63,991 nucleotides of DNA from Ignavibacteria bacterium. GTDB taxonomy: Bacteria > Bacteroidota > Ignavibacteria > Tepidaquicellales > Tepidaquicellaceae. The notes under the pieces are model-generated. The model did no database searches. It was not told where the DNA came from and worked only from the letters and a program-made list of their open reading frames with translations. Below are positions 1 through 63,991 of this stretch, piece after piece. How positions within the stretch are numbered: the first letter of the stretch is position 1; each line of letters begins with the position of its first letter. The position numbers and the translations under genes are program-made. The DNA lies in assembly GCA_016929695.1 (NCBI GenBank), contig JAFGII010000062.1, forward strand, positions 1-63,991, in the 5' to 3' direction.

Positions 1-59
1 CCTCGGGGGAAAATCCTACTCTTTCATCTCTTCCTCAACATAATAATTTCTTTATTAAT

Positions 60-576
60 CATTTACACAATTTTTTTTACACCCCCGTATAAATTCATCA
101 TAAGCTTTCCAATAATCACTCATAAAGTAGGCTTTCGGATTATTGACTGATATTTTATCATAAAATTTCATTCCCGTTTCCGTTCCAACAAGCACGAAAT
201 CGATATATCGGTGACCAATCCTATCAACAGAAATCTAGACCCAACAATAGTTTTTTTTTGACTGTATATAGGTATGAAGTTCATCCATCTCTATAATTTC
301 TATTTCTTTCTCAGTTTTTCTTTATTCTTGAACTTGTTTTCCCAATGCTCTTATCAAATTCAATACAGATACATTACTAATCTTCAATATTCTTTCTATA
401 CTTCTAAATCCTAATTCCTCAATATACATTTGTATTGCTAAGGTTTTTATTGATTTTTATACACCTCTGTGCTGTACCGTATATCTATATTTACAATCTT
501 TACATAAATATCGTTGTTTATTTTTTACTATTTCGTCTTTAACGTAATTAAGCGATTTGTACTTTGGGCAATTCAT
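60..576 (-). pseudogene. Decayed IS1-type transposase
   Basis: Reading the minus strand from ATG at 574-576 gives an IS1-family-like transposase: a zinc-finger start (MNCPKYKS), YLCKDCKYRYTV, then ELGFRSIERILKISNVSVL (helix-turn-helix), EMDELHTYIQSKKNYCW and SDYWKAYDEF, the DDE-type catalytic core. The frame stays constant over about 170 codons but has at least three internal stops (after RGV, after KQVQE, and after NYCWV), and the C-terminal end is lost near position 60. It is therefore an inactive relic. No terminal inverted repeats were confirmed. It lies upstream of a ribosomal operon that lacks its usual first genes, so insertion here may have accompanied the operon break; that link is inference. 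Confidence 0.8.
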
Positions 577-1017
577 GATTCTCCTTTTTAGAAAAAAACA
601 CTAAATCTATTTTTAATTAGCAATCCCGAAAAATTGATATCACGGTTTCCGCTGTGATTTATTTCTCAGGATGAACTGTCCGAATGATTTACACAAATCA
701 CTGTTCAGTGTTATATTTTTTCCGCAGAAATTATTTAAACTTCGGAAATTTTTTTTGCGGAATTAATTTTTAAGAAATATTGTCCCCCGTTTTATCTTAA
801 TACCCTCTTGCAGATTTATTTTAAAAATTATTTTTTTGAAGTACTTTTTTATTGAAAATTTATTTAATATAATTATATGAAAAGATGATTTACATAACAT
901 TAAATGTGAGACAATCTTCTTGAATTGTATATATAAATATATTGACTTTAAATTGTATATTTTTTAACTTGAAGTTTTGTAAAATTTGCTCTTTATCTAT
1001 TAATTAATTAATTAATA
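577..1017. other. Intergenic region with hairpins upstream of rplB
   Basis: There is no credible gene in this 440-base gap between the transposase relic and rplB. It holds a possible hairpin (TCCGCA at 721-726 with TGCGGA at 756-761, enclosing AAATT/AATTT) that could be a terminator or insertion-sequence end. A promoter-like element lies at 942-970, and a run of TAAT repeats (1001-1016) abuts the rplB start codon. No Shine-Dalgarno sequence is obvious. Confidence 0.6.
942..970 (+). promoter_or_regulatory. Candidate promoter for rplB operon
   Basis: TTGACT at 942-947 and TAACTT at 965-970 are separated by 17 bases, a sigma-70-like arrangement about 50 bases before the rplB ATG. Since rplB has no upstream ribosomal gene in this window, the operon needs a promoter here. 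The -10 matches only the T, A and final T of the consensus, so the exact element is uncertain. Confidence 0.4.
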
Positions 1018-1842
1018 ATGGCTTTACGAAAGTTAAAGCCGGTAACACCGGCAACAAGATATTATAGTATATCATCGTTTGAAGAAATCACGAAAGACAA
1101 ACCTGAAAAGAAGTTAACGGCACCGCTGAAAAAATCCGGCGGAAGAAATAACAAAGGCAGGATAACCTCGAGACATAGAGGCGGCGGTCATAAAAGAAAA
1201 TACAGAATTATTGATTTTAAAAGAACAAGAAGTGATGAAGCAACAGTTTTAAGCATTGAATATGACCCGAATAGGAATGCCCGGATAGCATTAATTCAGT
1301 ATGCCGACGGTGAAAAGACTTATGTAATTGCTCCTGACGGAATTAAAACAGGAGAAACGATACAGTCATCAAACGAAGCGGAAATAAAAACCGGTAATAC
1401 GATGCAGATATCGGCAATTCCGGTAGGAACATTCATTCATAATATTGAACTGAAGCCGGGTAAGGGTGCACAGCTCGTGAGAAGTGCAGGTACTTCAGCA
1501 CAGATAATAGCGAAAGATGATAATTACTGCCAGATTAAGTTACCGTCGGGTGAAGTGAGAATGATACGCAGCGTATGTAAAGCCACAGTCGGTGTTGTCG
1601 GAAACATTGACCACGAGAATATTAGTATAGGTAAAGCAGGACGTTCAAGATGGCTTGGCATAAGACCTCATGTAAGAGGAGTTGCTATGAATCCGGTTGA
1701 CCACCCGATGGGTGGTGGCGAGGGAAAAACTTCGGGCGGCGGTCATCCCGTTAGTCCGTGGGGATTGCCCGCTAAAGGTTATAAAACTAGAAAGAAGAAA
1801 AATATTAACGATAAATTTGTTGTTAAAAAGAGGAAGAAATAA
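1018..1842 (+). CDS. rplB: 50S ribosomal protein L2
   Basis: 274 residues, normal for L2. It binds 23S rRNA near the peptidyl-transferase centre and is needed for subunit association. The conserved loop reads [16 protein letters not shown] followed by [11 protein letters not shown]; the DHPM form, rather than DHPH, is common in Bacteroidota/Chlorobi. In most bacteria it is the fifth gene of the S10 operon, but here it is first, behind a dead transposase. Its TAA overlaps the rpsS ATG (taATG), indicating tight translational coupling. The ATG follows a TAAT repeat without a clear Shine-Dalgarno sequence. Confidence 0.98.
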
Positions 1843-2135
1843 TGTCTCGTTCACTTAAAAAAGGTCCATATATCGATTTTACTTTACTGGAAAAAGTTTC
1901 AGCATTAAATTCCAAGAACCAGAAGAAAGTAATCAGAACTTGGTCGAGGTCTTGTACCATACCGCCGGAATTTATAGGTCATACATTCGCTATACACAAC
2001 GGCAACAAGTTCATACCCGTATTCATTACAGAAAATATGGTAGGTCATAAATTAGGAGAATTTGCCCACACGAGGACTTTCAGGGCTCATTCCGGACAAA
2101 GAAAAGAAGAAAAAGCCGGAGGGACAAAGAAATAA
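1842..2135 (+). CDS. rpsS: 30S ribosomal protein S19
   Basis: 97 residues. Contains the S19 signatures [28 protein letters not shown] and [18 protein letters not shown]19 sits in the 30S head with S13 and contacts the A-site tRNA side. The start overlaps the rplB stop by one base, and its own stop overlaps the rplV start in the same TAATG manner, so the three genes are translationally coupled. The short lysine-rich C-terminus is usual. Confidence 0.98.
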
Positions 2136-2782
2136 TGGAAGCAAGAGCAGTAAAAAAATATATCGGTTCATCACCGAGAAAAATGAGATTGTTAGTTGAA
2201 CTCATTAGAAATATAAGTGTTAAAGAAAGTCTGAATATATTAAAATATTCAAAAAAACATGCTTCGAAGGAAATTGAAAAAACATTGAAGTCAGCATACA
2301 ATAATCTTTTAAATGCACTTGATACAGGTAAGATTGACACGGAAGATGTATTTATTAAAGAAATTTATGTAAATCCGGGACCAACATTAAAGAGATTATT
2401 GCCGGCACCTCAGGGCAGGGCATTCCGGATAAGGAAAAGGTCGGCGCATCTGACAATAGTAGTTGAAAATGTAGAAACTCCCGAAGGAACGAAAACAAAG
2501 AAAGTCAAACCGGCAAAACCGGAACCGAAACCTAAATCTAAAACAGTAAAAAAATCCGCAGAAATTGAAACCGATACAGTAAAGGATGAAAAGCCGCCAA
2601 AAAAGACTAAAGTGAAAAAAGAAGATGAAATAAAAAAACCTTCGGCAGCAAAGAGAAAAACAACAAAACCAAAAGTAAAAAAAGAAAAAACTGAAAATGC
2701 GGATACTGAGACGGAAAAGTCAGATGATAAAAAGGAAAAGCAGAAAAAAAGCAAATCAAAAAAAACAAATAAAAAAGAATAA
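2135..2782 (+). CDS. rplV: 50S ribosomal protein L22 with long charged tail
   Basis: 215 residues, about twice the usual 110. Residues 1-112 are a normal L22, ending with the conserved GRAFRIRKRSAHLTIVVE, whose beta-hairpin lines the exit tunnel. Residues 113-215 are a low-complexity Lys/Glu/Pro tail with repeated KPK, KKTK and EKxEK patterns. The reading frame is continuous and the next gene starts 19 bases later, so this is a real extension and not a read-through error. Such tails occur on ribosomal proteins of several Bacteroidota/Chlorobi members; the function is unknown. Confidence 0.97.
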   Translation: MEARAVKKYIGSSPRKMRLLVELIRNISVKESLNILKYSKKHASKEIEKTLKSAYNNLLNALDTGKIDTEDVFIKEIYVNPGPTLKRLLPAPQGRAFRIRKRSAHLTIVVENVETPEGTKTKKVKPAKPEPKPKSKTVKKSAEIETDTVKDEKPPKKTKVKKEDEIKKPSAAKRKTTKPKVKKEKTENADTETEKSDDKKEKQKKSKSKKTNKKE

Positions 2783-2801
2783 AATAATTTAAGGAGAATT
2801 T

Positions 2802-3425
2802 TTGGGACAAAAGACACATCCAATAGGTTTTCGATTAGGAGTAATATCCACCTGGGATTCAAACTGGTATGATGATAAAAGTTTTTCAGGAAAATTAAAG
2901 GAAGATGCACTGATAAGGGATTATCTCAGGAAAAGACTTGAGAAGGCAGGTGTTGCAAAAGTAGTTATAGAAAGGACGTTGAAGAAGATTACTCTTACAA
3001 TATTTACCAGCAGACCCGGATTTGTTATAGGAAAAAGCGGGAATGAAATATCAAAGCTTGAAAAGGAAATCAAAGAAGTAACCAATAAAGAAGTTAAGAT
3101 TAATGTAAATGAAATCAAGAAACCTGAGTTAAATGCAACTTTAGTGGCAGAAAATATTGCGGCACAATTAGCCAATCGTGTGTCTTTCAGGAGGGCAATG
3201 AAAGGAGCAATAACGGGAACGATGAGAGCAGGAGCAGAAGGAATTAAAGTAATGTGCAGCGGCAGGTTAGGAGGAGCGGAAATTGCCCGTTCGGAACAAT
3301 ATAAAGAAGGCAGAATTCCATTGCAAACTTTAAGAGCGGATATTGATTATGCGTCTGTAACAGCACATACAATATACGGTACAATAGGAGTAAAGGTATG
3401 GATTTGTCGTGGCGAAAAAATTTAA
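2802..3425 (+). CDS. rpsC: 30S ribosomal protein S3
   Basis: 207 residues. N-terminal [12 protein letters not shown] is the standard S3 start, which fixes the start codon as TTG at 2802. It is preceded by a good Shine-Dalgarno (AAGGAG) about 7 bases upstream. A KH RNA-binding domain carries the GxxG loop in [14 protein letters not shown]. The C-terminal domain includes [13 protein letters not shown]3 forms part of the mRNA entry channel. The protein lacks the long basic C-terminal tail seen in some relatives. One of several genes in this operon that start with TTG. Confidence 0.97.
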
Positions 3426-3452
3426 ATTTTATCAACAGGAGAGCGAACAAAT

Positions 3453-3863
3453 ATGTTAATGCCAAAAAGAGTAAAATTCAGAAAATCCCAGAGAGGGAAC
3501 AGAAAAGGTAAAGCCGGCAGAGGATATCTCGTTTCATTCGGCAGTTATGGAATGAAAACAATGGAACCTGCATGGATAACCGACAGACAAATAGAGGCAG
3601 CAAGAATAGCATTGACAAGATATATGAAAAGAGACGGAAAAGTCTGGATAAGACTGTTCCCGGATAAGCCTGTTTCTAAAAAACCTGCTGAAACAAGAAT
3701 GGGTAAGGGAAAAGGAGCACCGGAATTCTGGGTAGCAGTAGTACAGCCCGGGAAAATTCTTTTTGAAATTGACGGTGTTTCTGAAACTGTCGCAAGAGAG
3801 GCGTTCAGGCTTGCCTCTCATAAACTGCCGATTAAAACTGAATTTGTTAAAAGAGTTTCATAA
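3453..3863 (+). CDS. rplP: 50S ribosomal protein L16
   Basis: 136 residues, the usual length. [19 protein letters not shown] is the canonical L16 start, so ATG 3453 is chosen over ATG 3459; AGGAG lies 11 bases upstream. L16 binds 23S rRNA near the A site and organises tRNA binding on the 50S subunit. The conserved [17 protein letters not shown] segment is present. It lies between rpsC and rpmC as in the standard S10 operon order. Confidence 0.97.
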
Positions 3864-3876
3864 TATAATTAATTAA

Positions 3877-4080
3877 ATGAAATTATACGAAATAAAATCA
3901 TTATCAACAAAGGATTTATTGAATACCCTGAAAGAGAATTACGATGCGCTGGATAATCTCAGATTCAGTCATACATCAGGGCAGCTGGAAAACAATAAGT
4001 CTTTGATGAACACAAAGAAGACAATTGCAAGAATACTTACAATTTTGAAAGAACGAGAGAAAACAGAAGAAAAGAAATAA
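3877..4080 (+). CDS. rpmC: 50S ribosomal protein L29
   Basis: 67 residues forming a two-helix hairpin, typical of L29. L29 sits near the polypeptide exit tunnel and helps dock trigger factor and SRP. Recognisable segments are [14 protein letters not shown] at the start and the final helix [17 protein letters not shown]. It follows rplP after 13 bases and precedes rpsQ, the standard order. Confidence 0.95.
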
Positions 4081-4099
4081 TAACTCAATAAAACAAGTG

Positions 4100-4414
4100 A
4101 TGAACGAAGAAACAGTAAAGAACGAAAATCAAACCCCTGAAGAGGAAATGAAAAATTCCGTTAAAAGGAATATGCGTAAAGTAAGAATAGGAAAAGTAGT
4201 CAGTAATAAGATGGATAAGTCAATTGTGGTAGCGGTTGAGAAAAGAGTTATTCATCCTCTATACAAAAAGTTTTATAAACGCACAACGAAGTTTATGGCT
4301 CACGACGAAAAAAATGAATGCAATATAGGCGATACGGTAAAAATAATGGAAACCCGACCGCTGAGTTTAAAGAAGAGATGGCGGCTGGTGGAAATACTTG
4401 AAAAAGCCAAATAA
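4100..4414 (+). CDS. rpsQ: 30S ribosomal protein S17
   Basis: 104 residues from ATG 4100; a GTG lies one codon earlier, at 4097. S17 is an OB-fold protein that binds 16S rRNA early in assembly. The core begins at [20 protein letters not shown] and contains [19 protein letters not shown] and [18 protein letters not shown]. About 25 acidic residues ([15 protein letters not shown]) precede the core and are not part of the ordinary family, so this copy has an N-terminal extension. No shorter in-frame ATG fits the core as well, except the Met codons at the extension end. Confidence 0.95.
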
Positions 4415-4448
4415 TTTTTAGAATTTGAAACTATAAGCAATATTTAAA

Positions 4449-4817
4449 ATGATACAGGAAGAAACCAATTTAACAGTAGCAGATAATTCGGGAGCAAAAT
4501 CCATAAGATGCATCAGAGTTTTAGGCGGTTCTGACAGGAGGTATGCCGGAGTAGGTGATATAATCGTTGTAACGGTTAAATCGGCTATACCCGGAGGAGC
4601 GGTAAAGAAAGGTGAAGTTTCAAGAGCGGTTATCGTAAGAACAGTAAAAGAGACAAGGAGAAAAGACGGCAGTTATATAAAGTTCGACGAAAATGCAGCA
4701 GTCTTATTAAACAATCAGAACGAGCCGAGAGGAACAAGAATATTCGGTCCGGTTGCTAGGGAACTCAGAGAAAAACAATTTATGAAAATAGTTTCATTAG
4801 CACCGGAAGTAATATAA
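4449..4817 (+). CDS. rplN: 50S ribosomal protein L14
   Basis: 122 residues, the exact family length. Begins [18 protein letters not shown] and ends with [18 protein letters not shown], both canonical for L14. L14 binds 23S rRNA at the subunit interface and is the docking site for the silencing factor RsfS. It starts the spc part of the superoperon and is followed at short distance by rplX. Confidence 0.98.
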
Positions 4818-4829
4818 AAGAATAAAATT

Positions 4830-5168
4830 ATGACAAAATCAAGATTAAAAAAGAATGATTTAGTAAAAGTAATATCGGGTAATTACAAAGGAGCAACGGG
4901 AAAAATTCTCTATATAGACAGAGCGAAAGGGAAAGTTATTGTTGAAGGCGTGAATATTATTCACAGACACACGAGACCGTCGCAGAAAAATCAGCAGGGC
5001 GGCATAATCAGGAGGGAAGCCCCGATAAATATTTGTAAAGTAATGTTAATTTGTCCCAAAACAAGCGAACCGACAAGAATCGGAATGGAAGTAATTAAAG
5101 ATGAAACGACCGGAAAAACAAAGAGAATGAGAAAAAGTCAAAAATCAGGAGAAATCATTTTAAGTTAA
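4830..5168 (+). CDS. rplX: 50S ribosomal protein L24
   Basis: 112 residues. The N-terminal KOW motif is clear (NDLVKVISGNYKGATGKIL), followed by VEGVNIIHRHTRPSQKNQQGG, diagnostic for L24. L24 initiates 50S assembly by binding the 5' domain of 23S rRNA. The gene is 12 bases after rplN and 7 bases before rplE. Confidence 0.97.
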   Translation: MTKSRLKKNDLVKVISGNYKGATGKILYIDRAKGKVIVEGVNIIHRHTRPSQKNQQGGIIRREAPINICKVMLICPKTSEPTRIGMEVIKDETTGKTKRMRKSQKSGEIILS

Positions 5169-5175
5169 TTAAATT

Positions 5176-5841
5176 ATGGCGAAATCCAAAGAAGACAGAA
5201 AAAAAGAATCCAGTACTGCAAAGGTTAGTAAATCAAAAAAGAGCGATAAAAAAGCTTCTAAAGAAGATTATACCGAAGAGAAAGTCCCGGTCAGACTCCT
5301 TGAAGTTTACAGAAAAAATATCGTTCCCGAGTTGATGAAAAAATTCAGTTATAAAAATGTAATGCAGGTACCGAAAATTAATAAAATATGTATAAATGTC
5401 GGAGTAGGCGCCGCAACTGCAGACCCTAAATTAATTGAAAATACGGTTAAAGAGATTGAAATGATTACAGGTCAGCATCCGGTAATCGTGAAGGCAAAGA
5501 AATCAGTTTCGAACTTTAAACTCAGGGAAGGAATGAATATTGCGGTTAGAGTAACTTTAAGGAATGACAGGATGTATGAATTCTTCGATAAGTTTGTGAA
5601 TGTATCTATCCCGAGAATCAGAGATTTCAGAGGTCTATCGGATAAAAGTTTTGACGGGAGAGGCAATTATACAGTAGGAATAAAGGAACAAATTATATTT
5701 CCCGAAATAAATGTAGATAATATAAGCAGAATAAGCGGGATGGATGTTACAATAACGACAACCGCGAAAACGGATGAAGAAGCATTTGAATTATTAAAGT
5801 TATTCGGATTTCCATTTTTAACTAAACAACAAAACAATTAA
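5176..5841 (+). CDS. rplE: 50S ribosomal protein L5 with N-terminal extension
   Basis: 221 residues against a usual 180. The core begins about residue 37 ([20 protein letters not shown]) and carries [30 protein letters not shown] and [20 protein letters not shown]. The first 36 residues are a Lys/Ser-rich extension ([16 protein letters not shown]). L5 binds 5S rRNA with L18 and forms the central protuberance. ATG 5176 is the only start before the extension; an internal Met exists later, but starting there would remove part of the core. Confidence 0.96.
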
Positions 5842-5848
5842 GAAATAA

Positions 5849-6118
5849 ATGGCAAGAAGATCATTAATTGCGAGACAAAAAAGACGAGAGTATTTAGTCA
5901 ATAAATACGCACAAAAAAGAAAAGAATTAAAAGAAAAAGGCGACTGGAAAGCATTACAGAAGTTACCCAGAGACAGCAGTGCCACAAGATTACATAACAG
6001 ATGCAATTCAACCGGAAGAGCAAGAGGATATTACAGAAAATTCGGTGTATCAAGACTGGTTTTCAGAGAACTTGCACTGCAAGGCAAGATACCCGGAATT
6101 ATGAAATCAAGCTGGTAA
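5849..6118 (+). CDS. rpsN: 30S ribosomal protein S14 (zinc-free type)
   Basis: 89 residues, the long form of S14 lacking the CxxC zinc knuckles of the short form. Ends with the family signature [20 protein letters not shown] and [23 protein letters not shown]14 completes the 30S head. The gene is 7 bases after rplE in standard spc order. Confidence 0.97.
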
Positions 6119-6145
6119 ATTTAAAAAATTAAAGTATTATAAATT

Positions 6146-6541
6146 ATGTCAATGACCGATCCCATTGCAGATTATTTAACGAGAATAAGAAATGCCGTGA
6201 AAACTGAGAAAAAATCAGTTGATATTCCTTATTCGAAATTTAAGAATAATTTGACGGAAATATTATTAAATGCAAGGCTTATAACGGATTTCAAGGAAAT
6301 TGATGTTAACAATAAAAAGTATATTTCAATAAGACTTAAATATTCGAACGAGACATCCGTAATAAACGGGTTGAAGAGAATAAGCAAACCGGGCATCAGA
6401 AGATACATCAGCGCGGAAAAATTACCGAGAGTGAGGAACGGGCTTGGTGTTGCCGTTATATCAACATCAAAAGGACTGATGACGGATAAGCAGGCACGTG
6501 CACTCGGTATAGGCGGCGAAGTTATATGTTATATATGGTAA
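6146..6541 (+). CDS. rpsH: 30S ribosomal protein S8
   Basis: 131 residues. Begins SMTDPIADYLTRIRNAV and ends with STSKGLMTDKQARALGIGGEVICYIW, canonical S8. S8 binds the 16S central domain and in E. coli acts as translational repressor of the spc operon; no repressor site was identified here. ATG 6146 is chosen; a second ATG lies two codons later. Confidence 0.97.
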   Translation: MSMTDPIADYLTRIRNAVKTEKKSVDIPYSKFKNNLTEILLNARLITDFKEIDVNNKKYISIRLKYSNETSVINGLKRISKPGIRRYISAEKLPRVRNGLGVAVISTSKGLMTDKQARALGIGGEVICYIW

Positions 6542-6580
6542 TTTATAATCAGTAATTAACAATTATATAGAAATAGTATT

Positions 6581-7123
6581 ATGAGCAGAATAGGAAAAAA
6601 ACCGGTTACTTTCAGCAAAGACGTTAAAATAACCAAAACCGGAAATTCGATTGAAGTAAGCGGACCAAAAGGAAAATTGTCAATTGAGGTTGATGATTTG
6701 ATTGATGTTGAAATTAAAGAAAATGAAGTTGTTTTTTCGAGAAAGAATGAAATGAAAAAGACACGGGCATTACACGGGTTATACAGGTCATTATTACAGA
6801 ATATGGTAACAGGTTGTACTGACGGATATACGAAAAAACTGGAACTGGTAGGAATCGGTTACAAGGCGGAACTCAAAAATGAAAACAAACTGATTCTTCA
6901 ACTCGGCTACTCGCATTCGATATTATTTATACCTCCGTCGGAAATAAAACTTGAAGTTCCTGTGCCGACGCAGATAATAATTTCCGGAATAGACAAACAA
7001 CTTGTGGGTGCAATAGCGGCAAAGATAAGGTCATTCAGAAAACCGGAACCTTATAAAGGTAAAGGAATAAAATACGATACAGAATTCATAAGAAGAAAAG
7101 CTGGAAAGACAGCGGCAAAATAA
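6581..7123 (+). CDS. rplF: 50S ribosomal protein L6
   Basis: 180 residues. MSRIGKKPV start and the C-terminal rRNA-binding signature RSFRKPEPYKGKGIKY are diagnostic. L6 supports the GTPase-associated region (sarcin-ricin loop) of the 50S subunit. Located between rpsH and rplR in standard order. Confidence 0.98.
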   Translation: MSRIGKKPVTFSKDVKITKTGNSIEVSGPKGKLSIEVDDLIDVEIKENEVVFSRKNEMKKTRALHGLYRSLLQNMVTGCTDGYTKKLELVGIGYKAELKNENKLILQLGYSHSILFIPPSEIKLEVPVPTQIIISGIDKQLVGAIAAKIRSFRKPEPYKGKGIKYDTEFIRRKAGKTAAK

Positions 7124-7146
7124 TTTAATATATAATATAGTTAGAA

Positions 7147-7515
7147 GTGAAAAAGAAAAAAATAAAAACAAGAAGAGATAAAATTAAACTAAAAATCAGG
7201 AAGCGAATTAAAGGCACTCCTGACAAACCGAGATTAGTTGTATTCAGAAGTTTAAATCACATATATGCTCAACTTATTGATGACGTAAACCACAGGACAC
7301 TGTTGTCCGTAAATTCAATAAATAAAGACGTTCAGGCGACATTAAGCAAGGAAAAGACAAAAATTTCCAAGAGTAAATTACTGGGTAAATTAGTAGCCGA
7401 GAAAGCGAAATCCGAGAAAATTGAGAAAATTGTTTTTGACAGAAACGGGTACTTATATCACGGCAGAGTTAAAGCCGTTGCAGACGGTGCAAGAGAAGGT
7501 GGTTTAAAGTTTTAA
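7147..7515 (+). CDS. rplR: 50S ribosomal protein L18
   Basis: 122 residues starting at GTG 7147. L18 binds 5S rRNA with L5. Signatures: RIKGTPDKPRLVVFRSLNHIYAQ and VFDRNGYLYHGRVKAVADGAREGGL at the C-terminus. Unlike the normal spc operon, where rpsE follows at once, the next element is a tRNA gene 37 bases after the stop. Confidence 0.97.
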   Translation: MKKKKIKTRRDKIKLKIRKRIKGTPDKPRLVVFRSLNHIYAQLIDDVNHRTLLSVNSINKDVQATLSKEKTKISKSKLLGKLVAEKAKSEKIEKIVFDRNGYLYHGRVKAVADGAREGGLKF

Positions 7516-7552
7516 ATAAATTTTGTATATTTACAAAGTTATTTGAAATTAT

Positions 7553-7623
7553 TCTCGGGTCGTCTAATGGCAGGACAGCGGCCTTTGGAGCCGTTAGTGG
7601 AGGTTCGAATCCTCCCCTGAGAA
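7553..7623 (+). tRNA. tRNA-Gln (anticodon TTG)
   Basis: The cloverleaf folds by eye: acceptor TCTCGGG with CCTGAGA (one G-U), D-arm GTC...GAC, anticodon stem GCGGC/GCCGT with loop CTTTGGA giving anticodon TTG, and T-arm GGAGG-TTCGAAT-CCTCC. Discriminator is A and the following bases are CA, so a full CCA is not encoded. The weak U1-A72 pair suits tRNA-Gln. It lies between rplR and rpsE, co-oriented, inside the spc operon, so the operon transcript must be cut by RNase P and a 3' nuclease to release it. Confidence 0.95.
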
Positions 7624-7679
7624 CAATAAAAAAATGAGTTGATTTTATTAATTTAAGTAGTTAATTTTAGAAAATTTAA

Positions 7680-8189
7680 ATGGCAAAAAAATACATAAAA
7701 GCCGGAGAGTTAGAGTTAAAGGAAAAGCTTGTATACATAGGAAGAGTTGCAAAAGTTGTTAAAGGCGGCAGAAGATTCAGTTTTAATGCAATAAGTGTGG
7801 TTGGAGACGGACACGGACACGTAGGATACGGGCTTGGAAAAGCGAACGAAGTCACTGATTCTATTAGAAAAAGTGTGGAAGATGCAAGAAAAAATATAAT
7901 AGAAGTACCTGTTATGAAAGGAACAATACCGTTTGAAATAATCGGAAAATACGGCGCTGCAAAAGTATTATTGAAGCCTGCTTCACCGGGAACAGGAATA
8001 ATTGCGGGCGGCGGAGTAAGGGCGGTTATGGAAGCGGCAGGAGTTACGGATGTGTTAACAAAATTATTAGGCTCTTCAAATCCCCATAATGTTGTTAAAG
8101 CAACAGTTAATGCATTAAAAAGTCTTTATGACGCCAGAGCCGCAAGTGACAGACGGGGAATGACATTACAGGAATTATTTACTATTTAA
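7680..8189 (+). CDS. rpsE: 30S ribosomal protein S5
   Basis: 169 residues. The S5 double-stranded RNA-binding domain is seen in [18 protein letters not shown]-like sequence and [18 protein letters not shown]. The C-terminal domain has [20 protein letters not shown]5 supports decoding accuracy. It is separated from rplR by the tRNA-Gln gene and followed by rpmD after 19 bases. Confidence 0.97.
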
Positions 8190-8208
8190 TTCAGTTTATT
8201 TATTATAA

Positions 8209-8391
8209 ATGGAAAAAGTTTTAAAAATAACACAATTAAAGAGCACGATAGACAGACCCGAAAAGCAGAAAAGAACAATTGAAGCATTAGGGTTGAGAAG
8301 ACTTCACCATTCTGTTGAGAAAAAAGATACACCGCAGATAAGAGGTATGATTGAAGTAGTGAGACATTTAATAAAAGTTGAAGTTAAATAA
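8209..8391 (+). CDS. rpmD: 50S ribosomal protein L30
   Basis: 60 residues, the usual bacterial length, with the L30 pattern ITQLKSTIDRPEKQKRTIEALGLRRLHHSV and a final MIEVVRHLIKVEV strand. In normal spc operons rplO follows directly; here a hairpin and an outer-membrane protein gene come in between. Confidence 0.96.
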   Translation: MEKVLKITQLKSTIDRPEKQKRTIEALGLRRLHHSVEKKDTPQIRGMIEVVRHLIKVEVK

Positions 8392-8413
8392 AATATATAA
8401 AAATGGTTTCTTT

Positions 8414-8438
8414 GGTTTTGGAGTTCGCCTCCAAAACC
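8414..8438 (+). terminator. Perfect 10-bp hairpin after rpmD
   Basis: GGTTTTGGAG (8414-8423) pairs perfectly with CTCCAAAACC (8429-8438) across a 5-base loop. No T tract follows on the plus strand (TAAAAAAATC), so it is not a classical intrinsic terminator. It could attenuate, process or protect the 3' end of the upstream ribosomal mRNA before the inserted barrel gene. Confidence 0.5.
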
Positions 8439-8505
8439 TAAAAAAATCAAAATTACGGAAATGTACTTAAAAAACAATTTAAAAAATTAAAGGAAAGGAA
8501 GAGAC

Positions 8506-9702
8506 ATGAAAGCAGTAAAAATTCTACTCTCTATTTTTTTCGTAGTCTTAATGTTCACTAATGTTTCATTCTCACAGTCTATCCCGAGCGGGACAGCCAG
8601 ATTTGAAGCCTTAGGTTACAATCCATTTTTATGGGATGCTTCAATTGATATTAACAGAAATCCGGCATGGGCTGGTTATTACCATAATTATACTTTCGGT
8701 GATATCGGTCGTGACGTGATTAATGATTTTCAGTTATCAAGCCAATTTGGAGCAGTCAATTTCGGCGTTTCCAAAGACGTCAGTCTTGGTATGGTCTTGA
8801 ACAAAAGAGAAGACAGATGGAATGAATTTGTCGGGACAGGAGGATTCGCTCCCAGTGTTGCAGAACCGATAGTTCCGTTCAAACTTTTATTTGCTTATGC
8901 AACAAAAGATTTTTCTCTTGGTCTTGCCCCCTACATCGCGTCCTGGAAAATGGACTCCACAATTAACAGTGTTGATCAGGAATGGAGTTCTATGGTTCTC
9001 GGAGGTACAATCGGAACAGTCATTAAATTCGACAAGAATTTATTCGAAGGCGCAGTTGATGTAAAAATCAATTCGTATGAATACACCAATACTGATACGA
9101 ATATTGCCGACAGTAAAACTGATGGCGGACTGCAACTTGGTGCTTTCCTGAGAGGTAAATTCTACCTTGCAAAAGGTTCAAGTATTGCATTTGTACCGTA
9201 TGCAAGTTTCGGAATGTTCAACTGGACACCGAATACTGGCGGTGTTGCAGGAAATGAAATAAAGAATATGGACTTCGCAATCGGTGCAGGTATAAATATG
9301 CCGGTTCTCGATGACGGTTTGATGATGGGCGGTTTGTCATTCGGATATAGCACATATCAAGTAACAGACGCGTTTGAATATTCATCAATGAGATTACCTC
9401 AATTCAATCTTGGTCTCGAGTGGGGCTTTACAGATTGGTTAACAGGTAGACTGGGATATTCAAGAGCAGTTTTTAGTGACAAGGTAACCGTTGTAGCGGT
9501 AACTCCGAACAATGTATGGAATTATCAGTATGCGTCTGATGCAACTCAGACTATTACAATGGGTCTTGGCTTGAATTTCGGAAGATTCAGCATTGACGGA
9601 ACAATTGGTGAAAGATTACTGAAACAGGGTCCGTATGTATTTACAGGACAATCAAACGATTTATTTGGTATGATTTCAGCATCATACAATTTCAAGAAAT
9701 AA
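8506..9702 (+). CDS. Outer-membrane beta-barrel protein of unknown function
   Basis: 398 residues with a signal peptide (MKAVKILLSIFFVVLMF...SFSQS, cleavage near residue 24). The mature part begins PSGTARFEALGYNPFLWD and is rich in alternating aromatic/polar strands (VSLGMVLNKR, LGLGLNFGRFSIDG), typical of an outer-membrane beta-barrel, and ends in a strand (MISASYNFKK). A purine-rich Shine-Dalgarno (GGAAAGGAAG) precedes ATG 8506. It lies between rpmD and rplO, has the same orientation as the ribosomal genes, and is followed by its own strong terminator. It resembles PorV/PorQ-like or FadL-like barrels only in general style; no specific function can be assigned. Confidence 0.8.
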   Translation: MKAVKILLSIFFVVLMFTNVSFSQSIPSGTARFEALGYNPFLWDASIDINRNPAWAGYYHNYTFGDIGRDVINDFQLSSQFGAVNFGVSKDVSLGMVLNKREDRWNEFVGTGGFAPSVAEPIVPFKLLFAYATKDFSLGLAPYIASWKMDSTINSVDQEWSSMVLGGTIGTVIKFDKNLFEGAVDVKINSYEYTNTDTNIADSKTDGGLQLGAFLRGKFYLAKGSSIAFVPYASFGMFNWTPNTGGVAGNEIKNMDFAIGAGINMPVLDDGLMMGGLSFGYSTYQVTDAFEYSSMRLPQFNLGLEWGFTDWLTGRLGYSRAVFSDKVTVVAVTPNNVWNYQYASDATQTITMGLGLNFGRFSIDGTIGERLLKQGPYVFTGQSNDLFGMISASYNFKK

Positions 9703-9723
9703 ACACATCAGATTAGTTCAAAC

Positions 9724-9753
9724 AGACCCCTTGTGAAAACGAGGGGTCTTTTT
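9724..9753 (+). terminator. Intrinsic terminator abutting rplO
   Basis: AGACCCCT (9724-9731) pairs perfectly with AGGGGTCT (9742-9749) around a short loop, followed by TTTTT (9749-9753). This is a textbook intrinsic terminator for the barrel gene, but it lies directly in front of rplO and the rest of the spc/alpha operon. Confidence 0.85.
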
Positions 9754-9769
9754 AATGTTTAATTTAAAT

Positions 9770-10228
9770 ATGCACATACTAAGTAACTTAAAATACGCCG
9801 AAGGCGCAAGAAAAAAAAGAAAAAGAGTTGGTAGAGGTCAGGGTTCCGGATATGGCGGAACTTCGACAAGGGGTCATAAGGGAGCGAAGTCAAGGTCAGG
9901 ATATAAACACAGAGCCTGGTTTGAGGGAGGACAAATGCCTTTACAAAGGCGCGTGCCAAAATTCGGTTTCAGAAATATAAACAGGGTTGATTTTACAATC
10001 CTGAATGTAGGGGATATCCAGAAATTAATTGATTCAGGAAAAATAAATGGAACAACAATCAACAAAGAGTTTTTATTAAAATCCAAAATCATTAAGGATA
10101 AAAACAGTCCGCTTAAAATTCTCGGGAACGGGGAGTTAAAAGTTAAAATTGAAATCACAGCAGACGCATTCACGAAGAGTGCCGTATCAAAAATTGAAAA
10201 TCTCGGAGGAAAAGCGGTTAAAATATGA
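9770..10228 (+). CDS. rplO: 50S ribosomal protein L15
   Basis: 152 residues from ATG 9770. The longest frame starts at ATG 9755, two bases past the terminator T tract, but family homology begins at LSNLKYAEGARKKRKRVGRG, which favours 9770. The glycine-rich GQGSGYGGTSTRGHKGAKSRSG segment is diagnostic. L15 is a late 50S assembly protein. The stop TGA overlaps the secY ATG by 4 bases (ATGA), indicating coupling with secY. Confidence 0.95.
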   Translation: MHILSNLKYAEGARKKRKRVGRGQGSGYGGTSTRGHKGAKSRSGYKHRAWFEGGQMPLQRRVPKFGFRNINRVDFTILNVGDIQKLIDSGKINGTTINKEFLLKSKIIKDKNSPLKILGNGELKVKIEITADAFTKSAVSKIENLGGKAVKI

Positions 10229-11571
10229 GTGGATTTATAGAGAGTTTCAGAAATATATTCAAAATTGAAGAGTTAAGACAAAGAATTTTATTTACTCTTG
10301 CTCTTCTTTTTGTAGTTCGTGTAGGAGCGCATATAACGCTTCCAGGTATTGATGTCGGGAAAATCCTTGACCAGTCAACACAATCGTCAGCGACGGATTT
10401 ACTTGGTCTTTATGACTTGTTTGTAGGAGGTGCATTCAGTAAAGCGGCTGTTTTTTCTCTCGGTATTATGCCTTATATCAGTGCATCAATTATCATTCAG
10501 CTTCTCGGTGCAGTATTCCCGTATTTTCAGAAACTGCAGAAAGAAGGTGAAGAAGGAAGGAAAAAAATAAATCAGTTAACGAGAATCGGAACTGTTCCAG
10601 TAGCTTTACTTCAAGCCTGGGGTGTGAGTGTACAGATTTATTCAAGAAATGTCGGAGGTGAAGGCATCGTTATCCCTGATATATCGCCGATGGTTTTTAC
10701 TATGTCAACGGTTATACTGTTAACTTCAGGAACCATATTTATGATGTGGCTGGGCGAGCAGATTACCGAAAGAGGAATCGGAAACGGTATTTCTTTAATC
10801 ATTTTCATAGGTATAATTGACAGGTTCCCCTATGCATTGTACTCGGAATATTTATTACTTGCAGACCCTAATACCGACAGGAATATTCTAATTGAAATTA
10901 TTTATTTCATCGCCTTTTTACTTGTCATTGCAGGAGTAGTTGCTTTAACGGTTGCAACCAGAAAGATTCCCGTTCAATATGCAAAAAGAGTAGTCGGCAG
11001 AAAAGTATACGGCGGAGTAACCCAGTACATACCTTTGAAAGTTAACGCTGCCGGTGTTATGCCTATTATCTTTGCACAGTCAATAATGTTTATTCCCAAT
11101 ACTGTTTTATCTTTCTTTCCCGAAAGTGAATTTATGAGAGGTGTTGCTGAATACTTCAATTATACAAGTTGGTTTTATTCGATTATATACGCACTGATGA
11201 TAATTTTCTTCACGTATTTTTATACTGCGATAGCATTCAATCCAAAGGACGTTGCGGATAATATGAAAAAGCAGGGAGGTTTTATTCCCGGTGTAAGACC
11301 CGGTAAACCCACATCGGATTTCATTGATAATATATTGACAAAAATAACCTTACCGGGTGCAATTGCTCTGGCTTTTGTAGCGATTATTCCAACAATACTG
11401 GGGAAATTGGGCGTTACGCAGGGACTTGCACAGTTTTTCGGCGGAACAAGTTTATTAATTGTGGTAGGAGTTGCATTAGATACACTTCAGCAGGTAGAAT
11501 CACATTTACTGATGAGACATTACGATGGATTTATGAAAGGTTCAAAATTAAAATCCAGAAGATATTTTTAA
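10225..11571 (+). CDS. secY: Preprotein translocase subunit SecY
   Basis: 448 residues with about ten transmembrane helices; the channel of the Sec translocon. Recognisable segments: RILFTLALLFVVRVGAHITLPG (helix 1), LGIMPYISASIIIQLL (helix 2), GNGISLIIFIGI and the C-terminal MRHYDGFMKGSKLKSRRY. The plug region and the conserved cytoplasmic loop (TVATRKIPVQYAKRVVGRKVYGG) are intact. Starts inside the rplO stop and ends inside the map start (TAATG). Confidence 0.98.
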   Translation: MSGFIESFRNIFKIEELRQRILFTLALLFVVRVGAHITLPGIDVGKILDQSTQSSATDLLGLYDLFVGGAFSKAAVFSLGIMPYISASIIIQLLGAVFPYFQKLQKEGEEGRKKINQLTRIGTVPVALLQAWGVSVQIYSRNVGGEGIVIPDISPMVFTMSTVILLTSGTIFMMWLGEQITERGIGNGISLIIFIGIIDRFPYALYSEYLLLADPNTDRNILIEIIYFIAFLLVIAGVVALTVATRKIPVQYAKRVVGRKVYGGVTQYIPLKVNAAGVMPIIFAQSIMFIPNTVLSFFPESEFMRGVAEYFNYTSWFYSIIYALMIIFFTYFYTAIAFNPKDVADNMKKQGGFIPGVRPGKPTSDFIDNILTKITLPGAIALAFVAIIPTILGKLGVTQGLAQFFGGTSLLIVVGVALDTLQQVESHLLMRHYDGFMKGSKLKSRRYF

Positions 11572-12329
11572 TGGGTTTAATCAAGACAAAAAAAGAAATT
11601 GATTTAATAAGGGAGAGTTGTAAAATTGTATCAGAAGTTCTTAAACATATAAAGCAGTACATAAAACCCGGAGTTAAGACCAAAGAACTTAACTCTGAAA
11701 TAGAAGATTTCATCGTTTCAAGAAATGCTGTTCCCGCATTTAAAGGATATGGCGGGAATAAGAAAGTTAAACCCTTTCCTGCGGCTGCATGTATTTCAAT
11801 TAACGATGAAGTAGTGCACGGAATACCGGGAGACAAGGAACTTGCAGAAGGCGATATAGTTTCTGTTGATGTCGGAGTTCTAAAAAACGGATATTTCGGT
11901 GATTCCGCATATACATTCTCAGTAGGCAAGATATCCGACAAGAAGAATAAATTACTCCGCATTACGGAAGAAGCATTATACTTAGGCATAGCAGAAGCAA
12001 GAGCCGGTAATGTGATGAACGACCTTTCCTATGCAATACAGGAACTCTGTGAAAGCAACGGTTTTGGTGTCGTCAGAGTTCTTGTTGGACATGGCATAGG
12101 GAAAAAACTTCATGAAGAACCTGCAGTACCTAATTTTTATTCACGAGGTAATAATTTTGAATTCAGAGAAGGAATGACAATTGCAATTGAGCCTATGATA
12201 AATTACGGAACGCATGAGGTCATGACATTGAACGACGGATGGACTATAGTAACAAGAGATGGCGAGCCGTCTGCTCATTTTGAGCACACAATATTAATAA
12301 CAAACGGAGAAGCAGAAATATTAACTTAA
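11571..12329 (+). CDS. map: Methionine aminopeptidase type I
   Basis: 252 residues. Removes initiator Met from nascent proteins. Pita-bread fold with the metal-binding residues visible: Asp in [19 protein letters not shown] (two Asp), His in [12 protein letters not shown], Glu in [10 protein letters not shown] and Glu in [12 protein letters not shown] 11571 overlaps the secY stop. secY-map-infA order is common in many phyla. Confidence 0.97.
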
Positions 12330-12336
12330 ATTTTAT

Positions 12337-12555
12337 TTGGCAAAACAGGATACAATAAAGGTTGACGGAATAATAACGGAAATACTTCCGAATACCACTT
12401 TCAAGGTAAAACTTGAAAACGGACATATAATTACGGCTCATATTTCAGGCAAAATGAGAATGAATTATATTAAAATACTTCAGGGTGATAAAGTTACGGT
12501 AGAACTGTCACCATACGATTTAACAAAAGGCAGAATAACATACAGGTATAAATAA
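12337..12555 (+). CDS. infA: Translation initiation factor IF-1
   Basis: 72 residues, exactly the family length. OB-fold with [40 protein letters not shown] and [13 protein letters not shown]-1 blocks the A site of the 30S subunit during initiation. The only start that matches the family N-terminus (MAKQD) is TTG 12337, 7 bases after the map stop. Confidence 0.97.
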
Positions 12556-12562
12556 AAAAATA

Positions 12563-12676
12563 ATGAAAGTAAGAAGTTCAGTAAAAAAGATGTGTGATAA
12601 ATGCAAAATAATAAAACGAAAAGGTGTAATAAGAGTAATTTGCACGAACCCCAAGCATAAACAAAGGCAGGGCTAA
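12563..12676 (+). CDS. rpmJ: 50S ribosomal protein L36
   Basis: 37 residues ([20 protein letters not shown]...KHKQRQG). The zinc ligands C11, C14, C27 and H32 are all present, so this is the zinc-binding L36. Starts 7 bases after the infA stop; infA-rpmJ-rpsM is the standard order. Confidence 0.96.
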
Positions 12677-12715
12677 AATCACACTTGAAAAAATTAAAAA
12701 ACAGGAGATAAAAAA

Positions 12716-13096
12716 TTGGCAAGAATAGGCGGTATAGACCTTCCGAAAAATAAAAGGATAGTAATAGGTTTAACCTCAATTTTTGGCATTGGAAAGTCAA
12801 CCTCTGAAAAAATTTTAAAGAAATTAGCAATAGATGAAAACATAAAAGTGCAAAATCTGACAGATGAGCAGGTAAATGCAATCAGAGGTGAGATAGCTTC
12901 AATGAAAATCGAAGGTTCACTGAGGTCAGAAGTTCAGATGAACATAAAGAGACTGATAGACATCGGTACATACAGGGGCAAGCGTCACAGAAGAGGCTTA
13001 CCTGTCAGAGGTCAGAGGACAAGAACCAATGCCAGAACAAGGAAAGGCAAGAGGAAAACTGTTGCCGGAAAGAAAAAGGCATCAGCGAAGAAATAA
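12716..13096 (+). CDS. rpsM: 30S ribosomal protein S13
   Basis: 126 residues starting at TTG 12716 ([13 protein letters not shown]), preceded by ACAGGAG. S13 contacts the P-site tRNA and forms inter-subunit bridges. Helix-two-turn-helix [14 protein letters not shown] and the C-terminal [18 protein letters not shown] are diagnostic. Start of the alpha-type segment rpsM-rpsK-rpsD-rpoA-rplQ. Confidence 0.98.
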
Positions 13097-13128
13097 TCAA
13101 TAAAATTTAATTAAATAAAATTCAGCAA

Positions 13129-13515
13129 TTGGCAAAGACATATAAAAAAGCAAAGAAAAAAATTCAGGTAGATGCGAACGGTGTTGCCCATATTAAAGCT
13201 ACGTTCAACAATGTAATAGTAACGCTCACGGATTTATACGGAAATACAATCTCCTGGGCTTCATCGGGAAAGATGGGATTTAAAGGTTCGAAGAAGAATA
13301 CTCCCTTTGCGGCACAGTTGACCGCCGAATCTGCAGCCAAAGAGGCATTCGGACTGGGCTTAAGAAAAGTGGAAGTACTGATAAAAGGAGTAGGTTCAGG
13401 CAGGGATGCTGCGGTCAGGGCATTAAATACTGCCGGACTAGAGATATCGGTAATTAAGGATATTACTCCTTTGCCGCATAACGGATGCAGACCTCCTAAG
13501 AAACGAAGAGTATAA
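13129..13515 (+). CDS. rpsK: 30S ribosomal protein S11
   Basis: 128 residues from TTG 13129. Contains [28 protein letters not shown] and the C-terminal [19 protein letters not shown]11 lies on the 30S platform near the mRNA exit with S7. The TTG start is supported by the family N-terminus [10 protein letters not shown]. Confidence 0.98.
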
Positions 13516-13552
13516 AAAAATATTTTAAAAAATAATTTAAATTCAAAATAAT

Positions 13553-14185
13553 TTGGCAAGATATACAGACGCAAATTGCAAACTTTGCAGAAGAGAGAGG
13601 CAGAAATTATTTTTAAAGGGCTTGAAATGTTACACCGATAAATGTCCGATAGAGAATAACAGAAATTTTCCGCCCGGACAGCATGGTAAAAGCAGAAAAC
13701 CGAGAATAACTGATTACGCTATACAGTTAAGAGAAAAGCAGAAAATCAGAAAGACTTATGGTTTGCTTGAAAAACAATTCCGCAATTACTTTGAAATTGC
13801 AGCGAAGAAAAAAGGAGTACCGGGTGAGAATCTGGTAAAACTTCTTGAAAGAAGATTTGATAATACATTATACAGACTCGGACTTGCACCTTCAAGAAAA
13901 GCGGCGAGACAGTTGATATTGCACAGGCATTTAACGCTGAACGGCAGAGTAGTTAATATACCGTCGGTAAGTTTAAAAGCTGGAGATGTAATTAAAGTAA
14001 GGGACAGGAGCAAGAAGCTTCCTGTATTTCATGATGCAATGAAAAGAATGAAAGATAATATGCTGGTTCCGTGGTTATCGCTCGATAAAGCAAATATGAC
14101 CGGTACTTTCCTGTCAGTTCCTGAGAGAGACCAGGTTCCGTTTGTAGGAAACGAACAACTCGTTGTTGAGTTATATTCAAAATAG
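13553..14185 (+). CDS. rpsD: 30S ribosomal protein S4 (zinc-binding)
   Basis: 210 residues from TTG 13553. The N-terminus has C9, C12, C26 and C31 (CKLC...KCYTDKC), the zinc-binding S4 form. The S4 RNA-binding domain is in SRKAARQLILHRHLTLNGRVV. S4 nucleates 16S 5'-domain assembly and in enterobacteria represses the alpha operon. The protein is otherwise of normal length. Confidence 0.97.
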   Translation: MARYTDANCKLCRRERQKLFLKGLKCYTDKCPIENNRNFPPGQHGKSRKPRITDYAIQLREKQKIRKTYGLLEKQFRNYFEIAAKKKGVPGENLVKLLERRFDNTLYRLGLAPSRKAARQLILHRHLTLNGRVVNIPSVSLKAGDVIKVRDRSKKLPVFHDAMKRMKDNMLVPWLSLDKANMTGTFLSVPERDQVPFVGNEQLVVELYSK

Positions 14186-14219
14186 AATTTATTAATTAAA
14201 TTTTTAAATCAAATAATAA

Positions 14220-15215
14220 ATGAAGATCAATCATTTACAAATGCCGGAAAAACTGGTGCAGGATGAATCATCTTACAGCAGTACATACGGGAAATTTATT
14301 CTTCAGCCCCTTGAAAGAGGATACGGAGTTACAATTGGTAATTCAATAAGAAGAATTCTTATCTCATCTTTATCCGGTACAGCAATTACATCAATAAAGG
14401 TAAATGATATACCTCACGAATTTACTGCTATCAAAGGCGTAGTTGAGGATTTATCCGAAATAGTTTTAAATCTGAAAGAAGTCAGATTTAAAGATATTAC
14501 AAAGAAATCAAGTAAAATTGAATTCAAACTTACCGGTCCGAAAGAATTTACGGCAAAAGATATTCAGGATGCGACGGCTGATTATGAAATTTTAAATCCC
14601 GAAATACACATTGCCACGTTAAACAAAGATGCAAAACTTAACGTTGAGTTCAGACTCGGTACCGGAATCGGATATGTACCGGCTGAAGAGAATAAAAAGA
14701 ACGAATTACCCCTCGGTTTCATATCGGTCGATTCACTTTTCTCGTCCGTTACGAAGGTAAATTACACAATAGAAAATACACGCGTGGGACAGAGGACAGA
14801 TTATGAAAAACTCATACTGGAAATCTGGACTGACGGTTCGATTACTCCCGATGAAGCATTACTGCAGGCGGCAAGAATTATGAGAGACCACGTTCAGTAT
14901 TTCCTTGACCTTGGTCCCGATACTGAAGATAAAGCCGTCGAGCAGGACCAGGAAGACGAGCAGTTCGAAAAAATCAAGAAAATATTACTCACTCCTGTTG
15001 ACGAACTTGATTTGTCCGTCAGGTCGCAGAACTGTTTAAGGTCGGCAGAAATAAAAACCATCGCAGATTTAGTCAGCAAGAATGAATCCGAAATGCTCCA
15101 TTTCAGAAATTTCGGCAGGAAGTCCTTAGCAGAGTTAGGAGAACTCATTGACAGTTTCGGATTGAATTTCGGAATGGATGTCTCGAAATATCTCGATGAA
15201 GAGAAGAACAAATAA
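14220..15215 (+). CDS. rpoA: RNA polymerase alpha subunit
   Basis: 331 residues. N-terminal dimerisation domain (YGKFILQPLERGYGVTIGNS, RRILISSLSGTAI, GVVEDLSEIVLNLKEVR), a charged linker around residues 240-250 (EQDQEDEQFEK), and C-terminal domain (LDLSVRSQNCLRSAEIKTI and NFGRKSLAELGELI) for UP-element and activator contact. Flanked by rpsD and rplQ as usual. Confidence 0.98.
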   Translation: MKINHLQMPEKLVQDESSYSSTYGKFILQPLERGYGVTIGNSIRRILISSLSGTAITSIKVNDIPHEFTAIKGVVEDLSEIVLNLKEVRFKDITKKSSKIEFKLTGPKEFTAKDIQDATADYEILNPEIHIATLNKDAKLNVEFRLGTGIGYVPAEENKKNELPLGFISVDSLFSSVTKVNYTIENTRVGQRTDYEKLILEIWTDGSITPDEALLQAARIMRDHVQYFLDLGPDTEDKAVEQDQEDEQFEKIKKILLTPVDELDLSVRSQNCLRSAEIKTIADLVSKNESEMLHFRNFGRKSLAELGELIDSFGLNFGMDVSKYLDEEKNK

Positions 15216-15245
15216 TATTGCGTGTAATAATCTAAAGCGAAAAAA

Positions 15246-15734
15246 ATGGAACACAGAAAAAAAGGCAGAAAATTAAAAAGAACGGCAAGTCATAAAAAGG
15301 CTATGTTATCAAACCTTGCAGTCTCTTTAATCTTACACAAGCGAGTCGGAACTACCGTAGCAAAAGCAAAAGAGTTAAGAACATACATAGAACCTGTTGT
15401 AACAAAAGCAAAAACCGCTTTCAAGCATATAAAATCACAACCGGAAAAAAGTGTTCATCTGAGAAGAGAAGCAAGGAAATTTATAAAAGACAAGGAAGCT
15501 TTAAATGTTTTATTCAATGATATTGCAAAAAAAGTTTCAAAAAGACAGGGCGGCTATACAAGAATTCTGAAGACGGGATTCAGGCAGGGTGACGGTGCTG
15601 ATACGGCAATTATCGAATTTGTTGATTATGACGTCGCTGCTGATTTAAAGGCAAAGGAAAAAGCTGCTAAGAAAAAGGGTAAAGAGAAAGAAAAAGAAGA
15701 AGACAAGAAAAAGAAAGAGACTGCAAAGAAATAA
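15246..15734 (+). CDS. rplQ: 50S ribosomal protein L17 with basic tail
   Basis: 162 residues. The L17 core (MEHRKKGRKLKRTASHKKAMLSNLAV start and GGYTRILKTGFRQGDGADTA) covers about residues 1-130. A Lys/Glu-rich tail of about 30 residues (KAKEKAAKKKGKEKEKEE) follows, similar in style to the L22 tail. Last gene of the ribosomal superoperon; a terminator-like hairpin follows. Confidence 0.96.
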   Translation: MEHRKKGRKLKRTASHKKAMLSNLAVSLILHKRVGTTVAKAKELRTYIEPVVTKAKTAFKHIKSQPEKSVHLRREARKFIKDKEALNVLFNDIAKKVSKRQGGYTRILKTGFRQGDGADTAIIEFVDYDVAADLKAKEKAAKKKGKEKEKEEDKKKKETAKK

Positions 15735-15815
15735 TTATTGCATTTATTAAGATTTATTTTATCACTATTTTTACAATTATTTTACGGAAATTAAAATAAA
15801 TCAGAAAAAATTGAT

Positions 15816-15863
15816 ACCTTAACTTTTCAATATTGTATTTTAAAACGGAGTTAAGGTTTTTTT
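15816..15863 (+). terminator. Terminator of the ribosomal superoperon
   Basis: ACCTTAACT (15816-15824) pairs perfectly with AGTTAAGGT (15849-15857), with a long loop, followed by TTTTTTT (15857-15863). It lies between rplQ and engB. The loop is longer than ideal but the T tract supports termination. Confidence 0.65.
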
Positions 15864-15878
15864 GACAGAAAGCTTATT

Positions 15879-16472
15879 ATGAAAATCATTTCAGCAGAGT
15901 TTATAAACAGTATCTACGATTTGAGGACATTGCCTTCATCTGTGCTGTCGGAATTTGTTTTTGTAGGAAGGTCGAATGTGGGGAAATCCTCGATGATTAA
16001 TAAAATTTGTAATAAAAAGAATCTTGCTAAAATAGGTTCGGTTCCGGGAAAAACTAAACAACTCAATTATTTTTTAATCAACGAGAAATTCTATCTGGTT
16101 GATTTACCCGGTTACGGTTATGCTAAAGTTCCCGAGCAAATCAGAGCAGGGTGGCGGAAACTCGTGGAAGACTACATAAGCGAGAGGCAGAATGTAAAAG
16201 TTGTATTCGTTCTAATAGATTCGAGAAACGAACCGACTTACCTTGATGAATTAATGATAAGCTGGCTTGAGTACTATGAAATTCCTTATGCGGTTGTTCT
16301 TACGAAAGCGGATAAAATCTCACGCAACAAAATGGAAAAACAGATTTACAGAATAGCAAAAATCGTCAAGAATGAAGACCTGTGCATTGATTATATTCCG
16401 TTTTCCATAATAACCGGGGAAGGTAAAAATGAACTGATTAAGATTATTGAAGAATATCTTAATAAAGAATAA
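15879..16472 (+). CDS. engB: Ribosome biogenesis GTPase EngB/YsxC
   Basis: 197 residues. TRAFAC-class GTPase needed for 50S assembly. G1 is GRSNVGKSS, the G3 region is LVDLPGYGYAK, and G4 is TKAD. The length is typical and ATG 15879 fits. Its TAA lies 5 bases before the inferred start of the next gene. Confidence 0.95.
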   Translation: MKIISAEFINSIYDLRTLPSSVLSEFVFVGRSNVGKSSMINKICNKKNLAKIGSVPGKTKQLNYFLINEKFYLVDLPGYGYAKVPEQIRAGWRKLVEDYISERQNVKVVFVLIDSRNEPTYLDELMISWLEYYEIPYAVVLTKADKISRNKMEKQIYRIAKIVKNEDLCIDYIPFSIITGEGKNELIKIIEEYLNKE

Positions 16473-16477
16473 AAATC

Positions 16478-17392
16478 ATTTCCCGTAAAATCAAAATATT
16501 AGTTGCCGATAAAGTCGGTACAGACCTGAATATTTTTTTTAATCCAAAGAAGTTTGAACTTATTTATTCCTATGGTATCAGCAATAACGGGATAATCCGT
16601 GAACAGGAAGGTGTTGACTGTTTAATAATCAGAAGCACGAGAAAAATTAACAGAAAATTTCTTTCTGATTGCAGAATTAAATTAATTGCAACTTTATCCA
16701 AAGGGACTGATCACATCGACACTGCTTATGCGGTGAAGAAGGGAATCAAAATTATTAATTCCGAATCAGGAAATACAAGGGCGGCTGCAGAATTAACGCT
16801 CGGTATTATTTTAAATATTCTGAAAAATATTAATTATTCCGATAAACTTGTAAGAAATGGTCGTTTTGGATTCTATGATTTTCCGAGGAGCGAACTGAAA
16901 GACAAAACCGTTGGTATTATCGGCTTTGGCAGAGTCGGTTCGCTTACAGGAAAATTAATCAGGTCTTTCGGTTCAAAAATTATTTCGAACGATATAAAGA
17001 GGAGCGTCAGGGAAAAATACAGGCATTATAACTTCAGGAGTATAGAATACTTATTAAAAAATTCCGATATCATAACCGTTCACATTCCGCTTAACAAAAA
17101 AAATGAAAATTTTATAGATGCGGGAAAAATCAATAAAATGAGGAACGGAGTAATTTTCATAAACACTTCACGCGGCGGAGTAATAGATGAAGATTCGCTG
17201 ATAACGAATTTAAAATCGGGTAAAATCGGATATGCAGGACTTGATGTTTTCAGAAATGAACCTGATATAGATAAACGTTTTCTGAAACTCGACAATGTAA
17301 TTTTAACAAATCACATCGGGGGAAAAACTCCGGAAAGCGAGTTAAAAATGATTACCGAAATAAAAATGAAAATCAATAATATTTTTAGTTGA
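16478..17392 (+). CDS. D-isomer 2-hydroxyacid dehydrogenase, non-canonical start
   Basis: About 304 residues if read from 16478. NAD-binding motif GIIGFGRVGSLTGKL, then catalytic Arg in INTSRGGVIDEDSL, Glu in FRNEP and His in TNHIGG: the phosphoglycerate-dehydrogenase superfamily. The first ordinary start codon in frame is GTG 16733, which would delete 85 residues that clearly belong to the fold (ILVADKV... LIIRSTRKI...LIATLSKGTDHID). The frame is open upstream to just past the engB stop, and the only plausible starts are ATC 16475 or ATT 16478. The family includes SerA; substrate unknown. An alternative is a start lost through mutation or sequencing error. Confidence 0.75.
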   Translation: MSRKIKILVADKVGTDLNIFFNPKKFELIYSYGISNNGIIREQEGVDCLIIRSTRKINRKFLSDCRIKLIATLSKGTDHIDTAYAVKKGIKIINSESGNTRAAAELTLGIILNILKNINYSDKLVRNGRFGFYDFPRSELKDKTVGIIGFGRVGSLTGKLIRSFGSKIISNDIKRSVREKYRHYNFRSIEYLLKNSDIITVHIPLNKKNENFIDAGKINKMRNGVIFINTSRGGVIDEDSLITNLKSGKIGYAGLDVFRNEPDIDKRFLKLDNVILTNHIGGKTPESELKMITEIKMKINNIFS

Positions 17393-17493
17393 TTTTTTAC
17401 GGTTAAGTGTCAGATAAAACTTAATCCGTTCTATTATATATCAAAAATCAGAATCAACCGCAAGAAAGTCAGGGTGTAACACAAAAATCTATA

Positions 17494-17522
17494 TTGACAT
17501 ATATGTTATTTAATCTTAATTT
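17494..17522 (+). promoter_or_regulatory. Promoter of first Asp-box gene
   Basis: TTGACA at 17494-17499, 17-base spacer, TAATTT at 17517-17522. The stretch ACAAAAATCTATATTGACA (17481-17499) recurs almost exactly in front of the paralogous second gene, so promoter and gene were duplicated together. Confidence 0.6.
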
Positions 17523-17587
17523 ATTAACAATCCATATATAAGTATAACAAACAATTAACGGAAAACTAAATTAACAGGGAGTATAAA

Positions 17588-19465
17588 ATGGTTAAAAGAA
17601 TTTTATTTTTATTATTACTGTTAGTATCAGCGGCGGGTTTAACTTATTCTCAGACTTTAACAAAATCGCAGAATGAATTACTCTCACGAAATATATTTTC
17701 GGTTATATTTACCGGAGATGCAATCGGCGGAGAAAAAATAATTGATATGAAAGTTGATAAATCAGTAATGACAAACATTCCAAATCTGCCCTCTGTAAAA
17801 TTTTCTAATGGAAAACTTTCGCGGGAAGTGATAATGCAGGACTTAATCTGGACTATAACATATCAACCGACAGGCGGACAAACCATATATGATTTACAGT
17901 CCAACGGGACTCCCCAGCAAATCTGGCAGGACCCGATAATACAGGACTTTATACATTCCGTTTTTATGTCGGCAGAATACGGCGACCTTTCATTTACTAA
18001 CCGAAGAAGTAAATATTATTTCAGCCACAACAAAGGAACGAACTGGATGTTTATTACGGAGGCAGGTATGGTTAAAACAGGTTTCTGTGTTATAACCGGA
18101 ACTTCGGAAGGTAATGCACTTATCGGAAATCACGGTGCAAACGGAGGAGGTAATACAAGAACGCAATTTTATTATGATGCTGCTCCGGGTTTAGGTTCAT
18201 TTACTCTTTTAAACCCGCCTGCTAATAACTTAAATCCCTGCGTATGGCCAAGAGTAGTTGCGACCAATTCCATATTAAATACAAGAAAATTTGTTTATTT
18301 AAGTGCTATGAACGGTATTGATTCAACTTTCAGGGGTTATTCAAACTCATTATCCTTAAATAATTTTGGTCCGTGGCAATTTTTTAATTCAGACCAGGCG
18401 GAAACTTATGCAATTGCAAGAAGTACAAGCGGAGCCAAAATCGGTATTGTTTACAAAGCAAATGAAGTATTAGTACCTGCTGATTACGGGGATGTATATT
18501 ATGTTGAATCAATAGATGACGGATTAAACTGGTCAGTTCCCTTAAAAATTTTTAAAGCAAATTTTATAACTGACAGTCTTGCCGCATTAAGAGGTTTATC
18601 TTTAGTCTATCAGGGAGAATATCCGAAAGCAGTTTTTGAAACTATTAAGCAGACTACTGCGGGAAATTATTTTCCGGGTGCGCCTGCAAAAATCAGATTC
18701 TGGTCAACAACTCTTCCGGGGTCGGACCCGAACAGAAGTATCGTGCTTGCAGATACAAGTGATGTCGGCTGGCATCCTAATTTTGGGGTAAACGATGTTC
18801 TGGGAACATTATGCCGTCCTGCTATTGGTCGTTCTTCTGATGGAATTGCATTATTCTGTGTGTTTATGGTGCCGTCGGATTTTGCCGGTGGTTCTGCTGA
18901 TACAACACCTTATAAGGATATATGGGCAAAAGTATCAGGTGACGGCGGTTTTATATGGAGTTCCGCCGTAAAAATAAATTTTGATTCGCCAAGACTGGAT
19001 TGGGCTTATCCGTCTGTTTCTCAGGTTAATGACCGGGATTCTAATTTCTATTATTTCAATATTGTAGTTCAGGCAGATACAATCCCGGGTTCTTTTATTA
19101 ACAGTCCGGGAAACGGACAATCACTTGCTCAACAATATCATATAAGAGTAAGTATCCCGAAAATTGCCACAGGCTTTGAGAAAATTTCAAACGAAATTAC
19201 CGAAATATATTCATTATCGCAGAATTATCCGAACCCGTTTAATTCAACGACAAATATCAAATTCCGGAACTCAAATCCGGTGAAAATTAAATTAAAAATT
19301 TTCGATGTAACAGGGAAAGAAGTTACGGTTCTTGTAAATGATAATTTTCAGGCAGGAAATCACGAAGTGAAATTCGATGCGAAGAATTTACCGGGCGGTA
19401 TTTACTTTTATCGGATGGAGGCGGGTAAATTTACGAGTACAAAAAAAATAATTATACTGAAATGA
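17588..19465 (+). CDS. Secreted Asp-box protein with T9SS tail (copy 1)
   Basis: 625 residues. Signal peptide MVKRILFLLLLLVSAAGLTYSQ. The middle contains Asp-box-like motifs (HNKGTNWMF, SIDDGLNWSVPLKIF, SGDGGFIWSSAVKI), suggesting a sialidase-style beta-propeller without evident catalytic residues. The last about 85 residues are a type A T9SS sorting domain (LSQNYPNPFNSTTNI ... GGIYFYRMEAG...KKIIILK), so it is probably exported through the outer membrane and anchored or released. Highly similar to the following gene. ATG 17588 follows AGGGAG. Confidence 0.85.
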   Translation: MVKRILFLLLLLVSAAGLTYSQTLTKSQNELLSRNIFSVIFTGDAIGGEKIIDMKVDKSVMTNIPNLPSVKFSNGKLSREVIMQDLIWTITYQPTGGQTIYDLQSNGTPQQIWQDPIIQDFIHSVFMSAEYGDLSFTNRRSKYYFSHNKGTNWMFITEAGMVKTGFCVITGTSEGNALIGNHGANGGGNTRTQFYYDAAPGLGSFTLLNPPANNLNPCVWPRVVATNSILNTRKFVYLSAMNGIDSTFRGYSNSLSLNNFGPWQFFNSDQAETYAIARSTSGAKIGIVYKANEVLVPADYGDVYYVESIDDGLNWSVPLKIFKANFITDSLAALRGLSLVYQGEYPKAVFETIKQTTAGNYFPGAPAKIRFWSTTLPGSDPNRSIVLADTSDVGWHPNFGVNDVLGTLCRPAIGRSSDGIALFCVFMVPSDFAGGSADTTPYKDIWAKVSGDGGFIWSSAVKINFDSPRLDWAYPSVSQVNDRDSNFYYFNIVVQADTIPGSFINSPGNGQSLAQQYHIRVSIPKIATGFEKISNEITEIYSLSQNYPNPFNSTTNIKFRNSNPVKIKLKIFDVTGKEVTVLVNDNFQAGNHEVKFDAKNLPGGIYFYRMEAGKFTSTKKIIILK

Positions 19466-19837
19466 ATTTTATTATGGTCAGAAGACTGCAAAAGCACTGT
19501 AAATATTGGGATTTACGTGAGAAATATTTTTTTGATTTAATATTATAATTTATGATAAAACCGATATTTTTGTATTTCTGCAATTTCATTACTCAAATAT
19601 GTCAAGATACACTAAACAGGGACGAAATTACCGGCAGAAATAAAAATGCGAGTTGATGATTTTTTTAGTTGATTTTTAATAGTTTAGTCATATTAAAAAT
19701 GCATTTTAAATACAAAAATCTATATTGACAACTTTTTAAATTAGTATTATATTGAAATAATCTAAGTTCTTTTAAATTATTTTAGAATTTTACAAAAATT
19801 ATTAAAAATTTTTTACTAAAATTAAAAGGAGATAAAA
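19466..19837. other. Intergenic region between the tandem paralogues
   Basis: 372 bases without a credible gene. Its last part (from about 19670) resembles the region upstream of copy 1: GTTGATTTTT, a short AT-rich stretch, then ACAAAAATCTATATTGACA. This marks the upstream border of the duplicated unit. No terminator was recognised after copy 1. Confidence 0.6.
19725..19753 (+). promoter_or_regulatory. Promoter of second Asp-box gene
   Basis: TTGACA at 19725-19730, 17-base spacer, TATATT at 19748-19753: a near-consensus sigma-70 promoter about 85 bases before ATG 19838. It shares the ACAAAAATCTATATTGACA block with the promoter of copy 1. Confidence 0.7.
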
Positions 19838-21721
19838 ATGCTGAAAAAAATTCTTCTTTCTGCTTTTGTTTTTGTTTTGGCTGTGAATATCGCGAGTTCA
19901 CAAACATTAACACAAGCTCAGAAAAACTTACTAGGACGCTCAGTATATTCGGTGAAAATCATCGGAGATGCTATAGGCGGCGAAAAAGTTATTGATATGA
20001 AAGTAGATAAATCGAGAATGACAAACATTCCGAATTTACCTTCGGTTTCAATAATTAACGGCGTGATAACAAAAGTTGTCAATGCACCTGATTTAGCCTG
20101 GACTATTACCTATACCCCGACAGGCGGTCAGACGATTTATGATTTACAATCAAACGGGGTTCCTCAGCAAATCTGGCAGGACCCGAACACTACTAATAAC
20201 ATCCATTCAGTTTTAATGGTATGTGATTATGGTGATGAAGGATTTACTCAAAGGATTTCGAAATACTTCTTTAGTGCTGACGGAGGAACGACCTGGGCAT
20301 TCATCGGCAACGCAGGTGTGGTTTCTAACGGCTACTGTGCAATAACAGGTACATCCGAAGGTAATGCATTAATTGCTAACCACGGTGCCAACGGCGGTGC
20401 TCCGACGAGAACGCAGTATTACTATGATGCAGCACCGGGATTAGGTTCATTTACTTTATTAGATCCACCGAGCCCGGGTTCAGTAGGTTACATCTGGCCC
20501 AGACTGGAAGCAACAAATTCGATTTCCAATACAGTAAAATTTGTTGGTGCTTCTTCTCCCAACGGTCCGGACTCTGCGTTTCACATTTATTCAAATTCAC
20601 TGGAAACAAATAATTTCGGTCCCTGGACATTCTTCCTCGGAGACCAGGCAGAAACTTATTCTGTTGCAAAAAGTGCAAGTGGTGCGAAAATCGGATTATT
20701 ATATAAAGCTAACGATGTACTTGACCCGAATTCATACGGCGATGCATTTTTCATTGAATCAACAAATGACGGTATGACATGGTCAACACCGCTCAAGATT
20801 TTCCACGCTAATTTCAACACAGACAGTCTCGGGTGTTTAAGAGGATTGAATTTGATTTACAAAGGCGAAGACCCGAAAGCAGTATTTGAAACAGTAAAAA
20901 TAACACGGGAAGGAAGTTATTTCCCGGGTTTACCGGCAAAAATTAGATTCTGGTCAACAACCCTTCCGGGTTCAGACCCTGACAGAAGCATTGTGCTTGC
21001 AGATACAAGTGATGTCGGTTATCATCCGAATTTCGGTACAAATGACGTTTACAGTACACTTGCCCGTCCTACTATCGGAAGGTCGGCAGATGGTGTTGCA
21101 CTGTTCTGTGCATTTCAGGTTCCTTCTGACTTGGCAGGCGGCTCTGCAGATACTACACCATACAGAGACTATTGGGCAAAAGTATCAGGCGACGGTGGAA
21201 GCACCTGGAGCACTGCAATAAAACTCAATTATGAAACTCCGAGATTTGACTGGACTTACGGTGCAGTTTCAAAAATCAATCACCAGGATGCACAATATTA
21301 CTATTTCAACATGACTATTCTTGTTGATACGATTCCGGGTTCATTCGTGCAGGGTGCAGGAAACGGAAAATCTCTCGCCCAGCAGTTCTATATGAAAGTT
21401 CAAATTCCGAAGAATGAAATAATAAGCGTTAAGAATGTTTCAACTGAAATTCCGAATGCTTATTCATTATTACAGAATTATCCGAATCCGTTCAATCCGT
21501 CAACAACAATCAGATTTGAATTACCGAAAGCAACCAATGTAACATTAAAGATTTACAATATTAACGGTCAGGAAGTTGCCTCATTAATTAACAATACATT
21601 AATTAATGCAGGAACAAGCGAATATACATTTGACGCTTCAAACCTGTCAACCGGAATTTATTTCTATTCAATTCAGGCAGGCAATTTCAAAGACACGAAG
21701 AAGATGGTATTAATTAAATAA
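19838..21721 (+). CDS. Secreted Asp-box protein with T9SS tail (copy 2)
   Basis: 627 residues, colinear with the previous gene (both share KVDKS-MTNIPNLPSV, LQSNG-PQQIWQDP, ITGTSEGNALI-NHGANGG and others). Signal peptide MLKKILLSAFVFVLAVNIASSQ. Asp boxes are clearer here (SADGGTTWAFIG, STNDGMTWSTPLKI, SGDGGSTWSTAIKL). C-terminal T9SS type A domain from LLQNYPNPFNPSTTI to KMVLIK. AAAGGAG precedes ATG 19838. Function unknown; a surface-exposed adhesin or glycan-binding propeller is one option. Confidence 0.85.
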   Translation: MLKKILLSAFVFVLAVNIASSQTLTQAQKNLLGRSVYSVKIIGDAIGGEKVIDMKVDKSRMTNIPNLPSVSIINGVITKVVNAPDLAWTITYTPTGGQTIYDLQSNGVPQQIWQDPNTTNNIHSVLMVCDYGDEGFTQRISKYFFSADGGTTWAFIGNAGVVSNGYCAITGTSEGNALIANHGANGGAPTRTQYYYDAAPGLGSFTLLDPPSPGSVGYIWPRLEATNSISNTVKFVGASSPNGPDSAFHIYSNSLETNNFGPWTFFLGDQAETYSVAKSASGAKIGLLYKANDVLDPNSYGDAFFIESTNDGMTWSTPLKIFHANFNTDSLGCLRGLNLIYKGEDPKAVFETVKITREGSYFPGLPAKIRFWSTTLPGSDPDRSIVLADTSDVGYHPNFGTNDVYSTLARPTIGRSADGVALFCAFQVPSDLAGGSADTTPYRDYWAKVSGDGGSTWSTAIKLNYETPRFDWTYGAVSKINHQDAQYYYFNMTILVDTIPGSFVQGAGNGKSLAQQFYMKVQIPKNEIISVKNVSTEIPNAYSLLQNYPNPFNPSTTIRFELPKATNVTLKIYNINGQEVASLINNTLINAGTSEYTFDASNLSTGIYFYSIQAGNFKDTKKMVLIK

Positions 21722-21741
21722 TCAAAAACTATTTTATAAGG

Positions 21742-21769
21742 GTTTCCTGCACCGGAAGGTGCGGGAAAC
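21742..21769 (+). terminator. Strong hairpin after copy 2
   Basis: GTTTCCTGCACC (21742-21753) pairs with GGTGCGGGAAAC (21758-21769) with one G-U and a GGAA tetraloop. There is no T tract downstream (TCGAATAAAAAAA), so it is either an atypical terminator or an mRNA 3'-end stabiliser. Confidence 0.55.
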
Positions 21770-21900
21770 TCGAATAAAAAAATGTTTAATATTATCGAAA
21801 AAAAAATTACAACTTATCTAAAAACCCTCGAAGTGAGAATAAACATTCTCAGAATGCAGGGAAAACTTTTTTTAAACCAAAATATTTATTGGAGGAAAAA

Positions 21901-24810
21901 ATGAGGGATCATTCGATTCTTAAAATTGTTTCCCTTCTATTTTTTGCAATCCTGTTAATACCTGCACTTACTTTCTCGCAGTCAACGGGAAGTTTAGGCG
22001 GTAGAGTTACGGATGCAAAAGACGGATTACCACTTATCGGGGCAACCATCAAAATCGAAGGCTCGAGGATGGGTGCCGTTACCGATGATAATGGTGAATA
22101 TGTCATACTCAATGTTGATGTGGGGACTTATGTCCTTGAAGCTGCTTACATCGGGTATGATAACTTAAAAGTTACAAACGTAAAAGTCTCCGTTGACCAG
22201 CGGACGAAAGTTGATTTTACACTTTCTGTCACTGCCGGGATAACTACGGAGGAAATTATTATTGAAGCAAAACGAAAAGGTATTGACGTTGAACAGTCCG
22301 GCCGTATCGTCGAGTCTCAGAACATTCAGAATACCGGTATCCGCGGTGTTACTAACATAGCATCAAAGACAGCCGGCGTTGTTCAGGATGAGAGAGGCGG
22401 AAGCATTAATATCAGAGGCGGACGGTCAAACGAAAATATTATCATAGTTGACGGTGTTGAGACGACTAACCCGCTGGATGGCTCTTCAAGAGCATTTATC
22501 CCGAATAACCTGATGCAGGAAATTACGGTTCTTACAGGCGGATTCGGAGCGGAATATGGAAATGTGCTCAGCGGTGTTATTAACGTTTCAACACGAAGCG
22601 GAACCGACAGATATACCGGTTCAATGGAATTAATTACCGATGAATTTACAGGCAGATGGATTGATACAAAATCTCAGGGTTATAACCTTTATAATCTTAA
22701 TATCGGAGGTCCGATTATTCCGTCTGAAAAACTTGCTAAAGTATTTAACTTCTTCGGAAGTTTTGAAAGACAATTTTCGAGGATGACAATTGCCTCCTGG
22801 ATTATTGATAAAGTTCCTACGATAATTCCGAACGGTGAATTAAAAGGTAATGAAGCAGGTTATTATTCATGGAACGGAAGGCTGAATGTTAATTTAACGG
22901 AATTGCAGAGTACAAATATCCCGTTGAATTTCAGGTTCGGAGGAACCGTTAATATGAATAAAGGCAGAGTTACTTACGGTTCAAATGTTTACCAGAACTT
23001 TTGGAAGAACCCTGTAACTGAAACTGATGACTATCAGTTTTTCGGCAGAATATCGGGAAATGTCAGAAGTAATTTCTTCTTTGAATTACAGGGCAATTAT
23101 ATGGACGTTCTTAGCGAGCGATTTGACCCTGACCACGGCGATAATTTTACCTGGTACGGTGATACTGCACGGAACCCGGGTTTACTCCAATACTATGGTG
23201 CCAGTAATGCGCAGGGGAAGGTTCTCCCGCTTGACGGAAACACTTCTTTCCTGTACGGTCTTCCGTATCGGGTAATTGATTATTATGAAAAACTCGATAT
23301 CAGTTATATCGGCGGAAAAGTTGATGCTACGTGGGCAATACTGACTAAAAAAGCCGGCGACCACGAAATAAAATTCGGCGGTGAATATAAATATCATACA
23401 TTAAGGAAAATTTCTATTTATCCTTCGGTTACGGCTGATTATTCAATTACAGACCCGTTACAGAGATGGTACGGGACCAACACCGCAAGACTGAAAACAT
23501 ACGGTTATGAAATAAAAACCTATGACCCGACTTTCGGTGACCCGAATAACAACAATCTGTTCTCTATTGCCGACGGAAGTGATGCTAAACATCCGATTGT
23601 CGGAGGTTTCTATGTGCGTGATAAAGTTAGTTTCTCCGACTTCAATTTTAACGGCGGTTTTCGTGTTGATTTCTTCGATGTGAACACTAAGGTATTAAAA
23701 TCTATTTCTACAGATGTTATGGGTGATGATGGTATCGCCGGCTCGGACGATGATTTCGAAGACAGTAAAATGGACTTTTTCCTGAGTCCTAGACTCGGAT
23801 TCTCATTCCCGGTTACTGATAAAATCATCTTCGCCGCACAATACGGAAAAATGGTTCAGATGCCGCAGTTGAATTATTTATATGTCAATCAGTTAACACT
23901 CCAAAATTTCTTGACAACTGCACTTCAGGATGTGATTGAAAATGCATCATTGAAACCGACAAAATTAACACAGTACGAAATTGGCATCAAGCAGCAGGTT
24001 GGCGATTATATTAACTTAGGTATTACTGCCTTTTATAAAGAATCACTCGACCTTATCGGTGCACAAAGAGTAGTATCGACTGACCCTGCAAAAATCCCAA
24101 AAGGATTTGTTACATACGGAAATACTGACTTTGCTATATCAAGAGGACTTGACTTTTACTTCAGTATGAGAAGGACAAACAGACTTGCTGTAGATGTTGC
24201 TTATACATTATCTTATGCAAGCGGTACGGGTTCAGACCCGACCACGAAATTCTACCTTGCAAATGACGCCACTCAGGAATTACCGCAATATGTGTATCCG
24301 CTTGATTACGACCAGAGACATACAGGAAACATAAATCTTGACTATAGGTTCGGTGAAAGCGACGTTCCGAGCGGATTCTTAGGTGATGTTCTTAAAAATA
24401 CGGGCTTGAACTTACTGTTCAGTTTCAACAGCGGAAGACCATATACGAGAGCGGAAGTATCTTATACTGCTACCGGAACACAGGGAGATTACGTAACATC
24501 AGCAAAGAATGAATTATATATGGACTGGCATTTCCGTCTGGATATGAGGTTAGACAAGACGATAAGATTATACAAAGCGAATTTCAATTTCTACGTATAT
24601 GTAATAAACCTGCTCAACACTGAAATTATTAATTCTGTATTCCCCGGAACAGGGACACCTTATGACAACGGATTCCTGCAGACACAAACAGGTGCGTCAA
24701 GATATGAAACCGACCCGGTGTTCAGACAACTCTGGCCTGAAAGAATAAAATTCTTCAGCAACTGGGGTCCGCCAAGGCAGATAAGATTCGGTGTTAATGT
24801 TAATTTCTAA
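21901..24810 (+). CDS. TonB-dependent receptor with carboxypeptidase-D-like domain
   Basis: 969 residues from ATG 21901, with GGAGG (21891-21895) just upstream; a TTG at 21889 would overlap this Shine-Dalgarno. Signal peptide ends near TFSQS. Residues about 28-115 form a CarboxypepD_reg-like domain (GGRVTDAKDGLPLIGATIKI). The plug follows (SINIRGGRSNENIIIVDGVE, FGAEYGNVLSGVINV), then a 22-strand-type barrel ending FGVNVNF. It is followed by a giant secreted protein and a PorV-like barrel, a grouping that suggests a dedicated secretion or uptake unit. Substrate unknown. Confidence 0.9.
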   Translation: MRDHSILKIVSLLFFAILLIPALTFSQSTGSLGGRVTDAKDGLPLIGATIKIEGSRMGAVTDDNGEYVILNVDVGTYVLEAAYIGYDNLKVTNVKVSVDQRTKVDFTLSVTAGITTEEIIIEAKRKGIDVEQSGRIVESQNIQNTGIRGVTNIASKTAGVVQDERGGSINIRGGRSNENIIIVDGVETTNPLDGSSRAFIPNNLMQEITVLTGGFGAEYGNVLSGVINVSTRSGTDRYTGSMELITDEFTGRWIDTKSQGYNLYNLNIGGPIIPSEKLAKVFNFFGSFERQFSRMTIASWIIDKVPTIIPNGELKGNEAGYYSWNGRLNVNLTELQSTNIPLNFRFGGTVNMNKGRVTYGSNVYQNFWKNPVTETDDYQFFGRISGNVRSNFFFELQGNYMDVLSERFDPDHGDNFTWYGDTARNPGLLQYYGASNAQGKVLPLDGNTSFLYGLPYRVIDYYEKLDISYIGGKVDATWAILTKKAGDHEIKFGGEYKYHTLRKISIYPSVTADYSITDPLQRWYGTNTARLKTYGYEIKTYDPTFGDPNNNNLFSIADGSDAKHPIVGGFYVRDKVSFSDFNFNGGFRVDFFDVNTKVLKSISTDVMGDDGIAGSDDDFEDSKMDFFLSPRLGFSFPVTDKIIFAAQYGKMVQMPQLNYLYVNQLTLQNFLTTALQDVIENASLKPTKLTQYEIGIKQQVGDYINLGITAFYKESLDLIGAQRVVSTDPAKIPKGFVTYGNTDFAISRGLDFYFSMRRTNRLAVDVAYTLSYASGTGSDPTTKFYLANDATQELPQYVYPLDYDQRHTGNINLDYRFGESDVPSGFLGDVLKNTGLNLLFSFNSGRPYTRAEVSYTATGTQGDYVTSAKNELYMDWHFRLDMRLDKTIRLYKANFNFYVYVINLLNTEIINSVFPGTGTPYDNGFLQTQTGASRYETDPVFRQLWPERIKFFSNWGPPRQIRFGVNVNF

Positions 24811-24849
24811 AATATTGAATTTTTTTATTAATCAATTGTAGAAAAAGAA

Positions 24850-27800
24850 ATGAAATTTAAAACAATAAAAATACTAACAATACTGCTTGCAGTTGTTGTA
24901 TTGTGTACTGATGCATTTAGTTTACCGAGGAAAAATCCGGGCGGACGCGACCCATTTATCAATCGAATGACTCCCGATGCCCCGCTTCAGTATCAATTCC
25001 TTGACGGGAACAATATCAGTTCAATATTTTACAACTCAGGCATATTTAATCAGGACCCGAGGGCGCAAAATACGCCAAGTTTTATGTGGCCCAAAGGGAC
25101 AAATCAGTTTGCCTGCTTCACTGCAGGTTTAAGTATAGGATGTTACATTGATACTTCAACAGAATCCGGTATCCAGAAATTTGCTATGGCACAGGTTATG
25201 GCATCCTATACCGGAGAATATACCCCGGGATATATAATTTCCGGAGGTGTTCCTGACCCGGTTGGTCCGTCTCAGGACAGCAGATTTAAACTCTATAAAA
25301 TCAAATACGGAGATAATGCGGGAAATAATCCTGACTATGAGAACTGGGCTTATATGGTAGAATTCGGAGCACCTTATGTAGATTTAAATAACAATGGTGT
25401 CTATGATAACGGAATTGACCTTGCAGGTCAGGAAAATGCCAGCCAGACATTATTTATGACAATGACGGATGCTTTCACAGACCAGAAGAGTATTGGTGAA
25501 GGTTTCGGCGGAGGTGTTTATTCGCCTTTACTTTATGCCGAAGTTCATTTTACTGCCTGGTGTTATAACAGCCCGGGACTCGAGGACCTTCAGTTTTTAA
25601 ACTGGGTAGTAATTAATAAAGGCAACCGTCCCTGGACAAGAACATATATGGGTGTCGTTGTTGACCCTGACTTAGGACAGGCTGAAGATGACTATATCGG
25701 TTGTGATACAACTCTTAATCTTGGATATTGTTACAATGGTGATAATGACGACCCGGTTTACGGTCAGGCACCGCCTGCTTTTGGTATGGACTATTTCAAA
25801 AGTCCGATTATCAAAGCGACAAACGATACACTTGGTCTGACATCGTTTGTGTTCTTTACAAATACCGGTTCTTCACCGCCTCCTTGTGAATCAGACCCGA
25901 ACGGTGAACCGTACCCTGCTTATTTAATGCTTAGAGGTCTTAAAAAAGACAGTTCCAATTTTATGAATCCTTTAGCAAGTCCCCCGGTACCTACGTTTTT
26001 TGTATATCCCGGAGACCCTGAAACAGGAGCAGGATGGACGGAATATAAAGGTTCGATGCAGAATTGCGGCGGCAATACGGGTAATATTATTAATGTAAAT
26101 CCTTTAGGCGACAGAAGATTTATATTTAATTCAGGAAGAGAAGATTATACTTATATGCCAAATGACACACAAAATATTGTACTTGCTCAGTTTGTTGCAA
26201 GAGGAGGAACTAATGTGAATTCCGTAACAAAGTTGAAAGCATTAAGTAAAACAGCACAGTTAATATATGACAATAACTTTAATGTAACACCACCACCACC
26301 ACCTCCGGTTGTTAATATTACTTATACTCCTACTATTGCCGGAAATTGTAATATTACTTTCAACTGGAGTGCGATTTCGGAAAGTTACAGATACTGGGAC
26401 TCTATATTCTTTGATGCGGAAGATTCAAACATATATTATTTCGAAGGGTATGAAATTTATGAAATTGATAAAACTCTGAACAGTTATCCTGACTTCACAA
26501 AACCCGAAACAATAACAGAAAATGTTACGCTAATTGATATATTTGATGTAAGAAATAATATAGGAGTGGTAATAGATACATTTGCCACGGGCGTTCAGGT
26601 TGGAGGTAACGACCATTACGCACCATATCCGATTGTACCGCCATACAAGATGACGGTCCCGGCGAATTTTCCGAATCACGGTATTTCGCGAAGTGTTACA
26701 TTAACTTCTACGAAATACGCACAGAATTACGGCGGACAGACCGCTTTCATTTACGGTCAGGAATACAGATTTGCAATTCTTGCTTATGCAGTCAGCAGGG
26801 CAGACTCAGTCTCAATTCGAAGAGGATTCAGGGTTATCAGAAATTCTCTGTCAACTCAGGCAATTTCTGTCAGACCTGTTGCTCCGACTGCGGGAACCCA
26901 GTACACATACAATAATGGTGATACATTAGACGTAAATTACCCGATAAGGGATTTAGGTCTTATACCTATTGTAAGAAATCGTGAATTATTGAGAGACGCA
27001 ACTTACAGAGTACAATTTAATTCTGATACGACATATAATATATTGAGAAAACTTAACACTGAAAGTTCATTTAATCCGCTTGCTCAGAATTTGAAATATG
27101 TTAATTTCAAATCCACGACTGATGATTCTTCAAGAACGATAGACGGTATATTCTTTAAGTTGGAAAAAATAAGATTCACTTCTGACGGCTCTGCAGGAGG
27201 ATATTACGGTAATGTCGGTGTGATTAAAGACCTGACATTAAGTGCCGACAGTATTCAAACCCGGAAAAAAGGATGGGATTACCTGCCAAATAATAATCCC
27301 TGGTTCGAAGGAGCAAGACTGCTCATTAACAATCAGGACCCGAAATGGCAGTCGCAGTCAATGTCAATATCTTATCCTGCAAAACAGACATACAACTCCG
27401 TAGGTTCGAGACTCAAGCCGGATGAGTTACGTGTGGTTAAAATAGTATTCTCGAACAACCCTGCGAATCAGCAACTGGCATATCGTTATGTTGCCAAAAC
27501 TAATTTGCCTGACGCTGACCCGTCATTTGCTCCGTTTATCATAAACAGAGCAACAGGACCGAACAACTACCCGTATCAGGACAAACGCACTGTTCCGTTT
27601 ACGGTTTGGGAAATTGACCCGAATGACAGTTCCTCTGCTCCGAGACAATTAAATTGCGCATTCCTTGAAACTAATGATACAATCCCGAGAGGATTGGTTG
27701 ACGGACAATGGAATCCTACAGCAGATTCAACCGGCAGTAATGAATATCTTTACATATTTAATTCGACTTATGGTGATGCGGGTTGGGATGCATTTTACAC

Positions 27801-28347
27801 TAATCCATCAAGGAATTTATACTTAAGTGTTCTTATGGATGTGATGTATGTATGGGCTGCGAAAAGAATTAATTCAACTGCGACATTTACGAATAATGAT
27901 GAATTCTACATTTATCCTTACACGGTAACAAGACCATACGTGGCTTCGAATGTACCGACAACTCCGTTATTCTATGAATTCACAACAATTGCCCCGAAAT
28001 TTGGCAATACAAATTATGCCAGTGAAACCAATGCACTGACTAAGATTAAAGTTGTTCCGAATCCATATTACGGTTTCAGCACTCTTGACAGGTCACTAAG
28101 TGACAAGTTCATTACGTTCAGGCATATGCCGGTGAAATGTACAATAAAACTTTATACTATTAACGGCGACCTGATTAGAACTTTATACAAGGATAATTCA
28201 TCAAGTACGATTGAATGGGATTTGCAGAATGAAGATAGAGTTCCGATTGCTTCAGGCATTTATGTTGCATTAATAGATGCTCCCGGTATCGGACAGAAAG
28301 TGATGAAGTTGGTCGTATTTACATCTCAGGAGAGAATTAATTTCTAA
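24850..28347 (+). CDS. Giant secreted protein, FlgD-like C-terminal domain
   Basis: 1165 residues with signal peptide (ending CTDAFSLPRK). No enzyme motif recognised. The sequence is rich in Asn, Tyr, Pro and Gly, with a poly-proline run (about residue 480) before an Ig/FN3-like stretch. The C-terminal about 90 residues (KIKVVPNPYYGFSTLD ... CTIKLYTINGDLIRTLYKD ... PIASGIYVALI) match the FlgD-Ig/T9SS-tail type found on secreted proteins of this lineage. Placed between a TonB receptor and a PorV-like barrel. Probably a surface or secreted partner of the receptor; inference only. Confidence 0.75.
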   Translation: MKFKTIKILTILLAVVVLCTDAFSLPRKNPGGRDPFINRMTPDAPLQYQFLDGNNISSIFYNSGIFNQDPRAQNTPSFMWPKGTNQFACFTAGLSIGCYIDTSTESGIQKFAMAQVMASYTGEYTPGYIISGGVPDPVGPSQDSRFKLYKIKYGDNAGNNPDYENWAYMVEFGAPYVDLNNNGVYDNGIDLAGQENASQTLFMTMTDAFTDQKSIGEGFGGGVYSPLLYAEVHFTAWCYNSPGLEDLQFLNWVVINKGNRPWTRTYMGVVVDPDLGQAEDDYIGCDTTLNLGYCYNGDNDDPVYGQAPPAFGMDYFKSPIIKATNDTLGLTSFVFFTNTGSSPPPCESDPNGEPYPAYLMLRGLKKDSSNFMNPLASPPVPTFFVYPGDPETGAGWTEYKGSMQNCGGNTGNIINVNPLGDRRFIFNSGREDYTYMPNDTQNIVLAQFVARGGTNVNSVTKLKALSKTAQLIYDNNFNVTPPPPPPVVNITYTPTIAGNCNITFNWSAISESYRYWDSIFFDAEDSNIYYFEGYEIYEIDKTLNSYPDFTKPETITENVTLIDIFDVRNNIGVVIDTFATGVQVGGNDHYAPYPIVPPYKMTVPANFPNHGISRSVTLTSTKYAQNYGGQTAFIYGQEYRFAILAYAVSRADSVSIRRGFRVIRNSLSTQAISVRPVAPTAGTQYTYNNGDTLDVNYPIRDLGLIPIVRNRELLRDATYRVQFNSDTTYNILRKLNTESSFNPLAQNLKYVNFKSTTDDSSRTIDGIFFKLEKIRFTSDGSAGGYYGNVGVIKDLTLSADSIQTRKKGWDYLPNNNPWFEGARLLINNQDPKWQSQSMSISYPAKQTYNSVGSRLKPDELRVVKIVFSNNPANQQLAYRYVAKTNLPDADPSFAPFIINRATGPNNYPYQDKRTVPFTVWEIDPNDSSSAPRQLNCAFLETNDTIPRGLVDGQWNPTADSTGSNEYLYIFNSTYGDAGWDAFYTNPSRNLYLSVLMDVMYVWAAKRINSTATFTNNDEFYIYPYTVTRPYVASNVPTTPLFYEFTTIAPKFGNTNYASETNALTKIKVVPNPYYGFSTLDRSLSDKFITFRHMPVKCTIKLYTINGDLIRTLYKDNSSSTIEWDLQNEDRVPIASGIYVALIDAPGIGQKVMKLVVFTSQERINF

Positions 28348-28419
28348 ACATTTTTTTAAATTAAAACTTAATCTTCAAAAGGAGAAAGTTTAATTAAAAA
28401 TTTAAAAATAAAAGGACAA

Positions 28420-29451
28420 ATGAAATTACAACACATAAAAATATTTGCAATTCTTCTAATAATATTATTTGCGGCAAATATTACCTACAGCGGTCCGAGA
28501 AAGAAATTAGGAACATCTGCAGCACCTGAGTTGTTGATACCTGTTGGCTCAATCGGAACTTCACTTTCCGGTTCTAATCTTTCAACTGTATCAGGTGTGG
28601 ATGCCTTATATTGGAATCCTGCAGGACTGGCTAAACTCGACGGAAATTTTGCCGAAGTAATGTTTTCGCATATGACATATTTTGCCGATATGAAACTCGA
28701 ATATTTTGCCGGTGCCGCATCAATCGGCTCTCTGGGAAATCTCGGTGTTTCGATAAAATCACTTAATATCGGAAATATTGAAGAAACTACGGAACTTCAA
28801 CCTGAAGGTACCGGACAGGTCTTCAATCCGACATATATCATCGCTAATCTTGGATTTGCGAGACAAATGACCGACAGAATCAGATTCGGAACGAATGTAA
28901 AACTCATCAGTGAAAATGTTGCAAATGTTACAGCAACTGGATTTGGCTTTGACTTCGGCATTCAGTATATCGCAGGTCAGACAGGTATTTCTTTCGGTAT
29001 CGCTCTTAAAAACCTCGGACCTTCTATGACTTTTAACGGTCCGGGTCTCGACAGAGTAGTCGAAATTAACGGCAGAGATTATACTCAAAGAGTAATACTG
29101 CAGAGTTTCGACTTACCGACCAATCTTGAATTAGGAATCGGCTATAACCTGAGGTTAACAGATAAAATGAATGTTAACTTCAACGGTGCTTTTCAGAATT
29201 CAAGTTTTTCAAGCGATGAATACAGATTCGGCTTGGAGTACAACTACAATAATATGTTTTATCTCAGAGGTGCGGTTAATTACCTGCCTGATAAAAATAC
29301 GGACGAATCACTGTTCGGACCGACTTTCGGAGCCGGATTAAGATATCCGTTCGGTAGTTTTACTCTCGGATTTGACTATGCATACAGAATTCTGAATGAA
29401 GAAGGATTTGATTCTACCAATCAGTTCTTCACGCTTCATGTCGGATTCTAA
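28420..29451 (+). CDS. PorV/PorQ-family outer-membrane barrel
   Basis: 343 residues. Signal peptide MKLQHIKIFAILLIILFAANI, mature start near YSGPRKKLGTSAAPELLIPVG. The segment VSGVDALYWNPAGLAKLDG is the hallmark of the PorV/UPF0164 family (FadL-like 14-strand barrels), and it ends with the strand FFTLHVGF. PorV shuttles T9SS cargo to the attachment complex in Bacteroidota. Co-directional with the T9SS-like giant protein upstream, and followed by a terminator. Confidence 0.85.
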   Translation: MKLQHIKIFAILLIILFAANITYSGPRKKLGTSAAPELLIPVGSIGTSLSGSNLSTVSGVDALYWNPAGLAKLDGNFAEVMFSHMTYFADMKLEYFAGAASIGSLGNLGVSIKSLNIGNIEETTELQPEGTGQVFNPTYIIANLGFARQMTDRIRFGTNVKLISENVANVTATGFGFDFGIQYIAGQTGISFGIALKNLGPSMTFNGPGLDRVVEINGRDYTQRVILQSFDLPTNLELGIGYNLRLTDKMNVNFNGAFQNSSFSSDEYRFGLEYNYNNMFYLRGAVNYLPDKNTDESLFGPTFGAGLRYPFGSFTLGFDYAYRILNEEGFDSTNQFFTLHVGF

Positions 29452-29474
29452 AATTTATTAGTTTTTTATATATT

Positions 29475-29508
29475 AAGGTAACCGTAATCTTATTGCGGTT
29501 ACCTTTTT
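29475..29508 (+). terminator. Intrinsic terminator after PorV-like gene
   Basis: AAGGTAACCG (29475-29484) and CGGTTACCTT (29496-29505) form a perfect 10-bp stem followed by a T run to 29508. The sequence GGTTACCTTTTT recurs shortly after (about 29533), an imperfect duplication of its right arm. Confidence 0.85.
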
Positions 29509-29597
29509 CATTTATATGTTTTTTAAGTAATGGTTACCTTTTTTATTATATAATTTTTTAAATATTTATCGTATCTTTAAATAAATAAATAATAATT

Positions 29598-30992
29598 ATG
29601 AAGCAAATTAAATTATCTTTTGTTTGCTTTCTCCTGTTAATTTTAAATCCGTTCAACTCATCTGCTCAGGAGAAATTTTTCTTCGATGCCGACTATACTT
29701 TATTCAGATATGATAACAGCAAAGCCCTGCTCGAAGTATATCTTGCTTTTTATCACAACAGCATCATTTATAAGTATGAAAAAAACAGTTATTCCGGAAA
29801 TGTTAAGATAGAATTATCAATTACTCGGAATCCGTCGGAAAACAAACTGATTGAAAACGTATATAAACTGCCTGTTACGGTAACGGATACTGCTTTCTCC
29901 GTACTTAAGCAGAAAGAGTTATCCCAGTTGCCTGCTTTTATAATAGATGAACCCGGTAATTACACCTTGTTTATAAGAGCATCAGATGAGATGAATCCGG
30001 CAAGAGGGGATAAATGGGAATTTACCTTTGATGTTCCCGAATACGATTTATCTTCGATTAAAATGAGCGGAATTCAGCTTGCTACCTCCATAAGCGATGC
30101 CGGGGAAAAGAAAAATAATTTTATTAAATACGGTCTGGAGGTGATGCCTAACCCCAATCAGTTTTTCGGAAATAATATCAATCCTCTTTACTATTATGTG
30201 GAAATTTACGGATTGAAAACAAATTTACCGGAAAACAAAATATTCTTAACCATAAGAATAGAAGACATTTCAGGAAAAACAATTTTCAATTCCTCGTCAG
30301 AACTGGAGCATCAATTTGATTTATTATATGAAACCGGGAAATTCAATATTGACAGTCTTGAAAGCGGTACGTACTTCCTGAAGTTTTCTATATTGGATAC
30401 TGAAAATAATGTAATAGACGCAAGCGAAAAAAGGTTTTTTATATATAATACTCCTAAAGATATTTCCGGTGAACAAGTTACCGAAGAAAATACTTATTTA
30501 AGAAGTGAATATGTCGTTATGGGCGAACAGCAGATAAACGACGAATTTGAAAAAGCAGTTTACATAAGAACGGACGAAGAAACAAGAAATTTCGATAATT
30601 TGAAAACTCTGGAATCAAAGCGTAAATTTATATATGAATTTTGGAAAAAGCGTGATAAAATGCCGAATACGATACAGAACGAATTTAAAATAGACTATTT
30701 TAAAAGAATTAATATTGCCAACCAGAAATTCAGGCAGTCATTTAAAGACGGCTGGAAAACGGACAGAGGAAGGATTTATATGATTTACGGTGAGCCGAAT
30801 GATATTGAACTCTACGAATATCAGTCTGATATCAGGAGTCATCAGATATGGCGGTATGAATTAATTGAAGGCGGTACAATATGTGTGTTTGCGGAAACGA
30901 ATTTCGACGGTTCAGGAATTTATGAACTTGTTCATTCGACAATAAGAGGTGAGTTAAGAAATGATAACTGGAAGTCTTATATTAAAAAATAA
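29598..30992 (+). CDS. GWxTD domain-containing protein
   Basis: 464 residues with signal peptide (MKQIKLSFVCFLLLILNPFN...SAQ). N-terminal two-thirds are beta-rich. The C-terminal GWxTD domain reads FKDGWKTDRGRIYMIYGEPNDIELYE, with QIWRYE and a final TNFDGSGIYELVH. Family function is unknown; found in Ignavibacteria, Acidobacteria and relatives. 23 bases separate it from the YbbR gene, so they may be cotranscribed. Confidence 0.9.
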   Translation: MKQIKLSFVCFLLLILNPFNSSAQEKFFFDADYTLFRYDNSKALLEVYLAFYHNSIIYKYEKNSYSGNVKIELSITRNPSENKLIENVYKLPVTVTDTAFSVLKQKELSQLPAFIIDEPGNYTLFIRASDEMNPARGDKWEFTFDVPEYDLSSIKMSGIQLATSISDAGEKKNNFIKYGLEVMPNPNQFFGNNINPLYYYVEIYGLKTNLPENKIFLTIRIEDISGKTIFNSSSELEHQFDLLYETGKFNIDSLESGTYFLKFSILDTENNVIDASEKRFFIYNTPKDISGEQVTEENTYLRSEYVVMGEQQINDEFEKAVYIRTDEETRNFDNLKTLESKRKFIYEFWKKRDKMPNTIQNEFKIDYFKRINIANQKFRQSFKDGWKTDRGRIYMIYGEPNDIELYEYQSDIRSHQIWRYELIEGGTICVFAETNFDGSGIYELVHSTIRGELRNDNWKSYIKK

Positions 30993-31015
30993 ATACCCAA
31001 TAAATACCTGAGTCA

Positions 31016-31933
31016 ATGAAAAGAAGAATAACAATTCTTATAACATCATTTATCTTTTCTGTTCTTATATGGTTATACATAAATCTGTTGCAGAGTTATG
31101 TTGTTGATATTAGTGTGCCTTTAAACGTGAAGTTATCGATGAAACAGGCACTGGGAAGCGAACTGCCGGCTTCGATTGATATTACGGTTAAGGGTAAAGG
31201 ATGGGACTTAATATCGCTCAGATTATCGAAAAATCCGACTTATTATCTTGACCTTACAAATTATAAAAGAGATGCAAAGATAAGCACACTTCAGGAAATC
31301 AGGAATTTGCTGAATATACCGAATACTATTTCGGTTATTAATATTTATCCCGATACTCTTGAAATAACATTCGACAATCTAACCGAAAAGAAAATTAAAG
31401 TAAAAAATAATATTACGGTTATTCCTAAAGAAGGTTATGTGCTGGTAGGTAATCCTGAAATCACCCCCGATTCACTGAAGATTTCGGGTGCAACTTCCGT
31501 TCTGTCAAAGATAAAATTTTTACCCACTGAATATGCAATTCTCAACAACATTAATACGGATATTACAAAAACCGTAAAAATAAAAGATACTCTTTCTAAC
31601 ATTATTAAAGTAGAACCGAAACAGGTAAAAGTATCTTTTAAAATTGAACTTGCCGCCGAGAAGGAGTTAAATGATGTAAATGTTTTAGTCAAAGGAGTTC
31701 CTGATGATAAGGAAGTCGTAATTATACCCTCGAAAGTTAAATTAACTTTCCGGGGAGGTGTTGAGCAGTTATCAAATATTTCCGATGAAAAAATTGTTGT
31801 GCAGGTGGATTTCAAATCCATCGAAAAAGACAGCACAGGGTTTGTAACTCCGAATATTGAAATGCCTGAAAATCTGAATCTTATTAATTACGAACCGAAT
31901 CAGTTCCAGTATATAATCAAGAAAAAAAAATAA
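31016..31933 (+). CDS. YbbR-like domain protein
   Basis: 305 residues. One N-terminal membrane helix (ITILITSFIFSVLIWLYINLL), then repeated YbbR-like extracytoplasmic domains (about 80 residues each) with the recurring pattern I-V-P-x-x-P-D-S-L-x-I-S-G (TPDSLKISGATSVLSKI). In Firmicutes the relative CdaR regulates the diadenylate cyclase CdaA; no cyclase gene is adjacent here. Confidence 0.85.
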   Translation: MKRRITILITSFIFSVLIWLYINLLQSYVVDISVPLNVKLSMKQALGSELPASIDITVKGKGWDLISLRLSKNPTYYLDLTNYKRDAKISTLQEIRNLLNIPNTISVINIYPDTLEITFDNLTEKKIKVKNNITVIPKEGYVLVGNPEITPDSLKISGATSVLSKIKFLPTEYAILNNINTDITKTVKIKDTLSNIIKVEPKQVKVSFKIELAAEKELNDVNVLVKGVPDDKEVVIIPSKVKLTFRGGVEQLSNISDEKIVVQVDFKSIEKDSTGFVTPNIEMPENLNLINYEPNQFQYIIKKKK

Positions 31934-31945
31934 TACGTAAATAAT

Positions 31946-32674
31946 TTGAATATTAAATCTGAGATAAAACGTATTAAAGATATATTTCAGGATATAGAAT
32001 TAAGACCGACTGTGGTTTTCCTTGGTATCCCTGTAATAATTTTTTTGACAACTACATTCGCGACCCCGGGCTTCTACTATAAAGTGTTTGGCGGAGACCG
32101 TCTTCAGTCGAGGCTATACTGGTTCATTACTGACGGTACAATTATGTTTATTATATCGGTTTTATTAATAAAACTGGTATTAAAAGAGAAATTAAAAAAT
32201 TTCGGTTTTGGGTTCGGAGATTACAAATTCGGACTTATTACCATGTTTTTGTTTTTCGTGATAATGATTCCTGTGCTCTGGATTGTATCCGCTTCACCGA
32301 CTTTTGCCTCTGCATATCCTCAGGGAGGTCCGCTTTTAAAGCAGAATCTTTCACTGTTAATTTTATACGAATTTTGTATGTTGATTTATATGCTCGGGTG
32401 GGAATTTCTGTGGCGAGGTTTTACTTTATTCGGATTATACACCAAATTCGGAGTTTATGCAATATTTATACAGATGATTCCTTTCTTTATTCTTCACAGA
32501 GGTAAACCCGAACTGGAATTATTCGCTTCAATTTTTGCGGGTATAATACTCGGTGTTCAGGCAATAAGGGCAAGGTCATTCATTTACTCCTGGATATTGC
32601 ACTGGCTTGTTATGGTTTCGATTGATACTATTTCTATTATAAGAAGTAATTTAAGTTTTTACAAAATATTTTAA
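31946..32674 (+). CDS. CPBP family intramembrane metalloprotease
   Basis: 242 residues from TTG 31946. About six transmembrane helices. The C-terminal half has the Abi/CPBP motif: E153-x3-R157 in GWEFLWRG, a second motif in FFILHRGKPELELFASIFAGIILG and the final His in SWILHWLV. Family members cleave CAAX-type or other membrane substrates, or act in bacteriocin self-immunity. The N-terminal start is uncertain because the first helix begins late. Confidence 0.8.
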   Translation: MNIKSEIKRIKDIFQDIELRPTVVFLGIPVIIFLTTTFATPGFYYKVFGGDRLQSRLYWFITDGTIMFIISVLLIKLVLKEKLKNFGFGFGDYKFGLITMFLFFVIMIPVLWIVSASPTFASAYPQGGPLLKQNLSLLILYEFCMLIYMLGWEFLWRGFTLFGLYTKFGVYAIFIQMIPFFILHRGKPELELFASIFAGIILGVQAIRARSFIYSWILHWLVMVSIDTISIIRSNLSFYKIF

Positions 32675-32683
32675 CTAAAATTT

Positions 32684-33409
32684 ATGAGCATGAAATTAAC
32701 GGTCAATATAGACCACGTGGCAACAATAAGGGAAGCAAGGGGAGAAATTGAACCTGACCCTGTTACAGCGGCGGGAATTTGCGAACTTGCGGGAGCAGAA
32801 GGAATTGTTTCTCACCTCAGGGAAGACAGAAGGCATGTCAATGACAGAGACGTAAAACTGCTGAGGGAAATTGTAAGGACGAAATTTGACCTTGAAATGG
32901 CGGCTACTGAAGAGATGATAAATATTGCTATGGATATTCTTCCTGATTTGGTTACACTTGTACCGGAGAAGAGGGAAGAGGTGACTACTGAAGGCGGTCT
33001 GAATTTAAGAGCAAATTTCGACAAACTGAAAGATGCAATTGAAAAATTTCATTCGAAAGATATTGACGTAAGTTTATTCATAGACCCGGAACCTTCAAAT
33101 ATAGATTTATCGGTTGAACTTAACGCCGATATAATAGAAATTCACACGGGAAAATATTCAAATACTATAAAAGAATCGGAACAAATCAAAGAACTGAGTA
33201 AAATCGGCAGCGTTGCAAAAATGGCAGCGGAAATGGGATTAATCGTGACAGCGGGACACGGATTAAATTATTATAATATTTTTCCGCTGCTGAATATACC
33301 GGAAATTAGAGAAGTAAGTATTGGTCATTCTATTATATCAAGGGCTGTCTTTACCGGTCTTCACAAAGCGGTTGAGGATATGGTGAAAATCTTAAGAGGT
33401 ATATATTAA
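32684..33409 (+). CDS. pdxJ: Pyridoxine 5'-phosphate synthase PdxJ
   Basis: 241 residues. Condenses 1-deoxy-D-xylulose 5-phosphate with 3-hydroxy-1-aminoacetone phosphate in the DXP-dependent vitamin B6 pathway. The TIM-barrel motifs TVNIDHVATIREARG, GITAHLREDRRH-like (GIVSHLREDRRHVND), TLVPEKREEVTTEGGL and AGHGLNYYN are present. DXP pathway genes elsewhere in the window (dxr) fit. Stop overlaps the lptB start (TAATG). Confidence 0.96.
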   Translation: MSMKLTVNIDHVATIREARGEIEPDPVTAAGICELAGAEGIVSHLREDRRHVNDRDVKLLREIVRTKFDLEMAATEEMINIAMDILPDLVTLVPEKREEVTTEGGLNLRANFDKLKDAIEKFHSKDIDVSLFIDPEPSNIDLSVELNADIIEIHTGKYSNTIKESEQIKELSKIGSVAKMAAEMGLIVTAGHGLNYYNIFPLLNIPEIREVSIGHSIISRAVFTGLHKAVEDMVKILRGIY

Positions 33410-34167
33410 TGAAAAGTAAATTAAAAGCATACAATTTAGTCAAGGAATACAAAAACCGCAAAGTAGTTAATAACGTTTCCTTGAATTTAGAGCAGAGTGA
33501 AATAGTCGGTTTACTGGGACCTAACGGTGCGGGTAAGACAACTACGTTTTATATGATATGCGGTATGATAAAACCGAATGAAGGTGAGATAGATTTTGAC
33601 GGTGAAATAATAACAAAATTTCCGATGTATAAACGTGCGAGAATGGGTATAGGATACTTGCCTCAGGAAGCATCTGTTTTCAGAAAAATGACCGTCAGGG
33701 AGAATATAATGTCCGTGCTGCAGTTTATGCATCTTGATTCTGATGAAAGGGAAGAAAGATGCATTAAATTAATGAAAGATTTTAATATCAACAATATAGA
33801 AAATTCTAAAGGATATTTGCTTTCAGGGGGTGAGAGAAGAAGGACGGAGATTGCCAGATGCCTTGCTTCGGAACCTAAATTTATTTTACTCGATGAACCG
33901 TTTGCAGGAATAGACCCTATTGCTTCGGAAGATATTATGAGAATAGTTGCAGGGTTGAAGAACAGGGGAATCGGTGTGCTTATTACTGACCATAATGTCC
34001 ACGAAACTTTATCAATAGTCGACAGGGCATATATATTAATCGAAGGGAAAATATTCTATCAGGGTACCGCGACTGAACTTGCAAATAACGAAAAAGTTAA
34101 AAAATTATATCTGGGCGAAAATTTTACGCTTGACAGGTATCTGATGACGAAGGGAAAAAATTCTTAA
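33409..34167 (+). CDS. lptB: LPS export ABC transporter ATPase LptB
   Basis: 252 residues. Walker A GPNGAGKTT, signature LSGGERRR, Walker B FILLDEPFAGIDP, H-loop in TDHNVHETL. The signature LSGGERRR and the IDPIASEDIMRI region are typical of LptB, which powers lipopolysaccharide transport with LptFGC. lptA and lptC are not adjacent. Starts at the pdxJ stop, so the two are coupled. Confidence 0.93.
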   Translation: MKSKLKAYNLVKEYKNRKVVNNVSLNLEQSEIVGLLGPNGAGKTTTFYMICGMIKPNEGEIDFDGEIITKFPMYKRARMGIGYLPQEASVFRKMTVRENIMSVLQFMHLDSDEREERCIKLMKDFNINNIENSKGYLLSGGERRRTEIARCLASEPKFILLDEPFAGIDPIASEDIMRIVAGLKNRGIGVLITDHNVHETLSIVDRAYILIEGKIFYQGTATELANNEKVKKLYLGENFTLDRYLMTKGKNS

Positions 34168-34594
34168 TAAAAAAATCTCGACTGACCAAAACCTGTATAA
34201 TATTTCCGTTAAATACTTTTCATTAATATTCTTAAATCAGCAAGCAGAAGTAAAATAAATAAATAAAAACAGTTATTAGCCGGACAAACCGGAAACCTGA
34301 AAATACTCCCTCCCAAGCCGCGGGAAAGTGCTTGCTTCTTGCTCCCAAAATCCTCTTTGGGTATGATATTTTAAATTTTTATATTGATTATAATAGTTTT
34401 GATACAGTATCTCCGGCAAAGGAATGTTTCTGTGGTTTTTATTTGTGTGTCTTCCGATTTCCGCTTATTCTCCGGAGTATTATACCTTGAGGGGAGATTT
34501 GGATAAATTGTATGGGATTTTTTTTGTAATTTTCAACAGGAAATATTAATAGAACTACAATTAATTTCAGAAGTTAATTTAACAGGGATAATAT
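34168..34594. other. Convergent intergenic region
   Basis: 427 bases between lptB (plus) and the FmdB-type gene (minus). A 41-codon plus-strand frame at 34424-34549 starts MFLWFLFVCLPISAYSPEYY and looks like a short signal peptide, but it has no clear Shine-Dalgarno or homologue by eye. No convincing bidirectional terminator was seen. Confidence 0.5.
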
Positions 34595-34873
34595 TTATTT
34601 ATTAATATCGTTCTTTGATTCGGATTTCACGGGCGGTTTTGGTTTATCTTTCTTGTCGGTTTTAATTTCTTTTTTCTGACTTTGTGTTTTCTTTGAGTAG
34701 TCGGTCAGATAAAATCCGCTTCCCTTGAATATTAATCCGGTACCGCCGCTGATTATTTTTTTCAGAGATTCTTTCCCGCATCTCGGGCATGTTTTCAAAG
34801 GTAAGTCTTTTATTGACTGAAATTTATCGAACTGAAATCCGCATTCACTGCATTTATACTCGTATATTGGCAT
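34595..34873 (-). CDS. FmdB-type zinc ribbon protein
   Basis: 92 residues. N-terminal [21 protein letters not shown] and [15 protein letters not shown]: a CxxC...CxxC zinc ribbon of the FmdB/CxxC_CXXC_SSSS family, often annotated as putative regulators. The Lys-rich C-terminus is unstructured. It follows the tubulin-like gene by 6 bases on the minus strand, suggesting cotranscription. Confidence 0.88.
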
Positions 34874-34879
34874 ATAATA

Positions 34880-37800
34880 TTAATTATCTATTATTTTTTT
34901 TCTTGCTTTGTTAAATTCTTCTTCGGAAATCAAACCTTCCTCATAAGCTTTTTTCAAGTCGCGTAATATTTTAAGCATTTTGCTTTCTTCAGGTGCACTT
35001 TGCATATCCGTTTTGGAAAAATCATACAGAATTTCCAGATTCAGTATACGTTTATCTCCGTCGCCGCACAGGTAAGAAAAATCGTCAAAATTATTTTTAA
35101 GTTTTAAAATGATTTTTGAATTCTGTTCAATGAATTCTTTCCCCAGTCTGTTCTCTATTTCTCTCGCAAGTTCACGGGTGACCTTATATTTAAATGATTC
35201 AATTTGTTTTACGCCTTTTCCGGAAGTTTCAATTTCTTCAATTCTGTAAATATTTTCATAGTAATATTCAAGAATGACCAGGAGATATAAATCAAGATTA
35301 TTTCTTGTTATATTTGATTTTATTTTTTCAACATCTTTTAATAGTATATTTCTCAGTGAGTCTTTGCCTTTTTCCTTGAATAATCTTGAAATTAATTTTG
35401 ATTCTATGCCTAACTGTTCGGTTCTTTTAACTGTAACACCTTCCTGTCTCGTAATTTTATATATCGCTCGTTTTTCGCCGGTGTATTTGTCAACTTCAAT
35501 TTCAATTTTAAATAAACCAAAAAGCAGACCAAGAAGATATGCTCTGAATGAATCGTTTAATCTGGACTTATCTTCTTTACTCAAAGGTATTATATCATCA
35601 AAAATAAATGAGTTTTTAGTGTTGTGCAGATCCACATTCTGATTTTCGGACAGAATGTTATAATAATTTTTCATATCCTCACAAACTGCTTTTACGTAGA
35701 AAAGCGGAAAACCTGCCCATTCCGAATAAAAAATTATTGTTGTACTGTCGGCGCTGTCTTTAAATTCTATTTCGGCATTTGTTATTGAATGAATTAAATT
35801 CCTGAATCTGCCGAAATATTCTCCGGAAGTTTTCAACCCGATGTATAATTTTTTTGCTGATTCGTCAAGTTTAAAACTGCCCGGTACATCGTTAAATTTT
35901 AACCATACGAAAGCGAGATTGAGTAAACTTCTGATGTTCGTTTCGCTTCTGATGGCATCTTTCTCGAATAATAATCTTACAATATCGTAGTCTGCTCTGA
36001 TATTTTCAAATTGTTTTCTGCAATATCCGGAAATTTTTTTGTCAATTGTTATGATATTTGAATCTTTAAGAATATTTACCATATCGGTAATATTTTCTGC
36101 ATTGAGTTCCTTTAATAATCCCTCCGAAACAGATTTAATTCTTTCTTCGGCATTTTTCCCCGTTCCGATATATGCGGGATAATATTCGTTCTCTATATCT
36201 TCCGGTGTATAAAGATAGTAGTTGAAACTGTTTTCGGGTTTCCCCGCAAAATAAATATATTTTTTGTTGAAATAATCTTTAAGAACTCCGAGATTACCGG
36301 TCAGTTTATTCAAGTCCGTGATTAGTCCCGTAAATTTAATTTTCCCTGTATCTGTTTTCTCGCCTTTCTCGATTAATAATAATATCCGCATTATAATATC
36401 CCTTGCATAATGTCTTGCGGAAATTTTTATTAACGTAGTGTAATATTCTTCGAGTATATTTATTAATTTTGACAGAGTACCCTGCATTGCGGGTTTTTTT
36501 AGTATGTTGAACTTAGAGCGTGATTCATCTTCTCTGAGGTCCTGAAATCTGCGTTTTAATTCCGATTCAATCCTCATAACTGATATCTGTAAATCTTTAA
36601 TATCTTTCTCCAGTTTAGGTAAATAGTCATAACTTTCGTTAGTGAACATAAACTGTAACCTTCTAAGTAAACCGATTGAATAAAAAACGCCTCTCGAAGG
36701 GTCATTTATGAGTGAATTGATTTTTTTCTCGATGAGTCCGGCTTTTCCGGTATTCCTTGTACCGATTAGTGTATCTGTTAATTTGGTTTTGTTCGAGTGA
36801 ATCTGGGCATAATACTGACCTAATCTCTTTATGTCATTATCATCTTTGAAGTTCGAATCGAATTTTTCTTTTTCGCTTAATATGAAAGATGTCCAGTTAT
36901 CGCCCTTTCTTCCGGAGGTTAGTGTATTTTCCAGACCTGATAAAAATTCTTTGATTTTCCCCTGAATAGATGACTTCTCGTCTATCCTGTACAAACTGTC
37001 AAGGAGCTGATGTTTATTACCATGTTCAAGAAGACCTGTGGAAGGAAGGAATTCGGTCAGGAGGTAATTATCAAGATTGCTCTGAGTTCCCTCTGCATAA
37101 GATAGATAATAATCAATAATTTCCGAACTCAGTTTATAAGTGCAGGCAAGTATTATTCTGTCAGCGGGAATTGAAATAGTTGACTGACCGATTGAGGAAT
37201 ATTTTCTGCAGTACAGGGAATTATCAACCGAATTATCCTCTGGCCAGAACCTCTGTTTATATTGAGTGAGATTTACTCTTACACCTCTTTTATAATTGGC
37301 GAAATCCGAATTTGAGAAATCGTGAAAAATAGAATCAGAAATCATTTTATAAATATCCCTGCTGCTTAAGTCCGACAGTGACAGGTTTTTTATGTTTTCG
37401 CCGTCAATTAGATATACATCATCATAAATTCCGGGTTGAAATTTATATTCTTCATTTTTCTTCCAGGATACATAAAACGGATTTTTAAAGTTATAGAATT
37501 CAAGTTCTTTCATTGCCGCATATCCGTTAGCGTAAATTCTCTCTTTCCCGTATCCCTGAAATATTTTCGGCAGAAGAAGAAAACATGCGGTTATTGCCTG
37601 ATTTTTAAACAGATGTCTCAGCAGGAATCCGAAATCTATAAACATTCCGGAACCTGTGCCTCCGCTTACTGATGAAATTACATAAATATTGATTTTTTCG
37701 GTAACGACATTTTTAATATTGTATCTGTTCTTAACTAAATTTATTGATTTGGGGTCCGTTATTCTTGATTTTGCCAGATTTAATTTCTGAACAATCTCGT

Positions 37801-38278
37801 CGTAATTGTGATAAAATGCAAGTCTTGCTGCCGGCCTGATTTGTCCTGCACCCGTATTCATCGTTCCGAGTTTCCCGATTTCTCCGCTTGTACTGAGCCA
37901 GGACTTTATATGCGGAACACTGTTCAGGGATTGAATGTAATCTGAAGGATTTACCGGATTGAATATTTTTTCCGAAGGTTGAAAATCTATTTCATTAATT
38001 AAATAATCTCTGTCCCTTGCCAGACCCGATTCTTCGGGTGGTGCATTGTCTGTGTCAATATAAAGATAGGATGTAATGGGAAAATCATTCAGCGAGCCGT
38101 ATCTTTCGACGAACTGCCTGCGTATTCTCAGAAGCACTTCTTTCCCTGTGCCTCCCAGTCCAATCATAATTGAAGGCATAAACTCCTGTATTCGGATGTC
38201 TGAGGAAATTAATGAATTGTTCGTTTTATCCGAATTATCATACAGACTGTCTTGGGCATCACTATTTTTCTCATTCAT
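34880..38278 (-). CDS. Large tubulin-like (Tubulin_2) protein
   Basis: 1132 residues. N-terminal nucleotide-binding elements: GLGGTG at residues 40-45, YIDTDNAPP near 73, AGQIRPAARLAF near 144 and the tubulin/FtsZ signature GGTGSG at 206-211, as in Pfam Tubulin_2. A long middle region is largely helical. The last about 30 residues (LRDLKKAYEEGLISEEEFNKARKKI) look like a SHOCT oligomerisation domain. The family is poorly characterised. No membrane segments. It lies downstream of the fatty-acid genes and 6 bases before FmdB. Could be a large cytoskeletal GTPase; function unknown. Confidence 0.8.
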   Translation of the reverse strand: MNEKNSDAQDSLYDNSDKTNNSLISSDIRIQEFMPSIMIGLGGTGKEVLLRIRRQFVERYGSLNDFPITSYLYIDTDNAPPEESGLARDRDYLINEIDFQPSEKIFNPVNPSDYIQSLNSVPHIKSWLSTSGEIGKLGTMNTGAGQIRPAARLAFYHNYDEIVQKLNLAKSRITDPKSINLVKNRYNIKNVVTEKINIYVISSVSGGTGSGMFIDFGFLLRHLFKNQAITACFLLLPKIFQGYGKERIYANGYAAMKELEFYNFKNPFYVSWKKNEEYKFQPGIYDDVYLIDGENIKNLSLSDLSSRDIYKMISDSIFHDFSNSDFANYKRGVRVNLTQYKQRFWPEDNSVDNSLYCRKYSSIGQSTISIPADRIILACTYKLSSEIIDYYLSYAEGTQSNLDNYLLTEFLPSTGLLEHGNKHQLLDSLYRIDEKSSIQGKIKEFLSGLENTLTSGRKGDNWTSFILSEKEKFDSNFKDDNDIKRLGQYYAQIHSNKTKLTDTLIGTRNTGKAGLIEKKINSLINDPSRGVFYSIGLLRRLQFMFTNESYDYLPKLEKDIKDLQISVMRIESELKRRFQDLREDESRSKFNILKKPAMQGTLSKLINILEEYYTTLIKISARHYARDIIMRILLLIEKGEKTDTGKIKFTGLITDLNKLTGNLGVLKDYFNKKYIYFAGKPENSFNYYLYTPEDIENEYYPAYIGTGKNAEERIKSVSEGLLKELNAENITDMVNILKDSNIITIDKKISGYCRKQFENIRADYDIVRLLFEKDAIRSETNIRSLLNLAFVWLKFNDVPGSFKLDESAKKLYIGLKTSGEYFGRFRNLIHSITNAEIEFKDSADSTTIIFYSEWAGFPLFYVKAVCEDMKNYYNILSENQNVDLHNTKNSFIFDDIIPLSKEDKSRLNDSFRAYLLGLLFGLFKIEIEVDKYTGEKRAIYKITRQEGVTVKRTEQLGIESKLISRLFKEKGKDSLRNILLKDVEKIKSNITRNNLDLYLLVILEYYYENIYRIEEIETSGKGVKQIESFKYKVTRELAREIENRLGKEFIEQNSKIILKLKNNFDDFSYLCGDGDKRILNLEILYDFSKTDMQSAPEESKMLKILRDLKKAYEEGLISEEEFNKARKKIIDN

Positions 38279-38322
38279 ATTATAAATAGTTAATATTCAA
38301 AATTTTAAATTTTTATGAACGG

Positions 38323-39120
38323 TTATAATTCCGTAATACTTTCACCGCCGTCAACATGAATAACGCATCCTGTCATCCAGTGAGAATCACGTTTATAGTT
38401 ATCGAGTATTAAATTAGCTATATCTTCGGGCGTGGTTAATCGACCGTGCGGATTTCTTCTCAGTGCGTTCTGAATTATTATTTCACTTCCGGGAATTTTT
38501 TTCAGTGCGGGTGTATCTGTAACGCCTGCAAGTATTGCGTTTGCGGCTATGCCTTTTTTTCCGAGTTCGAATGCGAGCTGTCTTATATGTGATTCGAGGC
38601 AGGATTTGGCTGCTGAAACGGCACCGTAATAATTTATTACCTTGGAACTTCCGGAGGAGGTCATTGCAAAAATTTTCCCTCCCGATATCATTAATTTGCG
38701 GGAGATTATATCCTGAGACCAGTACACAAGCGAATTAGCCATTACATCAATTGTCATTTCAAGTTGTTTCTGATTGATTGCTTTAGAAGTATCTTCTTCA
38801 ATGAAATTTTTTAATGTACCGAAAGCGAGTGAATGGACAAGAACTTTTACAGTCGAATTTTTCTTATCCTTAAAAATATTTTCAATACTGTCAAGAATTT
38901 CCTTTCTTTTATGGGGGTCAGCGGCATTTGCGTTAAAAAAATGTACATCGGAACCGGTATCTTTCAGTATTCTTATATGTGCTTCTACATCAGGCATCGT
39001 TGTCGCTCTGTCAAGGTGAATCCCGATTATGTTTACTCCGTCTTTTGCTAAAGCAAGCGATATTGCTTTCCCGAATCCGCTTGATGCACCGAGTATTAAT
39101 GCATATAAATTGTTTGACAT
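38323..39120 (-). CDS. Enoyl-ACP reductase-like SDR (FabI/FabL type)
   Basis: 265 residues. Rossmann start LILGASSGFGKAISLALAKDG and the active-site pattern Y-x6-K in YYGAVSAAKSCLESHIRQLA: the long spacing typical of enoyl reductases rather than Y-x3-K classical SDRs. Ends with MTGCVIHVDGGESI. Placed next to accB and accC, it probably reduces the enoyl-ACP intermediate in fatty-acid elongation. FabL or another SDR cannot be excluded. Confidence 0.8.
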   Translation of the reverse strand: MSNNLYALILGASSGFGKAISLALAKDGVNIIGIHLDRATTMPDVEAHIRILKDTGSDVHFFNANAADPHKRKEILDSIENIFKDKKNSTVKVLVHSLAFGTLKNFIEEDTSKAINQKQLEMTIDVMANSLVYWSQDIISRKLMISGGKIFAMTSSGSSKVINYYGAVSAAKSCLESHIRQLAFELGKKGIAANAILAGVTDTPALKKIPGSEIIIQNALRRNPHGRLTTPEDIANLILDNYKRDSHWMTGCVIHVDGGESITEL

Positions 39121-39125
39121 TTTAA

Positions 39126-39626
39126 TTATTTACTTTTTAATGCTATTAAAGTCGTTATTAAACTCAGAACGAAAAGAAAAACAATTATGAGAATGAAAGA
39201 AGATGATGTCCAGAATGAAGCCAGCAGGCCCCATATAATAAAAATCCAGATTACCGATACTACAAAAAACGAACTCCAGCTTAACATCATTGCCTGCCTT
39301 GAACTTCTTGTCTTATGAAATGTTCTGAACAGGGACAGTACAAATATATAAAAGAATAATGCCATTCCGCCTGCGGTTAACACAATATATATAAACAGTT
39401 TTGTATTCGTCAGGATTTTACCTGTTTCCGGAATCGTTAAGGAAGTGTCAATTTCGGTTTGTTGTAAATCACCGGGAAGCGTATCAGTCTGAACATCTTT
39501 TACGGTATCAATCATCACCGGGTTTTGAATAACCTGATTATTAACTTCAGTTGTATCGGCATACAGAAGGTTAACGCCGGTTAATGCCGAAAAAATAATT
39601 GCAGTAATTAAAATTTTTATTTTCAT
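39126..39626 (-). CDS. Small membrane protein between accC and the SDR
   Basis: 166 residues. Signal-like N-terminus (MKIKILITAIIFSALTGVNLL), a polar stretch of about 50 residues, then three transmembrane helices (LFIYIVLTAGGMALFFYIFVL, MLSWSSFFVVSVIWIFIIWG, SSFILIIVFLFVLSLITTLI) ending in KSK. No family recognised. Close spacing (5 and 7 bases) to its neighbours suggests it is part of the same operon. Confidence 0.7.
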   Translation of the reverse strand: MKIKILITAIIFSALTGVNLLYADTTEVNNQVIQNPVMIDTVKDVQTDTLPGDLQQTEIDTSLTIPETGKILTNTKLFIYIVLTAGGMALFFYIFVLSLFRTFHKTRSSRQAMMLSWSSFFVVSVIWIFIIWGLLASFWTSSSFILIIVFLFVLSLITTLIALKSK

Positions 39627-39633
39627 ATAATTG

Positions 39634-40977
39634 TTAGACTTCTATTTCCTTTCTGTTTTCAATAAAATTAGTATCATAATTGTTTTTAACAAAGCTCTTG
39701 TTACTCATAATTTCCTGAAATAACGGAATTGTAGTGGAAATTCCTTCTATTATAAATTCTTCTAAAGCTCTTGACATTCTTTTTATTGCTTCATTCCTTG
39801 AATCGGCTTTTACAATCAATTTGCCGAGCAAAGAATCGTAATCAGAAGGGACTTTGTATCCCGCATAGCAGTGTGTATCAAGTCTGACGCCGTATCCGCC
39901 GGGTGAGTGAAATGCGGTTATCATGCCGCCTGAAGGCTTGAAATTGTTGTATGTATCTTCAGCATTAATCCTGCATTCGATTGAATATCCTTCAAATTTA
40001 ATTTTCTTTCTGCTTATTTTTTGTCCCTGCGCTATTCTGATTTGTTCTTTAATGAAATCAATGTTTGTAACTTCTTCCGTTATGGGATGTTCAACCTGAA
40101 GTCTTGTATTCATCTCCATAAAATAATAATTTTGTTTATCGTCAACAATAAACTCTACTGTACCTGCATTAATATAGCCGAATGAACCTGCAACTTTCAA
40201 TGCCTCTTCCTGAATTTTCAATCTGGTATCTCCGGTTATGAACGGAGACGGTGTTTCTTCAATTAATTTTTGATGCCGCCTTTGAATTGTACAATCCCTC
40301 TCACCGATATGAATCAGGTTTCCGTGAGTATCACCTAAAACCTGTATTTCTATATGCCTTGGCTTTTCTACTAATTTTTCTATATAAATTTCATCGTTTC
40401 CGAAAGAACTTTTTGCTTCGTACTTTGTCATATTTAAAGCACTTTCTAAGTGAGATGGTTCTGTTACAGTTCTCATTCCTTTTCCGCCTCCGCCTGCTGA
40501 TGCTTTTAATATAACCGGATAACCGATTTTTTCCGCGATTTCTTTTGCTTCATAATGATTTTCCACCGGATTTTCGCTTCCTTCTATTACGGGAACGCCG
40601 ATTTTTTTCATATTATTTTTTGCGGATAGTTTATCACCCATATATCTTATCATTTCGGGAGTCGGACCGATAAAAATTAATTTCGAATCAATACATATTT
40701 CTGCAAATTCAGCATTTTCTGCAAGAAAACCGTATCCCGGATGTATTGCATCTGAATTCGTTATCTCTGCTGCAGCTATAATTCTCGGTACGTTTAAATA
40801 GCTTTGCGTTGCGGATGCAGGTCCGATACATACCGCTTCATCTGCAAATCTGACATGAAGGGAATTTTTGTCCGCTTCGGAATATATAGCTACTGTCTTT
40901 ATTTCCAGTTCCTTGCATGTCCTGATAATCCGAAGTGCAATTTCACCTCTGTTTGCTATCAGTATTTTTTTTATCAT
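39634..40977 (-). CDS. accC: Acetyl-CoA carboxylase biotin carboxylase
   Basis: 447 residues. ATP-grasp enzyme that carboxylates biotin on AccB. Signatures: [18 protein letters not shown] at the N-terminus, [12 protein letters not shown] (ATP loop), and [16 protein letters not shown] (active-site region). Length and order with accB are typical. accB lies 70 bases upstream on the same strand. Confidence 0.97.
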
Positions 40978-41047
40978 AATATTTATGACTTAATAAAACA
41001 AATCCGCAGGATTCGGCTTTCATTCTGCGGATTACAAACCTGTATAT

Positions 41048-41527
41048 TTAAATTTTTTCGACTAAAAACAGCGGCTGGTCATATTCAACTGCCTGTCCGT
41101 TTTCCACGAGAATCTTTACGATTTTGCCGGAAACTTCGGATTCAATTTCATTCATAAGTTTCATTGCTTCAATAATACAAATAACCATTCCTTCTTTTAT
41201 TGATGAACCTATATTTACATACGGGTCTGACTCCGGTGAAGGTGCCTTGTAAAATGTACCTACCATCGGGGATTTTATTTCAATTAAATTTTCAGATTTC
41301 AATTCTTCTTCTTTCGGTTTTTCTTCTTGAACGTGTCCTTTATTATCTGCAGGAGCATTTACCTGCGGCATCATCTGAAACGGAAGTTGTTTAATTGGTG
41401 AAGTCATTTTAGGTCTCGGTTTCGATAACCTTATTTTTATTCCTTCTTCTTCAAGTTCCAGGTCTGCCAGACTGCTTTCATCAAGCATCTTTATTAATTT
41501 CTTAATGTAACTTAAGTCTGTTTTCAT
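41048..41527 (-). CDS. accB: Biotin carboxyl carrier protein of acetyl-CoA carboxylase
   Basis: 159 residues. N-terminal Asp/Glu-rich segment ([25 protein letters not shown]-like), a Pro/Ala linker, then the biotinyl domain with biotin Lys in [12 protein letters not shown] and the thumb-like stretch [16 protein letters not shown]. Lies between efp and accC, the efp-accB-accC order found in many bacteria. Confidence 0.96.
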
Positions 41528-41557
41528 TTTTATTTGGTTTGTTATTAAATTCTTATT

Positions 41558-42121
41558 TTATTTTTTTACTCTTTCAAGATATTCGGATGTGCGCGTATCG
41601 ACTTTAATTATATCCCCTTCATTTATAAATAATGGGGCATTAATTAGCGCTCCTGTTTCCACTGTAACCTGTTTTGTAACGTTTGTGGCTGTATTGCCTT
41701 TCACTCCGGGTGGAGCCGATATAACTTTCAGTTCAACGTGTGGCGGCATATCCATTGATAAAGGATTTCCGTCGTGAAAATTAATCTGTATATTCTGACC
41801 TCCTTTTATAAAATGTCCCTGCTCGCCTACAATTTCTTCGCTAATATGAATCTGGTCATATGTATCATTATCCATAAAATAATAATTATCTCCGTCTTTA
41901 TATAAGAATTGAAAATTTTTCTGCTCGAGTCTTTCAATCTCAACCGTTTCACCTGAACGGAAGCGGTTTTCTATCATTTTGCCGTTGATTAAATTTCTCA
42001 TTTTTACCTGATAAAAAGCCCTTAAATTACCCGGAGTTCTGTGTTCTACGGAAACAACGGTGTGTAATTCGCCGTTGAACTTTATTATCGTTCCTACCCT
42101 TAAGTCTGATGTTGTAGCCAT
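41558..42121 (-). CDS. efp: Translation elongation factor P
   Basis: 187 residues, three beta-barrel domains. The loop that reaches the peptidyl-transferase centre reads HRTPGNLRAF, so the residue equivalent to E. coli Lys34 (after PG) is Asn32, with Arg at 34. C-terminal TRTSEYLERV is typical. EF-P relieves stalling at polyproline; the window itself encodes polyproline proteins such as the 1165-residue secreted one. Divergent from gap. Confidence 0.95.
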   Translation of the reverse strand: MATTSDLRVGTIIKFNGELHTVVSVEHRTPGNLRAFYQVKMRNLINGKMIENRFRSGETVEIERLEQKNFQFLYKDGDNYYFMDNDTYDQIHISEEIVGEQGHFIKGGQNIQINFHDGNPLSMDMPPHVELKVISAPPGVKGNTATNVTKQVTVETGALINAPLFINEGDIIKVDTRTSEYLERVKK

Positions 42122-42301
42122 TATTTATATCCTGTTAATATATCTGAATATTTGTAAAAACATAAAAATAATTAAATAACAAATGAAAATCAATTAATGA
42201 TTTAAATTTGATGAAAATAAATTGATTTTAGCTTCAAATTTGATTAATTTTTAACAATTTTAACAAAAATTTCATAAATTTTAATAAAATCGGAGGTAAA
42301 A

Positions 42302-43291
42302 ATGGCTTACAAGATAGGAATTAACGGATTCGGAAGAATTGGAAGACTTGTGTTCAGAAGAATGATACAGGAAGGTGGTTTTGATGTAATCTCTATTAAT
42401 GATTTGGCAGATTCAAAAACTCTATCGCATCTTTTAAAATACGATTCAATACACGGAAAAATTCCTGGTGAGGTGGAAGCTATAGAAAACGGTGTAAAAG
42501 TTAACGGTAAAGAGATTAAAATGACAAAGGAGAAAGACCCGACACAATTAGGCTGGGACAAAATCGGTGTGGATATTGTAATTGAGTCAACGGGAGTTTT
42601 TTCTACGAGAGAAAAACTTGAAATGCATTTAAAAGCCGGCGCCAAGAAAGTAATTCTGACGGCACCTCCAAAGGATGATATTGATGCTATCGTAGTTATC
42701 GGTGTAAATGACGAAGTCCTGAAACCTGAACATAAATTAATTTCCAATGCTTCCTGTACTACAAACTGTCTCGCGCCTTTAGTGAAAGTTCTCGATGACG
42801 CTTTCGGGATTGAGAAAGGATTTATGACAACAGTTCATTCATATACAAATGACCAGGTAATGCTTGACCAACCGCATAAGGATTTAAGAAGAGCGAGAGC
42901 CGGAGCCGTTAACATAATACCTACAACTACAGGCGCTGCAAAAGCCGTTGGGAAAGTCCTGCCGCATTTGAAAGGGAAACTTGACGGTTTTTCGTTAAGA
43001 GTTCCGACACCTGACGCTTCGATAACAGATTTCGTCTGTGTCCTGAAAAATGAAGTTACGAAAGATGATGTTAATGCAGCAATGAAAAAAGCATCGGAAA
43101 CAAATTTAAAAGGTATTCTCCAGTATTCAGATGAACCGCTTGTATCAACAGATATTATCGGAAATTCTTATTCATCAATTTTTGATGCACCATCAACTAT
43201 GGCAATGGGAAATTTAATCAAAGTTATAGGATGGTATGATAATGAATGGGGTTACAGCTGCAGAGTAGTTGACCTTATTAAGAAAGTTTAA
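42302..43291 (+). CDS. gap: Glyceraldehyde-3-phosphate dehydrogenase
   Basis: 329 residues. Rossmann N-terminus [17 protein letters not shown], catalytic Cys in [12 protein letters not shown], and the C-terminal [15 protein letters not shown]. Glycolysis/gluconeogenesis enzyme. AATCGGAGG precedes ATG 42302. Divergent from efp, followed by a strong terminator, so monocistronic. Confidence 0.98.
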
Positions 43292-43298
43292 ATAAAAA

Positions 43299-43324
43299 GC
43301 CGGGTTTTCTAACCCGGCATTTTT
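43299..43324 (+). terminator. Intrinsic terminator after gap
   Basis: GCCGGGTT (43299-43306), TTCT loop, AACCCGGC (43311-43318), followed by ATTTTT. Preceding A run can extend the stem, so it may work in both directions. Confidence 0.92.
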
Positions 43325-43363
43325 CATTAATCATTTCTCATATTAAAATTTAATAATAAATTT

Positions 43364-44965
43364 ATGCAAAAATTATTATTATTAGGTGATGAAGCAATTG
43401 CACAGGGTGCACTTGATGCCGGAATATCGGGAATTTATGCATATCCCGGAACACCTTCGACTGAAATCACGGAATTTGTGCAGAAGTCAAAACAGGCAAG
43501 GGAAACCGGTGTAAGAAGTAACTGGTCTGCGAACGAAAAGACAGCAATGGAAGCGGCACTTGGTATGTCTTATGCAGGTAAAAGAGCAATGGTATGTATG
43601 AAACACGTCGGATTAAATGTTGCAGCAGACCCATTTGTAAATTCTGCTATCACGGGGGCAAACGGCGGATTAATTGTTGTTGCTGCAGATGACCCGTCAA
43701 TGCATTCATCACAAAATGAACAGGATTCGAGATTTTTTGGGAAATTTGCTTTAATACCTATACTCGAACCTTCTAATCAGCAGGAAGCATACGATATGGT
43801 TCACTACGGTTTTGATTTTTCCGAAAAGTATAAAATTCCGGTATTATTAAGAATTACAACAAGGCTGGCGCATTCAAGGGCAGGTGTTACTAGAAAAGAA
43901 GTGAAAAAGCAGAATAAAAATAAACTTCCCGAGAATTTAAGGCAATTTGTACTTCTTCCTGCTATAGCAAGAAAGCAATATAAAGTTTTACTTAAAAATC
44001 AGGATAATTTTGAAAATGAATCTGAAATATCAGGATATAATCGGTATTTTGAAGGAATTAATAAAAATCTGGGCATCATTGCGAGCGGTATAGCATTTAA
44101 TTATCTTTATGAAAATTATCCCGATAGAAAAATTCCTTTTCCCGTTTTGAAGATTTCACAATATCCGCTGCCGAAAGTAATGATTGAAAAAATTTATAAC
44201 GAGTGCGATGAAATATTGGTTCTCGAAGACGGTTATCCTGTTATCGAAGAAGCAATGAAAGGTGTATTATCGAAAGGTAAGAAAATTCAAGGAAGGCTCG
44301 ACGGAACAGTGCCGCGGGATGGTGAATTAAATCCGGTAATCGTAGGTAATGCACTCGGAATTAAGTCGGAAGATGGGAAAGCCCTTCCCTCTATAGTTGT
44401 TCCGAGACCGCCTTCGTTGTGTGCAGGATGTCCGCATATTGATTCGGTTATTGCTCTGAATGAATCGCTCGAAAAATATGCTAAAGGCGGTGTATTCTCA
44501 GATATAGGGTGCTATACTCTTTCTGCTTTACCGCCTTACGAGACTATTAATAGCTGTGTGGATATGGGTGCTTCTATTACGATGGCAAAAGGTGCGGCTG
44601 ACGCAGGTATTTTCCCTGCTGTCGCTGTAATAGGTGACTCAACTTTTACACATTCCGGTATTACGGGTTTGCTTGATGCGGTTAATGATAAATCTCCCGT
44701 TACAGTTATTATTCTTGATAACGGAACAACTGCAATGACAGGCGGGCAAAATTCATCCGCCTCGGGACATCTGGAAGCAATTTGCAAAGGTATCGGTGTA
44801 GAAGAAAGTCATATTAAAGTTATTAACCCGGTTAAATCTCAGAGAGAAGAGAATATTAAAATTATAAAAGATGAACTTGAATACAGAGGAGTATCTGTAA
44901 TAATACCGAGAAGAGAATGTATTGTTACTTTAGGCAAAAAATCAAAAGAGAAAAAAGCAAAATAA
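43364..44965 (+). CDS. iorA: Indolepyruvate ferredoxin oxidoreductase alpha, no ferredoxin domain
   Basis: 533 residues. Oxidative decarboxylation of aryl pyruvates to aryl-acetyl-CoA with ferredoxin. N-terminal POR-type domain (YPGTPSTEITEF, WSANEKTAMEAALGMSYAG), a TPP-binding half with CAGCPHIDSV, GDSTFTHSGITGL and DNGTTAMTGGQNSSA. The usual C-terminal 2[4Fe-4S] ferredoxin domain (CxxCxxC) after PRRECIV is absent: the protein ends with a Lys tail. iorB follows after 8 bases. Confidence 0.92.
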   Translation: MQKLLLLGDEAIAQGALDAGISGIYAYPGTPSTEITEFVQKSKQARETGVRSNWSANEKTAMEAALGMSYAGKRAMVCMKHVGLNVAADPFVNSAITGANGGLIVVAADDPSMHSSQNEQDSRFFGKFALIPILEPSNQQEAYDMVHYGFDFSEKYKIPVLLRITTRLAHSRAGVTRKEVKKQNKNKLPENLRQFVLLPAIARKQYKVLLKNQDNFENESEISGYNRYFEGINKNLGIIASGIAFNYLYENYPDRKIPFPVLKISQYPLPKVMIEKIYNECDEILVLEDGYPVIEEAMKGVLSKGKKIQGRLDGTVPRDGELNPVIVGNALGIKSEDGKALPSIVVPRPPSLCAGCPHIDSVIALNESLEKYAKGGVFSDIGCYTLSALPPYETINSCVDMGASITMAKGAADAGIFPAVAVIGDSTFTHSGITGLLDAVNDKSPVTVIILDNGTTAMTGGQNSSASGHLEAICKGIGVEESHIKVINPVKSQREENIKIIKDELEYRGVSVIIPRRECIVTLGKKSKEKKAK

Positions 44966-44973
44966 TAAAACAA

Positions 44974-45558
44974 ATGAAAAAAGATATTATATTAGCCGGA
45001 GTAGGAGGTCAGGGGATATTATCAATAGCAGCATCAATAGGACTTGCCGCTGTCGAAGAAGGTCTATTTTTAAAACAGGCTGAAGTCCACGGTATGAGCC
45101 AGAGAGGTGGCGATGTGCAGTCTCATCTCAGATTATCAGATAAGGAAATTGCCTCGGACCTGATTCCTTCAGGTAAAGCGGATATGATACTTTCAGTTGA
45201 ACCGATGGAATCTCTGCGCTATCTGCCTTTTCTTTCTGCGAACGGCTGGCTTGTAACAAATACAAAACCTTTTATTAATATTAAGAATTATCCTGATATT
45301 AAAGATATTATGAAAGAAATAGAAAATTTACCTTATAAAATATATCTCGATGCTGATGAACTTGCAATGCAGATAAAATCTCCTAAATCAGCAAATATGG
45401 TTATTCTCGGAGCAGCGTCATCATTGCTCGGTTTGAAATATGAAAGTTTAAAAAATGCAATCAGGAAATTATTTTCTTCAAAAGGAGAGAAAGTGGTGGA
45501 AGCAAATTTTAAAGCTCTCGATACAGGAAGGGAAGCAGCAAAGTTATTTTTGAACTGA
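44974..45558 (+). CDS. iorB: Indolepyruvate ferredoxin oxidoreductase beta
   Basis: 194 residues from ATG 44974, just after the iorA stop. The longest frame begins 57 bases earlier inside iorA but homology starts at MKKDIILAGVGGQGILSIA, so 44974 is correct. Contains GMSQRGGDVQSHLR, typical of gamma/beta subunits of the POR superfamily. Confidence 0.92.
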   Translation: MKKDIILAGVGGQGILSIAASIGLAAVEEGLFLKQAEVHGMSQRGGDVQSHLRLSDKEIASDLIPSGKADMILSVEPMESLRYLPFLSANGWLVTNTKPFINIKNYPDIKDIMKEIENLPYKIYLDADELAMQIKSPKSANMVILGAASSLLGLKYESLKNAIRKLFSSKGEKVVEANFKALDTGREAAKLFLN

Positions 45559-45616
45559 AAGTTGATACCTAATCCGATGATTAAGTTTGTCGGATGAGAT
45601 AAAATTTTATGATATT

Positions 45617-45647
45617 CCTTCTTAGGCAACTGCTTGAGAAGGTTTTT
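45617..45647 (+). terminator. Intrinsic terminator after iorB
   Basis: CCTTCTTAGGC (45617-45627) pairs with GCTTGAGAAGG (45632-45642) including G-U pairs around an AACT loop, then TTTTT. It lies in the convergent gap between iorAB and the minus-strand ubiE operon. Confidence 0.8.
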
Positions 45648-45696
45648 AAACAGTCTTAAAATTAATCTGATTAGTTCAAATAATTTTAATAGTCTT

Positions 45697-46389
45697 TCAT
45701 TTCCTTATAACCCCTGTATAAATATATGCAACTCCCAGAAAAAGTTTATGATATTTACAATCCGATATTGATTTTGTATTCTTCATTAATTCAATAAATT
45801 TATTGCCGTAAGGAAATGAAGAGGCTGTATTAACGAGATAATTATAAGCCATCCTGTCATCGGATATGATTTTCCCTAATGGTTTGATGAAAAGAGCCGA
45901 ATAAATCTTGTAAAAAAATCTTATAATTTTGTCTGGCTGTCCCGTTTCAAGTATAATGATTTTACCGTTATTTTTCAGAGTACGTGAAATTTCAGTAAGT
46001 GATTTTACGGGACCATCAAAGTTTCTTACCCCGAATCCTATACTCGCAATATCGAAATAATTATCGGGAAAACTTAATGATGAAACATCCTGCTCGTAAT
46101 ATTCGACCGGTAGATTTAAGTTTTTCGATTTTGCAGATAAAATTTTCAGCATTTCGGGACTGAAGTCAACTGCTATGACTTTCCCTTCATCTCCCACAAT
46201 TTTTTTATATTCAAAAGCGAAATCACCTGTCCCTGCGGCACAATCAAGAATGAAATTGCCCTTTTCCGGATTGGAAAGGGCAACTGCTTTTTTTCGCCAT
46301 TTTTTATGCAAACCAATAGTAATAAGAGAATTCATCAAATCGTATTTCTGCGAGATTGCAGAAAACATATTCCTGACGGATTCACTCAT
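45697..46389 (-). CDS. ubiE: Demethylmenaquinone methyltransferase UbiE/MenG
   Basis: 230 residues. SAM-binding motif LDCAAGTGDFAFEY, then AVDFSPEMLKI and the C-terminal LFLGVAYIYTGVIRK. The N-terminal SVRNMFSAISQKYDLMNSLITIG is diagnostic. Catalyses the last step of menaquinone (or ubiquinone) synthesis. Likely menaquinone in this lineage. Confidence 0.93.
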   Translation of the reverse strand: MSESVRNMFSAISQKYDLMNSLITIGLHKKWRKKAVALSNPEKGNFILDCAAGTGDFAFEYKKIVGDEGKVIAVDFSPEMLKILSAKSKNLNLPVEYYEQDVSSLSFPDNYFDIASIGFGVRNFDGPVKSLTEISRTLKNNGKIIILETGQPDKIIRFFYKIYSALFIKPLGKIISDDRMAYNYLVNTASSFPYGNKFIELMKNTKSISDCKYHKLFLGVAYIYTGVIRK

Positions 46390-46394
46390 TTTAG

Positions 46395-47765
46395 TTAATT
46401 AAGCGAAATGATGTCATTGTAAATAACAAAAAGCATAAATGCCAGTAAAATAATAAAACCTGCGTATTGCAGAGAAATCTGAACTTTATAAGGTATCGGT
46501 TTTCTGAAAATTGCTTCAAGCAGAAGCATGACAAAATGTCCTCCGTCGAGAGCAGGGAAAGGTAATATATTGATAATAGCCAGTGACATTGAAAGTAAAG
46601 CAACAAAATTTATGAAAGATAAAAATCCGCCTTCCGCAGACTGGGCTGATGCTTTTGCTATTTTTACGGGACCGCCGATTGCTTTTTTAAAGGGAATATC
46701 GCCTTTTATTATTTTTATGATTGATTTCAGGAAAATTTCTCCGCCGAAATAATACATGTCCTTAAAGGTCTTTGGTACGGCAGTGAGGACATTGTAGGTT
46801 AAAATCTTTTCCGGTCCGGTGTATTTCTCGGAAAGCAAAACTCCTATAGCCGAATCAGAGCCCGGAGTAACTGAACTTTCCATTATATTTCCGTCTCTGC
46901 TCCATACCAGTTTTGATTCAGTATTTGAATTAGTCCTTATTAAATCATTTAGCTGTTGTACGGATTTAATTTCTTCATTATTGAAAGAAATAATTATATC
47001 TCCGGATTGTATACCGGTTCCGGATGCAGGTCTGTCGGGCAGCACATCGGCAATTACTGTCTGTATATTGCCGGGTGAAAGACCGAAAGATTTTTCGGTT
47101 AAAGATATTGCTTTGTCTTTAGGGATGAAAATTACAGTGTCTTTACCGTTTCTGTTAATAAGGATTTGCAAAGGTTCGCCGAGATGGTCAATATGAACGC
47201 CTGATATTATTTCATCCCAGGTATTTATCGGTGAATTATTAATACTTTTGATTATATCGTTGCTTTTTATACCGTATTCAAAAGCGAGGGAATTTTTTGC
47301 TACGAATCCTACAGTTGTAGTGTCGTAAGTGGTTTTACCTTTAAATAAAGTAATAAAATAAAAAATAAAAAACGCAAGCAGAATATTCATAATAACACCC
47401 GCTGTAATAACAATCATCCTTTGCCAAATAGGTTTTGCTCTGTATTCCCACGGTTGAGGAGGTTTTTTAATGAATTCTTTATCCATACTTTCGTCAATCA
47501 TACCGGATACTTTTACATATCCTCCTATGGGAAATGCACAGATTCTGTAGTCCGTGTGGTTTCCTAATTCTATTTTATCGTCAAATTTTCCGAAAGTGAA
47601 TCCGTTAACTTTATTATAGCCAAGTAGTCTCGGACCGATACCGAAAGCAAAAACCTCAGCCCTCATTTTGCTCGCGCGTGCCGCAATAAAATGTCCGAAC
47701 TCGTGAATGAATACAAGCACGCCGATTACTATTAAGAAATAAAATATTGTTGTGAGTAATTCCAT
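46395..47765 (-). CDS. rseP: Site-2 membrane protease RseP
   Basis: 456 residues. Zinc ligands HEFGH near the N-terminus (VFIHEFGHFIAARASKM), two PDZ-like regions, and the second motif NILPFPALDGGHFVMLL near the C-terminus. In E. coli RseP cleaves the anti-sigma factor RseA. dxr-rseP adjacency is common in bacteria; here an ECF sigma factor also lies in the same directional cluster. Confidence 0.95.
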   Translation of the reverse strand: MELLTTIFYFLIVIGVLVFIHEFGHFIAARASKMRAEVFAFGIGPRLLGYNKVNGFTFGKFDDKIELGNHTDYRICAFPIGGYVKVSGMIDESMDKEFIKKPPQPWEYRAKPIWQRMIVITAGVIMNILLAFFIFYFITLFKGKTTYDTTTVGFVAKNSLAFEYGIKSNDIIKSINNSPINTWDEIISGVHIDHLGEPLQILINRNGKDTVIFIPKDKAISLTEKSFGLSPGNIQTVIADVLPDRPASGTGIQSGDIIISFNNEEIKSVQQLNDLIRTNSNTESKLVWSRDGNIMESSVTPGSDSAIGVLLSEKYTGPEKILTYNVLTAVPKTFKDMYYFGGEIFLKSIIKIIKGDIPFKKAIGGPVKIAKASAQSAEGGFLSFINFVALLSMSLAIINILPFPALDGGHFVMLLLEAIFRKPIPYKVQISLQYAGFIILLAFMLFVIYNDIISLN

Positions 47766-47781
47766 TTTGTTAATAAATAAT

Positions 47782-48948
47782 TTAATTCATAAAATCCTTA
47801 AGTATATCTTCTCTTGTTGTACGGTCAATTTCATAAATATGTTCCGTTTCAAAATTATCAATACTCTTGTGATTGTTTAAAGTTTTTTTTACTATTTCAG
47901 GTATCTGTGTAAATTTGATTTTTCCGTTTAAAAATAAATTTACCGCAATTTCATTCGAAGCATTAAGTACAATGGGATAAGTCCCTTCTTCTTTTGCCGC
48001 AAAATAGGCAAGTCTAAGGCATTCAAATTTTTCCGTGTCGGGCTCTTCAAAAGTAAGTGAATTAATTATGCTGAAATTCACTTTCGGAAAATCGGAATGA
48101 ATTCTTGCGGGATGAGTTATTGCATACTGAATGGGAATTTTCATATCGGGTATTCCCAGTTGTGCCTTGATTGAGCCGTCTGTAAATTCAACCAGAGAAT
48201 GTATAATAGACTGAGGATGAATCAATACCTGAATTTTGGAAATATCCTGCTTGAATATCCATTTGGCTTCGATTATCTCAAGTCCTTTGTTCATCATTGT
48301 CGCCGAATCAATTGTTATTTTATTGCCCATAGACCAGTTAGGGTGATTGAGAGCCTGTTGTATTGTTACGTTTTCAAGTTCCTTCAGTGATTTGTTTCTG
48401 AAAGGACCGCCTGATGCAGTCAGAATAATTTTCGATATGTCATTTCCGTTTTCTCCTGTTAAACATTGCAATATAGCGGAATGCTCGCTGTCAATCGGCA
48501 GCAATTCGGTATTATATTCATCCAGCAATTCATTTATGATTCTTCCGGCAACAACAAGCGTTTCTTTATTTGCCAGTGCGATTCTTTTTTTGGACTTTAT
48601 TGCCTCGATTGTCGGCTTTAAGCCGGAAAATCCGACAACCGATACTATGAGTAAATCATAATTATCTCTCTTTATAAGATTAAGAAGATTCTCTTCCCCG
48701 TTAAAAATTTCCGGTTCAGGATGTAAATTTCTTTTACGGAAATTATTATAACTTTCTTCGTCTTTAATAAAAACACTGACGGGATTGAAACTTTTTACCT
48801 GACTGCTTAAAATATCAATATTTTTGTCAACCGAGAGAAATGTCACTTTAATCTTGAAATCGTTTTTGTTGAGATTCTCAATTACCTCAAGTGCATTTCT
48901 GCCGATTGAACCTGTAGAACCTAATATTCCAATATTTATATTGCGCAA
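47782..48948 (-). CDS. dxr: 1-deoxy-D-xylulose 5-phosphate reductoisomerase
   Basis: 388 residues. NADPH motif GILGSTGSIGRNALEV, active-site segments LPIDSEHSAILQ and TASGGPFRNKS, and the flexible loop MGNKITIDSATMMNKGLEIIEAKW. Second enzyme of the MEP isoprenoid pathway. 16 bases before rseP, the classic dxr-rseP pair. Confidence 0.97.
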   Translation of the reverse strand: MRNINIGILGSTGSIGRNALEVIENLNKNDFKIKVTFLSVDKNIDILSSQVKSFNPVSVFIKDEESYNNFRKRNLHPEPEIFNGEENLLNLIKRDNYDLLIVSVVGFSGLKPTIEAIKSKKRIALANKETLVVAGRIINELLDEYNTELLPIDSEHSAILQCLTGENGNDISKIILTASGGPFRNKSLKELENVTIQQALNHPNWSMGNKITIDSATMMNKGLEIIEAKWIFKQDISKIQVLIHPQSIIHSLVEFTDGSIKAQLGIPDMKIPIQYAITHPARIHSDFPKVNFSIINSLTFEEPDTEKFECLRLAYFAAKEEGTYPIVLNASNEIAVNLFLNGKIKFTQIPEIVKKTLNNHKSIDNFETEHIYEIDRTTREDILKDFMN

Positions 48949-48952
48949 ATTG

Positions 48953-49549
48953 TTACAGATTTTTCTTAATTAAAGACATAAAATCGTCTTTGCTTCTTGA
49001 ACCTACTATTGTTTCGACGATTTTAAGGTTTTTATCTACAATAAATGTTGTGGGAATTCCTTCCATCTTTATGCCTGATGCATTTTCAAAAGCACTGACA
49101 AGTTCAGGTGTACCATATAAAATTTTATATGAAATCGGGTTGGCTTTTAAATAATTTTTTAAATTATCTTCTTTATCGCTTACGCAAATACCGTACATAA
49201 CAAAATCTTTATCTGTTAATTCCTGATTAATTTCCATTAAATCCGGCATTTCTTTCTTGCAGGGTCCGCACCAGGTAGCCCAGAAATTAATTAACATAAC
49301 CTTGCCTTTATTCTCATGAAGTTCAAATTTTTTGTCGTTATTTGCCCAGCTGAAATTAGGTACAAAGCCTTTTGAATTATTATTGTCAACTGAAGTTACC
49401 GCATCATAAAGTTTAATTTCGGGTGGCTGTTCAACTTTCTGTGTAGTGTTGTTCTGTGTTTCGGTATTGGGCGTTCCCTCTTTTTTATCTCCGCAGCTTG
49501 TCAGAGATATTGCAAAAATTAAAACTAAAAGAATTTTGAGATATTTCAT
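48953..49549 (-). CDS. TlpA/ResA-like thioredoxin lipoprotein
   Basis: 198 residues. Lipobox ends ISLTSC at Cys19, followed by a Lys/Gln-rich linker. Thioredoxin fold with CxxC in NFWATWCGPCKKEM and cis-Pro in EGIPTTFIVDK. Likely tethered to a membrane facing the periplasm, reducing disulfides for cytochrome c maturation or similar. The gene starts 4 bases before the dxr start on the same strand. Confidence 0.9.
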   Translation of the reverse strand: MKYLKILLVLIFAISLTSCGDKKEGTPNTETQNNTTQKVEQPPEIKLYDAVTSVDNNNSKGFVPNFSWANNDKKFELHENKGKVMLINFWATWCGPCKKEMPDLMEINQELTDKDFVMYGICVSDKEDNLKNYLKANPISYKILYGTPELVSAFENASGIKMEGIPTTFIVDKNLKIVETIVGSRSKDDFMSLIKKNL

Positions 49550-49609
49550 TTTTTTTAAATTAGTTTATAAATTTATTATTTTTTTTCTTTTATTTGTACT
49601 TTTTAAAAA

Positions 49610-50326
49610 TTAAATTTGTTCTTCAACTGTATATCCTCTTATCTTTGCATATTTGCTCAGTTTTTGTTCAAGTAATTTTCTACCTCTGTGTAGTCGGCTT
49701 CTGACAGTACCGACAGGACACTGAACAAACTCGGCAATTTCTTCGTAACTTAATCCTTCTATATCACATAAAATTATTACGGTTTTAAAATCGTCCTGAA
49801 GGGAATTTAATGCATGTGTAACCTCGTCATCAAGTAAATTATTATATACTTTTTCCTGCAAATCGCTTGAATCGGTTATGTCTGACTTGATAGACTCGTA
49901 AAAGTTTTCGATTTCGTCATAATCAACTTTGTTGGGAGTCTTCTGATTTTTCCTGTAGTTATTTATGAAGAGATTTTTCATTATTCTGAAAAGCCAGGCT
50001 TTACAGTTGGTGCCTTTTTCAAATTTGTTGAAAAAACGGAATGCCCGCATATATGTTTCCTGAAGTAAATCATCCGCATCGAGTTCATTCATAGTTATTT
50101 TATTTGCATAATTTCTTAACAGAGGCATGTGTGGCATAGCTTCTTTTTCAAATTCCTCTTTTAATTTTGCAAGTTCTTCGCCGCTTAATTCATCCGGATA
50201 ACCAAATAATATCTCCTCGTCGGAATTGTCCGGAGTATGTTCCTTCAGAGGATTTTTATCTTCTTCCTGCGTTTTCTTAACTATCTTCTCTCTTTTTTTC
50301 TTTTTTGATTCGCTATTTTTCTTCAT
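49610..50326 (-). CDS. ECF-type sigma factor
   Basis: 238 residues. A Lys/Glu-rich N-terminal extension of about 60 residues precedes region 2 (DADDLLQETYMRAFRFFNKF ... CKAWLFRIMKNLFINNYRK) and region 4 (LQDDFKTVIILCDIEGLSYEEIAEFVQCPVGTVRSRLHRGR). Region 3 is absent, as expected for group 4 sigma factors. No anti-sigma gene is adjacent. Divergent from the OsmC gene, with about 240 bases between. Confidence 0.9.
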   Translation of the reverse strand: MKKNSESKKKKREKIVKKTQEEDKNPLKEHTPDNSDEEILFGYPDELSGEELAKLKEEFEKEAMPHMPLLRNYANKITMNELDADDLLQETYMRAFRFFNKFEKGTNCKAWLFRIMKNLFINNYRKNQKTPNKVDYDEIENFYESIKSDITDSSDLQEKVYNNLLDDEVTHALNSLQDDFKTVIILCDIEGLSYEEIAEFVQCPVGTVRSRLHRGRKLLEQKLSKYAKIRGYTVEEQI

Positions 50327-50568
50327 AGATTCTTGAAATAAAACTACTTATTAATATTATTTATTTCAAGTGATATCGGGAACTTTTTTAATTACACTTT
50401 TTAAATATTTTTTTGATATTTGCTTAAAATATTGATTATTCATATATATAATCATAATCTCAGATGCCATATTAATAACTGAAACTCTTATAAAATTTCG
50501 TTTGTTTAAATAATTATAATTGCTATTAGCAAGTAATAATTTTAAAATTATAAAAAGACAATATAAAA

Positions 50569-50988
50569 ATGGAAATTTATTTTGAAGGAAAAAAGAAAGT
50601 AAATGCGAATTACAGGGGTATGGTAATTCGGACAGACCAGACGGTTGAGGCAGGCGGAGATGGTTCTGCTCCTGCGCCTTTTGATTTGTTTCTTGCATCT
50701 ATTGGCACTTGTGCCGGTATATATGTAAAATCTTTTTGCGACCAAAGGGGAATACCGACTGAGAATATTCGAATATATCAAAACATTAAATATGATATGA
50801 AAAATCGGCTGATAGGCGAAATTAATCTTGATATAGATTTGCCTCCGGATTTTCCGGAGAAATACAAAGATGCTGTTATTAACGCTGCGAATTTATGTGC
50901 CGTCAAGAAACATTTATTGGTACCGCCGCAAATAAATGTAAAAATTGCACAACTTGATAAACAAATAGCAACACCGGAAATAATTTAA
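50569..50988 (+). CDS. OsmC family peroxiredoxin-like protein
   Basis: 139 residues. Two conserved Cys of the OsmC/Ohr fold: one in ASIGTCAGIYVKSF, one in AANLCAVKKHLL. Reduces organic hydroperoxides with lipoyl or similar partners. ATG 50569; a terminator follows. Divergent from the sigma factor, but coregulation is not shown. Confidence 0.88.
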   Translation: MEIYFEGKKKVNANYRGMVIRTDQTVEAGGDGSAPAPFDLFLASIGTCAGIYVKSFCDQRGIPTENIRIYQNIKYDMKNRLIGEINLDIDLPPDFPEKYKDAVINAANLCAVKKHLLVPPQINVKIAQLDKQIATPEII

Positions 50989-51023
50989 TAAAACTTTTTT
51001 TGGTAAAAAATTGAAATTGTTTG

Positions 51024-51061
51024 AAAAACCTTTTCAGTCTTTGGTTTGAAAAGGTTTTTTT
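51024..51061 (+). terminator. Intrinsic terminator after OsmC gene
   Basis: AAAAACCTTTTCA (51024-51036) pairs perfectly with TGAAAAGGTTTTT (51047-51059), followed by further T. Classic A/T-flanked terminator, potentially bidirectional. Confidence 0.88.
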
Positions 51062-51251
51062 ATTGCTTTTGCTTTCTTTCGAAAATAATTTCCAGGCGCA
51101 CTTCAAAATCCTTTAGCATGAAAACAAGTATTTAATCTTATTAGATTATTTTGGAGAATTTTTCAATTGAAATTAAAAAAATACAGTTACTTATAAATTG
51201 CAAAGATAATATAAAACTATTATTTTTAATAAAACATAAAATTATTCGATT

Positions 51252-52955
51252 ATGAACAACATCAAGAGACATTATTTATTTATTATTATTTTATCTGTTT
51301 TTATTCCTGTTATAGGAGTTTTTTCTCAGGTTAATCAGGGAATTAATTTAGACACTGTAAAAAGCGGGAAATATGATAACGGAAAAATGTGGACATTCCA
51401 TAATCTTCCTGCAGAATATTTCCGGTCGGAATACAATTTTGTCCCTACTAAGGAATGGCTAAATCACGCAAAAATGTCCGCACTGAGATTTGCGAATTAC
51501 TGTTCTGCTTCTTTCATCTCGGAAGACGGTTTGGTAATGACTAATCATCACTGCGGCAGGGAAAATGTAACAAAAGTAACGGAAAAAGATGAAAATTTGA
51601 GTGAGAGCGGTTTTTTTGCCGGGAGCCTTGCTGAGGAAAGGAGAGTTCCTGATTTATACGTATCTCAGTTAAGAGAAGTAATAGACGTTACTGAAATAAT
51701 AAAAAATGAAATGGATAAAGGGAAAACCGACGAAGATAAAATTGATTTACTTGAGGAAAAATCAAAGGAACTTGTAAAAAAATATAATGATGAACTAAAA
51801 CTTAAATGTGAACTTGTGTCACTTTACAATGGGGGAGAATATTACATATACGCATACAAGGATTATAATGATGTAAGGTTAGTGTGTGCACCGGAAACTC
51901 AAATCGGATATTTCGGCGGAGACTATGATAATTTCACATATCCGAGATACAACCTCGATTTTACATTTTTCAGAGTTTATGAAGATGACAAACCATTAAA
52001 GGCCGAGCATTATTTCAAATGGAGTAAAAGCGGAATTGATTCAGGCGGAGTAATATTTGTTGTGGGAAATCCCGCTTCAACATCAAGATTAAAGACAGTT
52101 GCCGAACTGGAAATTATGAGAGATGTACTTTATCCTTATTACGTTAATTTAATTAATTTTAATTTAGTATTTCTTAAAAGTCAGCTGGAAAAGGCGGGTG
52201 AAAATAAAGAAGAAATAGAAAACGAATATTTTTCATATATGAACTCGCTGAAAGTCTTTAAAAATACACTTGATAATCTGAATGACCCGTATTTAATGGC
52301 GCGGAAAAAAGATTTTGAGAATAAATTCATAACAGCAATAAATTCAAAACCCGATTTAAAAAATAAGTACGGAAAAATCCACGATGAAATCAATGAATTA
52401 ATTGAAGATCAGAAGATTTTAGGAATTGATGGTTATCAAGAGTTTCAAAAAATTCTCGATGCAAAAAATTCAATACTTGGAAGGGCTTTGTTTGAAGTTT
52501 ACGGGCATACGATTCCGCCCGATGCTACGTTTACTTTAAGACTTTCTGACGGAGTTGTTGCTTCTTATGACTATAACGGAACTATTGCACCTGTTTTTAC
52601 AACCTTCTATGGTGTTTATGACAGATATTATTCGTTCGATAAGCAATATCCGTGGAATTTACCTGACAGATGGAAATCCATACCTGAGGGATTACCCCTT
52701 GAAACTCCAATGAATTTCATCGGGACATGCGATATAGTAGGCGGTAATTCCGGTAGTCCAATAATAAACAAAGATGCGGAAATTGTCGGTCTGGCATTTG
52801 ACGGGAACATAGAAAGTTTATCAAGTGATTTCATTTTTACAACCGAAACTAACAGAATGATAGCGGTTGACTCGAGAGGAATAATTGAAAGCCTGAGGTA
52901 TGTATATAAATTTAACCGTTTATATAATGAAATTATAAACGGGAAAATTGAATAG
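51252..52955 (+). CDS. S46 family dipeptidyl-peptidase, short form
   Basis: 567 residues with signal peptide (ends GVFSQV). Chymotrypsin-fold motifs: catalytic His in TNHHCG (residues 97-102) and Ser500 in GGNSGSP. The residue 18 after the Ser, which sets P1 preference in DPP7/DPP11, is Gly (GLAFDGN), as in DPP7. DPP7/DPP11 have about 700 residues, so parts of the helical domain are missing. Probably releases dipeptides in the periplasm. It lacks a T9SS tail. Confidence 0.87.
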   Translation: MNNIKRHYLFIIILSVFIPVIGVFSQVNQGINLDTVKSGKYDNGKMWTFHNLPAEYFRSEYNFVPTKEWLNHAKMSALRFANYCSASFISEDGLVMTNHHCGRENVTKVTEKDENLSESGFFAGSLAEERRVPDLYVSQLREVIDVTEIIKNEMDKGKTDEDKIDLLEEKSKELVKKYNDELKLKCELVSLYNGGEYYIYAYKDYNDVRLVCAPETQIGYFGGDYDNFTYPRYNLDFTFFRVYEDDKPLKAEHYFKWSKSGIDSGGVIFVVGNPASTSRLKTVAELEIMRDVLYPYYVNLINFNLVFLKSQLEKAGENKEEIENEYFSYMNSLKVFKNTLDNLNDPYLMARKKDFENKFITAINSKPDLKNKYGKIHDEINELIEDQKILGIDGYQEFQKILDAKNSILGRALFEVYGHTIPPDATFTLRLSDGVVASYDYNGTIAPVFTTFYGVYDRYYSFDKQYPWNLPDRWKSIPEGLPLETPMNFIGTCDIVGGNSGSPIINKDAEIVGLAFDGNIESLSSDFIFTTETNRMIAVDSRGIIESLRYVYKFNRLYNEIINGKIE

Positions 52956-53132
52956 TTATTTTATTCAGATATTAATAAAATAATATTTTTATGCTGAATG
53001 AGTAATTAAATATTAAGAGTGTCCTGAATCCGGGAACTCAAAAAAATGCTAAATGGAAAAAGATGCGGCTTCACTAAAAAGATAATTATTTTAGTAAAAC
53101 GGAATCTTAAATTATTGAAACTGGAATAAAAA

Positions 53133-54950
53133 ATGGTACCAATACTGATTGTTGACGATGATAAAATAACAACAAAACTTATAGCGGGTTTATTAAGCCA
53201 GTCCGGATATAACGATATTGATATAGTTGAATCAGCCGAAGAATGCCTGAGTTATCTTGGGAAAAAACAACCGGGACTGATATTAATGGATATACATCTC
53301 AGGAAGGAATATGACGGTATTTACACTGCGGGTCAGATAAAAAAGGAATTCGATATACCTGTAATATATATAACTTCAGCCAGCGAAGTTAAAACTTTTC
53401 AGATAGCAAAACTTACTGAACCATTCGGATATTTAATAAAACCTATACAGAAACAGTCGCTGTTTTCAACTATAGAAATTGCACTGTACAAACATCAGGC
53501 AGATAAGAAAATAAAAGAGAATGAAAGGTTCCTTTCACTGTTAACAGATAACATCCAGGGTCTTGTTTACAGAATAAATCTTGACGATTTAACATTCAAT
53601 TATATTACAAAAGGATGTGAAGAACTAACGGGATACACAGCCGATGATTTTTCCGGCGGCGAAATATCTCTGCAGAAACTTGTCCACAAAGAAGATTTTA
53701 ACGGAGTTAAGAAAAATATTTTTTCGCATCTGAAAAATAGCGAATCTTATGCCCAGACCTTCAGGATAATAACAAAACAGAATGAAATCAAGTGGGTTTG
53801 GGACAAAGGAGCAGCTATAAACGGCAATTTACTGATAGAAGGCATTATGTCTGATATAACAAGATTAAAATATGCAGAAGAGCAGTTAAAACTCGAGAAG
53901 GACAAATTATCTCTGGTAACGAACAGTGCGGGATTAGGATTAGTAATAATATCAAGGGATTATAAGGTTATATGGGTTAATGATGTCATAAAGAAAGAAT
54001 ACGGTCTGGTTACGAAAAAACCGTGTTACAGCGGTTTTACTGACGGCAATCAGTTTTGTAAAGGGTGCGGATTAAAAGCAATTTTCGATAAGACTACAGA
54101 ATGGCATTCGCATCGTCAGAAATTCGTAAACAAAAAAGGGAAGAAAACATGGCTGGAATTCATTACTACACCTTTAAGAATAGAAGGGGGAACTGTTCGT
54201 GAAGCTCTGGAAGTAATTATTCCGATAACGGAAAAAATGAGGATGCAGAAAAGTATAAGAGAAAACAAACAGATAAAAGCACTTGCGGCTCATATCGAGA
54301 CAATACGGGAAGAAGAAAAGAAAATAATTGCAAGGGAAATTCACGACCAACTCGGACAGGCATTGACTGCTTTGAAATTTGACATAGCATGGATGAAAAG
54401 AGCATTATCGGGTGAAAAACTTAACAGGGAAAATGACATAGAAAACAAATTTACTTCTATGTCGGAGATACTCGGTTTTACAATGAAGACAGTCAGAAAA
54501 ATAACATCCGACCTGAGACCGGGAATGATTGATAATCTTGGATTCATCGCTTCTGTTGAATGGAACACGGAGCAGTTTCAGGAGCGCACGGGGATAAATT
54601 GCACTAGTCAGATATTGGTAAAACAGGTGAAACTGGATAATATGCGTTTAATTGCATTATACAGAATATTTCAGGAACTGATGACAAACATTGCAAGACA
54701 TTCAAAAGCAACCCAAATTAAAGTAATTGTAAAAGAGACAAAAAGAAATTATATTATTATAGTTATTGATAACGGTATTGGGATACCTAAGGAAAAACTA
54801 AATAGTTCAAAATCATTCGGAATAATAGGCATGAAAGAGAGAACCATGCTTATAGGCGGAGAAATATTTATAGAAAGTAAAAAAGGGACAGGCACAAGTA
54901 TAAAAGTTAAAATACCGAAAGTGGAAAATGAGCACAGACAAAAAAATTAA
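53133..54950 (+). CDS. REC-PAS-PAS histidine kinase (HisKA_3)
   Basis: 605 residues. Receiver domain 1-120 with phospho-acceptor Asp53 (LILMDIH) and the LTEPFGYLIKPI signature. PAS domain about 130-250, a second PAS-like region about 255-370 with clustered Cys (PCYSGF...QFCKGCGL), possibly redox- or metal-sensing. HisKA_3 with H404 in IAREIHDQLGQALTAL, then HATPase (N box NIARHSKATQI, G boxes DNGIGIPKEKL and SFGIIGMKERTMLIGGEI). Cytoplasmic: no membrane helix. Overlaps the next regulator gene by 23 bases. Confidence 0.92.
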   Translation: MVPILIVDDDKITTKLIAGLLSQSGYNDIDIVESAEECLSYLGKKQPGLILMDIHLRKEYDGIYTAGQIKKEFDIPVIYITSASEVKTFQIAKLTEPFGYLIKPIQKQSLFSTIEIALYKHQADKKIKENERFLSLLTDNIQGLVYRINLDDLTFNYITKGCEELTGYTADDFSGGEISLQKLVHKEDFNGVKKNIFSHLKNSESYAQTFRIITKQNEIKWVWDKGAAINGNLLIEGIMSDITRLKYAEEQLKLEKDKLSLVTNSAGLGLVIISRDYKVIWVNDVIKKEYGLVTKKPCYSGFTDGNQFCKGCGLKAIFDKTTEWHSHRQKFVNKKGKKTWLEFITTPLRIEGGTVREALEVIIPITEKMRMQKSIRENKQIKALAAHIETIREEEKKIIAREIHDQLGQALTALKFDIAWMKRALSGEKLNRENDIENKFTSMSEILGFTMKTVRKITSDLRPGMIDNLGFIASVEWNTEQFQERTGINCTSQILVKQVKLDNMRLIALYRIFQELMTNIARHSKATQIKVIVKETKRNYIIIVIDNGIGIPKEKLNSSKSFGIIGMKERTMLIGGEIFIESKKGTGTSIKVKIPKVENEHRQKN

Positions 54951-55569
54951 AATACTTATTGCCGATGACCATCCTATAATAAGGAAAGGATTAAGACAGA
55001 TAATTAATGATGAATCGGATATGCAGGTTACTGCGGAAGTCTCCGACGGTTTTGAAGCACTTGATAGACTGAGGAAACAAAAATTTGATATAGCAATCCT
55101 CGATATTTCGATGCCGAAAAAAACTGGTCTTGAAATACTTGATGAGTTAAAACTTGAAAAAATAAAGACACGGATTTTAATTTTAAGCGTATATTCCGAA
55201 GAGCAGTATGCATTAAGAGTAATAAAAACGGGGGCTAAGGGATATTTAACCAAAGAAAGTGCTCCGGATGAACTTGTTAAAGCAATTAGAAAAATTATCG
55301 AAGGCGAAACATATATAAGTACAATAATCGCAGATAAAGTTTTATCTGATTTAATCGTTGATAATAAAAAAATTCATGAATGTCTTTCAAACAGGGAATA
55401 TTCCGTTATGTTAATGATAGCAAAGGGTATGACACTTAAAGAAATGTCGTATCAGTTAAATATCAACGTAAAAACTATAAGTACTTACAGAAAAAGAGTA
55501 ATGGATAAAATGAAAATGAATTCCAATGCTCAATTAATTTTGTATTGTCAGGAAAACAAACTATTATAA
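54928..55569 (+). CDS. NarL/FixJ-family response regulator
   Basis: 213 residues. Receiver with Asp59 (DIAILDISMP) and Lys in GYLTKESAP; LuxR-type helix-turn-helix at the C-terminus (LSNREYSVMLMIAKGMTLKE...NINVKTISTYRKRVMDKM). The reading frame begins inside the 3' end of the HisKA_3 kinase gene, so the pair is coupled and very likely forms a cognate system. Confidence 0.95.
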   Translation: MSTDKKIKILIADDHPIIRKGLRQIINDESDMQVTAEVSDGFEALDRLRKQKFDIAILDISMPKKTGLEILDELKLEKIKTRILILSVYSEEQYALRVIKTGAKGYLTKESAPDELVKAIRKIIEGETYISTIIADKVLSDLIVDNKKIHECLSNREYSVMLMIAKGMTLKEMSYQLNINVKTISTYRKRVMDKMKMNSNAQLILYCQENKLL

Positions 55570-55696
55570 TAATTTTCCGGAACAGTTCCCCGAATTTCAA
55601 TTCAAAATATCATACATAATTGACCGTCTGACCTGCATCAGAACCGGTTTAGAATCACTAGATTTTCAATATTGCCGTAAAAATGGGATAATTCAG

Positions 55697-55711
55697 GTCT
55701 CATAATGAGAC
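55697..55711. promoter_or_regulatory. Palindromic activator site upstream of protease operon
   Basis: GTCTCAT-A-ATGAGAC, a perfect 15-bp inverted repeat centred 77 bases before the -24 GG of the sigma-54 promoter. It shares TCTCA-N3-TGAGA with 62436-62450, upstream of the receiver-only gene. Position fits an enhancer for an NtrC-family activator. Confidence 0.65.
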
Positions 55712-55779
55712 TAAACAATCTCAAAAAAAAATAAGTCAATAAAAAATCATTATAATTTTATTATATGTGATTAATATTA

Positions 55780-55795
55780 TGGCATTATAATTGCT
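55780..55795 (+). promoter_or_regulatory. Sigma-54 promoter of protease operon
   Basis: TGGCATTATAATTGCT matches TGGCAC-N5-TTGCW with GG at 55781-55782 and GC at 55793-55794, the required 10-base interval. ATG lies 45 bases after the first G of GG. The block AATATTATGGCATTAT (55773-55788) is identical to the one in front of the receiver-only gene. Confidence 0.8.
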
Positions 55796-55825
55796 GTATA
55801 TATGAAGGCAATATATCAAAAATAA

Positions 55826-58456
55826 ATGAAAAAATTTGAATTCTGTGTTGCAGGAATAAATAAATATATATTTATAATATTTATTTTTCTTGCAAACATG
55901 GTGGAATCGCAGACATGGCAGCAGTATCACGTTCCGACAGGTGTGACTACACATATTAATTTCACATATACAAGCACGGGAAATAGTAACAACACCGCCG
56001 GGAATACAGGAATATTGCCTTTAAATATATCGTCTGATACATCACGAGCATTTTTACCTATGGATTTAATAAATGACCCGTCTGCATATCCTTGGCGTAC
56101 AACTGTGAAAATCGGCGGAGCAACGGGAATTTTAATTGACCCATATCATGTATTGACTGCTGGGCATATCATCAGTTTTTCATTATCGTTCGGCAGTATA
56201 AAAGTTATTCCTGTATATGCTCAGGGTGATTCTCCTTATGGATTCGCATATCCGGTTTGCGTTTATTTATTAACTGATTATACTTCGACGGGACCGAAAG
56301 ATTTCGGAATTATCAAGTTAGACCGTCCGCTCGGCTCGATTACAGGTTGGAACGGGTACGGATATAATAATTCGAATGCATTTTTTAATACATCAAACGT
56401 ATTCTACAATCCGAGTTATCCCTGTACGGGATTATATAACGGTGAATATTTATATAACTGGAAAGGCATATTTAATACTGTAAATACAGACTATATGATA
56501 TCAACAAGGACAGGTGTATCAGGTATGAGCGGCAGTTGTGCTTTTACAAAAGTAAATAATGAAAATGTAGTCTATGGTCTCGTTATCGCAAGCGGTATCA
56601 AGTTCAACAGAATAACGGCACAAAAATTTGATGCTGTTAATGCGGTTTTAAACAATAACCTTTCGGCTGATTTTGACATAATTCCTTTTTATGTAAAATC
56701 ATATCCCGAAATAATCAAAACCGGTGAGATGCTTGATTCGGTAAGTTTTGGTGTATTAAACTATTCAAATCAGACTCCTGTTTATATAAGCGTTACTGCA
56801 AAATTATATATATCTGCGGATTCGATAATAACTGCAAATGATGACCTGATTGGGACATATAATTATAATTTAAATTTTGAAGCCAGGGAATCTCAGATAA
56901 TAATAGGAAAAAATATTTCGGCTCTTAATAAACCTGCAGGAAAATACTGGCTTGGAGTTATATTATCGGGAGATAACAATACGGCTAACAATGTAACAGG
57001 ATACCGTGATTGTCAGAAATTAATCATTAACAATTCTGAAAATGTATATATAAAAGGAAGAATTACTTCGACGCAAAGCAATAACGGAATTAATGGTGTT
57101 GAAATAAACGGATTTCCGTACCCGGTGATTACTGATTACAACGGAAATTTCGAGACTGCAGTACCTGCCGGCTGGAGCGGAACGATAACATTCAGCAAAG
57201 CAGGATATGAAATATCACCCTCTTTTTACGCATTTCAAAATGTTATATCAAACGAGGCTGTAAATTTTTCTATAGCAAAAAAAATTTATACAGTTTCCGG
57301 CAACGTTAAATCTTTTATATCTCAGAACGGAGTTTACGGTGTTAAAATGAGCGGTCTGACATGTGAACCGATATCTGATACAAATGGTTTTTTCTCGGCA
57401 AATATTTTTCACGGCTGGTCCGGAAGAGTAGTATGCTCTAAATCATACTATATAATTAATCCCTATTATTATGACATTTCATATCTGTCATCTAATACGG
57501 TATATGAAATTTCTGCAGGATTAAAAATTAGCGGCTATATATTTAATGAAAACGGAAGTCCCATAACGAACGCAATAATTTCAGGTTTTCCCTCCGGTAA
57601 TCTATTTTCGGGAACAGGCGGATATTATTCAGCATATCTGGATTCCGGCTGGTCGGGAACTGTTTCATGTAATTATAATTCATATATTTTCAATCCTTTA
57701 TTTAGGGTATATAATAATATTTATTGTAATTATGAATATCAGGATTTCCAGAAGACAGCGAATCAATTTTTGACACTTAAGTTGAAATTATTTTTGGGCG
57801 GACCGTATATAGTGAATTCTGATTCTATGTCAACGGTTTTAAATGTAAAAAATTTAATTCCGCTTGTTCCTCCTGATTCATTCAGTTGTAAGTCGGATGT
57901 GTTTAAATACATAAAGCAACCATCAGATACGGTTTCGTCACAATTTTTAAATAGCCATCCTGAAATCGTTGACTGGATATTGGTTGAAATCAGAAATTCA
58001 GTTAATACTTCCATAGATACGTTGCCTGTATTTTTATGCAGAGACGGTAGGGTAATAAATACTAACGGAGATAGCATAATTAAGTTTAGAACCGGTATCC
58101 CTGCTGGAAATTATTATATTATAGTAAGACACAGGAATCATATTGCCGTAATGTCTGCCGGTACAGTAAACATTTCATCTTCGACACCTCTTTATGATTT
58201 TTCGACAGGGCTGGATAAATATTACGGGAATTCAGCTGATTATCTAGGAAACGGAACTTACGGACTTTTTGCAGGAGATGCAAATCAGGACGGAAGAGTA
58301 TCTAATAAAGACTTCAAACTATATAAATCGGACAATATAAATGCAAGGAGGGGTTATATCAAAACAGACTTTTCTCTCGATGGATTCGTGACAGGTTCCG
58401 ATTTTAATAAATACGCGCCAAATAATAAAAATAAAGTGGAAAGTAAAATTTTGTAG
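55826..58456 (+). CDS. Secreted serine protease with repeats and dockerin-like end
   Basis: 876 residues with signal peptide (ends NMVESQ). Trypsin/V8-like protease: His114 in VLTAGH, Asp159 in PKDFGIIKLD, Ser235 in GVSGMSGSCAF. After a linker domain, three repeats of about 75 residues share G-x3-N..G-I/V...G-W-S-G-T/R (residues about 410-635), each like a carboxypeptidase-D regulatory/Ig unit. The final part has paired calcium-binding loops (GDANQDGRVSNKDF and DFSLDGFVTGSDF), a dockerin-type I look. No T9SS tail. Cotranscribed with the next gene (4-base gap). Confidence 0.82.
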   Translation: MKKFEFCVAGINKYIFIIFIFLANMVESQTWQQYHVPTGVTTHINFTYTSTGNSNNTAGNTGILPLNISSDTSRAFLPMDLINDPSAYPWRTTVKIGGATGILIDPYHVLTAGHIISFSLSFGSIKVIPVYAQGDSPYGFAYPVCVYLLTDYTSTGPKDFGIIKLDRPLGSITGWNGYGYNNSNAFFNTSNVFYNPSYPCTGLYNGEYLYNWKGIFNTVNTDYMISTRTGVSGMSGSCAFTKVNNENVVYGLVIASGIKFNRITAQKFDAVNAVLNNNLSADFDIIPFYVKSYPEIIKTGEMLDSVSFGVLNYSNQTPVYISVTAKLYISADSIITANDDLIGTYNYNLNFEARESQIIIGKNISALNKPAGKYWLGVILSGDNNTANNVTGYRDCQKLIINNSENVYIKGRITSTQSNNGINGVEINGFPYPVITDYNGNFETAVPAGWSGTITFSKAGYEISPSFYAFQNVISNEAVNFSIAKKIYTVSGNVKSFISQNGVYGVKMSGLTCEPISDTNGFFSANIFHGWSGRVVCSKSYYIINPYYYDISYLSSNTVYEISAGLKISGYIFNENGSPITNAIISGFPSGNLFSGTGGYYSAYLDSGWSGTVSCNYNSYIFNPLFRVYNNIYCNYEYQDFQKTANQFLTLKLKLFLGGPYIVNSDSMSTVLNVKNLIPLVPPDSFSCKSDVFKYIKQPSDTVSSQFLNSHPEIVDWILVEIRNSVNTSIDTLPVFLCRDGRVINTNGDSIIKFRTGIPAGNYYIIVRHRNHIAVMSAGTVNISSSTPLYDFSTGLDKYYGNSADYLGNGTYGLFAGDANQDGRVSNKDFKLYKSDNINARRGYIKTDFSLDGFVTGSDFNKYAPNNKNKVESKIL

Positions 58457-58459
58457 TTA

Positions 58460-59629
58460 ATGAAAAAGTTATTACTAATATCGGTATTGTTTTTGTTTAT
58501 GGAGTTATCTGCAGGGATTGATATTTTAAATGCCCAGGTTAACGGTACAACAATCCTGCAGAGACTGTCATTAGTTTTGAATTCAGGAACTAATGGAGGA
58601 GAATTCACATTTGATTATAAAATAAAAGGAGCATATATGTCGCCTGCGAACACACTCGCTTCTTTAAATGCAGACATATCTTATGATTCCAATGCTCTGA
58701 GATTTATTTCAGGAACGAACTGGAAAAGTGAAATTGATTCTTTGAACGGGTATAATACAGGAATTAAAAGTAATCCTTTGGATTCCGGGTCCTTCAGATG
58801 TGTAAGAATATCAATAGACGCTCCGGATTTAAACTCAGACGGGTCAGGTCAGATTAAGGGATTCAGTATCCCCACTGAATACTTAACAATCGTAAGGCTG
58901 AATTTCATAATAATTGATAATACAAAATCGGTTACGGTTTCCATTGAGGGTGAAACAAATCAGGTGGGATTCTTCCTAAATCCGTCCAATTCACCCAATA
59001 CATTTGAAATATCAGACCAGATACTGTTACCACCCGAAAATATTTACAACCAGCCGCTGCCTGTTAATCTTGCGTCATTTTCGGCGGGAATTTTCGGGCG
59101 TAATGTGAAATTAGAATGGAAAACAACTTACGAGGAAAATAATTCGGGTTTTGATATCGAACGGAGAAAAACAGGAAAAGAGGGTTGGAATAAAATTGGG
59201 TTCGTTAAAGGATATATAAATAAGAATTCAGTTTCAGAATATCATTATACCGACAGAAAGTTAGTAACAGGTGAATACAATTACAGACTGAAGCAGATTG
59301 ACCTGAACGGGAATTATCAATACTACGAACTTAATAACATTATAAAAATAGGCATTCCCGATAAATTTGCAGTTTCACAAAATTATCCTAATCCATTCAA
59401 TTCAAGCTCAAAAATTGATTTTGAATTACCGCAAAACTGTGTTGTGAATTTAATATTATATGATATTACCGGCAAAGAAATAAAAAAGATTATCAATAAC
59501 ACATTTTACAATGGAGGCTATTATACTGTCGATTTTAATACCGGAGATTTATCCAGCGGAACATATTTCTACAGATTTACTACTGACAATTTTCCGGGTG
59601 TAATAAGGAAGATGATAATTATAAAATAG
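58460..59629 (+). CDS. Secreted T9SS-tail protein, possible cohesin-like domain
   Basis: 389 residues, signal peptide ending ILNAQ. N-terminal about 150 residues have the beta-rich cohesin-like outline (ASLNADISYDSNALRFISG, LTIVRLNFIIIDN), followed by an FN3-like domain (LPVNLASFSAGIFGRNVKLEW... NNSGFDIERR) and a type A T9SS sorting domain (VSQNYPNPFNSSSKIDFEL ... FYRFTTDNF...KMIIIK). Cohesin assignment is weak and made by eye only. It follows the dockerin-bearing protease by 3 bases, so a surface anchor for it is an attractive inference. Confidence 0.7.
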   Translation: MKKLLLISVLFLFMELSAGIDILNAQVNGTTILQRLSLVLNSGTNGGEFTFDYKIKGAYMSPANTLASLNADISYDSNALRFISGTNWKSEIDSLNGYNTGIKSNPLDSGSFRCVRISIDAPDLNSDGSGQIKGFSIPTEYLTIVRLNFIIIDNTKSVTVSIEGETNQVGFFLNPSNSPNTFEISDQILLPPENIYNQPLPVNLASFSAGIFGRNVKLEWKTTYEENNSGFDIERRKTGKEGWNKIGFVKGYINKNSVSEYHYTDRKLVTGEYNYRLKQIDLNGNYQYYELNNIIKIGIPDKFAVSQNYPNPFNSSSKIDFELPQNCVVNLILYDITGKEIKKIINNTFYNGGYYTVDFNTGDLSSGTYFYRFTTDNFPGVIRKMIIIK

Positions 59630-59863
59630 AAGATAGGACTCTCCGGATTCCTGAGTTCGGAAATGCCATTCTAAAACACAGTGAATTCTCTCATACTCCG
59701 TAATGTCCAGTATTAAATAAATGATATTAAAAGGAACTTATTAGATTCACTGATGAAAATTCAGCATAACCGGTATGTTATGTTTATTTAAGAAAACCCG
59801 TCCTAACCAAATATTTTCATATAAATTTATATTGTTTCTTTTTATATTAAACATTCATAATAT

Positions 59864-61045
59864 ATGGAGAGAGAAAAAGTATTAATCGTAGAAGATGACA
59901 GAGTAACTTCTGAGATTCTGAAACAAATGTTAAGTAACAAAAACTTTATTGTTACTGATATTTTGTCGGATTCCGAGTCTGTACTTGAATCAATCGAGAA
60001 GAAACTCCCCGATTTAATATTAATGGATATCATAATTAAAGGCGAGCGGGACGGCATCGAGATTGCGAATTTAATCAAAGAGAAATACGAAATACCGGTA
60101 ATATATCTGACGTCAGATACAAGTGACAATACAATAGAGCGTGCAAAAATATCGGAACCGTTCGGTTATCTTATAAAACCGATAAACGAAAAGATATTAT
60201 TAGCGAGTATAGAATTTACCTTACAGAAGCAGTATATTCACAACAAAAAAATTCTCGATACATTAAGGAAAGCCAACGATGAGCTGGAAAACCGTGTTGA
60301 GGAGAGAACAAAAGAATTAATTACTAAGAACAAGCAGCTTGAAATAGAGATGAAGCAGAGAAAACAGGCGGAAGAGCAGCTTAAGAAATCGGAGCAGTTA
60401 GCAACAATCGGGAAAATGTCCGCAGTACTTGCCCACGAAATACGGAATCCGTTGAATTCAATAAAAATCAATACCGATATTTTATCGGGAATACAGAATA
60501 TAAAAGACACGAACCGCAGGCGAATACAAATAATTCAGAAGGAAGTTAATAGGCTAGACACGCTTGTAAAAGAGGTTCTTCAGTTCTCACGCCAGGGAAA
60601 TGTTTTAAAAAGTGAATTTGACATTAAGAATTTAATCGAGCAAATCAAATCTCAATTGAAACCCGAAGCGGAACACAGAAATGCAAATCTCATCAATGAC
60701 GTTGATAATTATGTAATTTATGCTGACAAAGAGAAATTGAAGCAGGTATTACTTAATCTGATTCTGAATTCACTGGAGGCATTACCTGAAACAAACGGAG
60801 TAATACAAATATATTCTGAAACAAAGAAAGGTAAATTCAGACTGTACATCCGGGACAACGGTTTCGGAATTGAGAATTCCGAAAAAATATTTGACCCTTT
60901 TTTTACAACAAAGAGCAACGGGACTGGTTTAGGATTGCCGGTATCTATGAATATCATTGAGCAGCACAACGGAATAATTGAATTAAAGTCAACAAAACAA
61001 GGAGAAACAATATTTTGTATCTCTTTACCTTTGAAAAAAAAATAA
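59864..61045 (+). CDS. REC-HisKA histidine kinase
   Basis: 393 residues. Receiver 1-120 with Asp55 (LILMDII) and SEPFGYLIKPI, followed by a coiled coil (about 125-180) then HisKA with H191 in LAHEIRNPLNSIKI, and HATPase with N box (LLNLILNSLEALPE), G1 (DNGFGIENSEKIFDPFFTT) and G2 (NGTGLGLPVSMNIIEQHNG). NtrB-like. No membrane helix. 9 bases before the NtrC-type activator gene: a cognate pair. Confidence 0.94.
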   Translation: MEREKVLIVEDDRVTSEILKQMLSNKNFIVTDILSDSESVLESIEKKLPDLILMDIIIKGERDGIEIANLIKEKYEIPVIYLTSDTSDNTIERAKISEPFGYLIKPINEKILLASIEFTLQKQYIHNKKILDTLRKANDELENRVEERTKELITKNKQLEIEMKQRKQAEEQLKKSEQLATIGKMSAVLAHEIRNPLNSIKINTDILSGIQNIKDTNRRRIQIIQKEVNRLDTLVKEVLQFSRQGNVLKSEFDIKNLIEQIKSQLKPEAEHRNANLINDVDNYVIYADKEKLKQVLLNLILNSLEALPETNGVIQIYSETKKGKFRLYIRDNGFGIENSEKIFDPFFTTKSNGTGLGLPVSMNIIEQHNGIIELKSTKQGETIFCISLPLKKK

Positions 61046-61054
61046 TTATGAAGA

Positions 61055-62407
61055 ATGGACAGGATTTTAATTATTGACGACGATGATTCCACGAGAGAAT
61101 CTCTGTCAACTTATCTGACCGAAGTAGGTTACGAGACTTTTTCCGCAAACTGCGGGATTAAAGGGGTTGAAGAGACTAAAAGCAAAAATCCCGATTTAAT
61201 AATCTGCGATATAAATATGCCGGATATAAACGGGCTCGAAGTATTGAAAAAAGTAAAAGAATTTGATGAATTAATTCAGGTAATAATAATAACTGCTTAT
61301 GATGATATGAATTCCACAATAAGTGCAATGCAGTTAGGTGCATATGATTACATAGAAAAACCTGTCGACATTGTTAAATTAGGAATAATAATGAAAAGGG
61401 CTCTTGAAAACCGTACATTAAGCAGAAAACTTGAATCTTATCTTCCGGAAAAGAATGCAGAAGCGGAACTCTTCAATACGCTTGTCGGGAAATCGCAGTT
61501 GATGAGGGAAATATACAAAAAAATCGGTCAGGCGTCTTCAACAAGAATAACGGTATTGATTCAGGGTGAAAGCGGGACGGGAAAAGAATTGATTGCAAGA
61601 ATAATACACAATTCAGGGATAACAAAAGAACAACCTTTTATAGCGATTAACTGCACGGCATTACCAGAAAATCTTCTAGAGAGTGAACTTTTCGGTCACG
61701 TAAAAGGTGCATTTACTGACGCAATAAAAGATAAAAAAGGGAAATTCGAACTCGCAAACGAGGGTACAATTTTTCTTGATGAAATTTCCGAAATGTCTTT
61801 TAATTTGCAGGCAAAATTGCTAAGAGTCTTACAGGAATTAGTCTTCGAAAGAGTTGGAGGCGAAAGTTTGCTGCAGATGAAAGCAAGAGTAATTGCCGCT
61901 ACCAACAGTAATCTTGCCGAACTTGTTCACAGCGGAAAATTCAGAGAGGATTTATATTACAGACTCAATGTATTTACAATTTATCCTCCGCCGTTAAGAG
62001 AAAGAAAGGATGATATAGAATTGCTTGTAAAACATTTTATACAGAAAATAAATTATACACTCCATAAGAACGTTAACAAGGTTCCCAGGGATGTAATGGA
62101 TATATTAAAAAATCATCCGTGGAAAGGTAATGTACGCGAACTTGAGAATGTACTGATGCAGGCAGTTGTGCTTTCAAAAGGAGATGTTCTTGAAAAAGAA
62201 AATCTTTTATTGAAGGGCCTGGATAGTTCGGATTTAAACAGTCCTAAAATAGGCGGAAATATTACTCTGGAGGAAATTGAAAAGAAACACATCACAAGTA
62301 TATTAATTAATAATAATTGGGATTTAAAAAAATCCTGCCAGATGCTCGGCATCAGCAAAGCTACTCTATATAGAAAAATTGATGAATATAAACTCTCTAA
62401 AAAATAA
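61055..62407 (+). CDS. NtrC-family sigma-54 response regulator
   Basis: 450 residues. Receiver with Asp52 (LIICDINMP) and Lys in YIEKPVD; AAA+ domain with Walker A GESGTGKE, the sigma-54 contact motif GAFTDA (variant of GAFTGA), Walker B GTIFLDEIS, and arginine-finger region FREDLYYRLNVF; Fis-type helix-turn-helix at the end (NNWDLKKSCQMLGISKATLYRKI). Activates sigma-54 promoters; two such promoters lie in this locus. Confidence 0.95.
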   Translation: MDRILIIDDDDSTRESLSTYLTEVGYETFSANCGIKGVEETKSKNPDLIICDINMPDINGLEVLKKVKEFDELIQVIIITAYDDMNSTISAMQLGAYDYIEKPVDIVKLGIIMKRALENRTLSRKLESYLPEKNAEAELFNTLVGKSQLMREIYKKIGQASSTRITVLIQGESGTGKELIARIIHNSGITKEQPFIAINCTALPENLLESELFGHVKGAFTDAIKDKKGKFELANEGTIFLDEISEMSFNLQAKLLRVLQELVFERVGGESLLQMKARVIAATNSNLAELVHSGKFREDLYYRLNVFTIYPPPLRERKDDIELLVKHFIQKINYTLHKNVNKVPRDVMDILKNHPWKGNVRELENVLMQAVVLSKGDVLEKENLLLKGLDSSDLNSPKIGGNITLEEIEKKHITSILINNNWDLKKSCQMLGISKATLYRKIDEYKLSKK

Positions 62408-62435
62408 ATTAGATTTATCATTTTTGTACTGTTAT

Positions 62436-62450
62436 TTCTCAATTTGAGAA
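62436..62450. promoter_or_regulatory. Palindromic activator site upstream of receiver gene
   Basis: TTCTCAA-T-TTGAGAA, a perfect 7-1-7 inverted repeat centred 56 bases before the -24 GG of the sigma-54 promoter. Shares TCTCA-N3-TGAGA with 55697-55711; the two distances differ by 21 bp, i.e. two helical turns. Confidence 0.65.
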
Positions 62451-62497
62451 TAATTATCAGTGGAATTGTTCTATAAAAATAATTTATATGAATATTA

Positions 62498-62513
62498 TGG
62501 CATTATTTTTGCA
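62498..62513 (+). promoter_or_regulatory. Sigma-54 promoter of receiver-only gene
   Basis: TGGCATTATTTTTGCA with GG at 62499-62500 and GC at 62511-62512. ATG 62544 is 45 bases after the first G of GG, exactly as at the protease operon. The 16-mer AATATTATGGCATTAT (62491-62506) is identical in both. Confidence 0.82.
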
Positions 62514-62543
62514 ATGTTTATAAAAAAAACAGCTTATTTTTAT

Positions 62544-62897
62544 ATGCAAAAAATATTAATTGTGGATGATGATAAATCAACAACAGAATCTATAGGTTCT
62601 TATCTCGAAGAATTAGGTTATTCGATACTAATAGCAAATAATGTAGTGGATGCTGTCGAAATAATCAGGAAATATAATCCTGATTTGGTAATATGCGATA
62701 TCAGTATGCCAAAAATTGGAGGTGTTGAATTATCATATATATTAAAAGGAATGAACTTTAAAAACCCTCTGATTTTTATATCAGGCAAAGACTCAGGTGA
62801 GAAAATAGTAAATGAACTTGATTTCTTTGCTTTTGTGAAGAAACCGATTGATATCTTTGAATTATCCGATTATGTAGAGAAAGCTCTGGCTTCATAA
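62544..62897 (+). CDS. Receiver-only response regulator
   Basis: 117 residues from ATG 62544; a longer frame opens at GTG 62460 but would cross the sigma-54 promoter. Receiver with D8-D10, Asp52 (LVICDISMP) and Lys in FVKKPIDI. The N-terminus resembles that of the NtrC-type activator (ILIVDDDKSTTESIGSYL against ILIIDDDDSTRESLSTYL). No output domain. Transcribed from the sigma-54 promoter, it could compete for phosphoryl groups as a feedback sink (inference). Confidence 0.9.
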   Translation: MQKILIVDDDKSTTESIGSYLEELGYSILIANNVVDAVEIIRKYNPDLVICDISMPKIGGVELSYILKGMNFKNPLIFISGKDSGEKIVNELDFFAFVKKPIDIFELSDYVEKALAS

Positions 62898-62931
62898 TAG
62901 TAAGTAAACGGAGGGATAAAATCTGATGCGC

Positions 62932-62949
62932 CCGGAATTTAAATTCCGG
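62932..62949. terminator. Perfect 18-bp palindrome after receiver gene
   Basis: CCGGAATTTAAATTCCGG, 35 bases downstream of the receiver-only gene stop. No T tract follows. It may be a terminator hairpin or a protein-binding palindrome. Confidence 0.5.
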
Positions 62950-63088
62950 ATGGTTTATACAATCTTAATCCTGAAATTCTTCACACAATATAAAAATTAA
63001 TTTTATAGTCTCATATAATTTTTATTTGTATAAATAATATTATACAGTGATTATAAATTTTGTAATCTTGGATAATATTTCAACGAGT

Positions 63089-63165
63089 TGGGGCGAGTAG
63101 CGGGGCTCGAACCCGCGACATTCAGAGCCACAATCTGACGCTCTGCCAACTGAGCTATACCCGCC
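63089..63165 (-). tRNA. tRNA-His (anticodon GTG)
   Basis: Minus-strand cloverleaf: acceptor GCGGGTA with TACTCGC (one G-T), D-arm GCTC...GAGC, anticodon stem TCAGA/TCTGA with loop TTGTGGC (anticodon GTG), T-arm GCGGG-TTCGAGC-CCCGC. The extra G-1 opposite discriminator C73 is encoded, a tRNA-His hallmark, and CCA is encoded at 63089-63091. Both ends are therefore set by structure. Confidence 0.97.
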
Positions 63166-63520
63166 ATGATAAATAAATATATTATTTTTATAGTATTTAA
63201 GCAAGTAACAACAAAATACCTCAAAGGTCTTAATTAGCATTTTAATTGGTTTTTCATTAGTAATCACTAATGAATTTACTAATGAATTTTTTCCCGGTCT
63301 CGCTAACGATTTTAAAGCACAAAAGCCCACCGAAGAAAACTTTGCGAAGTGAAACTCCGGCAGGTCTTGTGCAAAATTATAATTATTATTTGTTTTGATT
63401 GTTCGCAAAGTTTTTGTTTATTCTTACTACAAAAATAACATCTCAAAATAGCCGATGTCAAGAACTATTTTTTAACGAAAAAAAATCTTCAATAAAATAA
63501 ATCACTTATGAAAAATTTTT
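63166..63520. other. Intergenic region with repeats and a long inverted repeat
   Basis: 355 AT-rich bases. Holds a tandem repeat of ACTAATGAATTT (about 63269-63293) and an inverted repeat: GCACAA (about 63317) with TTGTGC (about 63367) enclosing a small ACTT/AAGT hairpin. No gene is supported; the long minus-strand frame here crosses the tRNA and is a tRNA-derived artefact. Confidence 0.45.
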
Positions 63521-63895
63521 TTACACAGTGAACTTAAATTTTTTTTCTTTTTCCATTGCAGTAATCAAACTTTCACAAAGTCGAATGTAATACTTCCCCT
63601 GTCTTATATCTAACATTCCATTTATTGAAAACTGAATTATTCCTTTCATAAATAAAATAATATCTTGAATAGTATCTAACTTAATTTTTTTAAAACTTTT
63701 TACCTGTTCATTAGATACATTTATAGGTAATTGAGTAGAAATTTTTTTCCTCCCACCTCTCGCAGCATCTTTTTTTCTTTTTTCTAATGTTAGCGGGTTA
63801 TGAAAGTAACAAACATCATATCCTTTTTGTGCAGGACTTCCGCAAATCTTACAACGAATTTTTATTGACTTATCTCGAATTTTTTCTTTTTTCAT
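63521..63895 (-). CDS. Putative zinc-finger protein of mobile-element type
   Basis: 124 residues. N-terminal CKICGSPAQKGYDVCYFHNP has Cys-x2-Cys...Cys-x2-His spacing (zinc-binding), followed by TLEKRKKDAARGGRKK, a combination seen in small proteins of phages and integrative elements. The rest is helical. It follows a tRNA gene near the window end, so an element may start here; no integrase is visible. Confidence 0.6.
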   Translation of the reverse strand: MKKEKIRDKSIKIRCKICGSPAQKGYDVCYFHNPLTLEKRKKDAARGGRKKISTQLPINVSNEQVKSFKKIKLDTIQDIILFMKGIIQFSINGMLDIRQGKYYIRLCESLITAMEKEKKFKFTV

Positions 63896-63991
63896 TAAAT
63901 AGTCTTAATATATGCTTAACTAAAAATAATGTCCCAGAACGCACCAGAACGCAAAATAAAGGCATTTAAAAGACATTTTCAATTTCCCTAA

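Follow-up and report, generated by a model that had tools for sequence, protein, structure and literature searches.

A Tubulin_2/FtsZl1-family protein and a co-lost small membrane protein in a fatty-acid gene cluster of Ignavibacteria

What might a tubulin relative of 1132 residues be doing among the genes of fatty-acid synthesis? The question is raised by a locus in the window, as we call the whole stretch of 63,991 nucleotides of DNA from an uncultured Ignavibacteria bacterium that was analyzed; all features described below lie on its minus strand. An initial annotation had described a tubulin-like protein at positions 34595-38278. We find that this holds for the larger part, the gene that we call TUB2 (34880..38278), whereas 34595..34873 is a separate gene for a 92-aa FmdB-family zinc-ribbon protein, which lies 6 bp downstream of TUB2 and is kept in genomes that lack TUB2. 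A zinc-ribbon gene alongside had been noted in the same annotation. TUB2 is present in one copy in the genome and encodes a protein of the Tubulin_2/FtsZl1 family (Pfam Tubulin_2, E 1.3e-68), which was described by Makarova and Koonin in 2010 (PMC2875224). The family is already known and the setting of TUB2 is new.

The tubulin-like domain and the tail of TUB2

The Pfam Tubulin_2 profile (PF13809) matches TUB2 over profile positions 1-355 of 356, scoring 232 bits where the cut-off is 27, in agreement with the family named in the initial annotation. Together with a fold match to the tubulin superfamily, this places the GTPase domain at residues 37-388 (37115..38170). The motifs picked out earlier were all located, and none of the four varies among 15 orthologues: GLGGTG at the T1-loop position (residues 40-45; 38144..38161), which follows the first strand in both models; TDN as part of DTDN (residues 75-78); AGQIRP at a T3-like position (residues 144-149; 37832..37849), placed by a weak local alignment to the FtsZ T3; and GGTGSG, the T4 phosphate loop (residues 206-211; 37646..37663). 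GGTGSG does not vary within the family or among the aligned distant Tubulin_2 proteins, and G145, Q146 and R148 of AGQIRP are kept in distant Tubulin_2 proteins. TUB2 therefore has both the phosphate loop and the FtsZl1/Tubulin_2 family motif GQ.R.

Residues 25-400 were modeled with AlphaFold2 without templates, and the model, of low confidence (pLDDT 45, with residues 231-400 below 50), indicates a tubulin-type GTPase fold. Foldseek matched this model to CetZ (E 3e-4, probability 1.0), and 49 of its best 50 rows were members of the tubulin superfamily. VIA-align over the GTPase domain gave Z scores of 14.5 for gamma-tubulin, 14.1 for CetZ and 13.0 for BtubA, with the match spanning the domain through the helix-7 region. 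The initial annotation had named a non-tubulin fold by prediction as evidence against its assignment; the prediction did not refute it, the good matches of the model being tubulin-superfamily structures such as gamma-tubulin and CetZ. Because the confidence of the model is low, the base-contacting loops and the catalytic T7 loop cannot be placed. SDFANYKR (residues 324-331) was considered as the T7 loop and dropped, with the likely helix 7 lying after this motif in both models, at residues ~372-395. Foldseek with the full-length AlphaFold2 model (pLDDT 46.6) gave nothing significant, and we therefore kept that model out of our claims about the fold. Searches of solved structures with the TUB2 sequence, single or as a profile, found no relative. 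Pfam detected no Tubulin or FtsZ C-terminal domain in TUB2, which may thus lack the filament contacts that are known.

The ~740 residues beyond the Tubulin_2 domain are mostly helical in the low-confidence full-length model. The least conserved stretch of the protein is the linker region before the SHOCT-like tail (residues 1105-1129; 34892..34966). SHOCT (PF09851) matches the C-terminal 25 residues at E 1e-5 and 25.5 bits, just under the Pfam cut-off of 27, and the match is seen in all 15 orthologues, each at E <= 0.01, which bears out the SHOCT-like end described earlier. The further suggestion that SHOCT drives oligomerization fares poorly, as the paper defining SHOCT tested such a role and its experiments gave no support (PMC3581485). 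A docking tail fits better.

The gene cluster and the membrane protein TM39126

The genes are arranged in the order efp-accB-accC-TM39126-SDR-TUB2-zinc ribbon. The cluster includes elongation factor P (efp, 41558..42121) and acetyl-CoA/biotin carboxylase (accC, 39634..40977), both assigned from translation and synteny, the biotin carboxyl carrier protein (accB, 41048..41527; NCBIfam TIGR00531) and an SDR resembling the enoyl-ACP reductase FabL (38323..39120), so that the fatty-acid genes reported upstream of TUB2 are accB, accC and the SDR. Spacing is 7 bp from accC to TM39126, 5 bp to the SDR, 44 bp to TUB2 and 6 bp to the zinc ribbon. When neighbors in relatives were compared, as the initial annotation had advised, this order was found to be fixed in one Ignavibacteria family and conserved across its genera, with lptB and pdxJ also among the conserved neighbors; efp-accB-accC is also present in the sister family, there without TUB2. 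No diverged GTPase, kinase, OmpA or vWA gene, all common but not obligatory in FtsZl1 operons, was found among the conserved neighbors, and VWA_2 had no match on the contig, consistent with the earlier remark that a local vWA partner is lacking. vWA genes elsewhere in the genome were considered as a clue and proved uninformative, being found in genomes with and without TUB2.

Syntenic orthologues of TUB2 across the family are mostly full-length with 53-63% identity, and dN/dS is ~0.01-0.03 where measurable, which together argue that TUB2 is not a chance ORF. The chromosomal locus is the same across more than ten genera and the tree is congruent. In this family TUB2 is a single-copy gene that is under purifying selection and vertically inherited.

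The most informative neighbor is TM39126 (39126..39626), which co-varies with TUB2 and was missed by the initial annotation. It encodes 166 aa with a signal peptide-like start followed, by hydropathy, by three hydrophobic helices, and it has no Pfam match over cut-off and no NCBIfam match. The basic loop FRTFHKTRSSRQ (39294..39329) between helices 1 and 2 is predicted from its positive charges to be cytoplasmic; F100, F103, H104, S108, R110 and Q111 in this loop are invariant in alignment A3.

TM39126 orthologues are found in 22 of the 23 TUB2-positive genomes, the 23rd being interrupted by the end of a contig, whereas only 1 of the 6 TUB2-negative genomes of the family has one (Fisher p 3e-4, phylogeny ignored). 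G026, an incomplete genome, has TM39126 without TUB2. Both genes are absent from G001, G002 (one closed chromosome) and G017, where the SDR between them is kept and the junctions are clean. Given the species tree, with 100% support at key nodes, the simplest history is apparently that the two genes were jointly lost twice, independently. TUB2 is dispensable in these two lineages. Additionally, TUB2 and TM39126 evolve faster in the window lineage (58.9% versus 70.3% for G010, and 47.0 versus 52.7, respectively), while the flanking genes do not (66.2 versus 66.8). TM39126 is a likely partner of TUB2, with which it probably makes up a tubulin-like system tethered to the membrane.

Known tubulin relatives and distant Tubulin_2 loci

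Like FtsZl1 proteins, TUB2 has an N-terminal tubulin-like GTPase domain with GGTGSG and a very long, mostly helical C-terminal part, coexists with a canonical FtsZ and has a predicted link to the membrane. Unlike them, it has no vWA, P-loop GTPase, kinase or OmpA neighbors and sits instead in a fatty-acid/EF-P cluster; it also has a SHOCT-like tail and a co-lost small membrane partner, and its inheritance within its family is vertical, not patchy. Membership in FtsZl1/Tubulin_2 stands on profile and fold, and the partner operon is not obligatory.

FtsZ consists of a globular domain, a variable linker and a conserved C-terminal tail, and its C-terminal peptide docks to the FtsZ membrane anchors. 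TUB2 shares this layout and the tubulin-superfamily GTPase fold with the FtsZ of its own genome (G000:C81), but it lacks the FtsZ C-terminal domain, is dispensable and, as had been pointed out, is far larger, at more than twice the length. Over the GTPase domain the two have no significant similarity (hhalign probability 2.6%, hmmsearch E 0.1), and the FtsZ-alignable parts of the TUB2 sequence are T1, T3 and T4 only, below significance. By structure, the predicted domain comes closest to CetZ, BtubA and gamma-tubulin, although their C-terminal tubulin domain was not detected in TUB2 and the aligned part has 11-18% identity.

The GYF_2-tailed Tubulin_2 protein L095 (G115) can be aligned to TUB2 over ~930 columns (E 2e-45). 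Both L095 and its GYF_2-tailed counterpart on Azospirillum plasmid p2 resemble TUB2 in having a three-helix membrane gene upstream and a short C-terminal adaptor domain; they differ in that the tail is GYF_2, not SHOCT, and in their neighbors, which are, judged by eye, vWA-like genes or else OmpA/caspase genes. At L093, L095, L096, L099 and on the Azospirillum plasmid, the gene immediately upstream of Tubulin_2, in the same orientation, encodes a small protein with three hydrophobic segments; these are 5 of 10 distant loci against a baseline of 3.5% (post hoc p ~1e-5). TM39126 showed no significant homology to the proteins of L096, L099 and Azospirillum, and with its best hhalign match being a weak one to L095 (E 0.005, probability 7%), homology to the distant three-helix proteins is not demonstrable. 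L095 is essentially unique among the genome relatives of its order, and a search of viral contigs with its protein gave nothing. Our suggestion, tentative and open to considerable doubt, is that many FtsZl1 systems in different phyla may share a core, consisting of a tubulin-like GTPase and a small three-helix membrane anchor, to which vWA, OmpA and other parts are add-ons, and that TUB2 and TM39126 would be a minimal two-protein membrane-tethered tubulin cytoskeleton.

A possible membrane scaffold and its alternatives

We propose, with the balance even in our judgment, that TUB2 is a membrane-anchored tubulin-like GTPase scaffold that is paired with TM39126 for envelope or lipid organization. 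TUB2 would be a cytoplasmic FtsZl1/Tubulin_2 GTPase acting as a pair with TM39126, with its N-terminal tubulin domain undergoing GTP-controlled self-assembly into a scaffold on the inner side of the cytoplasmic membrane. The conserved, predicted cytoplasmic loop of TM39126 would hold this scaffold at the membrane, with the SHOCT-like tail and its variable linker serving for docking, analogous to the FtsZ C-terminal peptide. That TUB2 lies in the fatty-acid/EF-P cluster suggests that it has a house-keeping function in organizing the envelope or the membrane lipids. A role in division is not indicated, because all the genomes tested have a canonical FtsZ, whether TUB2 is present or not. In the literature searched, we found no experimental or biochemical work on the family later than the description of 2010.

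TUB2 could instead be a non-polymerizing GTPase switch, in which the tubulin domain senses GTP and the long helical part relays this to partners; TM39126 would then be a sensor in the membrane or a subunit of a transporter. That no Tubulin/FtsZ C-terminal domain was detected would suit such a switch, and Makarova and Koonin, who did not identify T6-H7 in FtsZl1, left an absence of filaments possible, with a reviewer proposing transport or signaling (PMC2875224). We consider it rather unlikely, however, as the GTPase domain matches tubulins through the helix-7 region and all superfamily members characterized by 2010 form filaments (PMC2875224). It is improbable that TUB2 and TM39126 directly serve fatty-acid synthesis, for example as a scaffold that keeps AccBC and the enoyl reductase at the membrane. 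The tight spacing from accC to the zinc ribbon and the gene order conserved across genera would agree with this, but co-transcription alone accounts for the order, and accB, accC and the SDR persist where TUB2 and TM39126 are both lost, so that their products do not need the pair.

Distant relatives adjoin vWA genes (L097, L098 and a Thermus plasmid) or OmpA and caspase-family genes (Azospirillum), which raises the idea that TUB2 also belongs to a conflict or defense system. We give this very little credence because the locus is fixed over more than ten genera, the tree congruent and purifying selection strong, and PADLOC defense profiles had no match (best E 0.33); TUB2 has no such neighbors. 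Just as far-fetched to us is that TUB2 is on its way out of the window genome, as a relaxed gene of reduced function that sister species already lack. The faster evolution of TUB2 and TM39126 in the window lineage and the losses in G001, G002 and G017 point that way, but the full-length frame and the nucleotide-loop motifs are kept, and such decay would bear on this lineage and not on the function of the system.

Few tubulin relatives are as diverged as the FtsZl1/Tubulin_2 proteins, whose operons elsewhere are larger and variable, which hampers genetic work. The setting of TUB2 is stripped to one tubulin-like gene and one co-lost membrane gene, a small testable pair. It also offers a possible explanation for the way in which FtsZl1 proteins get to the membrane. 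If three-helix anchors are general, the long-standing prediction that FtsZl1 proteins remodel membranes would become directly testable.

Tubulin fold and domain layout of TUB2

TUB2 is encoded at 34880-38278 on the reverse strand and is 1132 residues long. The initial annotation placed this gene correctly, but its span also took in a distinct FmdB-type zinc-ribbon gene (34595-34873, 92 residues). The assembly (2.78 Mb in 124 contigs) contains a single Tubulin_2 gene, TUB2 itself, and a canonical FtsZ on a different contig; canonical FtsZ was present in 14 of 14 genomes tested, TUB2-positive and TUB2-negative alike. Membership of the Tubulin_2 family is upheld by coverage of the whole Pfam profile (E 1.3e-68). 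We found that residues 1-30 are variable, 37-388 form the Tubulin_2 domain, and roughly 400-1080 are conserved and mostly helical with no Pfam match above cut-off. A variable linker (1081-1104) leads to a SHOCT-like tail (1105-1129); the proposed SHOCT-type end of the window protein scores slightly below the curated cut-off, while 15 of 15 orthologues match SHOCT. The nucleotide-loop motifs are conserved: GLGGTG, DTDN, AGQIRP and GGTGSG are invariant across 15 TUB2 orthologues, and the GGTGSG loop, GQ.R, N251, Y253, E258 and N295 are still invariant against four more distant Tubulin_2 proteins, in an alignment where one of the four ends at a contig end and residue numbering is shifted by 24. 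The 20 named relatives of TUB2 all belong to assemblies labelled Ignavibacteria/Ignavibacteriae or unspecified Bacteroidetes, which identifies the host as an uncultured Ignavibacteria member.

The initial reading hinged on a tubulin fold around GGTGSG, and the structural matches of the predicted model indeed point to the tubulin superfamily. The full-length model (pLDDT 46.6) gave no significant Foldseek match. A template-free model of residues 25-400, of low confidence (pLDDT 44.9, pTM 0.49), matched CetZ best (E 3e-4, probability 1.0), followed by gamma-tubulin, TubZ and FtsZ, with one unrelated row in the top 50. VIA-align gave this model Z scores of 14.5 to gamma-tubulin, 14.1 to CetZ and 13.0 to the bacterial tubulin BtubA over about 190-214 aligned residues, well clear of the tool's stated background, and the 50 matches listed are tubulins, gamma-tubulins, CetZ or tubulin-containing complexes. 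The structural match stops near helix 7, and no C-terminal tubulin domain was found in TUB2. Since comparison with the FtsZ profile by sequence picked up T1, T3 and T4 alone, below significance, it is the fold and the Tubulin_2 profile that place the domain in the tubulin superfamily.

Gene order and joint loss of TUB2 and TM39126

TUB2 lies in the order efp-accB-accC-TM39126-SDR-TUB2-zinc ribbon, opposite lptB and pdxJ, where efp encodes elongation factor P, accB and accC are fatty-acid genes and SDR is a FabL-like enoyl-ACP reductase gene. This order is kept across the TUB2-positive genomes of the family with sufficiently long contigs, the one exception being genus g8, where an MFS-like transporter gene has been inserted between TUB2 and SDR (L043:11416-12639 (-), L044:11920-13173 (-)). 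The window gaps from accC to the zinc ribbon are 7, 5, 44 and 6 bp. The sister family has efp-accB-accC with the downstream genes absent nearby, indicating that the TM39126-SDR-TUB2-zinc-ribbon part was gained in, or lost outside, this family. As initially annotated, no vWA gene was found beside TUB2, and neither were OmpA or caspase-family neighbours. The TUB2 tree broadly agrees with a species tree built from nine flanking genes, and dN/dS is 0.01-0.03 where measurable. A Tubulin_2 match of any strength occurs in only 12 of 395 genomes from the phylum and exceeds the cut-off in 9 of these. Two genomes carry broken copies, one with a stop and split N-terminus (G006, L020/L028) and one split in two and lacking part of its middle (G022, L023/L025), through decay or assembly error.

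TM39126 (39126-39626 (-), 166 residues) has a signal-peptide-like start, a variable stretch and three hydrophobic helices. The helices are conserved, as is the basic loop joining helices 1 and 2 (FRTFHKTRSSRQ in the window), which is predicted from its charge to be cytoplasmic. Neither Pfam (above cut-off) nor NCBIfam gave a match to the protein. Its presence follows that of TUB2, with orthologues in 22 of 23 TUB2-positive genomes (the remaining one has a contig that stops within TUB2) and in one of six TUB2-negative genomes of the family, the incomplete G026. There (L059:1-3200), TM39126, SDR and an MFS-like gene are present, and TUB2's place, close to where the contig begins, is taken by an unrelated reading frame, through loss, rearrangement or misassembly.

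Three TUB2-negative genomes (G001, G002, G017) lack both genes yet retain accC, SDR and the zinc ribbon; the junctions left at the missing genes are clean and shorter than about 60 bp. Because SDR lies between TM39126 and TUB2, a single deletion cannot take both yet spare SDR. In the species tree, fully supported at key nodes, the window genome adjoins G001 and G002, then G017, all within the TUB2-positive clade. The most parsimonious account has TUB2 and TM39126 lost together twice, independently; one loss followed by the regain of both genes at their former positions is far less likely. Both genes have also evolved faster in the window lineage, where they have clearly diverged further than their counterparts in sister genera, with no such change in the flanking genes, as if constraint on the pair had eased there.

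Distant Tubulin_2 loci

The nearest full-length relative found (L095, about 930 columns aligned, E 2e-45) ends in GYF_2 where TUB2 has SHOCT. Directly upstream of it, in its Bacteroidota genome, is a 133-residue three-helix gene (L095:10693-11094 (-)). An Azospirillum plasmid has a similar arrangement, in which a gene for a 151-residue protein (L128:11471-11926 (+)) immediately precedes a GYF_2-tailed Tubulin_2 gene. These small three-helix membrane proteins are homologous (32% identity, E 6e-12) and belong to no Pfam family. Small proteins with three hydrophobic segments are also encoded directly upstream in L093, L096 and L099. Such genes occupy this position at 5 of 10 distant loci, against a frequency of 3.5% among ORFs sampled from the retrieved sequences, a count made post hoc and thus a lead. 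Homology between TM39126 and these proteins was not demonstrable.

Other settings differ among the distant loci. vWA genes accompany Tubulin_2 in L097, L098 and Thermus; on the Thermus oshimai plasmid (L129:5703-15354) the vWA-Tubulin_2 pair has a TROVE-domain gene on one side and a BrxL gene on the other, which suggests that the setting there is conflict- or RNA-related. The Azospirillum plasmid (L128:7448-23066) has several caspase-family, OmpA-family and DUF4384 genes around Tubulin_2. In L099 (368-8455), a short 528-residue Tubulin_2-like protein is followed by a 1166-residue protein, an OmpA-like C-terminus and a protein that by eye resembles a TerD-type domain.

A proposed membrane-held assembly

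Members of the tubulin superfamily undergo GTP-dependent assembly, and FtsZ is brought to the membrane by its conserved C-terminal peptide, which follows a variable linker and binds membrane anchors. TUB2 is similarly laid out, with a globular part, a variable linker and a short conserved tail. The initial suggestion that SHOCT may drive oligomerisation gains no support from the paper defining the domain, which tested for oligomerisation, found none and suggested binding of other partners (PMC3581485). From the FtsZ-like layout and this result, we infer, as the most likely reading, that TUB2 would assemble on the inner membrane face and that TM39126 would hold it there, the SHOCT-like tail serving as a putative docking element. 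The pair may organise the membrane or envelope.

TUB2 is a member of an already known family, FtsZl1/Tubulin_2, whose 2010 description predicted a part in membrane remodelling, reported many lineage-specific membrane proteins in the operons and could not place the T6-H7 region (PMC2875224). TUB2 departs from the family as known in its fatty-acid setting, in a SHOCT-like tail that is constant across a subfamily and in the jointly lost membrane partner; a new lead is that small three-helix genes recur upstream of distant Tubulin_2 genes. The case is of interest because an unstudied system here comes down to two genes.

Follow-up and report, generated by a model that had tools for sequence, protein, structure and literature searches.

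The window (the whole stretch of DNA that was analyzed, 63,991 nucleotides) contains two genes on the same strand and in the same frame, separated by a gap of 3 bases (58457-58459), the first encoding a secreted protease with a dockerin at its C terminus and the second encoding a predicted cohesin-fold domain followed by a T9SS type A sorting tail. The features of this locus are as follows:

55826..58456, + strand: gene 1 (876 aa), secreted trypsin-like protease with a C-terminal dockerin and without a T9SS tail
56081..56545, + strand: trypsin-like domain of gene 1, residues 86-240 (PF00089, E 5.8e-4, 20.2 bits)
57050..57211, + strand: carboxypeptidase-regulatory-like domain of gene 1, residues 409-462 (PF13620, E 7.3e-6)
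58091..58273, + strand: X-module-like segment before the dockerin, gene 1 residues 756-816 (..VRHRNHIAVMS..; local HMM, also matched by P0002)
58274..58453, + strand: dockerin domain, gene 1 residues 817-876 (PF00404; profile match to solved dockerins)
58277..58312, + strand: calcium loop 1, DANQDGRVSNKD (from the sequence; its final D is conserved in all 88 dockerins aligned)
58367..58402, + strand: calcium loop 2, DFSLDGFVTGSD (from the sequence; its first and its final D are conserved in all 88 dockerins aligned)
58460..59629, + strand: gene 2 (389 aa), T9SS type A-tailed protein with a predicted cohesin-fold domain
58532..59065, + strand: predicted cohesin-fold domain of gene 2, the type A partner (AlphaFold2 model of that stretch)
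59363..59626, + strand: T9SS type A sorting tail, gene 2 residues 302-389 (TIGR04183, PF18962 and local HMM)

Gene 1 encodes a trypsin-like S1 peptidase, with a His-Asp-Ser triad assigned by motif (H114, D159 and S237, in TAGH, DFGIIKL and GMSGSC, respectively); its PF00089 score is just under the Pfam cut-off (20.2 vs. 20.6 bits), and a relative (L047:5729-8341) scores 31.5 bits. The PF13620 match reaches 26.7 bits, with a cut-off of 32.3. Similarity to close relatives starts at ~57740, and the X-module-like segment is matched by our local HMM at E 7e-26, with the gene 1 row itself included in the build. A sequence-only reading of this DNA had described paired calcium loops at the end of the protease, and our analysis confirmed that the C-terminal end is made up of GDANQDGRVSNKDF and DFSLDGFVTGSDF, two duplicated 12-residue calcium loops as in a type I dockerin, with an invariant D closing both and with PF00404 (Dockerin_1) found at this position. 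The PF00404 score is 19.7 bits for the domain alone, 24 bits with in-frame neighbors in the genome search and 12.9 bits for the whole protein (cut-off, 22.9). Searching the PDB with a profile of 88 such dockerin domains placed solved dockerins at the top of the list (2y3n_B, E 2.1e-11), and PF00404, by far the commonest family, matched 86 of the 88 at E up to 0.1. No T9SS tail was found on gene 1 with Pfam, NCBIfam or the tail HMM built in this analysis, as that reading had also held, and no Rfam families are present in 55300-60000.

The second gene does carry such a tail, i.e., it encodes a T9SS type A substrate, with its C-terminal sorting domain over the curated cut-offs of both TIGR04183 (E 6.8e-9, 35.6 vs. 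23 bits) and PF18962 (E 3.9e-8, 33.9 vs. 27 bits), in agreement with the claim that the next gene, 3 bases on, is T9SS tailed. The proposal of a cohesin-like N-terminal domain, offered together with a comparison of its structure to cohesins as the way to check it, is borne out at the level of the predicted fold: the AlphaFold2 model of this domain (pLDDT 78.3, pTM 0.80) has the cohesin jelly-roll fold, with solved cohesins as the best matches in Foldseek (5nrm_A, E 2.7e-7) and with 144 residues aligned to 6kgf_C in VIA-align (Z 14.9, rmsd 2.5). A profile of ten relatives matched the cohesin profile in hhalign at 82.6% probability, with reversed and shuffled controls at 0.7% or less, and chance as the source of the cohesin likeness is ruled out by the fold search and these controls. 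The sole Pfam match of the domain is PF00963 (E 0.026, 15.2 bits, under the 24.1-bit cut-off), a family that matches 5 of the 10 type A members (best E 0.0016), and in PDB sequence searches neither gene 2 nor the type A profile found a match. We class the domain, on its modeled structure, as a divergent cohesin-fold domain and not as a member of PF00963. The cohesin and trypsin matches in the window both lie under their Pfam cut-offs, which we counted against the explanation preferred below.

The genome encodes the T9SS components SprA (E 1.1e-40) and PorU (E 4e-267). It also contains two PF00404 matches, and since both of these dockerin genes are followed by a gene for a small, secreted, T9SS-tailed protein, the arrangement of genes 1 and 2 is more than chance. 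A search of the same genome for PF00963 gave one further match (L001), which was located inside an ORF that we recognized by eye as DnaN-like and was set aside as chance. Besides this ORF, the single domain of gene 2 is the only PF00963-like match, and no multi-cohesin scaffoldin, as expected of a cellulosome, was found in the genome.

Our survey of relatives identified the same module repeatedly, i.e., a gene for a dockerin-terminated protein followed by a gene for a small T9SS-tailed protein with a partner domain of type A, B or C/D. The 67 partner-domain hits (10 type A, 36 type B and, at E < 1e-40, 21 type C/D; positions counted by hand) comprise 57 in the position immediately after a dockerin gene, 4 that form the second member of a tandem, 3 that lie at contig ends and 3 elsewhere. 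The type A gene of G009 was considered as a pair split over contigs, a layout that L051 and L052 do not fit, and it was counted as non-adjacent. Of the 44 genomes in the two nearest families, 32 have a P0002 hit, and 30 of these also contain a partner domain of type A, B or C/D; among the other 12 there is one genome with such a domain, located at a contig end. None of the 88 dockerin ORFs, which come from the window and from 79 loci picked for holding hits (L048 is contained in L118 and was omitted from this count), has a T9SS tail of its own; the 50-of-88 share, coming from hit-selected loci, is not an unbiased rate. The domains of the cargo proteins vary widely, and those with such neighbors include, by Pfam, the non-protease cargoes GSDH-like, FG-GAP, laminin G with a P-domain, and fn3. 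Within this class dockerin/T9SS pairs are common, contrary to the view of the sequence-only reading that such an anchor would be out of the ordinary in bacteria with a T9SS, and a T9SS-tailed scaffoldin has been published for Cloacimonadota (in the part of PMC8542988 drawn on here).

Many dockerin proteins in G012, G014 and their relatives are orphans with regard to known partners. Overall, 36 of the 88 dockerin ORFs (21 of them in G012 and G014) have no such partner adjoining, an observation that we also counted against the preferred explanation, and no partner acting in trans was found for the orphans of G012, G014 and others. PF00963 at E up to 0.1 gave no match in G003, G011, G012, G014, G018, G023 or G025 and one weak match each in G015 and G024. 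The dockerin-rich relatives have at least 28 P0002 hits each, and one to three C/D adaptors were found there.

Comparison across the three partner types showed that the type of dockerin goes with the type of partner. In a tree built from 88 module-dockerin regions, the partner label requires 14 changes vs. a mean of 45.5 after shuffling, with 0 of 200 shuffles as low, a clustering that in part reflects shared ancestry. The two dockerins encoded in this genome belong to separate clades, each one alongside its own partner type. The cohesin fold is supported by modeling for type A alone. Type B is related to type C/D (95.1%), and neither matched cohesins at the sequence level (probability, 0.3 to 5.5%); none of 17 C/D members matched PF00963.

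We propose, with a probability of about 70%, that genes 1 and 2 together encode a two-component system for secretion and surface display, in which predicted cohesin-dockerin binding supplies the T9SS tail in trans. Each protein would enter the periplasm by way of its own signal peptide (both read by eye), and the C-terminal X-module/dockerin of the protease would bind the cohesin-fold domain encoded by gene 2, presumably in a calcium-dependent manner; this putative pairing is supported by the recurring gene order. The pair would then cross the outer membrane, most probably jointly, through the SprA channel, and, because gene 2 has a type A tail and the protease has none, it would stay at the cell surface or be set free by PorU. 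The cohesin protein would in this way act as a sorting tail in trans, serving as a surface anchor and probably as a piggyback export signal, and the recurrence of the two-gene arrangement in related bacteria suggests that the signal for export or anchoring resides on a docking partner. AlphaFold modeling of a fused dockerin-cohesin chain, for which the alignment rows of the two halves were separate and unpaired, gave a pTM of 0.39 and a dockerin pLDDT of ~30, with no docking seen.

The same anatomy would be expected if the binding were real but the protease left the cell by another route, with gene 2 a mere surface anchor that catches it outside, and cohesin-dockerin assembly in cellulosomes does, as is well established, take place outside the cell. 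A T9SS-anchored scaffoldin of this sort has been inferred for Ca. Stygibacter (as described in part of PMC8542988). We nonetheless consider this route unlikely, if worth keeping in mind, since the domain-family scans of the dockerin proteins showed no further signal for export across the outer membrane. The many dockerin-terminated proteins without a neighbor of known partner type, in G012, G014 and relatives, would also fit a model in which the T9SS or another machine directly recognizes the X-module/dockerin tail as a secretion signal, and in which the T9SS-tailed neighbor is an accessory comparable to PorP/SprF, with which type B substrates cluster as cognate partners (in the part of PMC10202324 consulted). 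The type A tail on the neighbor argues against this, as do the predicted cohesin fold of the type A partner and the assignment of the cargo tail as a dockerin by sequence, and we regard it as improbable.

It is more doubtful still that the two proteins are simply secreted from one operon, with no mutual binding and with the cohesin-like domain binding something else. A cohesin-like fold is known in an adhesin domain too (9ifr, CLIPPER, among the VIA-align matches), and 3 of the 67 partner hits lie away from dockerin genes, but 57 of them lie directly behind dockerin genes of widely differing cargo, and dockerin type tracks partner type. That gene 2 encodes an inhibitor or folding partner, covering the protease until its release, would suit a pair whose cargo is a protease; the other cargoes with such neighbors are not proteases by Pfam, and we give this idea hardly any credence.

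Our preferred reading, of a tail supplied in trans, has parallels in several known systems. Clostridial type I and type II pairs (2ccl, 5nrm, 2b59 and others) have in common with it the cohesin fold and the two-loop dockerin, and the module before the gene 1 dockerin may resemble the X-dockerin of the type II pairs. These clostridial systems differ in having Gram-positive anchors, with a Gram-negative T9SS tail present here instead, and in that no multi-cohesin scaffoldin was found in this genome. In the cellulosome-like complex of Ca. Stygibacter (Cloacimonadota), according to the sections of PMC8542988 that we draw on, dockerin-bearing enzymes including peptidases are accompanied by a cohesin protein whose C-terminal domain is of the T9SS type and which is proposed as the surface holder. 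Since this T9SS-tailed scaffoldin is already published, the gene 1/2 arrangement is a variant of a known theme. The Ca. Stygibacter scaffoldin is a 3,755-aa protein with tandem cohesins and carbohydrate-binding domains, in contrast to the single-cohesin, 389-aa protein located directly behind its cargo here, and a further distinction of the present system is that different dockerin types go with different partner types.

According to the portions of PMC10202324 used here, T9SS substrates carry type A, B or C tails, and type B substrates are found in gene clusters with their cognate PorP/SprF partners; gene 2 is likewise a type A tail protein with a putative cognate partner, but the signal of those substrates is within the exported protein itself, whereas here the cargo is without one and the putative docking partner has it. 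The principle proposed is the same as in Tat hitchhiker export and piggyback peroxisome import, in which a signal-less subunit travels with a signal-bearing partner; the part of PMC9251779 that describes these contains no T9SS case. We found no earlier report of a dockerin-cargo/T9SS-adaptor arrangement in the open-license literature.

More broadly, and with somewhat less than even confidence, we suggest that the T9SS tail has been made detachable in these bacteria, i.e., that a class of exported proteins carries an X-module/dockerin "ticket" instead, and that small cohesin-fold/T9SS adaptors of several specificity types escort ticket-bearing proteins through the channel in the outer membrane and attach them to the surface. 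Were this so, either C/D adaptors would be reused in the dockerin-rich relatives or more adaptor types would await discovery. If our proposal for genes 1 and 2 is correct, the T9SS would be able to carry a folded two-protein complex, and orthogonal cohesin-dockerin pairs would be available for Gram-negative surface display. A protein without a T9SS tail may then still be T9SS cargo, and tail-based counts of the secretome would be too low for these bacteria.

Our searches of the window reproduced the two-gene layout of the sequence-only reading, with gene 1 (55826-58456) and gene 2 (58460-59629) lying 3 bases apart in a common frame. The description of gene 1 as a protease with paired calcium loops at its C-terminus and no T9SS tail was borne out by family searches: the protein contains a trypsin-like domain (PF00089, E 5.8e-4; H114, D159 and S237 present), a carboxypeptidase-regulatory-like domain and, at its C-terminal end, a dockerin that contains the two calcium loops, and no T9SS tail was found in it. 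Gene 2 does carry the tail proposed for it, a T9SS type A C-terminal sorting domain (TIGR04183, E 6.8e-9). Two more T9SS-tailed proteins are encoded at 17588-19465 and 19838-21721 (local HMM), and a secreted protein with a TNHHC motif, presumably an S46 dipeptidyl peptidase, at 51252-52955, upstream of two-component genes.

The N-terminal domain of gene 2, for which a cohesin-like outline had been suggested speculatively, is predicted to have a cohesin fold. With an AlphaFold2 model of this domain (8 sequences, 178 residues, pLDDT 78.3, pTM 0.80), the top Foldseek match was 5nrm_A (E 2.7e-7), and all of the 50 matches listed are cohesins or cohesin-holding cellulosome components except the adhesin CLIPPER domain 9ifr; VIA-align against 6kgf_C gave a Z of 14.9 over 144 residues (rmsd 2.5). 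PF00963 was the sole Pfam family listed for the domain, at 15.2 bits and under the 24.1 cut-off, and it matches 5 of the 10 relatives of the same type (type A; lowest E 0.0016). A profile of these ten relatives matched one built from 26 cohesin domains of the class with 82.6% probability (E 1e-5), and controls (2 reversed, 5 shuffled) gave 0.1 to 0.7%. The link of the type A domain to cohesin at the sequence level is weak but specific.

PF00404 matches 86 of 88 dockerin domains of the gene 1 kind at E up to 0.1, and a profile of all 88 retrieves solved dockerins from the PDB, with 2y3n_B first (E 2.1e-11). The second of two PF00404 matches in the own genome lies on contig C65, in an fn3-rich protein. 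As in gene 1, the C-terminus of this protein consists of a module (an X-module-like segment) and a dockerin, without a T9SS tail; 29 bases on there is a gene for a 273-aa secreted protein with such a tail, whose partner domain we class as type B. Across 79 loci plus the window, none of the 88 ORFs with module and dockerin ends in its own T9SS tail, and for 50 of them the next same-strand gene within 500 bases has one. A few of these 50 neighbours are large or unrelated proteins (e.g., L149, L059, L172:6839); for 2 further ORFs the neighbour is a partner-domain gene truncated by the contig end. Six loci of family f2 (L153-L156, L181, L182) have 37 to 55 extra residues C-terminal to the dockerin, several with basic ends, e.g., NNRK.

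The named close matches place the organism among the uncultured Ignavibacteria. Profile surveys of 99 genomes, own included, found the type A domain 10 times in 7 genomes and type B 36 times in 19; a third kind, C/D, which turns up in dockerin-rich genomes, gave 21 matches at E < 1e-40 in a survey of 44 genomes, where 8 further, weak matches proved to be type B loci. We tallied the positions of these 67 matches by hand from coordinates and gene maps. Immediately 3′ of a dockerin gene lie 8 of 10 type A (1 second in tandem, 1 elsewhere, in G009), 31 of 36 type B and 18 of 21 C/D domains (3 second in tandem). The other type B genes are at contig ends (G021 C31, G007 C499, G043 C10) or away from a dockerin gene (G007 C91:3053, and G006 C160, which is interrupted by Ns). 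At eight loci of the dockerin-rich genomes (L168, L169, L175-L178, L219, L220), one or two C/D adaptors come after a 1,022- to 1,046-aa dockerin protein; in L168, the one scanned, the dockerin is the sole Pfam domain.

By genome, partner domains and dockerins occur together, in counts that are not independent because the genomes are related. In family f2 (15 genomes), the type B count equals the dockerin count in each of the 6 genomes with a dockerin match, and type B is absent from 8 of the 9 without; the ninth, G043, has a type B gene truncated by the contig end. Among the 29 genomes of family f1, type A, B or C/D is present in 24 of 26 with a dockerin match and 0 of 3 without (G027 and G028, outside the C/D survey, are counted by their type B matches). 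The two that depart from this are G013 and G008; in G008, a T9SS-tailed protein with a weak type A match comes after a dockerin gene (L140).

Partner type also follows dockerin sequence: when the 88 module-dockerin regions are placed on a tree, the partner label changes 14 times, versus 45.5 with shuffled labels (0 of 200 shuffles as low). Where types A and B share a genome (own, G006, G010, G021, G022 and G027, among others), their dockerins fall in separate clades, each with its own partner type. Many secreted module-dockerin proteins of a ..NFVSVIRP type occur per genome in G012 and G014 (L056-L062), G003, G011, G015, G018, G023, G024 and G025, without a T9SS tail and with no known partner adjoining; the module-dockerin profile P0002 has up to at least 28 matches per genome there, and first-look PF00404 candidates reach 322, in G012.

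Dockerin-ended proteins besides the trypsin-like proteases have GSDH-like, FG-GAP, laminin G with P-domain, fn3, beta-helix, YCF48-like and GH18 domains (17 proteins scanned); since these cargo domains vary so widely, the common element is the tail, not the enzyme. The own genome has the T9SS, as SprA and PorU were found in it, and the system is described in PMC9251779 as passing folded proteins via SprA and requiring a folded C-terminal domain of its substrates. A tail-less protein docked on a T9SS-tailed one could be carried across the outer membrane with it or be kept at the surface. Gene order, absent tails and matched types are compatible with both joint export and surface holding; joint export, unlike holding alone, also accounts for the cargo's exit from the periplasm. 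Co-folding of dockerin and cohesin-fold domain (single attempt, unpaired alignment rows) gave a pTM of 0.39, with the dockerin itself badly modelled.

PF00963 is above cut-off in 35 of 99 genomes of the class, where operons elsewhere encode T9SS-tailed proteins with one to three cohesins. In other families, a large T9SS-tailed one-cohesin protein is recurrently encoded beside a three-cohesin protein (L108-L114 except L111, and L125). Cohesins and module-dockerin are joined in one protein in G006, G009, G026, G055 and G073 (in G073 the dockerin part was recognised in sequence), and these proteins are possible adaptor scaffoldins.

Proteins with cohesin and C-terminal module-dockerin (locus:coordinates)
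L118:2227-3387, cohesin with C-terminal module-dockerin
L063:7657-9009, cohesin with C-terminal module-dockerin
L119:5765-10651, cohesin with C-terminal module-dockerin
L121:2496-7073, cohesin with C-terminal module-dockerin

Melioribacter roseus is, we assume, a relative. Its cellulase genes are reported to lack dockerin and scaffoldin domains (PMC3534657). For Ca. Stygibacter, dockerin enzymes and a scaffoldin with a T9SS tail have already been described (PMC8542988). In the open-licence literature, no report was found of T9SS adaptors that have one cohesin and are encoded beside their cargo, and we rate such an arrangement as a novel form of cohesin-dockerin assembly.
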